This document shows, in pieces, positions 1-44,702 of a stretch of DNA of 44,702 nt (the stretch's first letter is position 1; every line of letters starts with the position of its first letter). The notes under the pieces are model-generated. The model was given only the letters and a program-made list of their open reading frames with translations, did not search any database and was not told where the DNA came from. The stretch lies in the IMG/VR virus record IMGVR_UViG_3300030116_005601, positions 1 to 44,702 of that record. The stretch is one strand, 5' to 3'. The translations under genes and the position numbers were made by a program. Source of the DNA: a virus.

Positions 1-796
1 TGCCATTATAAAAGTTGTTTATTAACGCATCGTATATAGGCTGTTGTTTATCAGGTGACTTTCTACCAGTCAGTACATTAAACTTCTCATGTCCACGCTC
101 TACAAGTTTAGGCATAACACTTTCAAAGTATTTATTTACATCAAAGTTTCTAACTTCTGTCATGCGCTGCATATGTGTAATAGCTTTGTCCAATGATCCA
201 TGAGCATTCTTCAATACTTTTATAGCATCATCTAGTCTATCATTAACATGTGTAGTATGTTTTAGATTAATAGCAGCACCTTTTGATAATGCAACATTCA
301 ATGTGTTATTACACACAACACGTATTGGCGTTGGCTTTAGTGTTACTGCTGTACTGCCATCATGTGAATTAAATAACAATGCATATTTATCTATTGTATC
401 ATCACCTACTTTCAAAGGCTCTTGACACTTTGCTAGTATCCATACACGTTTACCATTATTAATCATACCAGCTGTATCGTATACATAGCCATGATCAATA
501 AGCACTTCACTGAACGGTCTGAATGCTTCATGGTTCTGTAATATACCATAGCTGCCAGAAACATTACCAAGTATAACTGGATTGTTGTCTTCATCAAGCC
601 TATATGTTGCATAATGACCTGTTGGTGTTTTGAATCCAGGTAATTCTGTTTCATCTTTCCACACAGTCCAATTAAGATTAGCTTGTATAAGTGCTTGACT
701 TGTTGTTGGTGGTTTATCTAACTTTACACCAAGCTCATGCCAAGGTGTCTTTCCTACATAAAACATATGATTTTCTCCGTATAATCCATGTGCCAT
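1..796 (-). CDS. DUF932 (phage/plasmid-like) protein, C-terminus cut by window end
   Basis: The leftward frame opens at ATG 796 and stays open to base 1, giving about 265 residues without a stop. The N-terminus contains TPWHELGVKL followed by a QALIQANLNWTVWKDE segment, the signature of DUF932 (TIGR03299) proteins of phages and plasmids. Further in are VSGSYGILQNHEAF and PIRVVCNNTLNVAL, also typical of the family. The function of DUF932 is unknown; it is often found near replication or early genes. The start overlaps the stop of the upstream gene as TAATG, so translation is probably coupled. Family members are usually somewhat longer than 265 aa, so a C-terminal part is probably missing beyond the window. 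Family assignment is confident, role unknown. Confidence 0.85.
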   Translation of the reverse strand, partial: MAHGLYGENHMFYVGKTPWHELGVKLDKPPTTSQALIQANLNWTVWKDETELPGFKTPTGHYATYRLDEDNNPVILGNVSGSYGILQNHEAFRPFSEVLIDHGYVYDTAGMINNGKRVWILAKCQEPLKVGDDTIDKYALLFNSHDGSTAVTLKPTPIRVVCNNTLNVALSKGAAINLKHTTHVNDRLDDAIKVLKNAHGSLDKAITHMQRMTEVRNFDVNKYFESVMPKLVERGHEKFNVLTGRKSPDKQQPIYDALINNFYNG

Positions 797-1029
797 TATT
801 CTACCTCTGATTCTAATGTTGATAGTTCATCTTCATATGACTTTATCATGTATTCAATAAAATCATGATCATCTACCTCTTGCACATTTAGTTCAACAGT
901 GTAGTTACTGCCATCTGAATAACCATCTATTTCTGGTTCATATTTGTATATATGATATTTACTCATTAGATCTTCACCAATCCTTCTTAGCATTTGCAAC
1001 ATGTTAAATGATATATTTACTTTTTCCAT
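796..1029 (-). CDS. hypothetical acidic protein, 77 aa
   Basis: Small acidic protein rich in Asp and Glu (for example VQEVDDHDFIEYMI), with no recognised domain. An AAGGAG ribosome binding site lies a few bases before ATG 1029, and its stop overlaps the start of the DUF932 gene as TAATG. It is therefore very likely a real member of the leftward small-gene operon. The gap upstream of it holds a strongly folded non-coding element (1052-1141). I do not recognise the family and infer no function. Confidence 0.7.
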   Translation of the reverse strand: MEKVNISFNMLQMLRRIGEDLMSKYHIYKYEPEIDGYSDGSNYTVELNVQEVDDHDFIEYMIKSYEDELSTLESEVE

Positions 1030-1051
1030 ATTTATTATTCTCCTTGTTTAT

Positions 1052-1141
1052 ATCCACTAGCCATAGGACTTTTAACGTGGTCAGTACGCAAATTCTTACA
1101 CTTGATTTTTTTGTACTGGGGCCTATGGCTCTCTTGTGGAT
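1052..1141 (-). ncRNA. Structured intergenic element A (possible RNA)
   Basis: A 90-nt intergenic stretch between two leftward genes folds into one long rod. ATCCAC (1052-1057) pairs with GTGGAT (1136-1141), AGCCATAGG (1059-1067) pairs perfectly with CCTATGGCT (1122-1130), and CAGTAC (1082-1087) pairs with GTACTG (1113-1118). That is 21 perfect base pairs nested in the right order. There is no U-tract after it on either strand, so it is not a standard terminator. The strand is assumed from the flanking genes. It may be a structured RNA, an mRNA stabiliser or processing site, or a DNA cruciform target; function is unknown. Confidence 0.55.
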
Positions 1142-1146
1142 AATTA

Positions 1147-1359
1147 TTATTCTGTTTCTTTACCTACTTCAGTGATACGAAACATACCTTTTACTTCATT
1201 GATGTCTGTTTCACCTGTATGATTAACTATTGCATCTACATACCCAGCTAACCACCATTCAGCTTCTACCTCTAATTGAAAAGGACGAAGAGGGTGATCT
1301 TGCAATACACCCTGATCGTTCTTTATGGAGATAAAAACTATATATTTAGCATCTTCCAT
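1147..1359 (-). CDS. hypothetical protein, 70 aa
   Basis: Small leftward gene with a TAGGAGAT ribosome binding site directly before ATG 1359. The product begins MEDAKYIVFISIKND and contains the central motif EAEWWLAGYVDAIVNHTGE; it is acidic and looks globular. No family is recognised. It lies between the 69-aa basic protein upstream (8 bases away) and structured element A downstream, in the leftward small-gene operon. Confidence 0.65.
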   Translation of the reverse strand: MEDAKYIVFISIKNDQGVLQDHPLRPFQLEVEAEWWLAGYVDAIVNHTGETDINEVKGMFRITEVGKETE

Positions 1360-1367
1360 GCAATCTC

Positions 1368-1577
1368 CTATATTACATATTTACTTAACTTTTTTTTAGT
1401 TGAAGCTTTGAGTTCTTTGATTCGTCTTTCAGTTGCTTTGATCAAACGCTCAGTAACTACTACACCATGCTCTGTCTTTCTGCCAAGTCCTAGCTTATTA
1501 AATTTACGAAGCTGTTCTCTGTAAAAAGATATAAATGATCTCTTACCTCCACTCATCCAAGGGTATCTATTATTCAT
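1368..1577 (-). CDS. hypothetical basic protein, 69 aa
   Basis: Strongly basic small protein (motifs RREQL-type helix, LIKATERRIKELKASTKKK), likely helical and possibly nucleic-acid binding, though no known fold is recognised. I chose ATG 1577 (MNNRYPW) rather than the ATG at 1583: 1577 overlaps the stop of the preceding 37-aa gene as TAATG, which suggests translational coupling, while no Shine-Dalgarno site precedes 1583. Confidence 0.6.
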   Translation of the reverse strand: MNNRYPWMSGGKRSFISFYREQLRKFNKLGLGRKTEHGVVVTERLIKATERRIKELKASTKKKLSKYVI

Positions 1578-1690
1578 TACCATGACCCTATCACTATGTG
1601 TTTAATTAAATATATAATAACTAGCCACATCGTACAGTTTACTGCTATAAGCATTGCTAGCTCTAAATAGTCTCTAATTGACCTGAACAT
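1577..1690 (-). CDS. small membrane protein, 37 aa
   Basis: A 38-codon frame with a very good ribosome binding site: AAGGAG (minus strand, 1703-1698) and 7 bases of spacing to ATG 1690. The product starts MFRSIRDYLELAM and then has one hydrophobic stretch with the core MWLVIIYLIKHIVIG, so it should be a single-pass inner membrane peptide. Its stop overlaps the next gene's start as TAATG and its 5' end overlaps the zinc-ribbon gene by 17 bases, typical of a compact phage operon. Function unknown; superinfection exclusion and similar roles are possible but not shown. Confidence 0.6.
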   Translation of the reverse strand: MFRSIRDYLELAMLIAVNCTMWLVIIYLIKHIVIGSW

Positions 1691-1829
1691 TATTCATCTC
1701 CTTATATAATGGTATTATTGATTCTAAAAAACTTATGTTGGGTGATTCATATAGAATAAGATCTTCACCACAACATCTTTCTTCTGTTATGTCTCCGCAT
1801 TTGGGACATAATGTTATGTTACTATACAT
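1674..1829 (-). CDS. small zinc-ribbon-like protein, 51 aa
   Basis: The frame from ATG 1829 (GGAGAT ribosome binding site upstream on the minus strand) encodes MYSNITLCPKCGD...ERCCGED. The CPKCG knuckle followed by CC within about ten residues suggests a half zinc ribbon or rubredoxin-like knuckle. The rest is acidic and short. Such mini-zinc proteins are common among phage early genes, but I do not recognise a named family. It is first after the 367-base non-coding stretch that holds elements B, C and D. Confidence 0.6.
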   Translation of the reverse strand: MYSNITLCPKCGDITEERCCGEDLILYESPNISFLESIIPLYKEMNNVQVN

Positions 1830-1853
1830 GTTTATTTATCTCCTTTGAATTTT

Positions 1854-1947
1854 ATATCCCACATGTGCGCATACGATAAGGTTTTAATTATCTTATGTTG
1901 AACTCCGTCCATTAACGTGCAACTGCCTTACTCGTCATATGGGATAT
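1854..1947 (-). ncRNA. Structured intergenic element B (possible RNA)
   Basis: 94-nt non-coding element. ATATCCCA (1854-1861) pairs perfectly with TGGGATAT (1940-1947); the helix continues through one C-A mismatch with ATG/CAT. A second helix pairs ACGATAAGG (1873-1881) with CCTTACTCGT (1926-1935, one bulged C). An inner stem pairs GTTG/CAAC with CGT/ACG above it. It is not a tRNA: no T-arm consensus or proper D-arm on either strand. It lies in the 1830-2196 gap of 367 bases, which has no gene. Orientation assumed from the flanking leftward genes. Confidence 0.55.
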
Positions 1948-1960
1948 TATTTAAATTGTT

Positions 1961-2043
1961 AGGGGGCTTGACCATCGTCAGCCCTATCAGTATTTTGTGT
2001 TTTGATACTCCTGGTATCAGGACACGCCTGTCAATATCCCCCT
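1961..2043 (-). ncRNA. Structured intergenic element C (possible RNA)
   Basis: 83-nt element beginning 13 bases after element B. Outer helix AGGGGG (1961-1966) with CCCCCT (2038-2043), then TTGAC (1968-1972) with GTCAA (2030-2034). Internal hairpins are also possible, including GACA-CGCC-TGTC near 2021-2032, CCTG-GTAT-CAGG near 2010-2021, and an alternative GGGC(T)TGAC/GTCAGCCC at the 5' side that competes with the outer helix. The competing pairings are the kind seen in switching RNAs, but no ligand class is recognised. The strand is uncertain. Confidence 0.5.
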
Positions 2044-2049
2044 ATTGAA

Positions 2050-2090
2050 AAGCACATTATCCACACTTTGTGTGCCACACTAACATGCTT
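2050..2090. promoter_or_regulatory. Hairpin D with 3-nt loop
   Basis: CACAC (2062-2066), loop TTT, GTGTG (2070-2074) forms a perfect five-pair hairpin. Flanking arms AAGCACATTA (2050-2059) and TAACATGCTT (2081-2090) pair at eight of ten positions. It is non-coding and lies 7 bases beyond element C. Function is not known. A 5-bp stem with a 3-nt loop is the form of promoter used by the unrelated N4 virion RNA polymerase, which is only a suggestive parallel. Confidence 0.3.
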
Positions 2091-2107
2091 ATTGTTTAAT
2101 GTAAGTG

Positions 2108-2137
2108 TATATACTATACTCGTACAGGCACTCACAA
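2108..2137 (-). promoter_or_regulatory. possible leftward promoter
   Basis: On the minus strand TTGTGA (2137-2132) is followed after 18 bases by TATATA (2113-2108), a weak bacterial sigma70-like pair. It would drive elements C and B and the small-gene operon from 1829 downward. The AT-rich background makes such matches frequent, so confidence is low. Confidence 0.25.
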
Positions 2138-2167
2138 TATACTGGCAATACACATAAGTATAAAGTT

Positions 2168-2212
2168 AATATAAAAACCTCCTAAAGAGGGCAGAATTAA
2201 CCACCCTCTTCA
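2168..2212 (-). terminator. probable leftward terminator of the 82-aa gene
   Basis: Read on the minus strand, AAGAGGG overlapping the end of the 82-aa gene pairs perfectly with CCCTCTT, separated by 12 bases; this is followed by TAGGAGG and a TTTTT tract. A competing shorter stem (CCTC/GAGG) abuts the T run directly. Either form could stop transcription leaving the 82-aa gene, so the genes left of it may need their own promoter. Confidence 0.45.
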
Positions 2213-2445
2213 TTGATTCCTAACTTATTAGTAATATGTGTCAAGGTTTGCTGCATTTGCTCAATCTCTACTCTTGCATTAGTCTTAGCTAGACTGTTCA
2301 TTGCAAGCATGTAGTCATCGCTGTTACCAACAGCTAGATGTGACAATGCAATCTTCTCAACCATTTGCTTGAAATCTGATGATACCTCAATATCACTGGC
2401 ACGGCTCCAAGACTTACCGTTCTGCCATTTACTATTTCTATCCAT
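2197..2445 (-). CDS. hypothetical protein, 82 aa
   Basis: Leftward gene starting at ATG 2445 behind a purine-rich AAGGAAGGGAA site. The product (MDRNSKWQNGKSWSRASDIE..., ending LGINEEGG) looks helical and amphipathic, with a central segment EKIALSHLAVGNSDDYMLAMN and a C-terminal helix rich in Gln. No known domain is recognised. It is the first gene leftward of the divergent region and has a terminator-like hairpin at its end, so it may be a single-gene transcript, perhaps early. Role unknown. Confidence 0.7.
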   Translation of the reverse strand: MDRNSKWQNGKSWSRASDIEVSSDFKQMVEKIALSHLAVGNSDDYMLAMNSLAKTNARVEIEQMQQTLTHITNKLGINEEGG

Positions 2446-2471
2446 GAACTTTAGTTCCCTTCCTTATTTAA

Positions 2472-2555
2472 ATTATAGTTCAAAAAAACACAAATAATTA
2501 CAAATCAAAAATAACTAAAATGAGATATCGAAAAACCCATGATAAGGGGTATACC
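2472..2555. promoter_or_regulatory. Divergent intergenic region: leftward -10 and palindrome
   Basis: The very AT-rich gap 2446-2654 separates the leftward and rightward genes. On the minus strand a perfect TATAAT (2477-2472) lies about 30 bases before ATG 2445, without a good -35 at normal spacing. A perfect 8-base palindrome GGTATACC (2548-2555) and a GATATC site sit in the middle and could bind a dimeric regulator. No open reading frame of note is present. Confidence 0.35.
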
Positions 2556-2601
2556 AATAAGAAAACACCACACACTAAAATCCTACAATTTTTAAAACCT
2601 C

Positions 2602-2630
2602 TTTCATTTTTAACTAAAAAGTGTTATATT
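2602..2630 (+). promoter_or_regulatory. possible rightward promoter
   Basis: TTTCAT (2602-2607) and TATATT (2625-2630) are separated by 17 bases and precede ATG 2655 by about 25 bases. This resembles a weak sigma70 promoter in the divergent region. AT-rich context lowers confidence. Confidence 0.3.
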
Positions 2631-2654
2631 CTCTTAGCAAGAAAGGGGGCCTAA

Positions 2655-2855
2655 ATGACATGGGAGGATTTAATTATAATTTTTGTAGCTGTCAGTCTTA
2701 TTATGGTGTTGAAATACCTAGATACGATGCCTGGATATTCTTGCCCCAAACATTGCAATGTAGATCATGTGCACTTTTGGATTAACAATCCAGATTCCGA
2801 CCAATCAGTCGGTATATCAAAAAAGTTAATAAAAACAAGCACTTACGCACATTAA
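2655..2855 (+). CDS. small single-pass membrane protein, 66 aa
   Basis: First gene to the right of the divergent region. An AAAGGGGG ribosome binding site precedes ATG 2655. Residues about 6-22 (LIIIFVAVSLIMVLKYL) form one transmembrane helix. After it comes a short soluble tail with Cys and His residues (CPKHCNVDHVH), which could bind a metal. No family is recognised. A small membrane protein first in an operon could act on the host envelope, but this is a guess. Confidence 0.6.
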   Translation: MTWEDLIIIFVAVSLIMVLKYLDTMPGYSCPKHCNVDHVHFWINNPDSDQSVGISKKLIKTSTYAH

Positions 2856-2862
2856 AAAAATA

Positions 2863-2909
2863 TTGCATTTTAATATAAAACCTAGTAAACTAGTACACTA
2901 AATAGGAGG
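2863..2909 (+). promoter_or_regulatory. possible promoter with overlapping palindrome
   Basis: TTGCAT (2863-2868), 17 bases, TAAACT (2886-2891) resembles a sigma70 promoter. The -10 is embedded in a perfect palindrome CTAGT-AA-ACTAG (2882-2893), an operator-like arrangement. A full AGGAGG ribosome binding site follows at 2904-2909 for the gene at 2915. Confidence 0.35.
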
Positions 2910-2914
2910 TTCAA

Positions 2915-3094
2915 ATGAAGACTTATATTCTTACCATTGAATACAACGAAGATACTGAAGAAGTAGAGTATTTAACTGAAGAGATAGTCGAAGATAAGCA
3001 ATCATTCTATTATGGAAGTATGGCTCTTAACGAATACTTTGATGAAGAAACCCTAGCTTTGCTTGATGGCATAAATATCATTGGAGAGTCATAA
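2915..3094 (+). CDS. hypothetical acidic protein, 59 aa
   Basis: A 60-codon frame with a consensus AGGAGG site 5 bases before the ATG. The product, MKTYILTIEYNEDTEEVEY... to ...DGINIIGES, is very acidic and probably a small beta-alpha fold. The strong start signal and the possible promoter before it support a real, perhaps highly expressed gene. No family is recognised. Small acidic phage proteins sometimes mimic DNA, but nothing here proves that. Confidence 0.65.
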   Translation: MKTYILTIEYNEDTEEVEYLTEEIVEDKQSFYYGSMALNEYFDEETLALLDGINIIGES

Positions 3095-3132
3095 TTTTTT
3101 CTTAACGCAAACAAGCGTTTGCTAAAAAAATT
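3093..3132 (+). terminator. hairpin after the 59-aa gene, terminator-like
   Basis: GCAAAC (3107-3112), loop AAGC, GTTTGC (3117-3122) is a perfect six-pair stem flanked by AATTTTTT (3093-3100) and AAAAAAATT (3124-3132), which can also pair. The T run lies 5' of the stem on the plus strand and no U-tract follows it, so it may protect or process RNA instead of terminating. Confidence 0.35.
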
Positions 3133-3146
3133 GCAAAGGAGTTACT

Positions 3147-3290
3147 GTGGATTTTTATGTAGAAGATGCAGTTAAGGAGTTGTCAAAGAAGCTTGAAGAT
3201 TTATACTATAGAGTATATACAATGCAAGATAGTATAGCTGAATTTAATGCAATTATTACTGAAATAAAAGAGGAGAGTAGAGATGCCTAG
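3147..3290 (+). CDS. hypothetical small helical protein, 47 aa
   Basis: Starts at GTG 3147, placed 5 bases after AAAGGAG. The product VDFYVEDAVKELSKKLEDL... is a likely coiled coil with heptad-like Leu and Ile residues. Its last codons overlap the start of the next gene by 8 bases, so the two are translationally coupled. The next product is also helical, so they may be partners. No family is recognised. Confidence 0.55.
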   Translation: MDFYVEDAVKELSKKLEDLYYRVYTMQDSIAEFNAIITEIKEESRDA

Positions 3291-3480
3291 TTTAGATGGC
3301 TATAGCTTAAATGAAAAAATTGATTTGTTGCACGATGGTGTGCAGCAAGAAATACAGCAACTACAGATGGATTTTCACAATCTGTATAATATGTTAAACA
3401 CAATGAAAAAGGAGTGCAAATGCCAGGACCAAGCAAATGTAACAAAATCAAAGACGCAAAAGAAAGACAAGACTGCATGA
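3283..3480 (+). CDS. hypothetical coiled-coil protein, 65 aa
   Basis: Overlaps the previous gene's end and has GAGGAG upstream of ATG 3283. Predicted helix with segment LLHDGVQQEIQQLQMDFHNL, then a basic Lys-rich tail with CKCQD. It ends with TGA. Its 3' part is overlapped out of frame by the 51-aa basic gene starting at 3420. No known family; possibly a small structural or regulatory protein. Confidence 0.55.
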   Translation: MPSLDGYSLNEKIDLLHDGVQQEIQQLQMDFHNLYNMLNTMKKECKCQDQANVTKSKTQKKDKTA

Positions 3481-3575
3481 ATTACAAAGGTAAATATGCA
3501 AAAATGAAACCTGCTAAAAAAGCCATGGGTGGTATGAAGAAGATGGGCGGAATGAAAGGTAAAATGGGTTATTAA
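3420..3575 (+). CDS. small basic Met/Gly/Lys-rich protein, 51 aa
   Basis: An AAAGGAG site precedes ATG 3420. The product begins MPGPSKCNKIKDAKERQDC and ends in a low-complexity Lys-Met-Gly tail (GGMKKMGGMKGKMGY). Short basic proteins with such tails are common in uncultured marine phages close to the terminase genes; their function is unknown, although DNA or RNA binding is plausible. It overlaps the preceding gene by 61 bases in another frame, and its stop overlaps the next start as TAATG. Confidence 0.6.
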   Translation: MPGPSKCNKIKDAKERQDCMNYKGKYAKMKPAKKAMGGMKKMGGMKGKMGY

Positions 3576-3775
3576 TGGCTCATGATAAGAAAGTTCCACC
3601 AGGCTATCACGTCTGACCATATAGCGGCAATATACACCCGGCGGGTGATAAACATCGCATTACAGGTCAGCTAGCAAAAGATCTTCAAGTACCTTCTGGA
3701 ACTGAGATACATGGTGAAGAAACAGGAAGCATAGACTTCCATTACCAACCCAATAAGTATGAGGAGGGTAAGTAA
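3575..3775 (+). pseudogene. 66-codon gene interrupted by in-frame TGA at codon 14
   Basis: From ATG 3575 (TAATG overlap with the previous stop) the frame reads MAHDKKVPPGYHV, TGA (3614-3616), then PYSGNIHPAGDKH... to ...FHYQPNKYEEGK and TAA at 3773-3775. The part after TGA has ordinary phage-protein composition and ends exactly in a TAATG overlap with the next gene, so the whole frame looks like one gene. A hairpin CACCC-GGC-GGGTG (3635-3647) follows the TGA by 18 bases. TGA is a normal stop elsewhere in the window. Explanations are a nonsense mutation or sequencing error (CGA to TGA would give Arg), or readthrough. Function unknown. Confidence 0.55.
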
Positions 3776-4113
3776 TGCCCAAAGATAAATGTTACCATCA
3801 AGTCAAAGCACGATATGATGTATTTCCATCAGCTAGAGCAAGTCAGGCTATTGCTAAATGCAGGAAAAAGTCTGGCAATGTAAAGAAAAGCCAAAAAGGT
3901 GCTGACTTAAAAAGATGGGAAAAAGAAAAATGGGTAGATACTCGTACAGGTAAAGCATGCGGTGCAGGTAAAAAGAATGAGTACTGCAGGCCTACTAAAC
4001 GTGTATCATCTAAAACTCCTAAAACTAAATCAGAAATGTCACCATCTAGACTTAAAGCTAAAAAGGCTGAAAAGAAAAGAGTTGGCATGGGCAGAAGAAT
4101 CAGTAAAGCCTAG
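3775..4113 (+). CDS. DUF5872-like basic protein, 112 aa
   Basis: Highly basic protein. The conserved blocks FPSARASQAIAKCRKKSG and LKRWEKEKWVDTRTGKACG match my recollection of DUF5872, a small Cys-containing family found in phages and some large DNA viruses. The three Cys residues after residue 55 (GKACGAG, EYCRP) may hold a metal. The C-terminus is Lys/Arg rich and probably disordered, which suggests nucleic-acid binding. GAGGAGGG lies before ATG 3775. It is followed by another basic protein and the terminase genes, so a packaging or virion-DNA role is possible but unproven. Confidence 0.75.
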   Translation: MPKDKCYHQVKARYDVFPSARASQAIAKCRKKSGNVKKSQKGADLKRWEKEKWVDTRTGKACGAGKKNEYCRPTKRVSSKTPKTKSEMSPSRLKAKKAEKKRVGMGRRISKA

Positions 4114-4121
4114 GAGGACAT

Positions 4122-4370
4122 ATGGCAAAGACAGCAGCATGGCAAAGGAAAGAAGGCAAAAGCCCTTCTGGAGGCCTAAACGAAAAAGGAAGACGTTCAT
4201 ACGAACGAGAAAATCCTGGATCAAACTTAAAAGCTCCACAGCCAGGTGGTGGTAAGCGTAAAAAATCATATTGTGCACGATCATTAGGACAAATGAAAAT
4301 GCATAATATAGATTGCAGTAAAGATCCTGATAAACGTATCTGCAAAGCTAGACGTAAATGGAAGTGCTAA
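4122..4370 (+). CDS. DUF6321-like basic protein, 82 aa
   Basis: Contains TAAWQRKEGKSPSGGLNEKG and SYERENPGSNLKAPQP, then CARSLGQMK and a C-terminal RICKARRKWKC. This pattern is that of DUF6321, a small basic protein frequent in marine phages and some algal viruses. The family's function is not known. A TAGGAGG site precedes ATG 4122. It sits directly before the small terminase gene (stop TAA adjoining the next ATG), so the two are expressed together. Confidence 0.75.
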   Translation: MAKTAAWQRKEGKSPSGGLNEKGRRSYERENPGSNLKAPQPGGGKRKKSYCARSLGQMKMHNIDCSKDPDKRICKARRKWKC

Positions 4371-5105
4371 ATGCGTAGATACAAAGTTGGGAGAGAATTT
4401 CATTTAGTATACGATCCAGAAGATGCATTACCAGAAGATCTAACTATAACTGAAGATTGGAAACAATCTAATATAGGAGATTGGGTAAAGGCAGATGATG
4501 ATTGCGTAGTACAGATACTAAGAAAAGGTAATATGCTTAGAAGAATGGGAAAGAATAAGGTTCGAGAGTATGTAGGGACATGCACTGGGACCTTTCCTGT
4601 TTCTCCTAACACTAAAATGGATACATCTAAAAGGGAAGATATATATTCGTTTAGTGGCAAAACTGCTAAAGAAAGATTAGAAAATAGAAAAAATTTAAAT
4701 AAGCATGAAAAACTATTTGTAGCATATTTATCAAAAGGTGTAGGAATGCAAGATGCATACTTAAAAGCATTTCCTACAGATAACCCTAGGTATGCATTAG
4801 AAAAAGCGGGAGCGTTAACACAAACAACAAGGATATTAACGGCAATGAAAGAAGAATTAAAGCCAGTTATGGAAGAGCTTGATTTAGATGAAACTTTTGT
4901 ACTTAAGAACATCAAGGAGGTGATTCTCTCGTCTGATAAGGATGATACTAAACTAAAGGCTCTTTTTAAACTGGCTGATATTATGGACATGGAAGACAAA
5001 AACAAAACTCAAGTTACACAATTAACTGCTGGTGTTTTCCAAGGGTTTAGTGAAAATACATTAGAAGAGGTCAAGAGACCAAAGGAGATTGGAAATGGCA
5101 GATAA
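4371..5105 (+). CDS. terS: Terminase small subunit (putative)
   Basis: A 244-aa protein upstream of TerL. Residues about 1-90 form a small beta-rich domain (GDWVKADDDCVVQILRKG, REYVGTCTGTF). Residues about 105-170 (NKHEKLFVAYLSKGVGMQDAYLKAF, ALEKAGALTQTTRI) resemble the helix-turn-helix DNA-binding part of small terminase subunits, and the rest is helical, suited to ring assembly. TerS recognises the packaging site and regulates TerL. The N-terminal domain is not part of classical TerS and may be a lineage-specific addition. Assignment rests on the HTH-like region and on position before TerL. Confidence 0.65.
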   Translation: MRRYKVGREFHLVYDPEDALPEDLTITEDWKQSNIGDWVKADDDCVVQILRKGNMLRRMGKNKVREYVGTCTGTFPVSPNTKMDTSKREDIYSFSGKTAKERLENRKNLNKHEKLFVAYLSKGVGMQDAYLKAFPTDNPRYALEKAGALTQTTRILTAMKEELKPVMEELDLDETFVLKNIKEVILSSDKDDTKLKALFKLADIMDMEDKNKTQVTQLTAGVFQGFSENTLEEVKRPKEIGNGR

Positions 5106-5409
5106 CAAAGGTCAATTTATTGGTAGCTATTATTATTCTAAAAGTTTACCGCAAGGAATGGGTGATAAAACTAAATACGATAAAGTTCAATATGACACTA
5201 TTGGCAAAGTATTAAGGCCAAATTATACTGAAGCAGATGTAATGGCTGCACAAAAAATGTTAATGCAATTAGGCTATTTAGATCCAGGCAGTGATGATGG
5301 AATGATAGGGCCAATGACACAAGGAGCAGCTAGAAGATATCAAAGCAATCTATCTGGACCTGCTATATTTGATACTATGAAAAATATGTTTGATGGTTTA
5401 TTTGATTAG
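5095..5409 (+). CDS. PG_binding_1-like protein, 104 aa
   Basis: Start set at ATG 5095, 7 bases after AAGGAG; an upstream TTG in the same frame lies too close to that site. Residues about 47-80 (AAQKMLMQLGYLDPG, DGMIGPMTQGAARRYQ) match the peptidoglycan-binding type 1 fold: a helix, then a G-x-G-P-x-T loop and a helix. It has no catalytic domain. It overlaps the end of terS by 11 bases. As a stand-alone binding module it could be a virion protein or an accessory to the M15-type peptidase encoded downstream. Confidence 0.7.
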   Translation: MADNKGQFIGSYYYSKSLPQGMGDKTKYDKVQYDTIGKVLRPNYTEADVMAAQKMLMQLGYLDPGSDDGMIGPMTQGAARRYQSNLSGPAIFDTMKNMFDGLFD

Positions 5410-5420
5410 AGTAAACAATA

Positions 5421-6977
5421 ATGGCTAATATAAATTTTAACAATGTCTCCAAGATGGAGGAAGAATTAAAATTAGCCTATGAAGATTTAATAGCATTCGG
5501 TAAGCTATTTTTGCCTGATGATTTTATGAGAAGTGAAACTCCTTTCTTTCATTATGAGGTAGCAGATGCATTAATGAATAAAGACTATAGACAGTTAGGA
5601 GTAATATTACCACGAGGACATGGCAAAACAGTTCTTACAAAATGCAATATCGTACATGATTTTGTTTTTTCACAAGATCCATTATTTTATGGATGGGTTG
5701 CTGCGTCTTCTAAGATATCTGTTCCAAACTTAGATTATGTAAAATATCATTTGGAGTACAATGATAAAATACGTTATTATTTCGGTGATTTAAAAGGGAG
5801 AAAATGGACAGAAGATGACATTGAACTTAAAAATGGCTGCAAACTTATCTCGAAGTCAAACCTTAGTGGTATACGTGGCGGGGCTAAGTTGCATAAAAGG
5901 TACGATCTTATCATCTTGGACGATTTTGAGGACGAAAATAATACCGTTACGTCAGAGTCTAGAGCTAAAATCGCAAATCTTGTTACGGCAGTGGTCTTCC
6001 CTGCTTTGGAACCAGCTGACGGCCGCTTGCGTATTAATGGTACGCCTGTGCACTTCGATGCGTTTACTACAAGAATACTTGACGGTCATAACAAAGCTAA
6101 AGCAAAAGGTGAGGACTATTCTTGGAAAGTAATTACTTACAAAGCATTGCAGGACGATGGTACTCCTTTATGGCCAACTTGGTTTGGTCACAAAGAGATG
6201 GAGAGAAAAAAGAAGTTTTATGCGGACAGTGGACAACCGCAGAAATTCTATCAAGAATATATGATGGAAGTTCAAAATGAAGAAGACTCTATCTTTAATA
6301 GACATCATATTAAATATTGGGACGGAGTTTTTAACAGAGATGAAGAGACAGGTATCAGGTACATTAGAACGGCAGAAGGAGACGAAAAACCAGTTAATAT
6401 ATTTGTTGGTGTCGACCCTGCCACAGATTCTACTCGTAGGGATTCTGACTTTAGTGTTTTACTTGCTTTGGCTGTCGATGCTGATAATAACTGTTATGTT
6501 ATTGATTATTTACGGAAGCGTTCATTACCTGTGCTTGGAATACCTGGGGATGAAAGAAAAGGAATAGTAGATTATATTTTTGAATACAATAAAATATATA
6601 GTCCGAATTTATTTTGTGTTGAAGATACTACTATGTCAAAGCCTGTGTTTCAAGCTATTAATGCTGAGATGAGAAGGCGAAACGAGTTTACTGTAAAGTA
6701 TACTGCAGAAAAACCAGGCAATAGAATGTCTAAGCGTGACAGAATACAAGAGATACTAGCACAAAGATTTGCAGTAGGCTCTGTTTATTTAAAGAAGATG
6801 CAATATGATCTTCAAAGGGAGATAATGACTTTCGGTCCTAGGATGGGACATGATGATACAATAGATGCTTTAGCTTATGCTTGCAAATATGCGAATCCAC
6901 CTAAATCTGTTAAGCAGAATAAAGAGGGAGATTGGTATAAGCATAAACCAAAAGCTAGAAGCTGGATAACAGCATAG
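5421..6977 (+). CDS. terL: Terminase large subunit (ATPase-nuclease)
   Basis: A 518-aa packaging motor. The N-terminal ATPase has Walker A PRGHGKT (residues 64-70) and Walker B LIILDD followed by E170. The C-terminal RNase H-like nuclease has the acidic residues D332 (FVGVDPATD), E401 (CVEDT) and D478-D479 (GHDDTIDALAY). Length and motif order fit complete large terminases. The enzyme docks on the portal, pumps DNA into the prohead and cuts concatemers. It follows TerS and the PG-binding protein. The start has only a weak ribosome binding site, so coupling to the gene before is likely. Confidence 0.95.
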   Translation: MANINFNNVSKMEEELKLAYEDLIAFGKLFLPDDFMRSETPFFHYEVADALMNKDYRQLGVILPRGHGKTVLTKCNIVHDFVFSQDPLFYGWVAASSKISVPNLDYVKYHLEYNDKIRYYFGDLKGRKWTEDDIELKNGCKLISKSNLSGIRGGAKLHKRYDLIILDDFEDENNTVTSESRAKIANLVTAVVFPALEPADGRLRINGTPVHFDAFTTRILDGHNKAKAKGEDYSWKVITYKALQDDGTPLWPTWFGHKEMERKKKFYADSGQPQKFYQEYMMEVQNEEDSIFNRHHIKYWDGVFNRDEETGIRYIRTAEGDEKPVNIFVGVDPATDSTRRDSDFSVLLALAVDADNNCYVIDYLRKRSLPVLGIPGDERKGIVDYIFEYNKIYSPNLFCVEDTTMSKPVFQAINAEMRRRNEFTVKYTAEKPGNRMSKRDRIQEILAQRFAVGSVYLKKMQYDLQREIMTFGPRMGHDDTIDALAYACKYANPPKSVKQNKEGDWYKHKPKARSWITA

Positions 6978-6986
6978 GAGAAAAAA

Positions 6987-7433
6987 ATGGCAGATTTAGT
7001 CGTAACTCATACTGAGACAGTAACACTAAATGGAACTGCACAAGGTTCCAGCAATAGTTTTACTATATCTAGTATTGATCAAGTATTTAAAAGAATTGTA
7101 ACAGTAGCTGCTAATAATGATGCTACTGTTTTAGTATTTAATAGTGATGTACATGGTGCAGCTGGTGCTATAGATGTAGAAGATGCTAAGTACATTAGAA
7201 TCACTAATTTAGATTCAACCAATTCAGTCAATTTAGGAGTTGTAGGAGCTAGTGATAATTTTCAAGTTGTCTTAGCTGCCAAACAAAGTTTTGTTATGGG
7301 CAGTCCTGATGACTCTATGTTAGGAGAAGAAGATACAACTCCTGCATTTAGTAGCTTTGAAGATGTGGCATCTGTAATATGTGACTCAGGTACCAACAAT
7401 GTTAATCTTGAAGTATTTGTTGCGAGCGTATAA
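6987..7433 (+). CDS. hypothetical beta-rich protein, 148 aa
   Basis: TAGGAG lies before ATG 6987. The product is rich in Val, Thr, Ser, Asn and small residues, with repeated strand-like segments (VVTHTETVTLNG, KRIVTVAANNDATVLVF, YIRITNLDSTNSVNLGVV), so it should be a beta-sandwich. It is very likely a virion component, perhaps a head decoration or fibre-base protein, but I do not recognise a family. It lies between TerL and the M15-type endolysin, and its stop overlaps the next ATG (TAATG). Confidence 0.65.
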   Translation: MADLVVTHTETVTLNGTAQGSSNSFTISSIDQVFKRIVTVAANNDATVLVFNSDVHGAAGAIDVEDAKYIRITNLDSTNSVNLGVVGASDNFQVVLAAKQSFVMGSPDDSMLGEEDTTPAFSSFEDVASVICDSGTNNVNLEVFVASV

Positions 7434-7828
7434 TGCCTAAGTTTGGAAGCTCAAGTAAAAAAAGACTTGCAACTTGTGACGAAAGATTGCAAAAAGTATT
7501 TAACGAAGTCATTAAACATGTTGATTGCAGTATATTAGAAGGACATAGAAGTGAGGAAAGACAAAACCAGCTTTTCGAAGAAGGGAAAACTAAAGTTAAA
7601 TATCCAAACGGAAGACATAATTCCAAACCTAGCCTTGCTGTTGACGTTACTCCTTACCCCGTGGACTGGGATGATAGGGAGCGTCAAACTCTTTTTGCTG
7701 GCTTTGTTATTGGTGTCGCTTCTCAAATGGGAATTACCCTAAGGTGGGGTGGTGACTGGGATCAAGACTTTCAGGTGCAAGACAATAAGTTTGATGACTT
7801 TCCACACTTTGAGATAAAAGATGCCTGA
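7433..7828 (+). CDS. M15-type peptidoglycan peptidase (endolysin)
   Basis: A 131-aa protein of the D-Ala-D-Ala carboxypeptidase / L-Ala-D-Glu endopeptidase (M15) type, like the T5 endolysin. Visible zinc ligands are H62 and D71 in RHNSKPSLAVDVTPYP and H125 in DDFPHFE; LEGHRSEERQNQLFEEGKT is the usual N-terminal helix region. These enzymes cut peptide cross-links in the cell wall at lysis. It has no signal peptide, so release would need a holin; two candidates lie at 18972 and 19912. Placement between TerL and portal is unusual but seen in marine phages. It ends with TGA. Confidence 0.85.
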   Translation: MPKFGSSSKKRLATCDERLQKVFNEVIKHVDCSILEGHRSEERQNQLFEEGKTKVKYPNGRHNSKPSLAVDVTPYPVDWDDRERQTLFAGFVIGVASQMGITLRWGGDWDQDFQVQDNKFDDFPHFEIKDA

Positions 7829-7928
7829 TTTATTTACTTTAGATGATCTAACTTATAACATTCCTTCTCAAGTAGAGAATGATCCAACTAATCCAATAGA
7901 GGGAGAGGATGATGGCGAAACAGAATAA
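7821..7928 (+). CDS. hypothetical acidic peptide, 35 aa
   Basis: A 36-codon frame overlapping the end of the peptidase gene by 8 bases and the start of the portal gene by about 17 bases. Product MPDLFTLDDLTYN... to ...EGEDDGETE is very acidic. It fills the only gap between two genes in perfect coupling, which supports its reality, but there is no family match. It could equally be a translational bridge to the portal gene. Confidence 0.4.
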   Translation: MPDLFTLDDLTYNIPSQVENDPTNPIEGEDDGETE

Positions 7929-10197
7929 AAAAGCATTAAAAGTAAAAGAGATTTATAATAAAGTTCGCTCACACACAAGAGCACAATGGGAATATATAAA
8001 TCAAAAAGGTCATGACTTTGCTAATGATAATCAATTAACAGAAGAAGAAACAAGAGCATTAGAAGAGCAGGGTATGCCTACATTTACTATTAACAGAATA
8101 TTACCTGTTGTAGAAATGTTAAATTTTTATGCTACTGCTAATAATCCTAGGTGGCAAGCTATTGGAACAGATGGATCTGATACAGATGTAGCAGCATTAT
8201 TTTCTGATCTCTCAGATTATATATGGCATTACTCTGATGGATCTTCTTTATATGCAAATGCAATAAATGATTCAATAACAAAATCAATTGGATATTTAAT
8301 GGTAACTGTGGATTCTGATGCTGATCAAGGCATGGGTGAAGTTAAAATAGTACAGCCAGAACCCTTTGATGTATTTGTTGATCCTAAGTCAAGAGATATG
8401 TTGTTTAGAGATGCAGCATATATTATGATTAGAAAAATATTACCAAAAAGCCATTTAATTAAAAAGTATCCAGAGTATACTCGCAAAATTAAAAATGCTA
8501 GTGGTGAACATCAGAATGAGTATATGTTTACTGAAAAAACTATGGGTGGTTGGCAAAAAGATTTTGACTATAAAGATATAGATGCAACTGAAGCTATTGA
8601 CCCAGAAACATCTGCACATGATCAACTAATAGAATATTATGAAATGTATGAAAAAACAAAAATAGCATACATGAATGTATTTTATAGAATACCACCAGAC
8701 CAAGAAGTATTAGATCAAATAAAAGAAAAAGTCGAAGTAAGACTAAAAGAAGTTGCTCAAGAACTACAAGTATCTTTTGCAGAACAACAACGAGCCATGC
8801 TACAAGCTGTTGAGTCTGGGGAAATGCTAGAAGAAAGATACAAACTTGAACTGCAAAAACTTACCGAATCTATGAAAGATCAAATTGATAGCGTAAGAGC
8901 AGAATACAGAAGTCAGTTGCAACAAGAAGCTTCTAGAATAGAAAACTCTATAATGAGCGAAAAAGAATACAATGTGGTATTGCAGAATGAAGATCTAAAA
9001 AGAAATATTGTAGAGGCTATAAAGTTTTATGATAATAGAATTAAACAAACTCTTGTTATTGGTGATACACTAATACATGAAAAAATAATGCCTGAGAAAA
9101 TTAAAGAGTATCCATTAGTACCATTTCACTATAAATGGACAGGAACTCCATTTCCAATCTCAGCAGTATCACCATTAGTTGGTAAACAAAGAGAAATGAA
9201 TAAAGCTCATCAATTAATGGTACACAATGCATCATTAGGTTCTAGTCTTAGATGGGTACATGAAGAAGGTTCTATTGATACAGATTATTGGGAACAATAC
9301 TCTAGTTCTCCAGGAGCATTACTACCTATTAGGCCTGGAGCTACAGCACCTACTCCTGTACAACCTGCACCATTATCAAATGCATTTTTTACAATGGTAC
9401 AACAAGGTAAATCAGATATGGAATATCTTGCTGGTATATTTGGAGCTATGCAAGGTGACACAACTAATGCACCTGAAACATATAGAGGTATGTTAGCTAT
9501 GGATGAGTATGGCACAAGAAGAGTAAAACAATGGATGAAAAATTCTGTAGAGCCTGCGTTAAAGCAGCTTGGCATATTATGTCAACAGTTTTCACAATCT
9601 GTATATACTGCACATAAAGCATTTAGAATTGTCCAACCAAATAATATATCTGAAATGAAAGAAGTAGAAATGAATATACCAATGTATAATGATTATGGTG
9701 AAGTCATTGGTAAGTTTAAAGATTATGCTACTGCTAAGTTTGATGTAAGAATTATTGCTGGATCAACACTACCTATTAATCGATGGGCATATTTAGATGA
9801 ACTAAAACAATATATGCAAATGGGTGTAATAGATGATGTAGCATTTTTATCAGAAACAGATATTAAAAATAAAGAAAAGATTATGCAACGCAAAAGTTTA
9901 TATTCACAGTTACAAGGACAGATACAAGGTATGGAAAGTCAGCTTAAAGATCAAGCTGGCACTATTGAAACTCTTGAGCGTCAACTTGTACAAGCTGGTA
10001 TTAAGAATAAAGTTATGCAAGCCTCTGTTGAGATTAACAAGAAAAAAGAAGAAGTTAAAGGTGAAGTTAACAAAGAGGCCGTTAATGCAAGAGCAACAGG
10101 AAGAACTCTTGGTAACATAGCAAAAAACAATTTAGCAGCACAAAAATTACAAATGGATCTAAGGAATAAAAATTCCTTGGATAGTAATGAAGAATAA
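7912..10197 (+). CDS. Portal protein (P22-like, about 761 aa)
   Basis: Large portal of P22-like size. The N-terminal region has TFTINRILPVVEMLNFYATANNP and VQPEPFDVFVDPKSRDMLFRD, typical of podovirus portals. A charged Gln/Glu-rich helical region spans about residues 260-370 and a second coiled coil lies near 660-720, consistent with stem and crown or barrel. The portal ring sits at one capsid vertex and admits DNA. I prefer ATG 7912 over 7909 because GGGAG (7901-7905) is 6 bases from it and only 3 from 7909. The scaffold and capsid genes follow directly. Confidence 0.9.
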   Translation: MAKQNKKALKVKEIYNKVRSHTRAQWEYINQKGHDFANDNQLTEEETRALEEQGMPTFTINRILPVVEMLNFYATANNPRWQAIGTDGSDTDVAALFSDLSDYIWHYSDGSSLYANAINDSITKSIGYLMVTVDSDADQGMGEVKIVQPEPFDVFVDPKSRDMLFRDAAYIMIRKILPKSHLIKKYPEYTRKIKNASGEHQNEYMFTEKTMGGWQKDFDYKDIDATEAIDPETSAHDQLIEYYEMYEKTKIAYMNVFYRIPPDQEVLDQIKEKVEVRLKEVAQELQVSFAEQQRAMLQAVESGEMLEERYKLELQKLTESMKDQIDSVRAEYRSQLQQEASRIENSIMSEKEYNVVLQNEDLKRNIVEAIKFYDNRIKQTLVIGDTLIHEKIMPEKIKEYPLVPFHYKWTGTPFPISAVSPLVGKQREMNKAHQLMVHNASLGSSLRWVHEEGSIDTDYWEQYSSSPGALLPIRPGATAPTPVQPAPLSNAFFTMVQQGKSDMEYLAGIFGAMQGDTTNAPETYRGMLAMDEYGTRRVKQWMKNSVEPALKQLGILCQQFSQSVYTAHKAFRIVQPNNISEMKEVEMNIPMYNDYGEVIGKFKDYATAKFDVRIIAGSTLPINRWAYLDELKQYMQMGVIDDVAFLSETDIKNKEKIMQRKSLYSQLQGQIQGMESQLKDQAGTIETLERQLVQAGIKNKVMQASVEINKKKEEVKGEVNKEAVNARATGRTLGNIAKNNLAAQKLQMDLRNKNSLDSNEE

Positions 10198-10232
10198 ATA
10201 TAACTTAAACAATACGTTTATAGGAGAGTTTA

Positions 10233-11117
10233 ATGGAAGATACAACAAAAGGTAACCTAGAAGCAGAAAATATGTTTAATCAGCCTGATTCTAGCCCCAG
10301 CAGTAATATCTTTGAAGAACTAGAAGCCAATGTAAATGGTGGTATAGTTGACACAAACATAGAGACCCAACAAGAGGTAACCCCTCCAGTTAGTCGTGGC
10401 CCTGAACAGGTAACCCACACATCACAAACGGAAGGCCCTAATGAAGTTGATTGGGAAAAAAGGTATAAAGATTCAAGTAGACAAGCTCAAAAAATGTATG
10501 GACAGCTTAAAAACTTGAAACCATTTGTACCAGTTCTTGAGGCAATGAAGAACGATAGCGGACTAGTACAGCACGTACGAGACTATTTAGAAAATGGTGG
10601 AGCTCCTGCAAAAAGCGTACAAGAAAGGCTTGGTTTAGATGAAGACTTTCAGTACGATCAAACAGAAGCTTTAGAAGATCCTAATTCTGATTCTGCTAAA
10701 GTATTTAATGCTCATGTTGACAATGTTGTTAATCGCAGAGTAAATGACATACTTAGCAAAGAAAAACAACAGGCTCAGTTAACACAGCAGCAATTAAAAC
10801 GCAAGCAAGATGAAATAGACTTTAGGAAACGACATCCAGAAATGACTGATGAGCAATATAGAGACATGATGGAAAAAGCAAAATCTAGAACATTATCATT
10901 AGATGATGTATATTATTTAATTAATAAAGATTCTGCTAACCAAAATGTAGCTAATGCAACTCGTCAAGATATGTTAAACCAAATGAAAACAGTCAGAGAC
11001 ATACCTGCAAGTTCAAGTGATGCTAATAGCCAAAGTAATGATCAAGCAAGTTTTGAAGATGAGGTCTTTAATACTTTGATTGATAGTGATGGTAAATTAG
11101 ATAACCTGTTCGGGTAA
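10233..11117 (+). CDS. Scaffolding protein (putative)
   Basis: 294 aa between portal and capsid, the usual place of scaffold. The N-terminus is acidic and disordered, and the middle and C-terminus are highly charged and helical (SRQAQKMYGQLKNLKPFVP, KEKQQAQLTQQQLKRKQDE). It ends with a short acidic segment that could bind the coat protein. Composition resembles scaffolds of P22-like phages. These proteins guide prohead assembly and leave before or during packaging. Family membership is inferred from context and composition. AGGAGAG precedes ATG 10233. Confidence 0.75.
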   Translation: MEDTTKGNLEAENMFNQPDSSPSSNIFEELEANVNGGIVDTNIETQQEVTPPVSRGPEQVTHTSQTEGPNEVDWEKRYKDSSRQAQKMYGQLKNLKPFVPVLEAMKNDSGLVQHVRDYLENGGAPAKSVQERLGLDEDFQYDQTEALEDPNSDSAKVFNAHVDNVVNRRVNDILSKEKQQAQLTQQQLKRKQDEIDFRKRHPEMTDEQYRDMMEKAKSRTLSLDDVYYLINKDSANQNVANATRQDMLNQMKTVRDIPASSSDANSQSNDQASFEDEVFNTLIDSDGKLDNLFG

Positions 11118-11154
11118 GGAAAATTATATAACTCCTTTCCGAACTTAATATAAT
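11108..11154 (+). promoter_or_regulatory. hairpin at scaffold-capsid junction with TATAAT
   Basis: GTTCGG (11108-11113) pairs with CCGAAC (11139-11144) and AAGGA (11116-11120) with TCCTT (11133-11137), making an eleven-pair hairpin that contains the scaffold stop codon. It is followed by TATAAT (11149-11154), not by a T run. It could process or protect capsid mRNA, or the TATAAT could be part of a separate capsid promoter (no clear -35). The AAAGGAG site for the capsid gene lies downstream of the hairpin and stays free. Confidence 0.4.
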
Positions 11155-11173
11155 AATCGAAAGGAGATAACTG

Positions 11174-12748
11174 ATGAGTTCTATTCAAGGAGATTTATTT
11201 CAGTTATCGAATCTAGGAGTAACGAGTTCTGATGGCAAAGGCCCTGGAGCAGGAAGTAGTCTTGCAACAGGCGATATGCGTAGAAAGTTTAATTTTGGTG
11301 ATCGTGTATCAGAATTAGCTATTGCTCAAGATCCGTTTTTTAGATTCGTAAGTGCAGTAGGAAAGAAACCTACTGATGACCCTCAGTTTAAATATACTGA
11401 GAAAAGAGATTCATGGCATAAAAGATATGCTTATGTTATTGGACACGTAGCTAATGGAGCTGATTCATTCACAGATTCACAAATGGATCAATCAAATGTC
11501 GGAGCTGTTTTAAGTGCAGCAGGACAAAAAATGGCTCTATATATGGCTACTGATTATACTAACAATGGTAACTTGCAAAATATATATGGTAATACTGCTG
11601 CTGCTTCAAAAATAGATGTAGGTGATGCTGGAACAGAGCCTAAATTCTTTTTACCTGGACAGCTAGTAAAAATACCAGGCAAAGCTTCTCATTCTGATAC
11701 TGGAACTTCAGGATATCAAATCCTAAAAGTTGAAAGTGTTACTCCAGGTTTAAGTAAAACTTCTGGTGGTGGAGCTAAAGAATGTGTAAAAATCGAAGGA
11801 ACTGTTGTTAAGTTTGACAGTGGTGCTTTAGAGTTTTCTTCATTCTTTAATAATACTCCATCTGCTGGTGGTGTTGGTACTTCTACAGATAATGATGAGC
11901 AAGTTGCTGATAGATCTATAGCAAGTGAGCTTGAAGCCAATAGGTCTTATGTTATTGGTACAGCACACTCTGAAGGATCTGGATATCCTGAAACATGGAA
12001 AGATCAACCATACTCAACAAACTATGGTCGTACACAAATTTGGAAAACAACTTGTGCTATGACAAACACTGCTCGTGCTACATCATTAAAATATGATTCA
12101 AATGAGTGGGCTCGTGTATGGAAAGAAAAGTTAATTGAGCATAAATATGATATTGAAAATTCATTATTGTTCGGTCAACAAAATGATGATTACTACACAA
12201 CACAAGGTGCAATTGATTACATAAGCAGATTTGGTAATCAATTTAATTTAGATACAAGTACTAAAACAGCAGATGACTTTTTAGATGATATGTCTAGTTA
12301 CATGGATCCTCGTTATAATAATGCAGGTGCTACAGTTTATTTTGTAAGCACAGCTGTTTATAACTGGATGCATAAATTAGGTGGATACTTTAAAAACAAT
12401 CTAAAGATTGGTATTGATTCTAATGCTGCTATGTATACCTCTGAAATCGCTATGACTGGCAAGAAAAAAGTTCTTGGAGTAGATATTACTACATTCTCAA
12501 CACCTTATGGTGATATGAATGTTGCTCGTAATATTCACTTAGATGGAACAAATGTTAAAATGCTAGGTGTTAATATGAAGTATGCAGCTTATCGTCCTTT
12601 AATTGGCAACGGTATCAACAGAGATACATCTGTATATGTAGGTGTGCAAACACTTGAAAACAGTGGTATTGACCGTAGAGTTGATTTAATCTTAACAGAA
12701 GCTGGACTTGAGCTATCAATGCCTGAGTCACATGCTATCTGGGTATAA
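11174..12748 (+). CDS. Major capsid protein
   Basis: 524 aa after portal and scaffold. The sequence has the phage coat pattern: N-arm with GDMRRKFNFGDRVSELAIAQDPFFRFVSAVGKKPTDDP-like block (in two parts), then KRDSWHKRYAYVIGHV, a central KEKLIEHKYDIENSLLFGQ spine-like helix and a long C-terminal domain ending SMPESHAIWV. It should be an HK97-fold coat protein forming the icosahedral shell. A strong AAAGGAG site and an upstream hairpin suggest high expression. I am confident of the role from sequence pattern and position. Confidence 0.85.
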   Translation: MSSIQGDLFQLSNLGVTSSDGKGPGAGSSLATGDMRRKFNFGDRVSELAIAQDPFFRFVSAVGKKPTDDPQFKYTEKRDSWHKRYAYVIGHVANGADSFTDSQMDQSNVGAVLSAAGQKMALYMATDYTNNGNLQNIYGNTAAASKIDVGDAGTEPKFFLPGQLVKIPGKASHSDTGTSGYQILKVESVTPGLSKTSGGGAKECVKIEGTVVKFDSGALEFSSFFNNTPSAGGVGTSTDNDEQVADRSIASELEANRSYVIGTAHSEGSGYPETWKDQPYSTNYGRTQIWKTTCAMTNTARATSLKYDSNEWARVWKEKLIEHKYDIENSLLFGQQNDDYYTTQGAIDYISRFGNQFNLDTSTKTADDFLDDMSSYMDPRYNNAGATVYFVSTAVYNWMHKLGGYFKNNLKIGIDSNAAMYTSEIAMTGKKKVLGVDITTFSTPYGDMNVARNIHLDGTNVKMLGVNMKYAAYRPLIGNGINRDTSVYVGVQTLENSGIDRRVDLILTEAGLELSMPESHAIWV

Positions 12749-12759
12749 GGAGGCTTAAT

Positions 12760-13263
12760 ATGGCAAATCCAATGTATGGACAAAATAAGTTTGACAATCA
12801 AGTAGATGGTGCAATAGGTGCAGTAAAGTTTTTTAAACCAGCAAGTGACGGTACAGCCGTTTCAGGTTCAGAAAGCCTTGTACTAACAAATAGTGATGCT
12901 GGAAATTACTATTTTATTGACATTGATGATAATACTTGTTCTGTTAAATTGCCTAGTGCATCTACATCAAAAGGATCTATTTTTACATTTATAATGGATA
13001 TTCCTAGTGACGCTGAAGCTACAAAAGATTTTATTCTTTTTACTAATGCGGCCACTGAATTGATAATAGGTGCATGCTTTGATGGTGCTGGTGTTCATGA
13101 TACAACTGATGCGGATGATCAGATAATGATTGATTCTAGTGCTGGTGCTGTAGGTGCTGGAGATAGAATACAAGTTATCTGTAATGGTTCACACTGGTTT
13201 GTTTTAGAAGGGTCAGCATTAACAGCTGATGCTTTTGTAAGTGGAACAGCAACTAGAGCTTAA
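12760..13263 (+). CDS. putative head decoration protein, 167 aa
   Basis: Directly after the coat gene with a strong AAGGAGG site. The product is beta-rich with alternating Val, Ile, Phe, Thr (YYFIDIDDNTCSVKLPSAS, RIQVICNGSHWFVLEG), like capsid-surface or fibre-tip domains. No clear family. Being the last gene before a strong terminator, it is probably made in high copy together with the capsid protein, which fits a decoration protein bound to the shell. The function is inferred from position. Confidence 0.6.
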   Translation: MANPMYGQNKFDNQVDGAIGAVKFFKPASDGTAVSGSESLVLTNSDAGNYYFIDIDDNTCSVKLPSASTSKGSIFTFIMDIPSDAEATKDFILFTNAATELIIGACFDGAGVHDTTDADDQIMIDSSAGAVGAGDRIQVICNGSHWFVLEGSALTADAFVSGTATRA

Positions 13264-13274
13264 TAGATAAATAG

Positions 13275-13326
13275 ACCTGCCCCCTCACCTGTGGATATTC
13301 TCTCCCCAGGGGGGGTGGGTTCTTTT
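13275..13326 (+). terminator. Rho-independent terminator after capsid genes
   Basis: ACCTGCCCCC (13275-13284) pairs with GGGGGTGGGT (13311-13320) as ten pairs with two G-T wobbles; an inner CCTG/CAGG stem (13288-13291 / 13307-13310) supports it. TTCTTTT follows. This is the clearest intrinsic terminator in the window and would separate capsid-level expression from the connector genes. Confidence 0.8.
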
Positions 13327-13337
13327 AAAAGGATTAT

Positions 13338-14165
13338 ATGGCTACATTTGAAGAAAGAGTAAATGGATTAAGTAACATAGGTACATTAAGTTCTAGTACG
13401 TATCCTACCGATGTTCAATTAGATCAATATCTAAAAGATGGAGTAATTGATGTTACTGAAAAATGTATAGCATTAATGCCCTTAGAGGTTGACAGTTTTA
13501 CAAGAGTAAGTGCTACTACAGATAGTAATAACAGCCTTGATCTTAATGGAGCTAAAATATTAAATGTATCTAGGGAAGCAAACTCTGATGGTACTGCTGA
13601 TGAAACTATAGCATGGAGGCCTTGCAGAAAAATATCTCCAGCCTTAGAGTCTAGAGTAGTTGATCCTGATAGTTTAGAATATGCCTCTATATATAATCCT
13701 GTCTATTTGATAACAGATAACAATAAAATTAATGTATATCCTGCTCCAAAGGCTAACAATGGGTTTAAAGTATATTACATAAATAATGACCCTGTAGATA
13801 ATTCAGGATCAGCATTAATACATTCACATAGTACAATACAATATTTCCCTGATGATAAAGTTCATTTAGTTGTTATCTATGCAGCTATTAAATGTATAGA
13901 AGCTAAAATGTACGCAATGCATTTATCTATACCAAATTATGGAGATGAGTATACATCATCAGGAACTAATACTGGCTGGGCATATGTTAAAGAGGCAATA
14001 GAATTAGATGATGATGTTGAGCTTGGCACATCTAGATTTCAATCGTTGAGTGGTGAGATGCAGCAGTTTATTACTGAATATCAATGGTATCAAGGAAGGG
14101 CTGCTTCACTAAAAAGTGAATATATAGCAGGCTTTACCGCTAATCAACCTCAACCAGAAAGATAA
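13338..14165 (+). CDS. Head-tail adaptor protein (putative, gp4-like)
   Basis: 275 aa, first gene after the terminator. N-terminal helix-rich part (TDVQLDQYLKDGVIDVTEKC), then strands and conserved Pro-rich segment (YNPVYLITDNNKINVYPAP) and a C-terminal helical part with Glu and Tyr. It resembles the adaptor or tail accessory factor (P22 gp4-like) that attaches below the portal. Order portal, scaffold, capsid, adaptor, nozzle fits a podovirus. AAAAGGATT precedes ATG 13338. Assignment rests on general similarity and context. Confidence 0.6.
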   Translation: MATFEERVNGLSNIGTLSSSTYPTDVQLDQYLKDGVIDVTEKCIALMPLEVDSFTRVSATTDSNNSLDLNGAKILNVSREANSDGTADETIAWRPCRKISPALESRVVDPDSLEYASIYNPVYLITDNNKINVYPAPKANNGFKVYYINNDPVDNSGSALIHSHSTIQYFPDDKVHLVVIYAAIKCIEAKMYAMHLSIPNYGDEYTSSGTNTGWAYVKEAIELDDDVELGTSRFQSLSGEMQQFITEYQWYQGRAASLKSEYIAGFTANQPQPER

Positions 14166-14167
14166 TT

Positions 14168-14449
14168 ATGAAAGTACAAGAATTAATGGAAAGAGTAGGC
14201 ATAGCACAAACTGGTAGAGCTATTGCTTATATAAAAGATGGTTTAGAAGAAATGAATATGTTAGCAGAAACACATATTACAACATCTAGAATAGATATAG
14301 AAAAAGATAAAAGATTTTATGATTTACCAAAAGATATGATAAAACTACTAGATGTAAGATGTAAAAACCATTTAAATTCAAAAGATGAATATAGGTCTAT
14401 ACCAAGAGCTATAGGCAAACCAAACAATAAGGATGCAGATGGCAAGTAG
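14168..14449 (+). CDS. tail/connector protein, N-terminal part (frameshifted?)
   Basis: 93 aa with MKVQELMERVGIAQTGRAI, MLAETHITTSRIDIEKDKR and FYDLPKDMIKLLDVRCKNH, a pattern I associate with connector-type proteins of marine phages of about 230 aa. The reading frame stops at TAG (14447-14449) just where the homologous sequence should continue, and continues in the +1 frame as the next entry. Joined, the two would make a normal-length protein. Likely role: part of the neck or connector below the adaptor. Either a real frameshift mutation, a sequencing error or recoding. Confidence 0.6.
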   Translation: MKVQELMERVGIAQTGRAIAYIKDGLEEMNMLAETHITTSRIDIEKDKRFYDLPKDMIKLLDVRCKNHLNSKDEYRSIPRAIGKPNNKDADGK

Positions 14450-14870
14450 AAAAGAATATGCTTATCAAATAAAAGGCAACCAATTATCTTTAATCGAAAA
14501 AGATTACACTACATCTGATGGATTAAATTATACTTATTCAGGAATTTCAGGGGATGGCATTACTGATGATATTCCTTCTGGAAGCACTATTGCAAAATCT
14601 CCTTTAACTTCAGTAACGGATGGTATTGAGTTAGAATATGCATACAGTCCTGCAGATTCAATAGTAGATGAGTCATCTGATATAGATGTGCCACCATATT
14701 TAGCTAAAGCTTTAGTATATTATGTAAAAGCTAAACTAGCTGAAGATGCTGTTAATATTGAAGTTAAAGAGTATATGATGAGAGAATTTAGAAAGATGCT
14801 AGAAAAGCATGAAAACAGTAAAGTTGCTGGTCCAAGAATTATGATGACTGGCAATCACGCAATACGATAA
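14433..14870 (+). CDS. tail/connector protein, C-terminal part (frameshifted?)
   Basis: From ATG 14433 or the ATG at 14439; AAGGATGCAG precedes the latter. The product has KEYAYQIKGNQLSLIEKDY, TSVTDGIELEYAYSPAD, VPPYLAKALVYYVKAKLAED and ends GPRIMMTGNHAIR. This continues the preceding 93-aa product without an obvious N-terminus of its own. It overlaps that frame by 17 bases and lies in +1 relative to it. If it is a separate gene, translation would be coupled to the one before. Probably the C-terminal half of a connector protein. Confidence 0.6.
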   Translation: MQMASRKEYAYQIKGNQLSLIEKDYTTSDGLNYTYSGISGDGITDDIPSGSTIAKSPLTSVTDGIELEYAYSPADSIVDESSDIDVPPYLAKALVYYVKAKLAEDAVNIEVKEYMMREFRKMLEKHENSKVAGPRIMMTGNHAIR

Positions 14871-14877
14871 TAAACAA

Positions 14878-14907
14878 GCCCATTCACGCACAGCCAGTGC
14901 TTAGGGC
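14878..14907 (+). other. small intergenic hairpin before the 109-aa gene
   Basis: GCCC (14878-14881) pairs with GGGC (14904-14907), and inside it GCAC (14888-14891) with GTGC (14897-14900). It ends just before the AGGAGG ribosome binding site of the gene at 14919. No T run follows. It may set mRNA stability or translation; no further signal. Confidence 0.3.
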
Positions 14908-14918
14908 AGGAGGTTAAC

Positions 14919-15248
14919 ATGGCAAAAAAAGGTGGAATACAAGGATACACAGTACAAGAGGCTCAGAATGTTAGTATGGGTCAAGCAGGAGTAGCATTTT
15001 TAAGTGATGGAGATCCATATACTCCTCCAACAGGATCTGTTGTTGTAGCCATACAAGCTATAGATGATAGTACTTTTGAAAACGATACTACATCAGAAAG
15101 TGCAAACTATGCAAGTCCAGCAGCAGCTCACTCAAGTGGTGGAGATGCAATGACTAGCTTGACTATACCTGCAGGCATGACTATCTATGGAAGGTTTACT
15201 TCTGTACATATGGCTGCTGGTTGCAAAGCTATACTATATTTAGGTTAA
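14919..15248 (+). CDS. hypothetical virion protein, 109 aa
   Basis: A GCAGGAGG site lies close to ATG 14919. After a short basic N-terminus (MAKKGGIQGYTVQEAQNVS) the product is Ser, Thr, Ala and Gly rich with strand-like segments (GSVVVAIQAIDDSTFEND, AGMTIYGRFTSVHMAAGCKA). Similar short proteins are found before fibre genes in marine phages, and a beta-sandwich attached to a head or tail component is likely. No named family recognised. Confidence 0.6.
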   Translation: MAKKGGIQGYTVQEAQNVSMGQAGVAFLSDGDPYTPPTGSVVVAIQAIDDSTFENDTTSESANYASPAAAHSSGGDAMTSLTIPAGMTIYGRFTSVHMAAGCKAILYLG

Positions 15249-15251
15249 GAT

Positions 15252-18200
15252 ATGCCTAAATTAGGATTAGGCCAAACAATAGGCAAGAAAGCCTTAACAA
15301 CACCAGGCATCATATCAACTGGAAGAAGTGTACATGCTCCATTTAGTTCTCCAGATGAATCGTCACTTTGCCCAAATTTAATACCTGATGTTAATGAATT
15401 GTCAGGATCAGGTGCTTCTTCAGGAACAAGAACTGTAGTAGGAAATACGATTGTTTTTGATTCGTGCGGGTCTTCTGGAGCACAAACTCAATTTGGCAGT
15501 CGTGATTATATTTTAAATCATACATATAAAGTACAATTTACTGTAAGTGATTATGTTGGGGATGGAGTAAATAATAAAATTAATATTAGTATAGGAAATA
15601 CTCAGGCACCTGAAAGTCATAAAGCTGCAGCAAATGGAACATATATATATTATATTAAATTTACTGCAGGTGCAGCTGCTTCTTATTTTTATGCAAGTAA
15701 TTTTACTGGAACTGTATCTGATATATCTGTTACGCATGTTAAATCAAGAGCAGGACAAGCATTAGAGTTTGATGGTATAGTTGATCATATAGATTTTAAT
15801 ACAAGTGTAGCAGATTCACCTATTGATAAACTTACATTTTCAGATTTTACAATAGCAGTTTGGGTTAATGTTGATAATACTAGTCCATCAAATGATGCAT
15901 TTTATAATATAGTTGATGCTCCTGGTGATGATCCTGGGCAATACGTTGCAATAGATGTTAGTCCTCTTCAAGCAGTAATTAATACAGGTGCTGGTGGTTG
16001 GCAGAATAGCAGCAAAACTTTAACTGCAAATCAATGGCACAGACTTGTTTGGACTTTTAAAGCATCTACAGGTCATTATCAAATATTTCAAGATGGTGTT
16101 AGAACTTTAAATTATACTGATACAACTAATGCTGGTAATGTTCAACAATTTCATGGCATAGGAGCACTAAATACAGAAACTACTCCAGATAGATTGTTTC
16201 ATGGAATGATGGCTGATTTTCAAATATGGGATACTGTGTGGAATGAATCTAATGCAAGTGATGATTTTAATCAACCAGAATCTTTAGTCAATCTTCCTTA
16301 TGAAAATTTAAAGCTATGGTATCCTATGCAAGACAGCACAGGTAACAAACAGACTTATTTAGTTGATGGTTCTAGTACTGGGCTTGGACCTGAGCTATGG
16401 GTAGATGGCACAAATAATTTAGCATCTGATGGTTTAAACTTTCATTCTCAGTCAGCTGGAAATGATACTGACCTTAGAATTACAAGAAATGGTTCAGAAC
16501 ATATAATTGAGTCTGTTGATTCTTCTGGAGATACAAGTGCTTTAGCTTATTTAAGTGGAAGAACAGCATCAGGTAGTGAAGGTAGTTTAAATGTTGACTT
16601 AATGGCCAGGCAAGTTGCACATAAAATTACATTTAAAGCAAAAGCAGAATCTTTAACAACTGGACTTATAAGAATTGTTCAGGATGGTGTAAATGCTCCA
16701 ATTTTTAGTGGCGGTACTCAAATTAGTCCTTCAGGCTTTAGCCCTACTGATAAGTATATAGAATATGAATCTTATATTGGTCCTGATATGGCGATGGTAA
16801 ATACAAATGCATATATAAATGCATATAGTTTATCTGCTGGTGATAAAATATATATTAAAGACATTTCTGTAAGATCAATAAATGATAAGGTAAAAGGAGA
16901 ATCTTCATTCTTAAGTGATGACTTGTTGCAAAAAGGTAATCCTGTAGATGACAATAGTGATTGGACAGCAGGAACAGGATGGACAGCAGATGCATCAAAT
17001 GAAAAGCTAACAGGTTCTAGTACTACAGATAATATTAGAGCTACCACCACAACTGCATTTGTTAATGGAGATCAAATTAGTGTAACATTTACTGTTGCTA
17101 ATTATTCTGCAGGCAGTGTTAGAATGATTGTCGGTGGTTCTAATAATGGAACTACAAGAAATGCAAATGGAACATATACAGAAGTGGTTACTGTTTCTGG
17201 TATGGCTGGATCTTATATATACTTTGATGGAGTTACTGCTTTTACAGGAGATATAACAGATATAACTGTTAAGAAAGTTGGATTTGCTACTGGTTGGACA
17301 GCTGCAGATGCTCAAATAATTGCACCTCAAACATCCTTTCAAAATTTTAATGAATTAGCAGTATTTGATAATAGCTCAAGTGATTATGCAGTTATATCAG
17401 ACCAATCATATTTTAGCTTTGGAGATGGTACTACTGGTAATGAATCAGCATTTAGTTTATCTGCATGGGTCTTTATGCAAGATGCTACTAACTTTCCAAT
17501 TTTTAGTAAGGCTACGTACAACTCTGGAGGCACAGATGCTCTTGAGTGGAGTTTAAGAACTAACAGTGATGATAAACTAGTTTTTATTTTATACAATAAT
17601 GGTACTGGTATTAATGATACAATTAATGTTATTAGCTCTGAAGCACTAACTAAACTAGAAGGTAAGTGGGTTCATGTTGCAGCTACATACAGAGGCAATA
17701 GAGTTAATACTGGACTAGAGTTATACCTTAATGGTGCTTTTATTGGTTCATCAGCAGGTGGTAGTGGTACTTATCAATATATGAATGCAACATCATCTAA
17801 CTTATATGTTGGCAGAGATGCATCTACAGCAACAAGCTTATATGCAAATGGAACTATTACTGAGGTATCTATATGGGATGATATATTATCTAATCCAGAA
17901 ATAAATGAAATATACAATGATGGTCAAGCATTAGATTGTACTACGCATAGCAGTGCATCAAATCTAATAGGCTACTGGAGAAATCAAAATCAAATGGCTT
18001 GGCCTGATTTATCTACAAACAGTAATACATGTACACCAGATAATGTTGCTCGTCATATGTTAATGCCTCAAGGAGAAGGTGGCAGAGATATAGCTGGATT
18101 TATTATGAATAGAAATAATCCAGGCTTTCAGGGAGTAGGTGATACTGATTATGTAGCTTACATTAATACAGGATCTACAACTACAATTTCTGCAGGTACC

Positions 18201-18620
18201 GCATATAGTGTTACAGTATGGTTAAAGCCTCGTGATTTTTCTACCAATACTTTTCTTGGAGCATCAGATAATAATCGTTTATATCTTAAAAGCTCTACTG
18301 CAATTGAAGTAAAACACAATGGTGTTAGTAGAGAATTTACAATTAATGCATTAACTGTAGATGAATGGAATCATATTGGGATTGTTAGAAATTCAAGCAA
18401 TGTAATAACTCTTTATGTTAATGGTGTTATAAATGGAGGTGCTTCAACCGATACAAAAACTTTAGCACAAGATTTTCAATATCAATACCTAGGCAGTGGA
18501 AGCACAACTACTACATTTAGAGGGGCTGTAGATGATCTATCTATATACAACGCTACTGAATTATCGCAAGCTCAAGTACAAAGAAATTACAAAGCAGGCA
18601 AAAGGAGACATAGAAACTAA
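15252..18620 (+). CDS. LamG-domain appendage / receptor-binding protein, 1122 aa
   Basis: Three LamG (concanavalin A-like) domains at about residues 165-335, 695-890 and 960-1110, each with the typical W-V-x(n)-W-H-x-V-x-F/Y and LYLNG-type strands (NQWHRLVWTF, GKWVHVAATYRG, DEWNHIGIVRNSS). Before the first and second lie two similar modules (about 90-163 and 600-675) sharing ANGTY and FTG-x(3)-DI motifs, so the protein is partly duplicated. Such proteins bind sugars and are likely exposed virion appendages or receptor-binding proteins. The start has only a weak SD. The small gene that follows overlaps its end. Confidence 0.75.
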   Translation: MPKLGLGQTIGKKALTTPGIISTGRSVHAPFSSPDESSLCPNLIPDVNELSGSGASSGTRTVVGNTIVFDSCGSSGAQTQFGSRDYILNHTYKVQFTVSDYVGDGVNNKINISIGNTQAPESHKAAANGTYIYYIKFTAGAAASYFYASNFTGTVSDISVTHVKSRAGQALEFDGIVDHIDFNTSVADSPIDKLTFSDFTIAVWVNVDNTSPSNDAFYNIVDAPGDDPGQYVAIDVSPLQAVINTGAGGWQNSSKTLTANQWHRLVWTFKASTGHYQIFQDGVRTLNYTDTTNAGNVQQFHGIGALNTETTPDRLFHGMMADFQIWDTVWNESNASDDFNQPESLVNLPYENLKLWYPMQDSTGNKQTYLVDGSSTGLGPELWVDGTNNLASDGLNFHSQSAGNDTDLRITRNGSEHIIESVDSSGDTSALAYLSGRTASGSEGSLNVDLMARQVAHKITFKAKAESLTTGLIRIVQDGVNAPIFSGGTQISPSGFSPTDKYIEYESYIGPDMAMVNTNAYINAYSLSAGDKIYIKDISVRSINDKVKGESSFLSDDLLQKGNPVDDNSDWTAGTGWTADASNEKLTGSSTTDNIRATTTTAFVNGDQISVTFTVANYSAGSVRMIVGGSNNGTTRNANGTYTEVVTVSGMAGSYIYFDGVTAFTGDITDITVKKVGFATGWTAADAQIIAPQTSFQNFNELAVFDNSSSDYAVISDQSYFSFGDGTTGNESAFSLSAWVFMQDATNFPIFSKATYNSGGTDALEWSLRTNSDDKLVFILYNNGTGINDTINVISSEALTKLEGKWVHVAATYRGNRVNTGLELYLNGAFIGSSAGGSGTYQYMNATSSNLYVGRDASTATSLYANGTITEVSIWDDILSNPEINEIYNDGQALDCTTHSSASNLIGYWRNQNQMAWPDLSTNSNTCTPDNVARHMLMPQGEGGRDIAGFIMNRNNPGFQGVGDTDYVAYINTGSTTTISAGTAYSVTVWLKPRDFSTNTFLGASDNNRLYLKSSTAIEVKHNGVSREFTINALTVDEWNHIGIVRNSSNVITLYVNGVINGGASTDTKTLAQDFQYQYLGSGSTTTTFRGAVDDLSIYNATELSQAQVQRNYKAGKRRHRN

Positions 18621-18979
18621 TGGCTTATGAAATGTATATATGCCTAAACAAGGCAACATATGAAAGTACAATACCAAGTGCTCTTAGTGATCAGTTAAAA
18701 ATTACTACATATACCTACGATGATAATGGTGAAGTTACTGGCTCATCAGTTAACACAACGCCAACATGGGAAGAGTGTGCATTTGCTGGTAAATTAGGTA
18801 TACCAAAAAAATCGCATGATGGAGCCTTTATTCTTGTAAAGGGAGCATTCTCTATGCTTACAGGAGAAATGTCTGCTATCATAGCTTTAGGAGCCTCACA
18901 AGCATATCCTAATAACAGTGTGCTTACAAAAGCTGAAGCACATACTTTAGTAGCAAGTGGAACTTTTACAGGTGAATGA
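18620..18979 (+). CDS. hypothetical protein, 119 aa
   Basis: TAATG overlap with the lectin-domain gene plus an AAAGGAG site before ATG 18620. The N-terminus MAYEMYICLNKATYESTIP and the C-terminal helix-turn segments do not match a family I know. It probably works with the large appendage protein, as a small associated or chaperone protein, judging only by coupling. It ends with TGA, overlapping the next gene's GTG start by 8 bases. Confidence 0.6.
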   Translation: MAYEMYICLNKATYESTIPSALSDQLKITTYTYDDNGEVTGSSVNTTPTWEECAFAGKLGIPKKSHDGAFILVKGAFSMLTGEMSAIIALGASQAYPNNSVLTKAEAHTLVASGTFTGE

Positions 18980-19118
18980 TTCACTAAAAGCAATAGGTAG
19001 TAGTACAGGAACTATACTAGTAAATATATGGGAGCTAGTACCTGAAGCATTGGGAGTTGTATTAATTGTAATGAATATAATCTATATATGGCTCAAAATC
19101 AAAAGATTATCTAAATAG
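18972..19118 (+). CDS. small membrane protein, putative holin, 48 aa
   Basis: Starts at GTG 18972, overlapping the TGA of the previous gene. Product VNDSLKAIGSSTGTILVNIW... then EALGVVLIVMNIIYIWLKI and a basic KRLSK tail: one strong transmembrane helix with short soluble ends. Topology and position before the metallophosphoesterase and a second small membrane protein suggest a lysis protein (holin or antiholin). The ribosome binding site is weak. Function is inferred from topology only. Confidence 0.5.
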   Translation: MNDSLKAIGSSTGTILVNIWELVPEALGVVLIVMNIIYIWLKIKRLSK

Positions 19119-19126
19119 GAGAGAAT

Positions 19127-19912
19127 ATGCCTAGAAAGAAAAAAAGTGCTGTTAAAAGAGCGATAGTAACGCCAGACAAACATTACCCTTTGGCAGATGG
19201 CCCAGCTATGAATGTTTTAGCTCAGGCTATTGATATAGTTAAACCAGATATTTATATTGATTTAGGAGATGTAGGAGAATGGCATGGTTGTTCTCATTGG
19301 CAATGGAAGAAAAAGAAAAGGCCGCCTTTAGAATATCAAATGCCATTTATTGATAAAGATATTGAAGACGTCAACGTTGGTATGGATTTTATTGACAAAG
19401 CATTAGATAAAGCTGGTTGCAATGAAAGACATATGATCGAAGGCAATCATGATGACTGGATGAATCGTTTTGTTGATGAACATCCATACTTAGCTGATAC
19501 TTACTTATTTAAGAATGCTATTAAGTTAGAAGACCGAGGTTGGATCTATCATCCTAATAGTGAGTTTCTTAAAATAGGTAATTTAAACTTTTATCATGGG
19601 AATCAGTTTGCAGGCATACAGCATACTCGCAATCACTTGCAGAGACTGGGAGAGAGTATTATGTATGGTCATCACCATGATATACAACAAAGCAGCATTA
19701 CTCACTTGTCAGGTCCTATTAGTGCATGGAGTATAGGTTGTTTAAAAGACATGAGTAAAGAGCAGAACGCATGGTTAAATGGTAGACCACATAACTGGTC
19801 ACATGCTTTTGCTGTAGTAGACTTTTATGATAAAGGTCATTTTACTGTGCACATAGTATCAATTATAGAAGGTAAAACCTCACTATGGGGTGAAGTATTG
19901 GATGGTAACTAA
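19127..19912 (+). CDS. Calcineurin-like metallophosphoesterase, 261 aa
   Basis: Contains the full metal-site series of this superfamily: D-x-H at D17-H19 (TPDKHYP), GD at D48 (IDLGDVGEW), GNHDD at 106-110, H157 (FYHGN) and GHHHD at 181-185. These residues hold two metal ions and cleave phosphoesters; substrates vary, from nucleotides to nucleic acids or phosphoproteins. The enzyme sits between lysis-type and tail genes, an unexpected place. TAGGAGAG precedes ATG 19127. It might be a virion enzyme or a metabolism gene carried in the module; the substrate cannot be read from the sequence. Confidence 0.85.
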   Translation: MPRKKKSAVKRAIVTPDKHYPLADGPAMNVLAQAIDIVKPDIYIDLGDVGEWHGCSHWQWKKKKRPPLEYQMPFIDKDIEDVNVGMDFIDKALDKAGCNERHMIEGNHDDWMNRFVDEHPYLADTYLFKNAIKLEDRGWIYHPNSEFLKIGNLNFYHGNQFAGIQHTRNHLQRLGESIMYGHHHDIQQSSITHLSGPISAWSIGCLKDMSKEQNAWLNGRPHNWSHAFAVVDFYDKGHFTVHIVSIIEGKTSLWGEVLDGN

Positions 19913-20217
19913 TGGAAATGGGATTTATTGACATAATAGAAAAGCTAGGAGTACCAGTATCTGTTGCTGGTGCATCTATGTGGTTTATATGGAAACAAAC
20001 ACAATTTATACAAAAGTTTTTTATGGATGATTTACAAGAATCTCAAAACAGATTAGAAAAAATTATTGTCACTTTGATATCGCAACAAAAAGAATTACAG
20101 ATTGACATAAAAGAAAGTCTTGCAGATATGAGATCTTCTTATGAGTCATTAGTAGAAATAGTACAAGCATTGTCTGGCAATGGCTTAAAAAAACGCAAAA
20201 CTAAAGAAAAGGAATAG
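19912..20217 (+). CDS. BhlA/UviB-like holin (putative), 101 aa
   Basis: Start overlaps the previous stop as TAATG. Residues about 13-27 (LGVPVSVAGASMWFIWKQ) form one membrane helix, followed by a charged helical tail (LQESQNRLEKIIVTLISQQ) ending in basic KKRKTKEKE. This N-terminal membrane helix plus coiled coil arrangement is that of BhlA/UviB-type holins. It lies two genes after the 48-aa membrane protein. It may permit the M15-type endolysin encoded at 7433 to reach the cell wall. Confidence 0.6.
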   Translation: MEMGFIDIIEKLGVPVSVAGASMWFIWKQTQFIQKFFMDDLQESQNRLEKIIVTLISQQKELQIDIKESLADMRSSYESLVEIVQALSGNGLKKRKTKEKE

Positions 20218-20219
20218 CA

Positions 20220-20417
20220 ATGAGTATTTTTGGTAAACTAGGAGATCAAGTAATTGATGAAGTGTTTGGTGAAGATCTACAGAAAGAAGTAGTAGAAGCA
20301 TTAAATAAAAATGTAGACATACCTTTTATATCAGAAGAAACTGAAGAAAAAATTATGAATGCATTGTATGATACTGTTGAAGGTGTAATAAAGGCTGCAA
20401 TTAAAAAAGCTTTATAA
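20220..20417 (+). CDS. hypothetical protein, 65 aa
   Basis: AAAGGA site before ATG 20220. The product is amphipathic and helical (LGDQVIDEVFGEDLQKEVV, EEKIMNALYDTVEGVIKAA), without a family match. It overlaps the next small gene as TAATG. Probably a small structural or lysis-module protein. Confidence 0.55.
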   Translation: MSIFGKLGDQVIDEVFGEDLQKEVVEALNKNVDIPFISEETEEKIMNALYDTVEGVIKAAIKKAL

Positions 20418-20560
20418 TGAATAAAATCAAACATCGGTCTGGGGGTTCTATAAGCCCCCAAGACTGGAAAAATTATAATGATGAAGAAGACTTGTTATAT
20501 TCTTATTTAAAGAAAAAAGGAAAACATAAGCGTGCCAAAACAAACGTTAAGAATAGATAA
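20417..20560 (+). CDS. hypothetical basic protein, 47 aa
   Basis: TAATG-coupled to the previous gene and overlapping the start of the nozzle gene (GTG 20532) by 29 bases. Product MNKIKHRSGGSISPQDWKNY... ends in KKKGKHKRAKTNVKNR, strongly basic. It carries a stable RNA hairpin inside its coding sequence (20437-20464). Real coding status is plausible through coupling but less certain than for its neighbours. Confidence 0.45.
   Translation: MNKIKHRSGGSISPQDWKNYNDEEDLLYSYLKKKGKHKRAKTNVKNR
20437..20464 (+). other. strong RNA hairpin inside the 47-aa gene
   Basis: GTCT-GGGGG (20437-20445) pairs with CCCCC (20455-20459) and, across one bulged A, AGAC (20461-20464): nine pairs around a 9-base loop. 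No U-tract follows, so it is not a plain terminator. It lies about 70 bases before the GTG start of the nozzle gene and may control how much nozzle protein is made. Confidence 0.4.
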
Positions 20561-23500
20561 ATTTGAGGGCGGATTAGCTACTCATAAGTTTGAAAGAGAT
20601 ATCGCAGACAATGAGCTAGTAGAAGCTCAAGATGTCATGGTAGATATTGAAGGCAAGATAAGATCTATGGGGTCTTCTTTTGTTTATGATCCTGCTGTAG
20701 GCAGTGGGCTTCTTAACAGTTTAACAGGATTAGTAACTCCTGGCTTTGGTTTATTTTCTTTTGGTGCAGATCACGACATAAATAATAATGCTAAAGAAAT
20801 AAAAATTATTGCTATACAAAATGCAGGTAAGATTAATTTATTTGATACATCAGAACACTCAGCAGCTATTTCGATTAATGTAGACCAATCACAACATCTT
20901 TTAGTAGAGCCTATTTTTTACTATATTAATGAATCATTAAGAATATGTGATACAAACTTTTCAAATACTAACTCTAACAATAAAGTATTTACATACATAG
21001 AAAGAACTTTTTTTGCTAACAATGCATCTAACCCTTTGCATGCTTTACCATCAGGAAGTGGTGAATGGATAGATGTAAATCAAGAAATAGCTACTCCTGC
21101 TAATACAGCAAACCTTGACACTGATGGCGCAGATGATGGTGGTTTTATTAAACTTACTGTAGCTGAAGCATCAGATGATGCAGGAGAATGGAATAGTGCA
21201 GACTTAGGAGCATTACAGTTTGGCTATACATATTTGTATGATGAAGATACTGGCTTTGGTAAACAAGAAAGTAAAATTAAAAATTACTCTAACACTTTTT
21301 CTTTATCTGGTGCTGAAGATCGTAGATTAAATATTACTGTATCTATCAATGCTAATCTTTATACAAGTGGACTTGCTGCTATGGGTTTCCCAGAAAGAGT
21401 AACAGGATTTAGAATATATTGGGTAGGAGAAGGTAGCAATACATTTGAAGAGCCATTAATGTTGTTAGAAGGAGATTTTAACAGGGGTACCAATAATGAC
21501 GGTGTAATTGTTGCACATAATAATCAAGAACAACTGTTAGCTTATGATAGTTCTGGATCTCCTAATGTATATAAAAATGCAAGTGTTTTAACTATACCAG
21601 AACAACCAGTTCTTACATATGAATTATTAAATGGTTATAAGCATGATGTTGAATCTATTACTGCTAAATATAAATCTGCTATCATTGTAAATAATACTTG
21701 TTATATTGGGAATATACAACAAAACGATAGAGTATATGCAGACAGGATGATTAAAAGCCCTGTAGGTAAATTTGATACATTTCCTTCTAGTAATTTTTTA
21801 GATGTAGCCATAGGCGATGGTGATTCTATTACAGCATTAGCAGAACATGCAGACAGATTATTACAGTTTAAAAGCGAATCATTATATATAATTAATCTAT
21901 CAGGTGATTATGAGTATGTAGAAGATCATCAAATACATAAAGGTGTATTAAGTCAAGCAGCTGTAGTAAAAACTGCAGAAGGTGTAGCATGGGTTAATAA
22001 AAACGGATGCTATTTATATAATGGCGAAAGAACATTGGACTTGATAGGCAATAAGATTGATCCAAATGAATGGAAAAATTTTATTGGCACAAAAGGAATG
22101 ATTGGATATCTTACAAGAAAAAAACAATTAATTATTTCTGGAAACCCTTCTGCTGCTGGTGCACAAGGCAATGTATATATATTTGATATGCGTACTCAAT
22201 CATGGACAAAAGGATTAAATAAACTTTCTCCGCTTAGTAAATCTAATTTTATAAGCACATATAAAGGTGACACTTTAATAGCATTTAATCAATTAGCAGA
22301 AAGTGAAAATATTTCTGTAGAATTAAAAACTCCTGGTAGCAATCCTCGTGATGGAGTTTGGGCTATAGAGTCAACTGGTAATTCGAGTGTAGTTAATACT
22401 AAGCTGCAACTAAACTCAAACGATATTACAAATGTATTTTCTTATTCTTCTGATGAACCTATTAGTTTAGCACAAAAAATTAAAAATGAAATAGCAGTTG
22501 GGCCACAAAAAGAATATATCTCAGTTGATTGGGATGAGTCATACAATTTAACAGAGCCAAATCCATTACTGGTTAGACTGCCAGGTTATTTAACAGATGA
22601 TACTCCAGTCAATCTATCAGGCAACTTGCAATTTACTGTACTGCCAAGCCAAGGAGTAAGCACAACATATTCTCAACCATCAATTAGTTTATTAATTAAT
22701 TCAGACACTGTACCTGCTGGTGATGCTAATTCTAGGAATTTAGGTTTTCAATTAGCAGTTCCATCAAATTTATCAGATAATTTAGGTACGGAAGGTAATA
22801 GAACATATTATTTAAAAATAAAAAATAATTTAGCACTAAACAATAACACCTATAAAGACTTTGCATCATTACATGTACCTCAGATTGGACAAGAATTATT
22901 ATCAAATCAATCTTCAATATTGTATTCAGGTATTAGTGGAAATGTATCTATTTATACTGGAGCACCAGAATTTAATATGTCTCAGTTTACAGGAAGACAC
23001 AAATTAGGAAGTATAGGAGGAAATAACAATTTTCAGTTTAATACTCCATATGAAGGCGATAATTCTTTTGGCGATCCTTTTTATCAAGTTTTTTTATCAT
23101 TTAATGAAGAATGGACTGGGCCTGAATATTATCCTGTTGATTTGCCTTTTGGTAGTATTTTAGATGGACAAACATTTACAATGACAGCTGCATCTGCTAT
23201 TATTGATGATACTGTTGATAATGAATATTTTAATGAAGATGCAACGCATCAAATTTGGATTTCAAACTATGAAGCAAGATTAAATTATAGTGCTGGTGAT
23301 ATTATTACACTCCAATATAATAATTTAGTTGACGATTATGGAACTGGTACAAATATATATGATGGAGTTCAATTTAATGTAATAGGTGCAATTCCATTTA
23401 GTGGTGAATATACAACTAACACTTTAGATCCAAGAACTGACGCTGGATGGCCTAATACACAATTTACACAACACGCAGCTAATTCAGGATGGACTTGTCT

Positions 23501-24542
23501 TGTAGTGTCACAGTTAAATGATTTTGTAACATTAGGACAAGAAAGCATACATTCTAGCTTAACAATTGTCAAACAAGAAGCAAATGGTCAGCCAACTATT
23601 GTTCAAGCTCCTAGTGCTGGTTCAGGTGAAATTTATTCCTGTAAGGTTATTAGGAATGGGAGCACTAGTGCAGATATTGTATATAGACTTGGAATTGATA
23701 CAGCTAATAATGATACAGATGAAATTTTATTTACTACATCTGCTGGGCATACTAGTCAAAATGTCGTTAATGGTTTGATATCATTAATAGATAACGCTGG
23801 ATGGGTTGATTCAAGATATATTGCGAATCGTTCAGGTCGTCACAATCTAACTGCTACTTATACTGCTGTTGCATCTAACAATTCAATAACAGGCCCTGGT
23901 TTAATAGATGCTGGATTTGAAGCTGGCATGGAAATAACATTTAATTCTCAAGCAGGTGCAAATGCAAATAAAACATTTTATATTGTAGGGATATCAGCAG
24001 GTGATCCTAATGACACAATAACAGTTAATTCTTCTTCAACTGTTCCATATGCAGGATTAGATACGCTGTCTGATCAAAGTGCTACTCTTTTTGCTATAAC
24101 TGGGGCTGGGTTTACAATACAAAATATACCACCTAACCCAGATCATTCTTCTTTAGTTTTAAGCGGCTATAGCTATTCAGACAAAATTACTATTGAAAAG
24201 TTTGAAAATGATAGTGATAACTCTAATTCTAATATTATTATTACAACAAAAGAAATAGACTTTGGAAATATTAGTAGCACCAATAATATTAACTCTATTT
24301 ATATTACTCACAATTTAAATCATAGCATTGGCACTGTAGAATACAGAACAGATAATCATGGTTTTACATATTTACAGCCTCAGTTTGAAGATGGCATTAA
24401 CATTCAAGGGATGTCAACATACAAATATATTATTAGAGAAAAAAATGCAAGAATAATTCAAATTAGAATAAAGTCTTCTGAATCAAATACATATGAGCTT
24501 AATGATATATCAATAGTGTACAGAGAAAAAGTAACTAAATAA
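20532..24542 (+). CDS. Tail nozzle / stabilisation protein, 1336 aa
   Basis: The N-terminus IDKFEGGLATHKFERDI...ADNELVEAQDVMVDIEGKIRSMGS (in parts) matches the T7 gp12 / P22 gp10-like stabilisation or nozzle proteins of podoviruses. Blocks such as DGDSITALAEHADRLLQFK, SLYIINLSGDYEY and GVAWVNKNGCYLYNG are the beta-propeller pattern of these proteins. The long C-terminal half (about residues 600-1336) is beta-rich and carries extra domains, larger than usual for this family. It starts at GTG 20532 with a distant AAAGGA site. It builds the lower part of the short tail. Confidence 0.75.
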   Translation: MPKQTLRIDKFEGGLATHKFERDIADNELVEAQDVMVDIEGKIRSMGSSFVYDPAVGSGLLNSLTGLVTPGFGLFSFGADHDINNNAKEIKIIAIQNAGKINLFDTSEHSAAISINVDQSQHLLVEPIFYYINESLRICDTNFSNTNSNNKVFTYIERTFFANNASNPLHALPSGSGEWIDVNQEIATPANTANLDTDGADDGGFIKLTVAEASDDAGEWNSADLGALQFGYTYLYDEDTGFGKQESKIKNYSNTFSLSGAEDRRLNITVSINANLYTSGLAAMGFPERVTGFRIYWVGEGSNTFEEPLMLLEGDFNRGTNNDGVIVAHNNQEQLLAYDSSGSPNVYKNASVLTIPEQPVLTYELLNGYKHDVESITAKYKSAIIVNNTCYIGNIQQNDRVYADRMIKSPVGKFDTFPSSNFLDVAIGDGDSITALAEHADRLLQFKSESLYIINLSGDYEYVEDHQIHKGVLSQAAVVKTAEGVAWVNKNGCYLYNGERTLDLIGNKIDPNEWKNFIGTKGMIGYLTRKKQLIISGNPSAAGAQGNVYIFDMRTQSWTKGLNKLSPLSKSNFISTYKGDTLIAFNQLAESENISVELKTPGSNPRDGVWAIESTGNSSVVNTKLQLNSNDITNVFSYSSDEPISLAQKIKNEIAVGPQKEYISVDWDESYNLTEPNPLLVRLPGYLTDDTPVNLSGNLQFTVLPSQGVSTTYSQPSISLLINSDTVPAGDANSRNLGFQLAVPSNLSDNLGTEGNRTYYLKIKNNLALNNNTYKDFASLHVPQIGQELLSNQSSILYSGISGNVSIYTGAPEFNMSQFTGRHKLGSIGGNNNFQFNTPYEGDNSFGDPFYQVFLSFNEEWTGPEYYPVDLPFGSILDGQTFTMTAASAIIDDTVDNEYFNEDATHQIWISNYEARLNYSAGDIITLQYNNLVDDYGTGTNIYDGVQFNVIGAIPFSGEYTTNTLDPRTDAGWPNTQFTQHAANSGWTCLVVSQLNDFVTLGQESIHSSLTIVKQEANGQPTIVQAPSAGSGEIYSCKVIRNGSTSADIVYRLGIDTANNDTDEILFTTSAGHTSQNVVNGLISLIDNAGWVDSRYIANRSGRHNLTATYTAVASNNSITGPGLIDAGFEAGMEITFNSQAGANANKTFYIVGISAGDPNDTITVNSSSTVPYAGLDTLSDQSATLFAITGAGFTIQNIPPNPDHSSLVLSGYSYSDKITIEKFENDSDNSNSNIIITTKEIDFGNISSTNNINSIYITHNLNHSIGTVEYRTDNHGFTYLQPQFEDGINIQGMSTYKYIIREKNARIIQIRIKSSESNTYELNDISIVYREKVTK

Positions 24543-26131
24543 TGGCAAATTATAAAAATAGAGAACTGCATCATTTAAAATCTTCTAGAGTTAGAGTAGG
24601 ACAAGGGGTTCCTAAACCTAATGAGGGATTTGATGGAGACCTTGCATTAAGGATAACAAGTGATGGATTAAAGCTATTTGCTAAATATAGAAATAGATGG
24701 TATATAGTTGGTGAGCATATGCAAGAACTTTATAATCCAAATCAAAGTGGAACTCATGCACCACAAACACAAATAGGCTTTCAAAGCAATGGTAATTTTA
24801 TATTAAATAGGCAAGCAAAATTAGCATTTGGCAGTTTATTATCTAGGCCTTCTATTATAGAGCAAGTGCCTATTAGTTTAACTAATGAAACTCAAAATTT
24901 ATTATTTACAGTAGACGATAAAAAACTTTTATCATTACATGCCGCTGGGTCTGGATCTTTTGTTAGATTGCCACATTCATCAGGTCAAATAGAATGTAAA
25001 AAAATACATATTACTGATGCATATGGAAATGATTTAGGAGATACACATATTGCTAGTAATAGTGCTGATCAATTAACTATTACTGTAGGTGGAGAAAGTA
25101 TGCTAAGTTTTGTAGAGTCTACAACTAACACTATGGAGTCTCAACAAATAGCAGAGTATCTTATTAGAAGCGATACTACTGAAGATCCTATATTGCACCT
25201 TAAAAACGAAACTAATGATGCTACTGGACCTACACTTAAGTTAAGTAATGAAAGGTCAGGAGGAGGCAACGTAGGGGCTGATGATGATGTTTTAGGGACT
25301 ATATCATTTGACGGAGAAGATAATGGCGGTAATGCTCAACAATACGGATTAATAAAAGGCAGTATAGATGTAGCAACTGATGGCCAAGAATCTGGAAAAA
25401 TTGCTATACAGGTAGCGACTCATAATGGCAGTTTAAATGATGGAATTACATTAACTGGTGGGTCTACAACAGGAGAAGTAGATGTTATTCTAGGTAAAGG
25501 ATTTCAGTCAGTTACTAATGTTTCTGGAGAAGTATTGGTTAATAGTGGTCAAGTTAAATTTAAAGAAACATCTTCAGCTGATGCAGATGTTGCTTCTGTT
25601 GGGCAGCTATGGGTTAAAAACGAAACTCCTAACTGTTTAGCATTTACAGATGATGCAGGTACAGATATAGTTGGAATTGGTAAATACCATTATGAAACTA
25701 AAATTTGCAATTTTTATTCAAGTGTAAGTAGTACTGTTTATTTGCCTATTGCAGGATATGTAATTGAAAGAACATCTACTGCTGGTCAAAATGAATTTAT
25801 TGCTATGATAGCACCATTTAATGGAACATTAGAAAAGTTTGCACTTAGAAGTGAGGCAGCACAAGGCACTGGCTCTGGGTCAATGACTTTTAGGGTTTTA
25901 GAATCTTCAGATGGCACAGAAGTGCCTGGTACACAGGTTTATAGAAAAGATATGACAGGCTTATCTATAGCTGATGATACATATACAGAGTTTGATTTAA
26001 CATCACCAGGTATAGGTAGTTATCCAATACCAATTACTAAAGGAAGAATCTATGCATTTGCGTGGACACCTGCTGCTACGCCATTTGATACTAATACTAC
26101 ATTAGTTTTTAAATGGGATATAACAAGTTAA
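24542..26131 (+). CDS. putative tail fibre or tail tip protein, 529 aa
   Basis: TAATG overlap with the nozzle gene. N-terminal segment NEGFDGDLALRITSDGLKLFAKYRNRWYIVG (shown in parts) is a small domain seen in marine phage fibre proteins. The middle is Ser/Thr/Gly/Asn-rich strand sequence with DNGGNAQQYGLIKGSIDV, similar to fibre shafts. The C-terminus looks like a jelly-roll domain (FNGTLEKFALRSEAAQGTG, RIYAFAWTP). This is probably a fibre or tip protein that touches the host. Family-level assignment is uncertain. Confidence 0.55.
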   Translation: MANYKNRELHHLKSSRVRVGQGVPKPNEGFDGDLALRITSDGLKLFAKYRNRWYIVGEHMQELYNPNQSGTHAPQTQIGFQSNGNFILNRQAKLAFGSLLSRPSIIEQVPISLTNETQNLLFTVDDKKLLSLHAAGSGSFVRLPHSSGQIECKKIHITDAYGNDLGDTHIASNSADQLTITVGGESMLSFVESTTNTMESQQIAEYLIRSDTTEDPILHLKNETNDATGPTLKLSNERSGGGNVGADDDVLGTISFDGEDNGGNAQQYGLIKGSIDVATDGQESGKIAIQVATHNGSLNDGITLTGGSTTGEVDVILGKGFQSVTNVSGEVLVNSGQVKFKETSSADADVASVGQLWVKNETPNCLAFTDDAGTDIVGIGKYHYETKICNFYSSVSSTVYLPIAGYVIERTSTAGQNEFIAMIAPFNGTLEKFALRSEAAQGTGSGSMTFRVLESSDGTEVPGTQVYRKDMTGLSIADDTYTEFDLTSPGIGSYPIPITKGRIYAFAWTPAATPFDTNTTLVFKWDITS

Positions 26132-26189
26132 ATGTTTGAAAATTTAATAAATAGAAACTATATTACAAGGATTTCTAAGGAGAAAAAGT

Positions 26190-26708
26190 ATGAGTCAAGC
26201 TAAAGCACGTATAGCATTAAAACAAAAAGCTGTTAAAGACTATAATAAATTAATGGAAGATTGGGAAAAATTACAAGAAGAAAATGTACAGGCTCAAAGC
26301 AAATCTGCATTAGGATCTTTATTTGGTAGCGTAGCATTGCCATTAATCAGTAATTTTATTTTTCCTGGTATGAGTGTACTAGGAGGTATGGTAGCAAGTG
26401 GTGTAGGAAGCTATGTAGGTGGTAAAGCAGGAGAAAAGCAAAGAGGCAGATTAATTGATTTTGATTTTGGTGGAGAAGGTGTACAAGGTGGTGAAGCTAT
26501 TAGTCCTGTTGGCTTAAGGGCTGATGCTAGAAGAAGCATTCAATCTCAAGCTGATCTTGCGTATGGATCATTTGACGAAGACTTGACTGCAAAAGCTTTT
26601 AGTGACTTTATATATTCTTACGCAAATGTAGGTGGAGATATTAACAATATTAATTTAGGCGATCCATATAAACCAACACTATTTAAAATGCTACAAGGTA
26701 ACAAATAA
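26190..26708 (+). CDS. putative ejection protein, 172 aa
   Basis: CTAAGGAG before ATG 26190. Residues about 1-45 are a charged helix, followed by a hydrophobic Gly-rich region (SLFGSVALPLISNFIFPGM, GGMVASGVGSYVGGKAG) that could cross or disrupt membranes. This is typical of small inner-virion proteins that open a channel during DNA entry in podoviruses (T7 gp14 type). It is the first gene of the ejection block and overlaps the next by one base. No strict family match. Confidence 0.6.
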   Translation: MSQAKARIALKQKAVKDYNKLMEDWEKLQEENVQAQSKSALGSLFGSVALPLISNFIFPGMSVLGGMVASGVGSYVGGKAGEKQRGRLIDFDFGGEGVQGGEAISPVGLRADARRSIQSQADLAYGSFDEDLTAKAFSDFIYSYANVGGDINNINLGDPYKPTLFKMLQGNK

Positions 26709-27331
26709 TGGTAAATAGCCCATATATAAATCCTTTTGAAGAGCTAGGCTCTACAGGGCAAGATTTAAGTTTAGAAAATTTAGGGTTAGAGTTTTCTTAT
26801 TATACTGATTTAATGTCAGGTGCATTAAAAGATGATGGTAGTTTTGGTTTTGAGTATGCAGGAGAAGATTTTGGAGTTGAAGAATACAACCTTAGTCAAG
26901 AAAATTTATTAAGAGAATCGTTTAAAGAAAATTTTTTAGATTTTAAAAGATCATTAGGAGATATATATAGTTCATCTTTAGGCAATATATCTAGCAGCAT
27001 TACAGAAAGGGGTAAAAGGGGAATTGCTTCTGGTGGTTTTAATCAAACCCAAGAATTGCAAAAATCTATTGCTGAAGAAATAAGAGGATTAAGAGAAAGT
27101 ATTACAGAGCAAAGAATGAACACTATAGAATCTATATATGATGTTAGACAAAGTTATAGTGATGAGCTTTTTAGTTTGTATAATACCTATCTAGATGCAT
27201 TTCCTGAAGCAAGTGAGAATCAAGATACTATATTAGATTGCTATCAACAAAATAAAGTATTTGATCCAAACACAGGAGAATGCGCTGAATTACTTACAGA
27301 TTTTGCTATTTCTAGCCCTTATGGTACATAA
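26708..27331 (+). CDS. putative inner-virion protein, tandem copy 1, 207 aa
   Basis: Predicted mostly helical. A central stretch (KRGIASGGFNQTQELQKS, then a helix ending ELFSLYNTYLDAFPE) resembles the corresponding part of the next protein (KSGFAGHSKINDVKNAQ, DMWSLYSDFLSLDPE). Both have a Cys-containing C-terminus. It is likely that the two genes arose by duplication and make related inner-core or ejection proteins. The similarity is by eye. Confidence 0.55.
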   Translation: MVNSPYINPFEELGSTGQDLSLENLGLEFSYYTDLMSGALKDDGSFGFEYAGEDFGVEEYNLSQENLLRESFKENFLDFKRSLGDIYSSSLGNISSSITERGKRGIASGGFNQTQELQKSIAEEIRGLRESITEQRMNTIESIYDVRQSYSDELFSLYNTYLDAFPEASENQDTILDCYQQNKVFDPNTGECAELLTDFAISSPYGT

Positions 27332-27347
27332 GTTTTAAAGGAGTATA

Positions 27348-28337
27348 ATGTCAAGTCCATATTTTAACATAGATTATTTAAGCGATGAGTCTTTAGGATT
27401 AGATGAAGATTATACGCTTCAAGAAGGTACTCCTGCTGGAACACCAGACATTGAAGCATTAATAAAAGACTATATTGTTGAAGGTTCAGGTTCTGTTAAT
27501 GTAGATGATTTAATGCAAAAATATACATTAGATGGCGGCATGACAGAACTTACAGGACAAGAACTTTTTGATTTAGTTGTGCCTGCTGGATTTATATCAC
27601 AAATAAAACCCTATAGCCAGTTTAAAGAAGAAAACAGAAAAAAAGAAACTATATTTGACATTAGAGATTCATTAAGAGATATTGAAAATACTCAAAGAGA
27701 AGGATTAAGGTCAATAGACAAAATACAACAACTAGCAGGTAAAAGCGGATTTGCAGGACATAGCAAAATAAATGATGTTAAGAATGCTCAATACTCAGAT
27801 ATAGCAAGAACCATACAAAGTAGTACAGGTGCAATTAGAAAAGATATACTAGGATATGAAACTGATGTAGTTAAGCTAAGAGAAAATTATATTGACGATA
27901 TGTGGTCATTGTATTCAGACTTTTTATCATTAGATCCAGAGCGTGCAACAAAAGTAAAAGACTTAAGTGGCAAAAATTTAGGTGTTAGTCCAGAAGTTCC
28001 AACGCCTGGTGGTGATTTTTTAACTGATGGTCCAACTGTTGATACTGATATAGATGTAAGCAATGCAGGTAATTATAGCAGCTTAACTCAAGCTATGATT
28101 GGTTTAGGTATTTTAGGAGGGGGCATAGGACTTACTGGATTTGAAGATGAGGCATATATACAAGCAATGCAAGAAGACATATGTGCAAACTTTCCTGATT
28201 TAACAGGATGTGAGCCACCTGGTAATCCTGGAGATGCACCAAATTATTTTGACATTCCAGTTTGTGGTGTAGGTTATTTTTATGATTCATCATGTCCAAA
28301 TGGTTGTGTAGATTCTTATGGTGCATGTCAAGATTAA
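27348..28337 (+). CDS. putative inner-virion protein, tandem copy 2, 329 aa
   Basis: AAAGGAG site before ATG 27348. N-terminal acidic part, then a helical core resembling the preceding gene, a hydrophobic Gly segment (AMIGLGILGGGIGLTGF) and a C-terminus with eight Cys residues (for example SSCPNGCVDSYGACQD). A Cys-rich tail in an ejection protein is unusual and may form disulfides outside the cell or bind metal. Likely packaged in the virion by position. No named family. Confidence 0.55.
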   Translation: MSSPYFNIDYLSDESLGLDEDYTLQEGTPAGTPDIEALIKDYIVEGSGSVNVDDLMQKYTLDGGMTELTGQELFDLVVPAGFISQIKPYSQFKEENRKKETIFDIRDSLRDIENTQREGLRSIDKIQQLAGKSGFAGHSKINDVKNAQYSDIARTIQSSTGAIRKDILGYETDVVKLRENYIDDMWSLYSDFLSLDPERATKVKDLSGKNLGVSPEVPTPGGDFLTDGPTVDTDIDVSNAGNYSSLTQAMIGLGILGGGIGLTGFEDEAYIQAMQEDICANFPDLTGCEPPGNPGDAPNYFDIPVCGVGYFYDSSCPNGCVDSYGACQD

Positions 28338-28351
28338 GTTAAAGGAGTATA

Positions 28352-30700
28352 ATGGCTAGAAAAAGTAGAACAGCAGATATATTATCAGGTGCATTTCAAG
28401 ACCTGTCTAGATTGGCTATGAGCCAACAAGCTAGTCAACGATCTCAAGAACTAAATGTAGAAAGTAGTTTAATTGACTTAGAAATACGTGAATTAAATAA
28501 TAGTATAAGCAATCTTCAAAATAATATAGAGACTTTTGAAAATAGCATAGAATCAACTGCAGGTCAAGTATTAAACTTAAGTGATGAATTTAAAACTGCT
28601 GGTTATGAAAAATTTAGCACAAATCTAACAGACTCTACCTTAAGCCCTTTGGTAAATAAGGTTAATCAATTAAGGCAAAGAGAAGCGAGCTTAAAGCAAC
28701 AAGAAGCTCAACTGCGGCAACTACAAATACCATTATCTCAAATGGAAAGTTTTTATCAAGGAGCTTCTGCTGACCCTGCTTTTAGTGGAGATCCAAAACT
28801 ATTTGATGATCAGGACTTTAGTGTAGACGCTTTTAATGCACAGTTTGATACACAGTTTGACGATTATAATGAAGAAATGCTAATGTTTATGTCAGGAGCT
28901 AGATCAAACATAGAGGCAAGAACAGCAGTTAATAGGTTAGCTAGTGAATCAGCTTTATTAGACGCAAATACAAAAGCTATACAAAATCAATTATTAACTC
29001 AAAAGCTTAAAGCAGAGCAAGATAATTACTCAATAGAAAACATAAAAAATGATATGAATCAAAATATTCGTGCTTTAAATTTTGCTACAAAATTAGAAAA
29101 TGTTCCTATAAATTCTGATATATACAGAAATCTTCTTACCCTATCAAGCAAGGAAGAAGACTTATCATCTACTGAAAAAGGCGAACAAAGTAAATTGTAT
29201 CATGCACTAGGCTATATAACCAATCCTAATACCTTTGGTCAGCCAGTTGTAGACAAGCAAACACTTGATGTTGAATTATTATCATTGCGTAATAACAATA
29301 TTATAAGTGAAGAAGAATATAATGAATTAAGTAATGAATATATTGATCGTGGTAAAAAAGTATTTAAGGCATTATTATCTGCTACTGAACGTCCTACAGG
29401 AACTATGGAAGAAAAATTACTTAGTGGATATAAACGCAAATCTGCATATTATGATTTATTAAAAGAAATATCAGATGCATATGAAGCTACAGGAGTAATG
29501 CCTATAGAAATATTAGCTATTACTGGATATGAAAGTGAGTCAGATTTTTCTCGATTAGCACCCTTAACTTCACAATTAGCTGAAAGTATTTTAGATAAAG
29601 AAGAAGCTTTATTAATGCAGTCTATTCAAAAAGCTAGAAATGGATTGCCAGTACAAGATATTATTAATGAAACTGAAACTGGAGTACCAAACTTAGAAGA
29701 AGTTAATGAATCTATGCTATTAAACTTTGAGGATGCTACAGTTGATCCAGTATCAAGGCAATTATCGAAAGATGTTTTAGATAGCTTAAATATAATGCAG
29801 GGTATTACTGATGCAGAAGATGTACCAGATGATGAAATTATTGATGCTACTTTTGAGGAGGCAGATGAAGGTAACTTTGTAGGATTTTTTAGTGACATGA
29901 AAACATCATTTGGTAATTTTTTAGACAGTATAAATCCATTTGATTTTGATTTTAATCTATCTAGTCCTGATGAATTAGAACTAGAACCTTTTAACCCTAG
30001 TCAATTTGCTAGAAATGATGAATATCTAAAAAGTCAAAACCCAGAAGCTTATAATGAACTAAGGTCATTAGTAAATAGAAAAGAAGAATTAGAATCTATA
30101 ACATCTGATGCATCTAGAATTGTAGCATCTGCAGCTACAGCTGGCGAAAATGATATGGTTCAAAATGTAGGCAGAATTAATACTGACGCATTAAATGAGT
30201 TGCAAGGCATTGATCAAAGAATATCTAAAGCATATAAACAATTAATAGGTTCAACAAAACAAAAAGAAAAAGAAAGTGCAACATTAGATTCATTTGTTAG
30301 GAGGTATGAACCTGCAAATGATGAATATATTAATACTATAGCACAGATACTAAATGTAGACCCAAGCATACCATTAAAAGATATACCATTGCAAGATCTA
30401 GCTAATGCTATAGCACAAGGTGAAGGTTTCTATAATGATGAAGATCAAAACATAAGTATGGGTAGTGCTAGTCAAAATCCTGCACAAAGAAATAATAACC
30501 CAGGTAATTTAAAATTTGCTAACCAGCCTGGTGCTATAGGACAAGATGAAGCAGGTTTTGCAATATTTAGAAACGTTGAAGATGGATGGCAAGCTTTATA
30601 TAATCAATTACGATTAGATCAACTTAGGTCAGAAAATTATTTTAGTGATAGTAATTTTGATGATGCATTGTTAGCATTAAACCAACTGGAGAGTAATTAG
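28352..30700 (+). CDS. inner-virion protein with lysozyme-like C-terminal domain, 782 aa
   Basis: Long coiled-coil N-terminal part (residues about 1-240, Gln/Leu/Glu heptads), then helical segments. Residues about 673-780 form a peptidoglycan-degrading lysozyme-like domain: AIAQGEGF with candidate catalytic E691, and RNNNPGNLKF from R713, a motif known in phage virion lysozyme-type domains, with GFAIFRNVEDGWQAL after it. It should open the cell wall locally during DNA injection. AAAGGAG precedes ATG 28352. The stop and the next GTG overlap by one base, linking it to the giant protein. Confidence 0.75.
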   Translation: MARKSRTADILSGAFQDLSRLAMSQQASQRSQELNVESSLIDLEIRELNNSISNLQNNIETFENSIESTAGQVLNLSDEFKTAGYEKFSTNLTDSTLSPLVNKVNQLRQREASLKQQEAQLRQLQIPLSQMESFYQGASADPAFSGDPKLFDDQDFSVDAFNAQFDTQFDDYNEEMLMFMSGARSNIEARTAVNRLASESALLDANTKAIQNQLLTQKLKAEQDNYSIENIKNDMNQNIRALNFATKLENVPINSDIYRNLLTLSSKEEDLSSTEKGEQSKLYHALGYITNPNTFGQPVVDKQTLDVELLSLRNNNIISEEEYNELSNEYIDRGKKVFKALLSATERPTGTMEEKLLSGYKRKSAYYDLLKEISDAYEATGVMPIEILAITGYESESDFSRLAPLTSQLAESILDKEEALLMQSIQKARNGLPVQDIINETETGVPNLEEVNESMLLNFEDATVDPVSRQLSKDVLDSLNIMQGITDAEDVPDDEIIDATFEEADEGNFVGFFSDMKTSFGNFLDSINPFDFDFNLSSPDELELEPFNPSQFARNDEYLKSQNPEAYNELRSLVNRKEELESITSDASRIVASAATAGENDMVQNVGRINTDALNELQGIDQRISKAYKQLIGSTKQKEKESATLDSFVRRYEPANDEYINTIAQILNVDPSIPLKDIPLQDLANAIAQGEGFYNDEDQNISMGSASQNPAQRNNNPGNLKFANQPGAIGQDEAGFAIFRNVEDGWQALYNQLRLDQLRSENYFSDSNFDDALLALNQLESN

Positions 30701-33700
30701 TGGATCCAAAAAGAAGAGAAGAAATACGAAGATTACAAGAAGAACAAAGAGCTTCTGGTAGAGTGAATATAACTACTGGCACATCGCCTGTAGTTAGTAA
30801 AGGTCTTTCAGTAATTCCTAGACCACAGTCAACAGATATAGTAGATGATCAACCAAGCAAGATTCAAGAAATGTTTGGCTTAGGAGAAACAAGTGGAGAT
30901 TTAGTTGGAAATATAGCTGCTGGTTTTTTTGATCAATTAATGCTCCCTACATTTATTGATGTAGCATCTGAAGTTAGAGATGAAGGTGTTTATGTTCCTG
31001 GTGTTGGGCAAACAAAAGATTTTTCTAGTGATGTATTTGGTTCTGAAGATTGGGCAGACGAAAGTTTAGCTGGTAAAATAGGCTATGGATTAGGTTCAGC
31101 TTTTGGTTTATTTACAGGGGTAGGTGCTGTATCAACACTATTAAGAGGTGGATCAAAACTTGCTGGCGTTGCTGGATTAAAATATGCAGGTAAGAAAGTT
31201 GCAGAAGCTGGTGGTGAAGCTATTAGTCAAGATGTTGGTGAAGCTATTGTAAATCGCAGCAGTAAGATAATTAAAGATGCTAGCAAAGCAAGAGCAAATA
31301 GTTTATATAAACCTTATAATATACGAAAAAAAGCACATCTTACAAAAAATCCTCTTGCAGATGAAGCAATACTTATTAATGCACAGAACACACTAAAAAA
31401 AGATTTAGCAGAAAAGTTTGGAAATCAACTTACTGCTAAACAATTAGATGAATTAGCAAGAGTATCATTAAAAGAAGGTGCTGATTATATTAATTCTAAT
31501 TTTAGTTCTAGCATTTATGGATACATGGTCAAAAAAGGCTTTAGTGATAAGGTGGCTAGATTTACAAGTTCTAGTGCCTATGAGTCGACACTACTAGCTA
31601 CACATCAATGGATGATAGGTGAGGGATCTGAGCTAATAACTAAAGGGTTACTTGGTAATGAGATTGAAGAAGAAGTTGGTGAAGGTTTATTTATGCCAGG
31701 CTACAAAAGAGCTATACAGGGTGCAACATTAGGGTTTGGATTAGGATTAGCAAGATTAATACCTGGTGGTAAAAATGTACAATTTTCTAAATCTATTGGA
31801 GCATTTGAGTATGCACCTGTTCAAGGTTCATTAGCAGATGCTATGACTATGGGTAAGGTTATTAAAAATAGATTTTCTAGAACAAGCAAGATGAAACCTA
31901 AACAATTACAAAGAGCATTATATACTCAGTGGGTAGGTTCAGGAAAATCAAGCAAATGGATGAGGGATGAGCTGCCTGGATTTGCAAAAAATATATTACG
32001 TAAAAATGCTGATGATCTAACTACACAAGATATTAATATGTTAAGAGAAGCATGGAAAGTTACTAGAAAAAATACACCTAAAGTAATTGCTGATCTTGCT
32101 AAAGAAATTAAAGGCGATCTTAAAGGATCGTTCCCTAGAATGTTTGTAGGTAGTCTTATTATGAATGCTCAATCTTTCTATGATAGAGGTGGATTTGAAG
32201 TTATAGGAACAGATCAATATCCTACAAGTGAGTTTTTAACTGACTTCTTAACAGGCATGATTTATACTAAACGTGGTGTAGGTATGGTCACTAAACCTAA
32301 AGCTCCTAGATATTTTAAAGAAACAGGAATGGATGCTAATGGTTATGAGCTAGAAAGCTATGTTAAATCATTAGAGATACTAGGATACAACGATGAGGCT
32401 ATTGGACCAATTACTGCATTGACAGGTAAAGGTGAAGCTGAGATACTAGCATCTATAGAAAGAAGTGATTTTATTGAAGGTACTCCAGATGCTAAAGTAT
32501 TATTTGATCAGGTATATGAAAATACAGTCACTGGTTCAGAGTATGTCAATAATATTGATCCAGAGAAAAAACCATGGCAAGTACATGCAGCTGAAGAAAA
32601 AATTAGCTTAATTAGAGAATTAGAAAATGCTGATGCAGCAACCAAAGATCAAATTGAAAAACGATTAAGCAATATAGAAAAACAAGAAGCTATTGTAAGT
32701 TATGTAGAAGAAGCAGCAATGACAGGCATAAAAGGTCAAAGACTAAAAGATATGTCTAAAGATGAAGCTCTAGCATATCTTTCTGATGTGTCATCTGGAA
32801 CATTAGATAACAAGCCATTAAATCCATTAACTGTTAGAGAGCAAATAGAAGATGCACTAATTAAATCTGCTAATACTCAAACAGAAGATACTTATCAAGT
32901 AATGAAAGCATATATAGAAGATTCAATGGCTGCATTAGGTTATCCTATAGATCAATCACAAGATGGTTTTGGCAGACCTATATTGCATCAAAGTTTGCTT
33001 GATTTGGTTGCTACTCAAAAAACTGCTAAACAAAATGAATCTAACGAACATATTGATGCAGCTGATATGTTGTATGAAGTATTAAGCAGAGCTGGCAGCA
33101 GAGAATCTGGCATGATTAACGTTACGTCAGGAGAAGGTGGCTTAAGGTGGAACGAAGCTGCTACTGTTACTGCAGAACAGAGAACAGCACTAAAAGATAT
33201 ATACAATTCTACAATGGATTATTTCCATACTAAATATTATAATGATGGTAATATTAGATGGAATCAATCTATGCCACTATACAATGGCATTGAAGGAGGG
33301 TTTTCTAACCCTAATTTATTATCCAGTGACATAATATTTATGGGTATTGGCAAATATCAAAATTTTAAAAGACATCAAGATATATATAACGTATTTACAA
33401 ATAAAAATAATGATTATGGTGCAGAAAGAAGTGCATTGCTATCACCATTATTTAAAGGTAATGGCACTGCTATACCTAAGGTAGAAGACTTGGCTAACTT
33501 TAGCCCTGATGATAAAAAGCTATTAAGACGCATAAATAATATTAAGTCAATGCTTGATCCATATGGAGGCAGTGCAACATCTATTGAAGTATCTGCAAGT
33601 GAATTAAAAAACTTTAGTACTAAGTTAATACAATCTTTTGGAACAAGAGAAGGTCAAGATATATTTACCAATGATCAATCATATAATGAGTTTAAAGCCT

Positions 33701-36700
33701 ACATGAATAGGCAGATTATCAAAGATCTAACAGGCAATCAATTATTAGATAGTGGCTTAAGAAATGCATTATCATTGGCTTTTACACCTGATAATCCAAT
33801 AGCATCAAAAGCAAACAATAAATTAAGAATTGTTAGAGCAAAAAAATTAGAAGAGATACTATTAAAAGCAGAAGCTACTGGATCAGTTGACAACCCTGTC
33901 ACAGAATCAACATTAAACTTGCTTAATGATTATAAAACTATAGTAGAAGATCCACTAATTAAAGCTACAGCTAGTAATAAAAATATTACATTTGTAGATA
34001 GAGAGATACCAATAGAATTTTACTCTACTGACATGATTAAGTCACAAATTAAAGAAATGATTAATGCAGCTAGTTTCTCTGATATATCACAGTTTAACAC
34101 ATTACAAAATACAGTATCTCATTTAGGTGAAGATATAGCAGTTAAAATAGAATCATTAAAAAAACTATCAACAGCTGCTAAAGATAGAAAGCTAACAGAT
34201 GATTTAGCGATTAGTGCAGAAAAACTAACACAATCATATTCTAATTTAAAAAATGCTATTAATATGTATAGCTCTACTGGTGATGCTGTAGGATTAAGGT
34301 CTATGCTTGATAATGTAAATGACTTAAGAAAAATGCAAGTCAAGTTAAGAAGTGATATTAATCTCCCAGAGACTATTAAAAATACTAGAGATGTGATAGA
34401 TGAGTTTGTTACTAAACATTTAGAGATTAATAATTCTAAGTATGATCTTAGAAATATGGAAGATGTAGAAAACTACATACAAGAAGCAGAACGCAGTTTA
34501 GACTTTGAAGAACAGAGTCAAAAAGTTCATTCTAAAAACACATCAATATCAGATAGTCAATATGCATTAAGATGGTTAGATGGTGATGTATCTCAATTAG
34601 AAATATTAAAAAAGAACCCAATAGAATTGCTTAGAAATGTATCAGATTTAAGCCAACAAGCTCAAAATGTAATTAAAAGATTTGATGAGCTAAAAGGAAC
34701 AGACAAAGAAATATCATCATTTGACGAGTTTAAAAGAAAAACTAACATAGATACTGACTTGTATATAGATCTATTTATAAAGCCTATTGTAGAGGGTAGA
34801 AAGAGTATAATAGAAGCTAAGTATAATGCATTAACACGAGCAGAAAAAGATAAAAGCAGTTATGGTAGTGCAGCAGATATGTATGATAACTATGTACTAG
34901 ATACTATGCAAATACTGCAGTCAGGATTAGCTAATACAAAATTTCCTATGGTTATTTTTAACAATGGTACATTTGAAATATCATATACCAATATATCATC
35001 TTGGGACAGGGGTGTTAACTCATTAAGAAAAAATTTAAATCTAACAACACCAGGACACATAGCATTAATAGGTACTAAGTTTGCAAATGAAAAAACCATA
35101 AGGACTAGACATTCTGTAGCAACGCTTAATGACATGTTTAATAAAATTAAAAAAGGTACTGCAACAGAGATTAATGTTCAGTCTTTATTGTCAGATAATG
35201 ATAAAGCACTGTTAAAAGACTTTGGTCCTAATGCGTTTGGTACAGGTCAAGATGGCACTGCTCAATATAGACCTATAGTATTAGATGAAAAGTCTATGAT
35301 TGTTGTACATCAAGCAGCATATGACAATATAGTCAATTCTTTCTCTGCTGCTGATTCTGATAATAGAAAATATTTAAACAATCTTGTAGGTGAAGCTAAT
35401 GCTAATGCATATTTAAACAAACTAGTAGACGCTAGTATTAATGAGGACGGTCATGCTTTAATTAAACCTATTGGCAAAAATGTAGATAGTTTAGTTTTGT
35501 TAACTAGACTAATGCATGCAATGCCTCATAAAATGCCTGAAGTAATAACAAAAGGCATGGACATTGATGATACAAGATCAATGCTTAAATATATTAAGCT
35601 AGATAGCCCAAGAACTGGTATGGCATTAAATAAAGACTCTGCTGACTTTGCACAAGCATATCTTAAAAAGGTATTGCCCAAAGGTCACATTATGCAAAGT
35701 GCATTTAATACATTTAAAAAACAAACATTTAACGAAGATGGCAGCTTAAAGCCACAAAGAGTTCTTACTATTAGAGATGAAAAAGGTGCAGGTGATTACT
35801 TTTTTGATACGCAAGTTAGAGGTATAGACCTTATGACTAAACAGCTGATTGAGAAAAGAAAACTTTCTCCTGAAGTTGCTGAAAAAGAAGCCAGGACTAT
35901 TATGGATAAATATGAGCCAATAGCTGCATCGATAGTAAATGGTGAAAAATATTTATCTAAACCTGAATTTATTGCACAGTTAGTACAAAAAGGTGCACAT
36001 CCTGACTTTTTTGAGTTTAATAAAAATGGTTCTATAAAAGGATTTAAGGTTGCAATAAAACCTGTTGAGTATGATGCACAAGTAAAAGATAATGGCGAGC
36101 TATCTGTTTATATTGGTAAAACTGCATATAAATATTCTCCTGCATTTGATGCTATGATGAAAGATTCACAAGGCAACTATGTAATGGATGCAATAACATT
36201 TAAGAGCTCTGTAAAAGAAAATGCTTTTAGATCTGGTTCAGATGCTGATATAGTTGAAAAGATGTTAGAATTACCCGAAGGTTTATCTTTAGACAACAAC
36301 TGGATAGATGTTTTGGGCGTAGCAGTAAGAGATAATTTTAGTGCTAAAGATCATATTTACAATTTGCCAAGAGAGTCAATATTTATTAAATCTATATCTA
36401 GTGAGCATGAAGCTACAGCATCAGCAGCATTTACTAACTTTACTACAAACGATGCATTAACTGCTATGAATAAAATTACAAACATGCAAGCTTCAATCGA
36501 TGATGCAGTTACAGCCTACAAGAGTTTAGATGAAAGCTTATTTGCAACACGCAATATTGCCAACCTGCTTAAAGGGCCAGCATATGAAGCAGGTGATAAC
36601 ATGATGCAAGCTATTGGAGTAGAGGGCATTTTGCAGTCAGGTGGTATACCATCTTTTGAATATATGGCACCACAACTACAAAGATCTATTGTGTCTGAGT

Positions 36701-39700
36701 ATTTAGGAAAAAGAAACTGGGTTAGCAGTAAAATGAAGAATGGTTCTTATCCTGTAATGACATCAGGGGAAGGATACAGCTTACCAATAATAGAAGATAA
36801 TGTAAGAAGAACACATGGTGGATCAGGTATGTCTGGTCAAGATTGGAATAAATCTGTTTCAGGTTTGTTTGGCGGTAGCAATGAAGGAGTAAGCTTAGTA
36901 TTTACAGTTGACGATGCAATAGTATCTAAGCATAAAAATGTAGGTTTACAGCCTGGAGATGATATAACTGTTACTTTTGATGGAGAGGTATTATTTCCAG
37001 GGTTATTAGCAGGAAAAAGCAAAGATTTCAACCCATTAAAAAAAGAACTGCTTGGTCATTTTAACTCAATCATTAAAGATGCTAAGGCTACAAAGGGCAT
37101 AGAAACTGTAGGTGATTTTATTTCTTTTGTTGATGGCACACTTGGAATGCCGCTTAAGAAAAATAAAAATGGTGATATTGTCATTGAAAATGGAGATAAT
37201 TCATATAGTAAAAAAATTGCAATTAATAATAATCAAGCCTATCAAGCAATTCATTTAGCTACTGTAGATTTAAGAACTCCTATGGCTGGTATTAATGATA
37301 GAGTAATTACCAAAACAGAACGGCTATTAAATAGAGAGCGTGGGCCAGTATCTGAAATAAACTTTTTAGATGTTATTGACCCTCAAGATGCAGACTTTGA
37401 TTTAGATAAATCTTCTAGATTTTTTGCATTGCCTGGACAAGTAATGAAAGAAATATATTATTTATCAGGACATATGGATCCTGCATCTGATGTATTTTTT
37501 AGAGAATTAGATTCTGTAGCACCTACTAGCAATAGAGATATGGCTAAATATAGAGTTAAAATGGAAGAGCTTGCATCTAAACGAGGTATAGTAGTAAGAG
37601 CACATTCTGTAAATTCTATACTTTATCAAATGGCTGCTGCAGAAGCAAGAACACAAGGTAAAGATCCTGTAGACTATTTAGCAACAGAACAAGTAGCTGG
37701 TAAATCTGTTTTTTCAAACAGAGAAAATAATGTTAAATATGATATTGTATACAAAGAAGGCCGAGATCAAGTTAACTCTGTGCAATTTGTTAAAAAATTA
37801 GTAAAAGAAACTATAGATATATATAAACGTTATGGAGATATAGCACCAAATGAAATAGAAAACTATTTGTTTTATAGTGACAAAGCTCCATTTAGAGCAA
37901 GATCAAGTGAACTAGATGATATATCGTTTCAAGAGTTGCAAAACAATGCTCCTGAAACATATAGGCAATATCAAAATTTAGTTAATAGAATTGTAAGACC
38001 ATTAGGAGAGTTATTTAACCTAACTAATATGGGTGAAAGAATGTCTGATGGTACTGTTCGTAAAATGAATATGTGGGAAATAAATAGCACATTTCAAAAT
38101 ATAAAACGTAAAATTAAATTAGCTGGTGATTCATGGAGCCAAGGCAAAGATGGTAGATGGACTAGATCAGACACACCATTAAAAGGTTTTTCAGACCAGG
38201 TTCTTGGGTTCCTTGGAGAAAAAACAGCAGAGCTAGGAACTTCTAGGCATCCGTTAGTCCAAGGTTTAATTAAAATTGAAGAAGGGCTAAAGCAAAACTT
38301 TACATACAGACAGAATTATGGTGGTGCATTTGCTAGAGCAATTGAGAGTAAAACTAAATTACAGCCAGAGCAAGTTAGTAATGCAATAAAAGGCATTCTA
38401 TCTGATCAAAAGCGATATATGGAAGTAGAGTATCTTGCATGGGAAATAGAGCAAATAGAAGACAGTATGGCAAGCTTAAGAGCATATGGCAAAGCAGGAA
38501 GCCAACGATATAGAAACTTAAAAACAAAGTTAGAAAATTCTAATATGCTATATCAAACTTTTAATGAGGAGCTTACTAATAAAGAAATTGGAGTAAGAAA
38601 ACCAGCTAAAAGAAATCAAAAGAATAAAGTATTTAAAATGCCTGTAACAATATTGCGTCAGGGCAGACCTGATCCTGAGACTGGAAGACCAACTGTTCTT
38701 AATACAGGTAGATTTGCAGATGCTAATCAGCCGATTGATATATTTAAAGGTGATATAGCTGTAACTAATTATAAAAAATTAAAAGTTGAAAACAGCAATG
38801 TAGTTAAACAAAGAAGAGCAATGCATAATGCTTTTGCTAGACAGTTGTCTACTATATCAGACGGTGAAATGAATGCTATAGAGATATTATTTAAAGACTA
38901 TAAGCGTAAAGTATTTCAAGCACCTAGCTCAATCTATGATGCTAATACTCCTACAAGCTTTAATAAGTTTGGAATTATTAATGAAGCTAAGTTATCTGTT
39001 TTGTCAGATTATTTAAAACGTGCATATAACAGTGCAGAGTATGGTCGTGGTACAGAAATGCAAAAACAGTTTTTAATGCGTGTATTGACCCCAGATCTAG
39101 AGTTAAATACATTTAGCGTAACAGGGTATGACCTAGACAATAATCCTCAAATAACACCTGCATTTAAGCCAAATAAACAAAATGAAAGGTTAGTCTTTAC
39201 ATTGTTAGATAGAGCTAAATTAGGACATGGTACATCATTGCCTATGGAAGCTAGTATTGGTAAAGATATACATCAATTTATTGTAGATGCACATAAAAGA
39301 GCTTTAGTTTTAGAGTATAACCCATCACTAAAAGGAGATGTTTTTAACGTAGCAACCAAAAAGAGAGATCCAAGAGATGCATCTTTAATGGCTTTGCCAA
39401 ATGATTTGCCTGAGTTTATGATGAATCCTGATGAAAACTACAATCAAAAAGCTGTTAATGTATTACGATCTATGTTAACTGGTACATATCATATGAGTGA
39501 TGCTGAAATATACCGCATGACATATAAAATGTATGAAAATAACCTTGGTGAAGTACCTAACCCTAGTGAAGTATCTAAACTGATGAATAGTGTATGGCAA
39601 GGTGAAACTAGAAGGAGAATAGACCCTTCAAGCCAACATTATGGTACTGATGCTACATACAAAGAAACATCTAATTATCAATCAGACACTAAATCAAATG

Positions 39701-39744
39701 CTGTATATGAACTTAAAAAGAAATTTAGACCGGGAGACTGTTAA
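30700..39744 (+). CDS. Giant virion protein, candidate two-barrel RNA polymerase, 3014 aa
   Basis: Very large protein in the ejection block, starting at GTG 30700 (one-base overlap with the previous stop). Residues 2230-2237 read DADFDLDK, with D2232, D2234 and D2236 matching the metal-binding DxDxD of the beta'-type double-psi barrel of RNA polymerases (beta' NADFDGD). R2192, P2194 and G2197 (LRTPMAGIN) lie 40 residues before, against about 35 between RAP and the Asp triad in E. coli beta'. crAss-like phage virion RNAPs and YonO use the same loop; a Lys after the third Asp also fits my memory of crAss-like versions. The N-terminus (about 120-150) is hydrophobic and Gly-rich, suited to ejection. 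The other 2000 residues match nothing I know. Virion location is inferred from position. Confidence 0.65.
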   Translation: MDPKRREEIRRLQEEQRASGRVNITTGTSPVVSKGLSVIPRPQSTDIVDDQPSKIQEMFGLGETSGDLVGNIAAGFFDQLMLPTFIDVASEVRDEGVYVPGVGQTKDFSSDVFGSEDWADESLAGKIGYGLGSAFGLFTGVGAVSTLLRGGSKLAGVAGLKYAGKKVAEAGGEAISQDVGEAIVNRSSKIIKDASKARANSLYKPYNIRKKAHLTKNPLADEAILINAQNTLKKDLAEKFGNQLTAKQLDELARVSLKEGADYINSNFSSSIYGYMVKKGFSDKVARFTSSSAYESTLLATHQWMIGEGSELITKGLLGNEIEEEVGEGLFMPGYKRAIQGATLGFGLGLARLIPGGKNVQFSKSIGAFEYAPVQGSLADAMTMGKVIKNRFSRTSKMKPKQLQRALYTQWVGSGKSSKWMRDELPGFAKNILRKNADDLTTQDINMLREAWKVTRKNTPKVIADLAKEIKGDLKGSFPRMFVGSLIMNAQSFYDRGGFEVIGTDQYPTSEFLTDFLTGMIYTKRGVGMVTKPKAPRYFKETGMDANGYELESYVKSLEILGYNDEAIGPITALTGKGEAEILASIERSDFIEGTPDAKVLFDQVYENTVTGSEYVNNIDPEKKPWQVHAAEEKISLIRELENADAATKDQIEKRLSNIEKQEAIVSYVEEAAMTGIKGQRLKDMSKDEALAYLSDVSSGTLDNKPLNPLTVREQIEDALIKSANTQTEDTYQVMKAYIEDSMAALGYPIDQSQDGFGRPILHQSLLDLVATQKTAKQNESNEHIDAADMLYEVLSRAGSRESGMINVTSGEGGLRWNEAATVTAEQRTALKDIYNSTMDYFHTKYYNDGNIRWNQSMPLYNGIEGGFSNPNLLSSDIIFMGIGKYQNFKRHQDIYNVFTNKNNDYGAERSALLSPLFKGNGTAIPKVEDLANFSPDDKKLLRRINNIKSMLDPYGGSATSIEVSASELKNFSTKLIQSFGTREGQDIFTNDQSYNEFKAYMNRQIIKDLTGNQLLDSGLRNALSLAFTPDNPIASKANNKLRIVRAKKLEEILLKAEATGSVDNPVTESTLNLLNDYKTIVEDPLIKATASNKNITFVDREIPIEFYSTDMIKSQIKEMINAASFSDISQFNTLQNTVSHLGEDIAVKIESLKKLSTAAKDRKLTDDLAISAEKLTQSYSNLKNAINMYSSTGDAVGLRSMLDNVNDLRKMQVKLRSDINLPETIKNTRDVIDEFVTKHLEINNSKYDLRNMEDVENYIQEAERSLDFEEQSQKVHSKNTSISDSQYALRWLDGDVSQLEILKKNPIELLRNVSDLSQQAQNVIKRFDELKGTDKEISSFDEFKRKTNIDTDLYIDLFIKPIVEGRKSIIEAKYNALTRAEKDKSSYGSAADMYDNYVLDTMQILQSGLANTKFPMVIFNNGTFEISYTNISSWDRGVNSLRKNLNLTTPGHIALIGTKFANEKTIRTRHSVATLNDMFNKIKKGTATEINVQSLLSDNDKALLKDFGPNAFGTGQDGTAQYRPIVLDEKSMIVVHQAAYDNIVNSFSAADSDNRKYLNNLVGEANANAYLNKLVDASINEDGHALIKPIGKNVDSLVLLTRLMHAMPHKMPEVITKGMDIDDTRSMLKYIKLDSPRTGMALNKDSADFAQAYLKKVLPKGHIMQSAFNTFKKQTFNEDGSLKPQRVLTIRDEKGAGDYFFDTQVRGIDLMTKQLIEKRKLSPEVAEKEARTIMDKYEPIAASIVNGEKYLSKPEFIAQLVQKGAHPDFFEFNKNGSIKGFKVAIKPVEYDAQVKDNGELSVYIGKTAYKYSPAFDAMMKDSQGNYVMDAITFKSSVKENAFRSGSDADIVEKMLELPEGLSLDNNWIDVLGVAVRDNFSAKDHIYNLPRESIFIKSISSEHEATASAAFTNFTTNDALTAMNKITNMQASIDDAVTAYKSLDESLFATRNIANLLKGPAYEAGDNMMQAIGVEGILQSGGIPSFEYMAPQLQRSIVSEYLGKRNWVSSKMKNGSYPVMTSGEGYSLPIIEDNVRRTHGGSGMSGQDWNKSVSGLFGGSNEGVSLVFTVDDAIVSKHKNVGLQPGDDITVTFDGEVLFPGLLAGKSKDFNPLKKELLGHFNSIIKDAKATKGIETVGDFISFVDGTLGMPLKKNKNGDIVIENGDNSYSKKIAINNNQAYQAIHLATVDLRTPMAGINDRVITKTERLLNRERGPVSEINFLDVIDPQDADFDLDKSSRFFALPGQVMKEIYYLSGHMDPASDVFFRELDSVAPTSNRDMAKYRVKMEELASKRGIVVRAHSVNSILYQMAAAEARTQGKDPVDYLATEQVAGKSVFSNRENNVKYDIVYKEGRDQVNSVQFVKKLVKETIDIYKRYGDIAPNEIENYLFYSDKAPFRARSSELDDISFQELQNNAPETYRQYQNLVNRIVRPLGELFNLTNMGERMSDGTVRKMNMWEINSTFQNIKRKIKLAGDSWSQGKDGRWTRSDTPLKGFSDQVLGFLGEKTAELGTSRHPLVQGLIKIEEGLKQNFTYRQNYGGAFARAIESKTKLQPEQVSNAIKGILSDQKRYMEVEYLAWEIEQIEDSMASLRAYGKAGSQRYRNLKTKLENSNMLYQTFNEELTNKEIGVRKPAKRNQKNKVFKMPVTILRQGRPDPETGRPTVLNTGRFADANQPIDIFKGDIAVTNYKKLKVENSNVVKQRRAMHNAFARQLSTISDGEMNAIEILFKDYKRKVFQAPSSIYDANTPTSFNKFGIINEAKLSVLSDYLKRAYNSAEYGRGTEMQKQFLMRVLTPDLELNTFSVTGYDLDNNPQITPAFKPNKQNERLVFTLLDRAKLGHGTSLPMEASIGKDIHQFIVDAHKRALVLEYNPSLKGDVFNVATKKRDPRDASLMALPNDLPEFMMNPDENYNQKAVNVLRSMLTGTYHMSDAEIYRMTYKMYENNLGEVPNPSEVSKLMNSVWQGETRRRIDPSSQHYGTDATYKETSNYQSDTKSNAVYELKKKFRPGDC

Positions 39745-42635
39745 TGCTTTGCTTAAGTAAAGATGAAAAACAAATAAAACAATTTGATAAATTTTTAGAA
39801 ATATCTAAGCTGTTAGACGGGAATGCAAAAGTATCTAAAGCAGGAGATAATAATGCAGAGACTGCTTTGTGGCTATTTAAAAAAGCAAATGGTGGTGACT
39901 TTGATTATGAAAATATACCTATTGAAGATCATCATCTTAAAAGATATAAAAGAGAAGTTAAAACATATTTAAAAAACTATGAGAAAATGCCTACATGGTT
40001 TCAAAAACATTTTTACATACCAGCTGCACTTATGAGAAATATTAAAGGTGGTGATGAATTTTATAATAATGTTGCAGAAACAATGTCTTTTCATCAAAGG
40101 CAAGTAAAAGAAAGCCAAGATCATATTGGAGCAATGACACAAGGTTTATATGATATGATTATAGACCAGGGTTGGAACGAACAAGCTTATGGGGATTATG
40201 CAAAGTTTGAGCGTACATTAATGACTGTTGAAAATCCAGATCAAATGAAAGCTATGATTAAACAGCTAGGCGATATAGTTGGAACAGTAGATCAACCAGA
40301 GGGTAATATGCCTATAGGTGGCAAAGTATTAAGAAGATTTCAAGGGTTATTAGAATATACTGTTGAGCCTGTCAATGATAATGAACGCATGATACAAAGA
40401 GAATGGAATATATTAAGAGCATCTTCTGTAAATAATTTATTGAATGGTATTGTTATGTCTAAAATGGCTATAAGGTCAAAGCTTGCTAACGATCCTGAAG
40501 CAGAATATTTATTAAGATCATTAAGAAATTTACAAGATAAAGCTGATGAGTTATTGTTAAGCACAAGCCAAGATAAAAAAATTGTTACTAAAGGTGAAGC
40601 AACTGAAGCTGGTGATATTAATGCAGATATTAAAGTATACAATCCTGCTACTAAATCATACGAGCCATATAGGGTACTAGACTCTGATACAGGTCAATTT
40701 GCATATGGTATTAAAAAATATGTACCATCGTATGTAATAGAGTTAACAGCATTAATGGATAATATTGTAGACTATGGCATGAATAAAAACAAAAGTAGAT
40801 TTAAAAATAAATCTGCTGAAGATATAGAAATAGAAACACAGAATATAATTAAGTCAGATTTAAATACAGCTAGATTAAAAGCTAAAGGTGAAACTGAGTA
40901 TTTAAAATCTTTAGATCCAGTATACTATCTAAATAAATATGCTAATGATGTTGCAAGCTTTAATGCAAGAGCTAGAATTAATTATGCATTTATGGAAGGT
41001 ACTAAAGTACTAAGAAAAAATATTATTAATGATGGCAAATATAAAGGTGGCAACACTGGTGATTATGCACATACTATGATAGATATGATGACACATATAA
41101 AAGATAGTGCATTGAATCAACATAGAGGTCAAATGGATTCATTAGATGACATTGTTCAAATTGTTAATGCATTTGAGTATGTATCTAAACTAGGATTTAG
41201 TATTAGGGGTGCAGTAAAAAACAGATCTCAAAGATTATTTAATTATGTTTTCTATGGAAGGAAAGGACTAAAAAGATCAAAAGATTGGATAGCTAGAAGT
41301 AGTAGAGAGTTTGAGTTTACTCCTGGTGAAGAAGGTAAGATGAGAACTAATGCACAAATTATAGCTACACAAAAGAAACGATTTGGTTATGAAATGACTT
41401 CAAGTAGATCTGATGCATTTAAATCAGCAGCTACTGGTGGTTCAATAGATTTTTTATATGTGCCAAAAGGTTTTAGTTTAGACAAGCAAGGTAAATTAAT
41501 ACCTGAAGGAGCCAAAGGAGCATTAAAAAAAGTATCTGAAATTGCATCTAAAGCTACTGATATATCTTCTATCACTATGCAATGGGCAGAAAATAAAAAT
41601 AGAAATGAAACATTTGATATTGCATTTGCTAATTCATATGTAACAGAGCAAAAAAATATAGAGTACCATAAAAAACAATTAAGACAAAAGTTAAAAAGAG
41701 AACCTAGCACAAAAGAAATATACGATAGAATAGAAAATGTTGCTGGTAATATGGCAAATCAAATGGTGCGTACAATACACTATGATTATGATACATGGGC
41801 AAAAGCAAAAGTATTAGGCACAAAGCCTGGTAAAGTTTTAGGACAGTATCAGCACTTTAAGTTTGCATTCTTTGATATGCAATATAATATTATTAAAAAT
41901 GCTGTCAATGATGTTAAAGATTTAAGCTTAATTGAAAAAAATCCAATTACAGGTCAAAAACAAATATCTGAAAACGTTCAGAGGATGATGAGACTTGGAG
42001 CCATTTATACCATTATACCAGGTATTGCAGGATACTTTGGATTAGACTTAGGTGGTTTGTTTGGTACAATAGGCAATCCATTTGATGAAGATAGAGAAAG
42101 CACAAAATCATCTACTAAAATTATTGAAAACCCTGTACTTGAAGATATAGAAAATTTATATACATACTTTACATCAGATGATCCAACTGCAAGAGCCGCT
42201 GCATATTATGGCAAAAATCCAATTACAGGAAACTTAGGTCCATTTATTAGTGACCTTATGATGATAGCAGAGTTAACTGACTTTATTAATCAAACAGATG
42301 AAGAGTATGCAGAAAGTAGACATTTAAATTATGATCCTGATAGCTCAGACTGGTGGTATAATGTTGGAAGAATATTTAGCATACAAGGGGCAAGGACATT
42401 TCATCATAGTATCCCTGCATTAAGAAGAGGAGATATTGCTGGGTTAGCTAGAGTTGAGCTTGGTATATTTCAACCTAAGTGGATGAAAAATCATAGAGCT
42501 AGAGTTATGGGCAAGATTGATGACATATACAATTCTAGTAAAATGTTACCTAATATTAGAACTGGTAAAAAGAAAAAAGGTGCAGGCCTTTCATCACAAA
42601 GAAAAAAAGCAATACAAGCTTTAAGAAATTTTTAG
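39744..42635 (+). CDS. large inner-virion protein, 963 aa
   Basis: TAATG-coupled to the 3014-aa gene. Mostly helical and charged. A C-terminal region has LGQYQHFKFAFFDMQYNIIKN-like helix (residues about 695-720) and then a hydrophobic stretch GAIYTIIPGIAGYFGLDLGGLFG (in part, near 752-775), followed by a basic C-terminus (TGKKKKGAGLSSQRKKA). This resembles C-terminal segments of large ejected polyvalent proteins in marine podoviruses. It may travel with the giant protein into the cell or be a second part of the same complex. No catalytic motif is visible. Confidence 0.6.
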   Translation: MLCLSKDEKQIKQFDKFLEISKLLDGNAKVSKAGDNNAETALWLFKKANGGDFDYENIPIEDHHLKRYKREVKTYLKNYEKMPTWFQKHFYIPAALMRNIKGGDEFYNNVAETMSFHQRQVKESQDHIGAMTQGLYDMIIDQGWNEQAYGDYAKFERTLMTVENPDQMKAMIKQLGDIVGTVDQPEGNMPIGGKVLRRFQGLLEYTVEPVNDNERMIQREWNILRASSVNNLLNGIVMSKMAIRSKLANDPEAEYLLRSLRNLQDKADELLLSTSQDKKIVTKGEATEAGDINADIKVYNPATKSYEPYRVLDSDTGQFAYGIKKYVPSYVIELTALMDNIVDYGMNKNKSRFKNKSAEDIEIETQNIIKSDLNTARLKAKGETEYLKSLDPVYYLNKYANDVASFNARARINYAFMEGTKVLRKNIINDGKYKGGNTGDYAHTMIDMMTHIKDSALNQHRGQMDSLDDIVQIVNAFEYVSKLGFSIRGAVKNRSQRLFNYVFYGRKGLKRSKDWIARSSREFEFTPGEEGKMRTNAQIIATQKKRFGYEMTSSRSDAFKSAATGGSIDFLYVPKGFSLDKQGKLIPEGAKGALKKVSEIASKATDISSITMQWAENKNRNETFDIAFANSYVTEQKNIEYHKKQLRQKLKREPSTKEIYDRIENVAGNMANQMVRTIHYDYDTWAKAKVLGTKPGKVLGQYQHFKFAFFDMQYNIIKNAVNDVKDLSLIEKNPITGQKQISENVQRMMRLGAIYTIIPGIAGYFGLDLGGLFGTIGNPFDEDRESTKSSTKIIENPVLEDIENLYTYFTSDDPTARAAAYYGKNPITGNLGPFISDLMMIAELTDFINQTDEEYAESRHLNYDPDSSDWWYNVGRIFSIQGARTFHHSIPALRRGDIAGLARVELGIFQPKWMKNHRARVMGKIDDIYNSSKMLPNIRTGKKKKGAGLSSQRKKAIQALRNF

Positions 42636-42640
42636 TATAA

Positions 42641-42657
42641 GGGGAGCATAACTCCCC
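42641..42657. terminator. hairpin between convergent operons
   Basis: GGGGAG (42641-42646), loop CATAA, CTCCCC (42652-42657) is a perfect six-pair stem just after the 963-aa stop, with convergent minus-strand genes beyond. There is no real T run on either side. Position suggests termination or 3'-end protection for both directions. Confidence 0.5.
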
Positions 42658-42676
42658 CTACACCTTGAACTATAAC

Positions 42677-42832
42677 TCATTTAGGACTTCTGAGTCTTTG
42701 CGATTTGCGTTCTATGCTTTTCATAATATCATAGTAATTAGAATCATCAATTACATTTGTACATTTAAGTGCATAGTTTGCTATTGAAATCAAATCATAT
42801 TTCATTTTATGATTCCATTTTTTGTTTTTCAT
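42677..42832 (-). CDS. hypothetical basic protein, 51 aa
   Basis: ATG 42832 has AAAGGAGAG before it. Product MKNKKWNHKMKYDLISIANYALKCTN...RKSQRLRSPK is basic and helical. It overlaps the end of the nuclease gene by 26 bases and is last in the leftward operon. It ends with TGA. No family recognised. Confidence 0.6.
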   Translation of the reverse strand: MKNKKWNHKMKYDLISIANYALKCTNVIDDSNYYDIMKSIERKSQRLRSPK

Positions 42833-43169
42833 TTCTCTCCTTTATCAAGTTAATAAAATTATCTAATTCAATCACAGCATATACTTTGCTACGATTTCTT
42901 TTTATTACAAGAACAGGATACCTATCTTCACTATTGTCTTCAGCTTGTGCTAAAGAACTCCATAAATCTAATCTCTCTTTATTTTTACATTCAAAACTAT
43001 ATTTTATTTTTTTTCTAGCAGCTGGTGATAACACTATATCTTCACCAGGCATGCCCATTGTTTGTGATTTTATATCATCTTCTTCTAATGATGGAAATGC
43101 TTTTCTTAAAGCATCTCTTGTAAGATTTTGTAATCTTCTACCTTTCGCTTTCGCACTTTTCGCAGACAT
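42807..43169 (-). CDS. PD-(D/E)XK nuclease-like protein, 120 aa
   Basis: Starts at ATG 43169, six bases after AAGGAG. Basic N-terminal helix (SAKAKGRRLQNLTRDALRKA), then MPGEDIVLSPAARKK and YSFECKNKERLDLW. The acidic residue in GEDIV followed by E-x-K (FECK) on the next strand is the core of PD-(D/E)XK nucleases, common as small phage resolvase or repair nucleases. It would cut branched or specific DNA during replication or packaging. Length is near a minimal domain. Family inferred by motif only. Confidence 0.65.
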   Translation of the reverse strand: MSAKSAKAKGRRLQNLTRDALRKAFPSLEEDDIKSQTMGMPGEDIVLSPAARKKIKYSFECKNKERLDLWSSLAQAEDNSEDRYPVLVIKRNRSKVYAVIELDNFINLIKERNEKQKMES

Positions 43170-43371
43170 CTTTTTCTCCTTTCATTAACCAATTGTCTAC
43201 AAGTTTAGCATCAAGCTCTATTGCATGTTTAGTCATGTCAGCTGGAGCACTTTTTCGGTCCGTAGAGAAGGCCATCACATACGCTATCATTCTCGCTATC
43301 GATAACATTATCTTTTCGTCCATAACCATACTCTTTGGAAAGTCTTTCAAGTGCCCTTTTAATTGTGTCAT
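43138..43371 (-). CDS. hypothetical protein, 77 aa
   Basis: ATG 43371 follows AAAGGAG by 7 bases, which decides this start over longer in-frame options. Product MTQLKGHLKDFPKSMVMDEK... to ...GEKDVCEKCESER has a C-terminal CEKCE that may bind zinc. It is overlapped out of frame over 134 bases by the zinc-ribbon gene ending at 43238 and overlaps the nuclease gene start. No known family. Confidence 0.6.
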   Translation of the reverse strand: MTQLKGHLKDFPKSMVMDEKIMLSIARMIAYVMAFSTDRKSAPADMTKHAIELDAKLVDNWLMKGEKDVCEKCESER

Positions 43372-43537
43372 TATTTGCTCCTTTCGTAATCTCCTGTTCT
43401 CTTGGATTATATCCATCACAAATTTTAAGACAGGCAGGACAATAATCCCAAGGTTCATATCCTATTGACCCATCTTTCATTTGATATATATGATAAACTA
43501 ATGGCTCATCACAACACATGCTTACTTCATTTGGCAT
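43238..43537 (-). CDS. small zinc-binding protein, 99 aa
   Basis: Start set at ATG 43537 (MPNEVSM), with GGGGGGACAG before it and overlapping the previous gene; an in-frame ATG 43549 is possible. CC near the N-terminus (SMCCDEPLVYHIYQ) and CPAC (WDYCPACLKICDGY) form a zinc-ribbon-like pair with the spacing of known zinc knuckles. The last 45 codons overlap the 77-aa gene in another frame. Role unknown, probably early or regulatory. Confidence 0.6.
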   Translation of the reverse strand: MPNEVSMCCDEPLVYHIYQMKDGSIGYEPWDYCPACLKICDGYNPREQEITKGANNDTIKRALERLSKEYGYGRKDNVIDSENDSVCDGLLYGPKKCSS

Positions 43538-43700
43538 CTGTCCCCCCATTTGTTCCCATATCTTCCCCTAAGCTCCATTTTAATGCATCAATCCACCCGT
43601 TTACATATGACCATGTTGTTTCGCTCATTGGGTTACTTGTATCTTCTACTGATAATATATTTTCATTCATCATCATTTTAATTTGTGCTTTATCTTTCAT
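43527..43700 (-). CDS. hypothetical protein, 57 aa
   Basis: ATG 43700 follows AAAGGATTTTTTAGA and overlaps the previous stop as ATGA. Product MKDKAQIKMMMNENILS... with TTWSYVNGWIDALKWSLGED contains one amphipathic Trp-rich helix. Ends with TGA inside the start of the next gene. No family recognised. Confidence 0.5.
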   Translation of the reverse strand: MKDKAQIKMMMNENILSVEDTSNPMSETTWSYVNGWIDALKWSLGEDMGTNGGTDAK

Positions 43701-43918
43701 TCTAAAAAATCCTTTCTGTTTTTATTTTTTGATCCCATCTCTCGTTTTACACATTTAAGGCACACTTCCCGCTCAGAATAACCAACTAGCTTTTCAATAG
43801 CAGGATGTGTACCTATAATGTAGTAGGGAACTGGTTTTACCCATGTATTAGAACACATCTCACATTTAAAGTGGGTCTTCTTTTTTCCTGGGTTTTGGAA
43901 ATTTTGCCATTTTTTCAA
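43697..43918 (-). CDS. zinc-finger-like protein with TTG start, 73 aa
   Basis: Starts at TTG 43918, six bases after a perfect GGAGG (minus strand, 43929-43925). Product MKKWQNFQNPGKKKTHFKCEMC...NTWVKP... to ...EREVCLKCVKREMG has two CxxC pairs (CEMC, CLKC) with about 32 residues between: a typical four-Cys zinc ribbon. It overlaps the previous gene by 53 bases. Likely DNA- or protein-binding regulator; no named family. Confidence 0.65.
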   Translation of the reverse strand: MKKWQNFQNPGKKKTHFKCEMCSNTWVKPVPYYIIGTHPAIEKLVGYSEREVCLKCVKREMGSKNKNRKDFLE

Positions 43919-44099
43919 GTTGATCCTCCAGTCTTCCTACTCTTTTTAGTAAATCAAGCATACGCTCTTTAACAGTATGTTTAAAATCATTTAAATGTTC
44001 TGTAAAGTTTTGTGGTGTATGTGATTTTTCTTCTAGCAAACGCAGTCTTTCAAATATATTATCTAGGTCATCATAGTATTTTTCTAATTTATCTCTCAT
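43866..44099 (-). CDS. hypothetical coiled-coil protein, 77 aa
   Basis: Start chosen at ATG 44099 (MRDKLEKYYDDL) behind GAGGTATAGT; an upstream ATG 44117 lies inside the previous gene without a clear site. The product has heptad repeats (IFERLRLLEEK, VKERMLDLLKRVGRLEDQLEKM) and a basic tail, so it should be a coiled-coil protein. It follows the 124-aa gene's TAG directly. Function unknown. Confidence 0.6.
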   Translation of the reverse strand: MRDKLEKYYDDLDNIFERLRLLEEKSHTPQNFTEHLNDFKHTVKERMLDLLKRVGRLEDQLEKMAKFPKPRKKEDPL

Positions 44100-44100
44100 A

Positions 44101-44475
44101 CTATACCTCTTTATCATCAGGACTAGGAATTGGTCTTAGATTTTTTTGAAATGTTGACATCTCAGTATCGTTTTGATCATCATCAACCATAGCCCATAAT
44201 AAACATAAATATACTATTAGATCTTTGATCCTGCCAGTTACATCTTCTCTCTGAGATTGATGCCCTTGTACCCAGGCAGTAACTCCATCTATATGTTTTA
44301 GCAAGTAAGTCATCAAAGCTTTTTCTCTTGATATACCTAATGCACTACCAACTCTTTCAAAGTTTGCGAATACATTATTGATATCATGAGCATATTCTCT
44401 TTGACCTGCGTCACGAGTTTGCTTTACTTTTTCCATAATTGATTTAAATTTCATATCAAATATCTGTTTGTTCAT
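44101..44475 (-). CDS. conserved phage hypothetical, 124 aa
   Basis: ATGA overlap with the previous gene's stop. Conserved-looking blocks: QREYAHDINNVFANFERVG, SREKALMTYLLKHIDGV and GRIKDLIVYLCLLWAMVDDD. The N-F-x-R-x-G plus a late D-x(2)-YL pattern resembles small phage proteins such as DUF6378 or the Nmad1/DUF1599 group, which have been linked to nucleotide metabolism, but I cannot separate these by eye. Sits at the upstream end of the leftward operon. Probably a helical enzyme-like or regulatory protein. Confidence 0.55.
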   Translation of the reverse strand: MNKQIFDMKFKSIMEKVKQTRDAGQREYAHDINNVFANFERVGSALGISREKALMTYLLKHIDGVTAWVQGHQSQREDVTGRIKDLIVYLCLLWAMVDDDQNDTEMSTFQKNLRPIPSPDDKEV

Positions 44476-44687
44476 TCAAATTCTCCCATCATTACGTTTT
44501 CTTTTATCAATCTATTATTTTGCACTTCAAGTCTTACATCAATATGTTCACGTTCACGATTAGCTTCACATCTAACTCTTAGTTCTTCTATCAAACCAGT
44601 CTTTTTACTTTTACTTGGTATAACAGATAATAATTTGTTAGTATTGTATGCTGTTCTAAATGAACCTTTAGCTGATGCAACATTCAT
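44472..44687 (-). CDS. hypothetical protein, 71 aa or fragment of a longer gene
   Basis: The frame is open from ATG 44687 to TGA at 44472 and also continues open upstream to the right window end (HEGT before the Met), so it may be the C-terminus of a longer gene cut by the window. If ATG 44687 is real, AAGG lies 4 bases before it. Product has AYNTNKLLSVIPSKSKKTG and RCEANREREHIDVRLEVQ. No family recognised. Confidence 0.45.
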   Translation of the reverse strand: MNVASAKGSFRTAYNTNKLLSVIPSKSKKTGLIEELRVRCEANREREHIDVRLEVQNNRLIKENVMMGEFE

Positions 44688-44702
44688 TGTACCTTCATGA
44701 AA

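Follow-up and report, generated by a model that had tools for sequence, protein, structure and literature searches.

A proposed single-chain virion RNA polymerase in a giant late protein of non-crAss phages, and a terminal-cysteine signature common to it and crAss-like virion cargo

Single-chain RNA polymerases (RNAPs) with two barrels are described from phages and from cells. Among the crAss-like phages, the virion RNAP is gp077 in phi14:2 (KC821624; structure 6VR4) and gp50 in crAss001. QDE-1 and RDR2, eukaryotic polymerases of RNA interference, are cellular, non-packaged proteins of the single-chain, two-barrel kind; N4 gp50 (~3500 aa), which is ejected with the DNA and whose gene is flanked by those of ejection proteins, is a T7-type single-subunit polymerase of unrelated fold. 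For crAss001, mass spectrometry placed gp47, gp49 and gp50 among the cargo of the virion, and these proteins are believed to cross the tail partly unfolded (PMC10172136). Outside Crassvirales, gp96 of the long-tailed phage P23-45 was first found through its D-x-D-x-D string: its clampless RNAP makes up the N-terminal ~1200 residues of a tape measure protein that is 5002 residues long (PMC10770324). YonO of SPbeta (~100 kDa), a phage single-chain two-barrel RNAP whose Asp triad is needed for catalysis, transcribes late genes and is not described as packaged (PMC5467207).

The stretch of DNA analysed here (the window; a viral record 44,702 bases long) encodes, in a late operon whose genes overlap at their stop and start codons, a 3014-aa protein (the giant) that we consider, with a probability of about 0.92 and on the strength of motif conservation, the fold similarity of a relative, gene order and the cysteine pattern, to be a single-chain two-barrel (double-psi beta-barrel, DPBB) DNA-dependent virion RNA polymerase of the branch that includes the crAss-like phage RNAPs and QDE-1. 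The relevant features are the following (window coordinates; A7, alignment described below; L031, modelled relative):

28352..30700 (+): preceding gene, 782 aa, without cysteine; C-terminal match to tail tape-measure / injection transglycosylase PHROGs
30700..39744 (+): giant, 3014 aa, proposed single-chain virion RNA polymerase; GTG start overlaps the preceding stop (TAGTG)
30901..31149 (+): residues 68-150, glycine-rich hydrophobic segments (hydropathy maxima)
35347..38379 (+): polymerase core, residues 1550-2560, homologous to the modelled part of L031 (A7, model, fold searches)
35935..36396 (+): proposed DPBB-B (beta-like barrel), strand-rich, ~residues 1746-1899 (model secondary structure)
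36058..36060 (+): K1787 (IKP), invariant A7 column
36118..36120 (+): K1807 (KTA), invariant A7 column
36214..36216 (+): K1839 (K-x-N), invariant A7 column
36787..37434 (+): proposed DPBB-A (beta'-like barrel), strand-rich, ~residues 2030-2245 (model secondary structure)
37273..37290 (+): R2192-x-P2194..G2197 motif; crAss YRIP is invariant at the same spacing
37393..37410 (+): D2232-x-D2234-x-D2236-K2237, proposed Mg-binding triad, invariant in A7
39739..39741 (+): C3014, last residue and sole cysteine of the giant (cysteine scan)
39744..42635 (+): next gene, 963 aa, proposed tethered cargo partner; start overlaps the giant's stop (TAATG)
39750..39752 (+): Cys3, sole cysteine of the 963-aa protein (cysteine scan)

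The motif on which a preliminary description of this DNA had based its proposal of a single-chain RNA polymerase is present: translation of window:37261-37413 (51 codons in a single open frame) gives TVDLRTPMAGINDRVITKTERLLNRERGPVSEINFLDVIDPQDADFDLDKS, in which R2192, P2194 and G2197 are followed, 40 residues on, by DADFDLDK (residues 2230-2237). The pattern R-x-P, 28-48 residues, D-x-D-x-D-K occurred once in the window (all frames of at least 100 aa, ~15,200 residues), once in a phi14:2 half-genome and once in a cr118_1 segment, in the latter two inside the RNA polymerase; neither the other phi14:2 half nor the unrelated podovirus API480 contained it, and of 3000 shuffled versions of the window protein 4 did.

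Successive scans yielded a family of 41 sequences (2940-3213 aa, window included), every one from uncultured phages, among which the motif is conserved far above chance. In alignment A7 (39 relatives, mean column identity 26%), K1787, K1807, K1839, R2192, P2194, D2232, D2234, D2236 and K2237 (window numbering) are invariant; the D-x-D-x-D triad typical of two-barrel RNA polymerases is thus kept in all 39 aligned relatives. The preliminary description is to be made more precise here: the conserved triad consists of D2232, D2234 and D2236, followed by the invariant K2237, whereas D2230 is replaced by Met in relative L156. Since the variants DADYDMDK, DADNDFDK and MSDYDYDK retain the triad and the Lys, D2230 is neither part of the triad nor essential.

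The relatives are 19-40% identical to the window giant over the whole length, whereas portal identity to the window, compared for eight of these phages, is 59-82%; the giant evolves fast. A genome-contig search for cellular or proviral relatives found none in species genomes; named-phage searches with the giant, its relative L029, a second giant from contig G002 and the 963-aa protein gave no usable match. Sequence searches of Pfam, PHROGs, NCBIfam and PDB (protein and alignments) returned no RNAP match and left the giant without any naming profile; the lack of a match to a T7-like family in Pfam, PHROGs or NCBIfam separates it from the N4-type polymerases. The second giant (2830 aa; L202:959-9451, minus strand, in the second unit of G002) occupies the same gene position as the window giant and shows no similarity to it detectable by phmmer. 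It carries RANAQGDWDGDHV, including NAQGDWDGDH, a beta'-like D-x-D-G-D triad, and ends in CR with Cys 2829 as its sole cysteine, the sole cysteine of its downstream partner being Cys 4; it possibly represents a further RNAP lineage, and its triad in a sister phage counts as an additional hint in favour of the polymerase reading.

Comparison with 75 crAss RNAP sequences revealed short blocks in the same order (crAss / family: tDAQ..iT / VDGE.FLS; PLK / IKP; KYS / KTAxKYxP; vDe..f.SgvKvG / VDAITFKSANKIN; YRIP / RxP; GSDFDIDK / DADFDxDK), and K1787, K1807 and K1839 follow the order of three crAss RNAP lysines. The proposed DPBB-B segment holds KTAYKYxP and D-x-I-x-F-x-S-x-x-K-x-N, collinear with crAss KYS and vDe..f.SgvKvG. 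The profile-profile comparison proposed in the preliminary description did not bear out a relationship at this level: hhalign of the family against the crAss RNAPs (default settings) gave no significant match, the short matches being separate and mostly collinear, and tblastn detected no crAss RNAP similarity. The collinear score was 55-84 for the real sequences, 22-39 for reversed, 18-37 for fully shuffled and up to 79.5 for block-permuted ones, the last being near the real score and in some comparisons above it. Because hhalign was not significant and the block-permuted controls came this close, the collinear blocks, which are all that the two groups have in common in sequence, are taken as consistent with a relationship and not as its proof.

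Evidence for the fold comes from a structural model of a relative. A first model (window residues 1430-2629, 16-sequence alignment) had a pLDDT below 50 in the barrel region and matched nothing, its fold search being meaningless. The second model, of relative L031 (39 sequences; 22% identical to the window protein over the modelled region), reached a mean pLDDT of 84.1 and a pTM of 0.82 for the core and contained two strand-rich segments at the places expected for the barrels. Two-barrel RNA polymerases made up 43 of its best 50 PDB matches, with QDE-1 at ranks 1, 2 and 4, RDR2 at ranks 3 and 9, and the largest subunits of Pol I, II, III and IV also present; all E-values exceeded 0.1, so that none of these matches is individually significant, and the phi14:2 structure 6VR4 was not among the best 50. 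Against BFVD (predicted viral structures), 18 matches had E<=1e-3, the best at 6.4e-27 (1130 columns, TM 0.64). The top matches are unnamed; the five named ones are all giants of crAss-like phages, that from cr111_1 being annotated as ‘Putative RNA polymerase [cr111_1]’. In the cr118_1 giant (4946 residues), YRIPTQG...GSDFDIDK lies at ~3170-3215 and should fall in the matched third quarter (piece 3) of the protein. The strongest unnamed matches (A0A516L9L2 and other A0A516 entries, E 6e-27 to 1e-9) indicate that relatives are already deposited, apparently without polymerase annotation. The fold-level test suggested beforehand thus turned out in favour of the proposal, the PDB yielding two-barrel RNAPs almost exclusively and the viral models crAss-like giant RNAPs; encoded in one ORF, and with QDE-1 as best PDB match and crAss-like giants as best named viral matches, the protein groups with the single-chain (crAss / QDE-1) clade.

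It was considered whether DADFDLDK might have arisen by chance, as an acidic or Ca-binding string of an ejection protein that is purely structural and devoid of polymerase activity. The giant lacks a profile match to any RNAP, and such strings do occur: the N-terminus of the E. coli polysaccharide exporter Wza, DVIKQQDADFDLDK, contains DADFDLDK (PDB chains 26gs_O, 9xgv_C, 9r60_A) and was the only PDB match of the family profile around the motif site (E 0.002). This match was rejected as a coincidental resemblance to the RNAP triad, of a kind that can mislead motif searches, and because of it the string alone is not diagnostic. In Wza, however, only ~34 residues of the deposited chain precede the string, whereas in the window and in the crAss RNAPs an R-x-P lies ~40 residues upstream of the triad; together with the invariance of triad and Lys in the 39 aligned relatives and a fold search that favours two-barrel polymerases, this largely refutes the chance-string explanation, which we regard as very improbable. 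That the late genes include a two-barrel protein with another role, e.g. a primase, a PolD-like DNA polymerase or an RNAP that is not part of the virion, is improbable as well, if to a lesser degree. Archaeal PolD also has a two-barrel core (PMC10770324), and a related 55-kb genome unit encodes a DnaB-like helicase and an ERF recombinase with no DNA polymerase among the ORFs scanned. Against this stand the location of the giant gene between the injection-transglycosylase-like gene and that of the terminal-cysteine partner, starts and stops overlapping; the best structural relatives, which are crAss-like virion RNAPs and QDE-1/RDR2, PolD being absent among the matches listed; and the cysteine depletion and terminal Cys that the giant has in common with virion cargo.

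In a virion RNA polymerase of this kind, D2232, D2234 and D2236 would bind the catalytic Mg, R2192 and P2194 would belong to the same barrel as the triad, and two of the three lysines K1787, K1807 and K1839 would be supplied by the second barrel of the same chain. The giant would be made late, alongside the products of portal, capsid and tail genes, and stored in the particle, its packaging being suggested by the gene position and by the terminal-cysteine signature common to crAss virion cargo. It would then be ejected unfolded ahead of the DNA, with residues 68-150 as a possible membrane-crossing part during ejection, and refold in the cell to transcribe the first phage genes.

The cysteine signature is found throughout the family. 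A Cys lies within the last 10 residues in 41/41 giants and is the sole Cys in 40/41 (~3000 residues each); outside the last 10 residues the giants contain 0.008 Cys per 1000 residues, compared with 7.2 per 1000 in the other proteins of the window (the giant's two neighbours excluded). The product of the next gene, with a similar-sized protein at the same place in 37 loci, has exactly one Cys in all 37 readable loci (among them the near copies L004-L006), at residue 3-11 and in the window at residue 3. The crAss-like phages are organised alike: in phi14:2, the sole cysteine of gp078 is its last residue, C1797, the RNAP gp077 has two, C3 and C2179, and the sole one of gp076 is C3; in crAss001, the sole cysteines of gp47 and gp49 are C2339 (of 2341 residues) and C5, respectively, and gp50 has three, C5, C1334 and C2404 (of 2412). 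Across the crAss set, both cysteines were found at 35/39 downstream and 27/27 upstream junctions, and in three of the four downstream exceptions both were missing. N4 gp50, gp51 and gp52 contain no cysteine at all. Alignment of the 963-aa protein with crAss gp076 covered only the first 15 residues and was not significant. No mention of terminal cysteines was found in the literature surveyed, to which the original phi14:2 RNAP structure paper did not belong.

From this pattern we lean towards a model in which single disulfides between proteins otherwise free of cysteine connect giant virion RNAPs and their partners head to tail, so that they are threaded through portal and tail as an uninterrupted chain and come free in the reducing cytoplasm; phage lineages without detectable RNAP sequence similarity would have this device in common. 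The junctions would be C3014 to Cys3 of the 963-aa protein in the window, where the bond between the two lone cysteines would let both proteins enter as one chain, gp47-gp50-gp49 in crAss001 and gp078-gp077-gp076 in phi14:2. It is conceivable, if rather unlikely, that the terminal cysteines are not bonded to each other and instead mark portal or DNA docking, metal binding or a nucleotide constraint of the overlapping genes. Disulfides are unreported for these cargo proteins, Bayfield et al. describing them only in portal-vertex and tail proteins (PMC10172136). The strict one-to-one pairing of C-terminal and N-terminal cysteines at the crAss junctions counted above nevertheless speaks against unbonded cysteines, as does their position in the partner proteins, which varies from residue 3 to 11; gene overlap cannot be the cause of the pattern because crAss001 gp47 is encoded on the strand opposite to gp50 and gp49.

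With the crAss-like virion RNAPs the giant has in common the single chain, the R-x-P that precedes D-x-D-x-D-K by ~40 residues, the order of three Lys blocks further upstream, a giant late gene beside tail genes, the best named structural matches, and a scarcity of cysteine in which a C-terminal Cys has its counterpart near the N-terminus of the following gene's product. It shows no significant sequence similarity to them, is longer (3014 versus 2180 aa), and has neither an N-terminal Cys nor a third chained giant upstream. It resembles QDE-1 and RDR2, the top PDB fold matches, in its single chain and proposed two-barrel architecture but not in any detectable sequence similarity; P23-45 gp96 as a proposed single-chain two-barrel RNAP of the virion, contained in a giant protein and encoded by a non-Crassvirales phage; YonO as a putative phage enzyme of this architecture; and N4 gp50 in size, proposed ejection and genetic neighbourhood but not in fold or in terminal cysteines.

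The genome setting also differs from that of crAss-like phages. The window encodes a P22-type portal, an SU10-type capsid protein, a terminase and an adaptor; the portal matched only Paenibacillus phages and one unclassified phage, and all TerL matches listed were to non-crAss phages. By its portal and capsid type the phage is therefore not crAss, and the assignment to a lineage outside the gut crAss-like phages, raised as a possibility in the preliminary description, agrees with portal, capsid and terminase. As neither sequence homology to the crAss RNAPs nor a Crassvirales genome context was found on testing, the giant is not filed as a Crassvirales RNAP. The assertion that the window holds no other polymerase proved correct for every ORF scanned. 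The related contig G002 (IMGVR_UViG_3300030107_004423, L199-L203; 82.9 kb) contains duplicated metallophosphoesterase, DUF932, Hjc and adaptor genes and gives the impression of two related phages of ~55 kb each fused end to end, which may be a chimera of assembly; a genome unit of ~55 kb derived from it encodes the DnaB-like helicase and ERF recombinase mentioned above and an Hjc-like resolvase, and no polymerase was found among its early genes scanned. Two further window proteins may be recorded. An 82-aa protein (window:4122-4370, plus strand) matches the C-terminal 80 residues of many PHROGs of unrelated size and unknown function (E down to 8e-32) and is, judged from sequence, a small mobile C-terminal domain; a 1122-aa protein (window:15252-18620, plus strand) encoded among the capsid and tail genes has up to three Laminin_G_3 (concanavalin-like) stretches and is likely a surface-binding virion protein. 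A search for promoter repeats at the window ends gave nothing convincing.

The giant would add to the known single-chain RNA polymerases of virions a lineage outside Crassvirales that is widespread and unannotated. Since this lineage is widespread in ~55-kb phages, in whose genes scanned no other polymerase was found, such RNAPs are probably commoner than annotation shows. The cysteine signature makes testable how a megadalton protein cargo leaves the capsid in order and reaches the cytoplasm, and provides a rule at the sequence level by which ejected cargo chains can be recognised where homology fails. If joining by single disulfides holds, it would order the passage of the ejected proteins and free them in the reducing cytoplasm.
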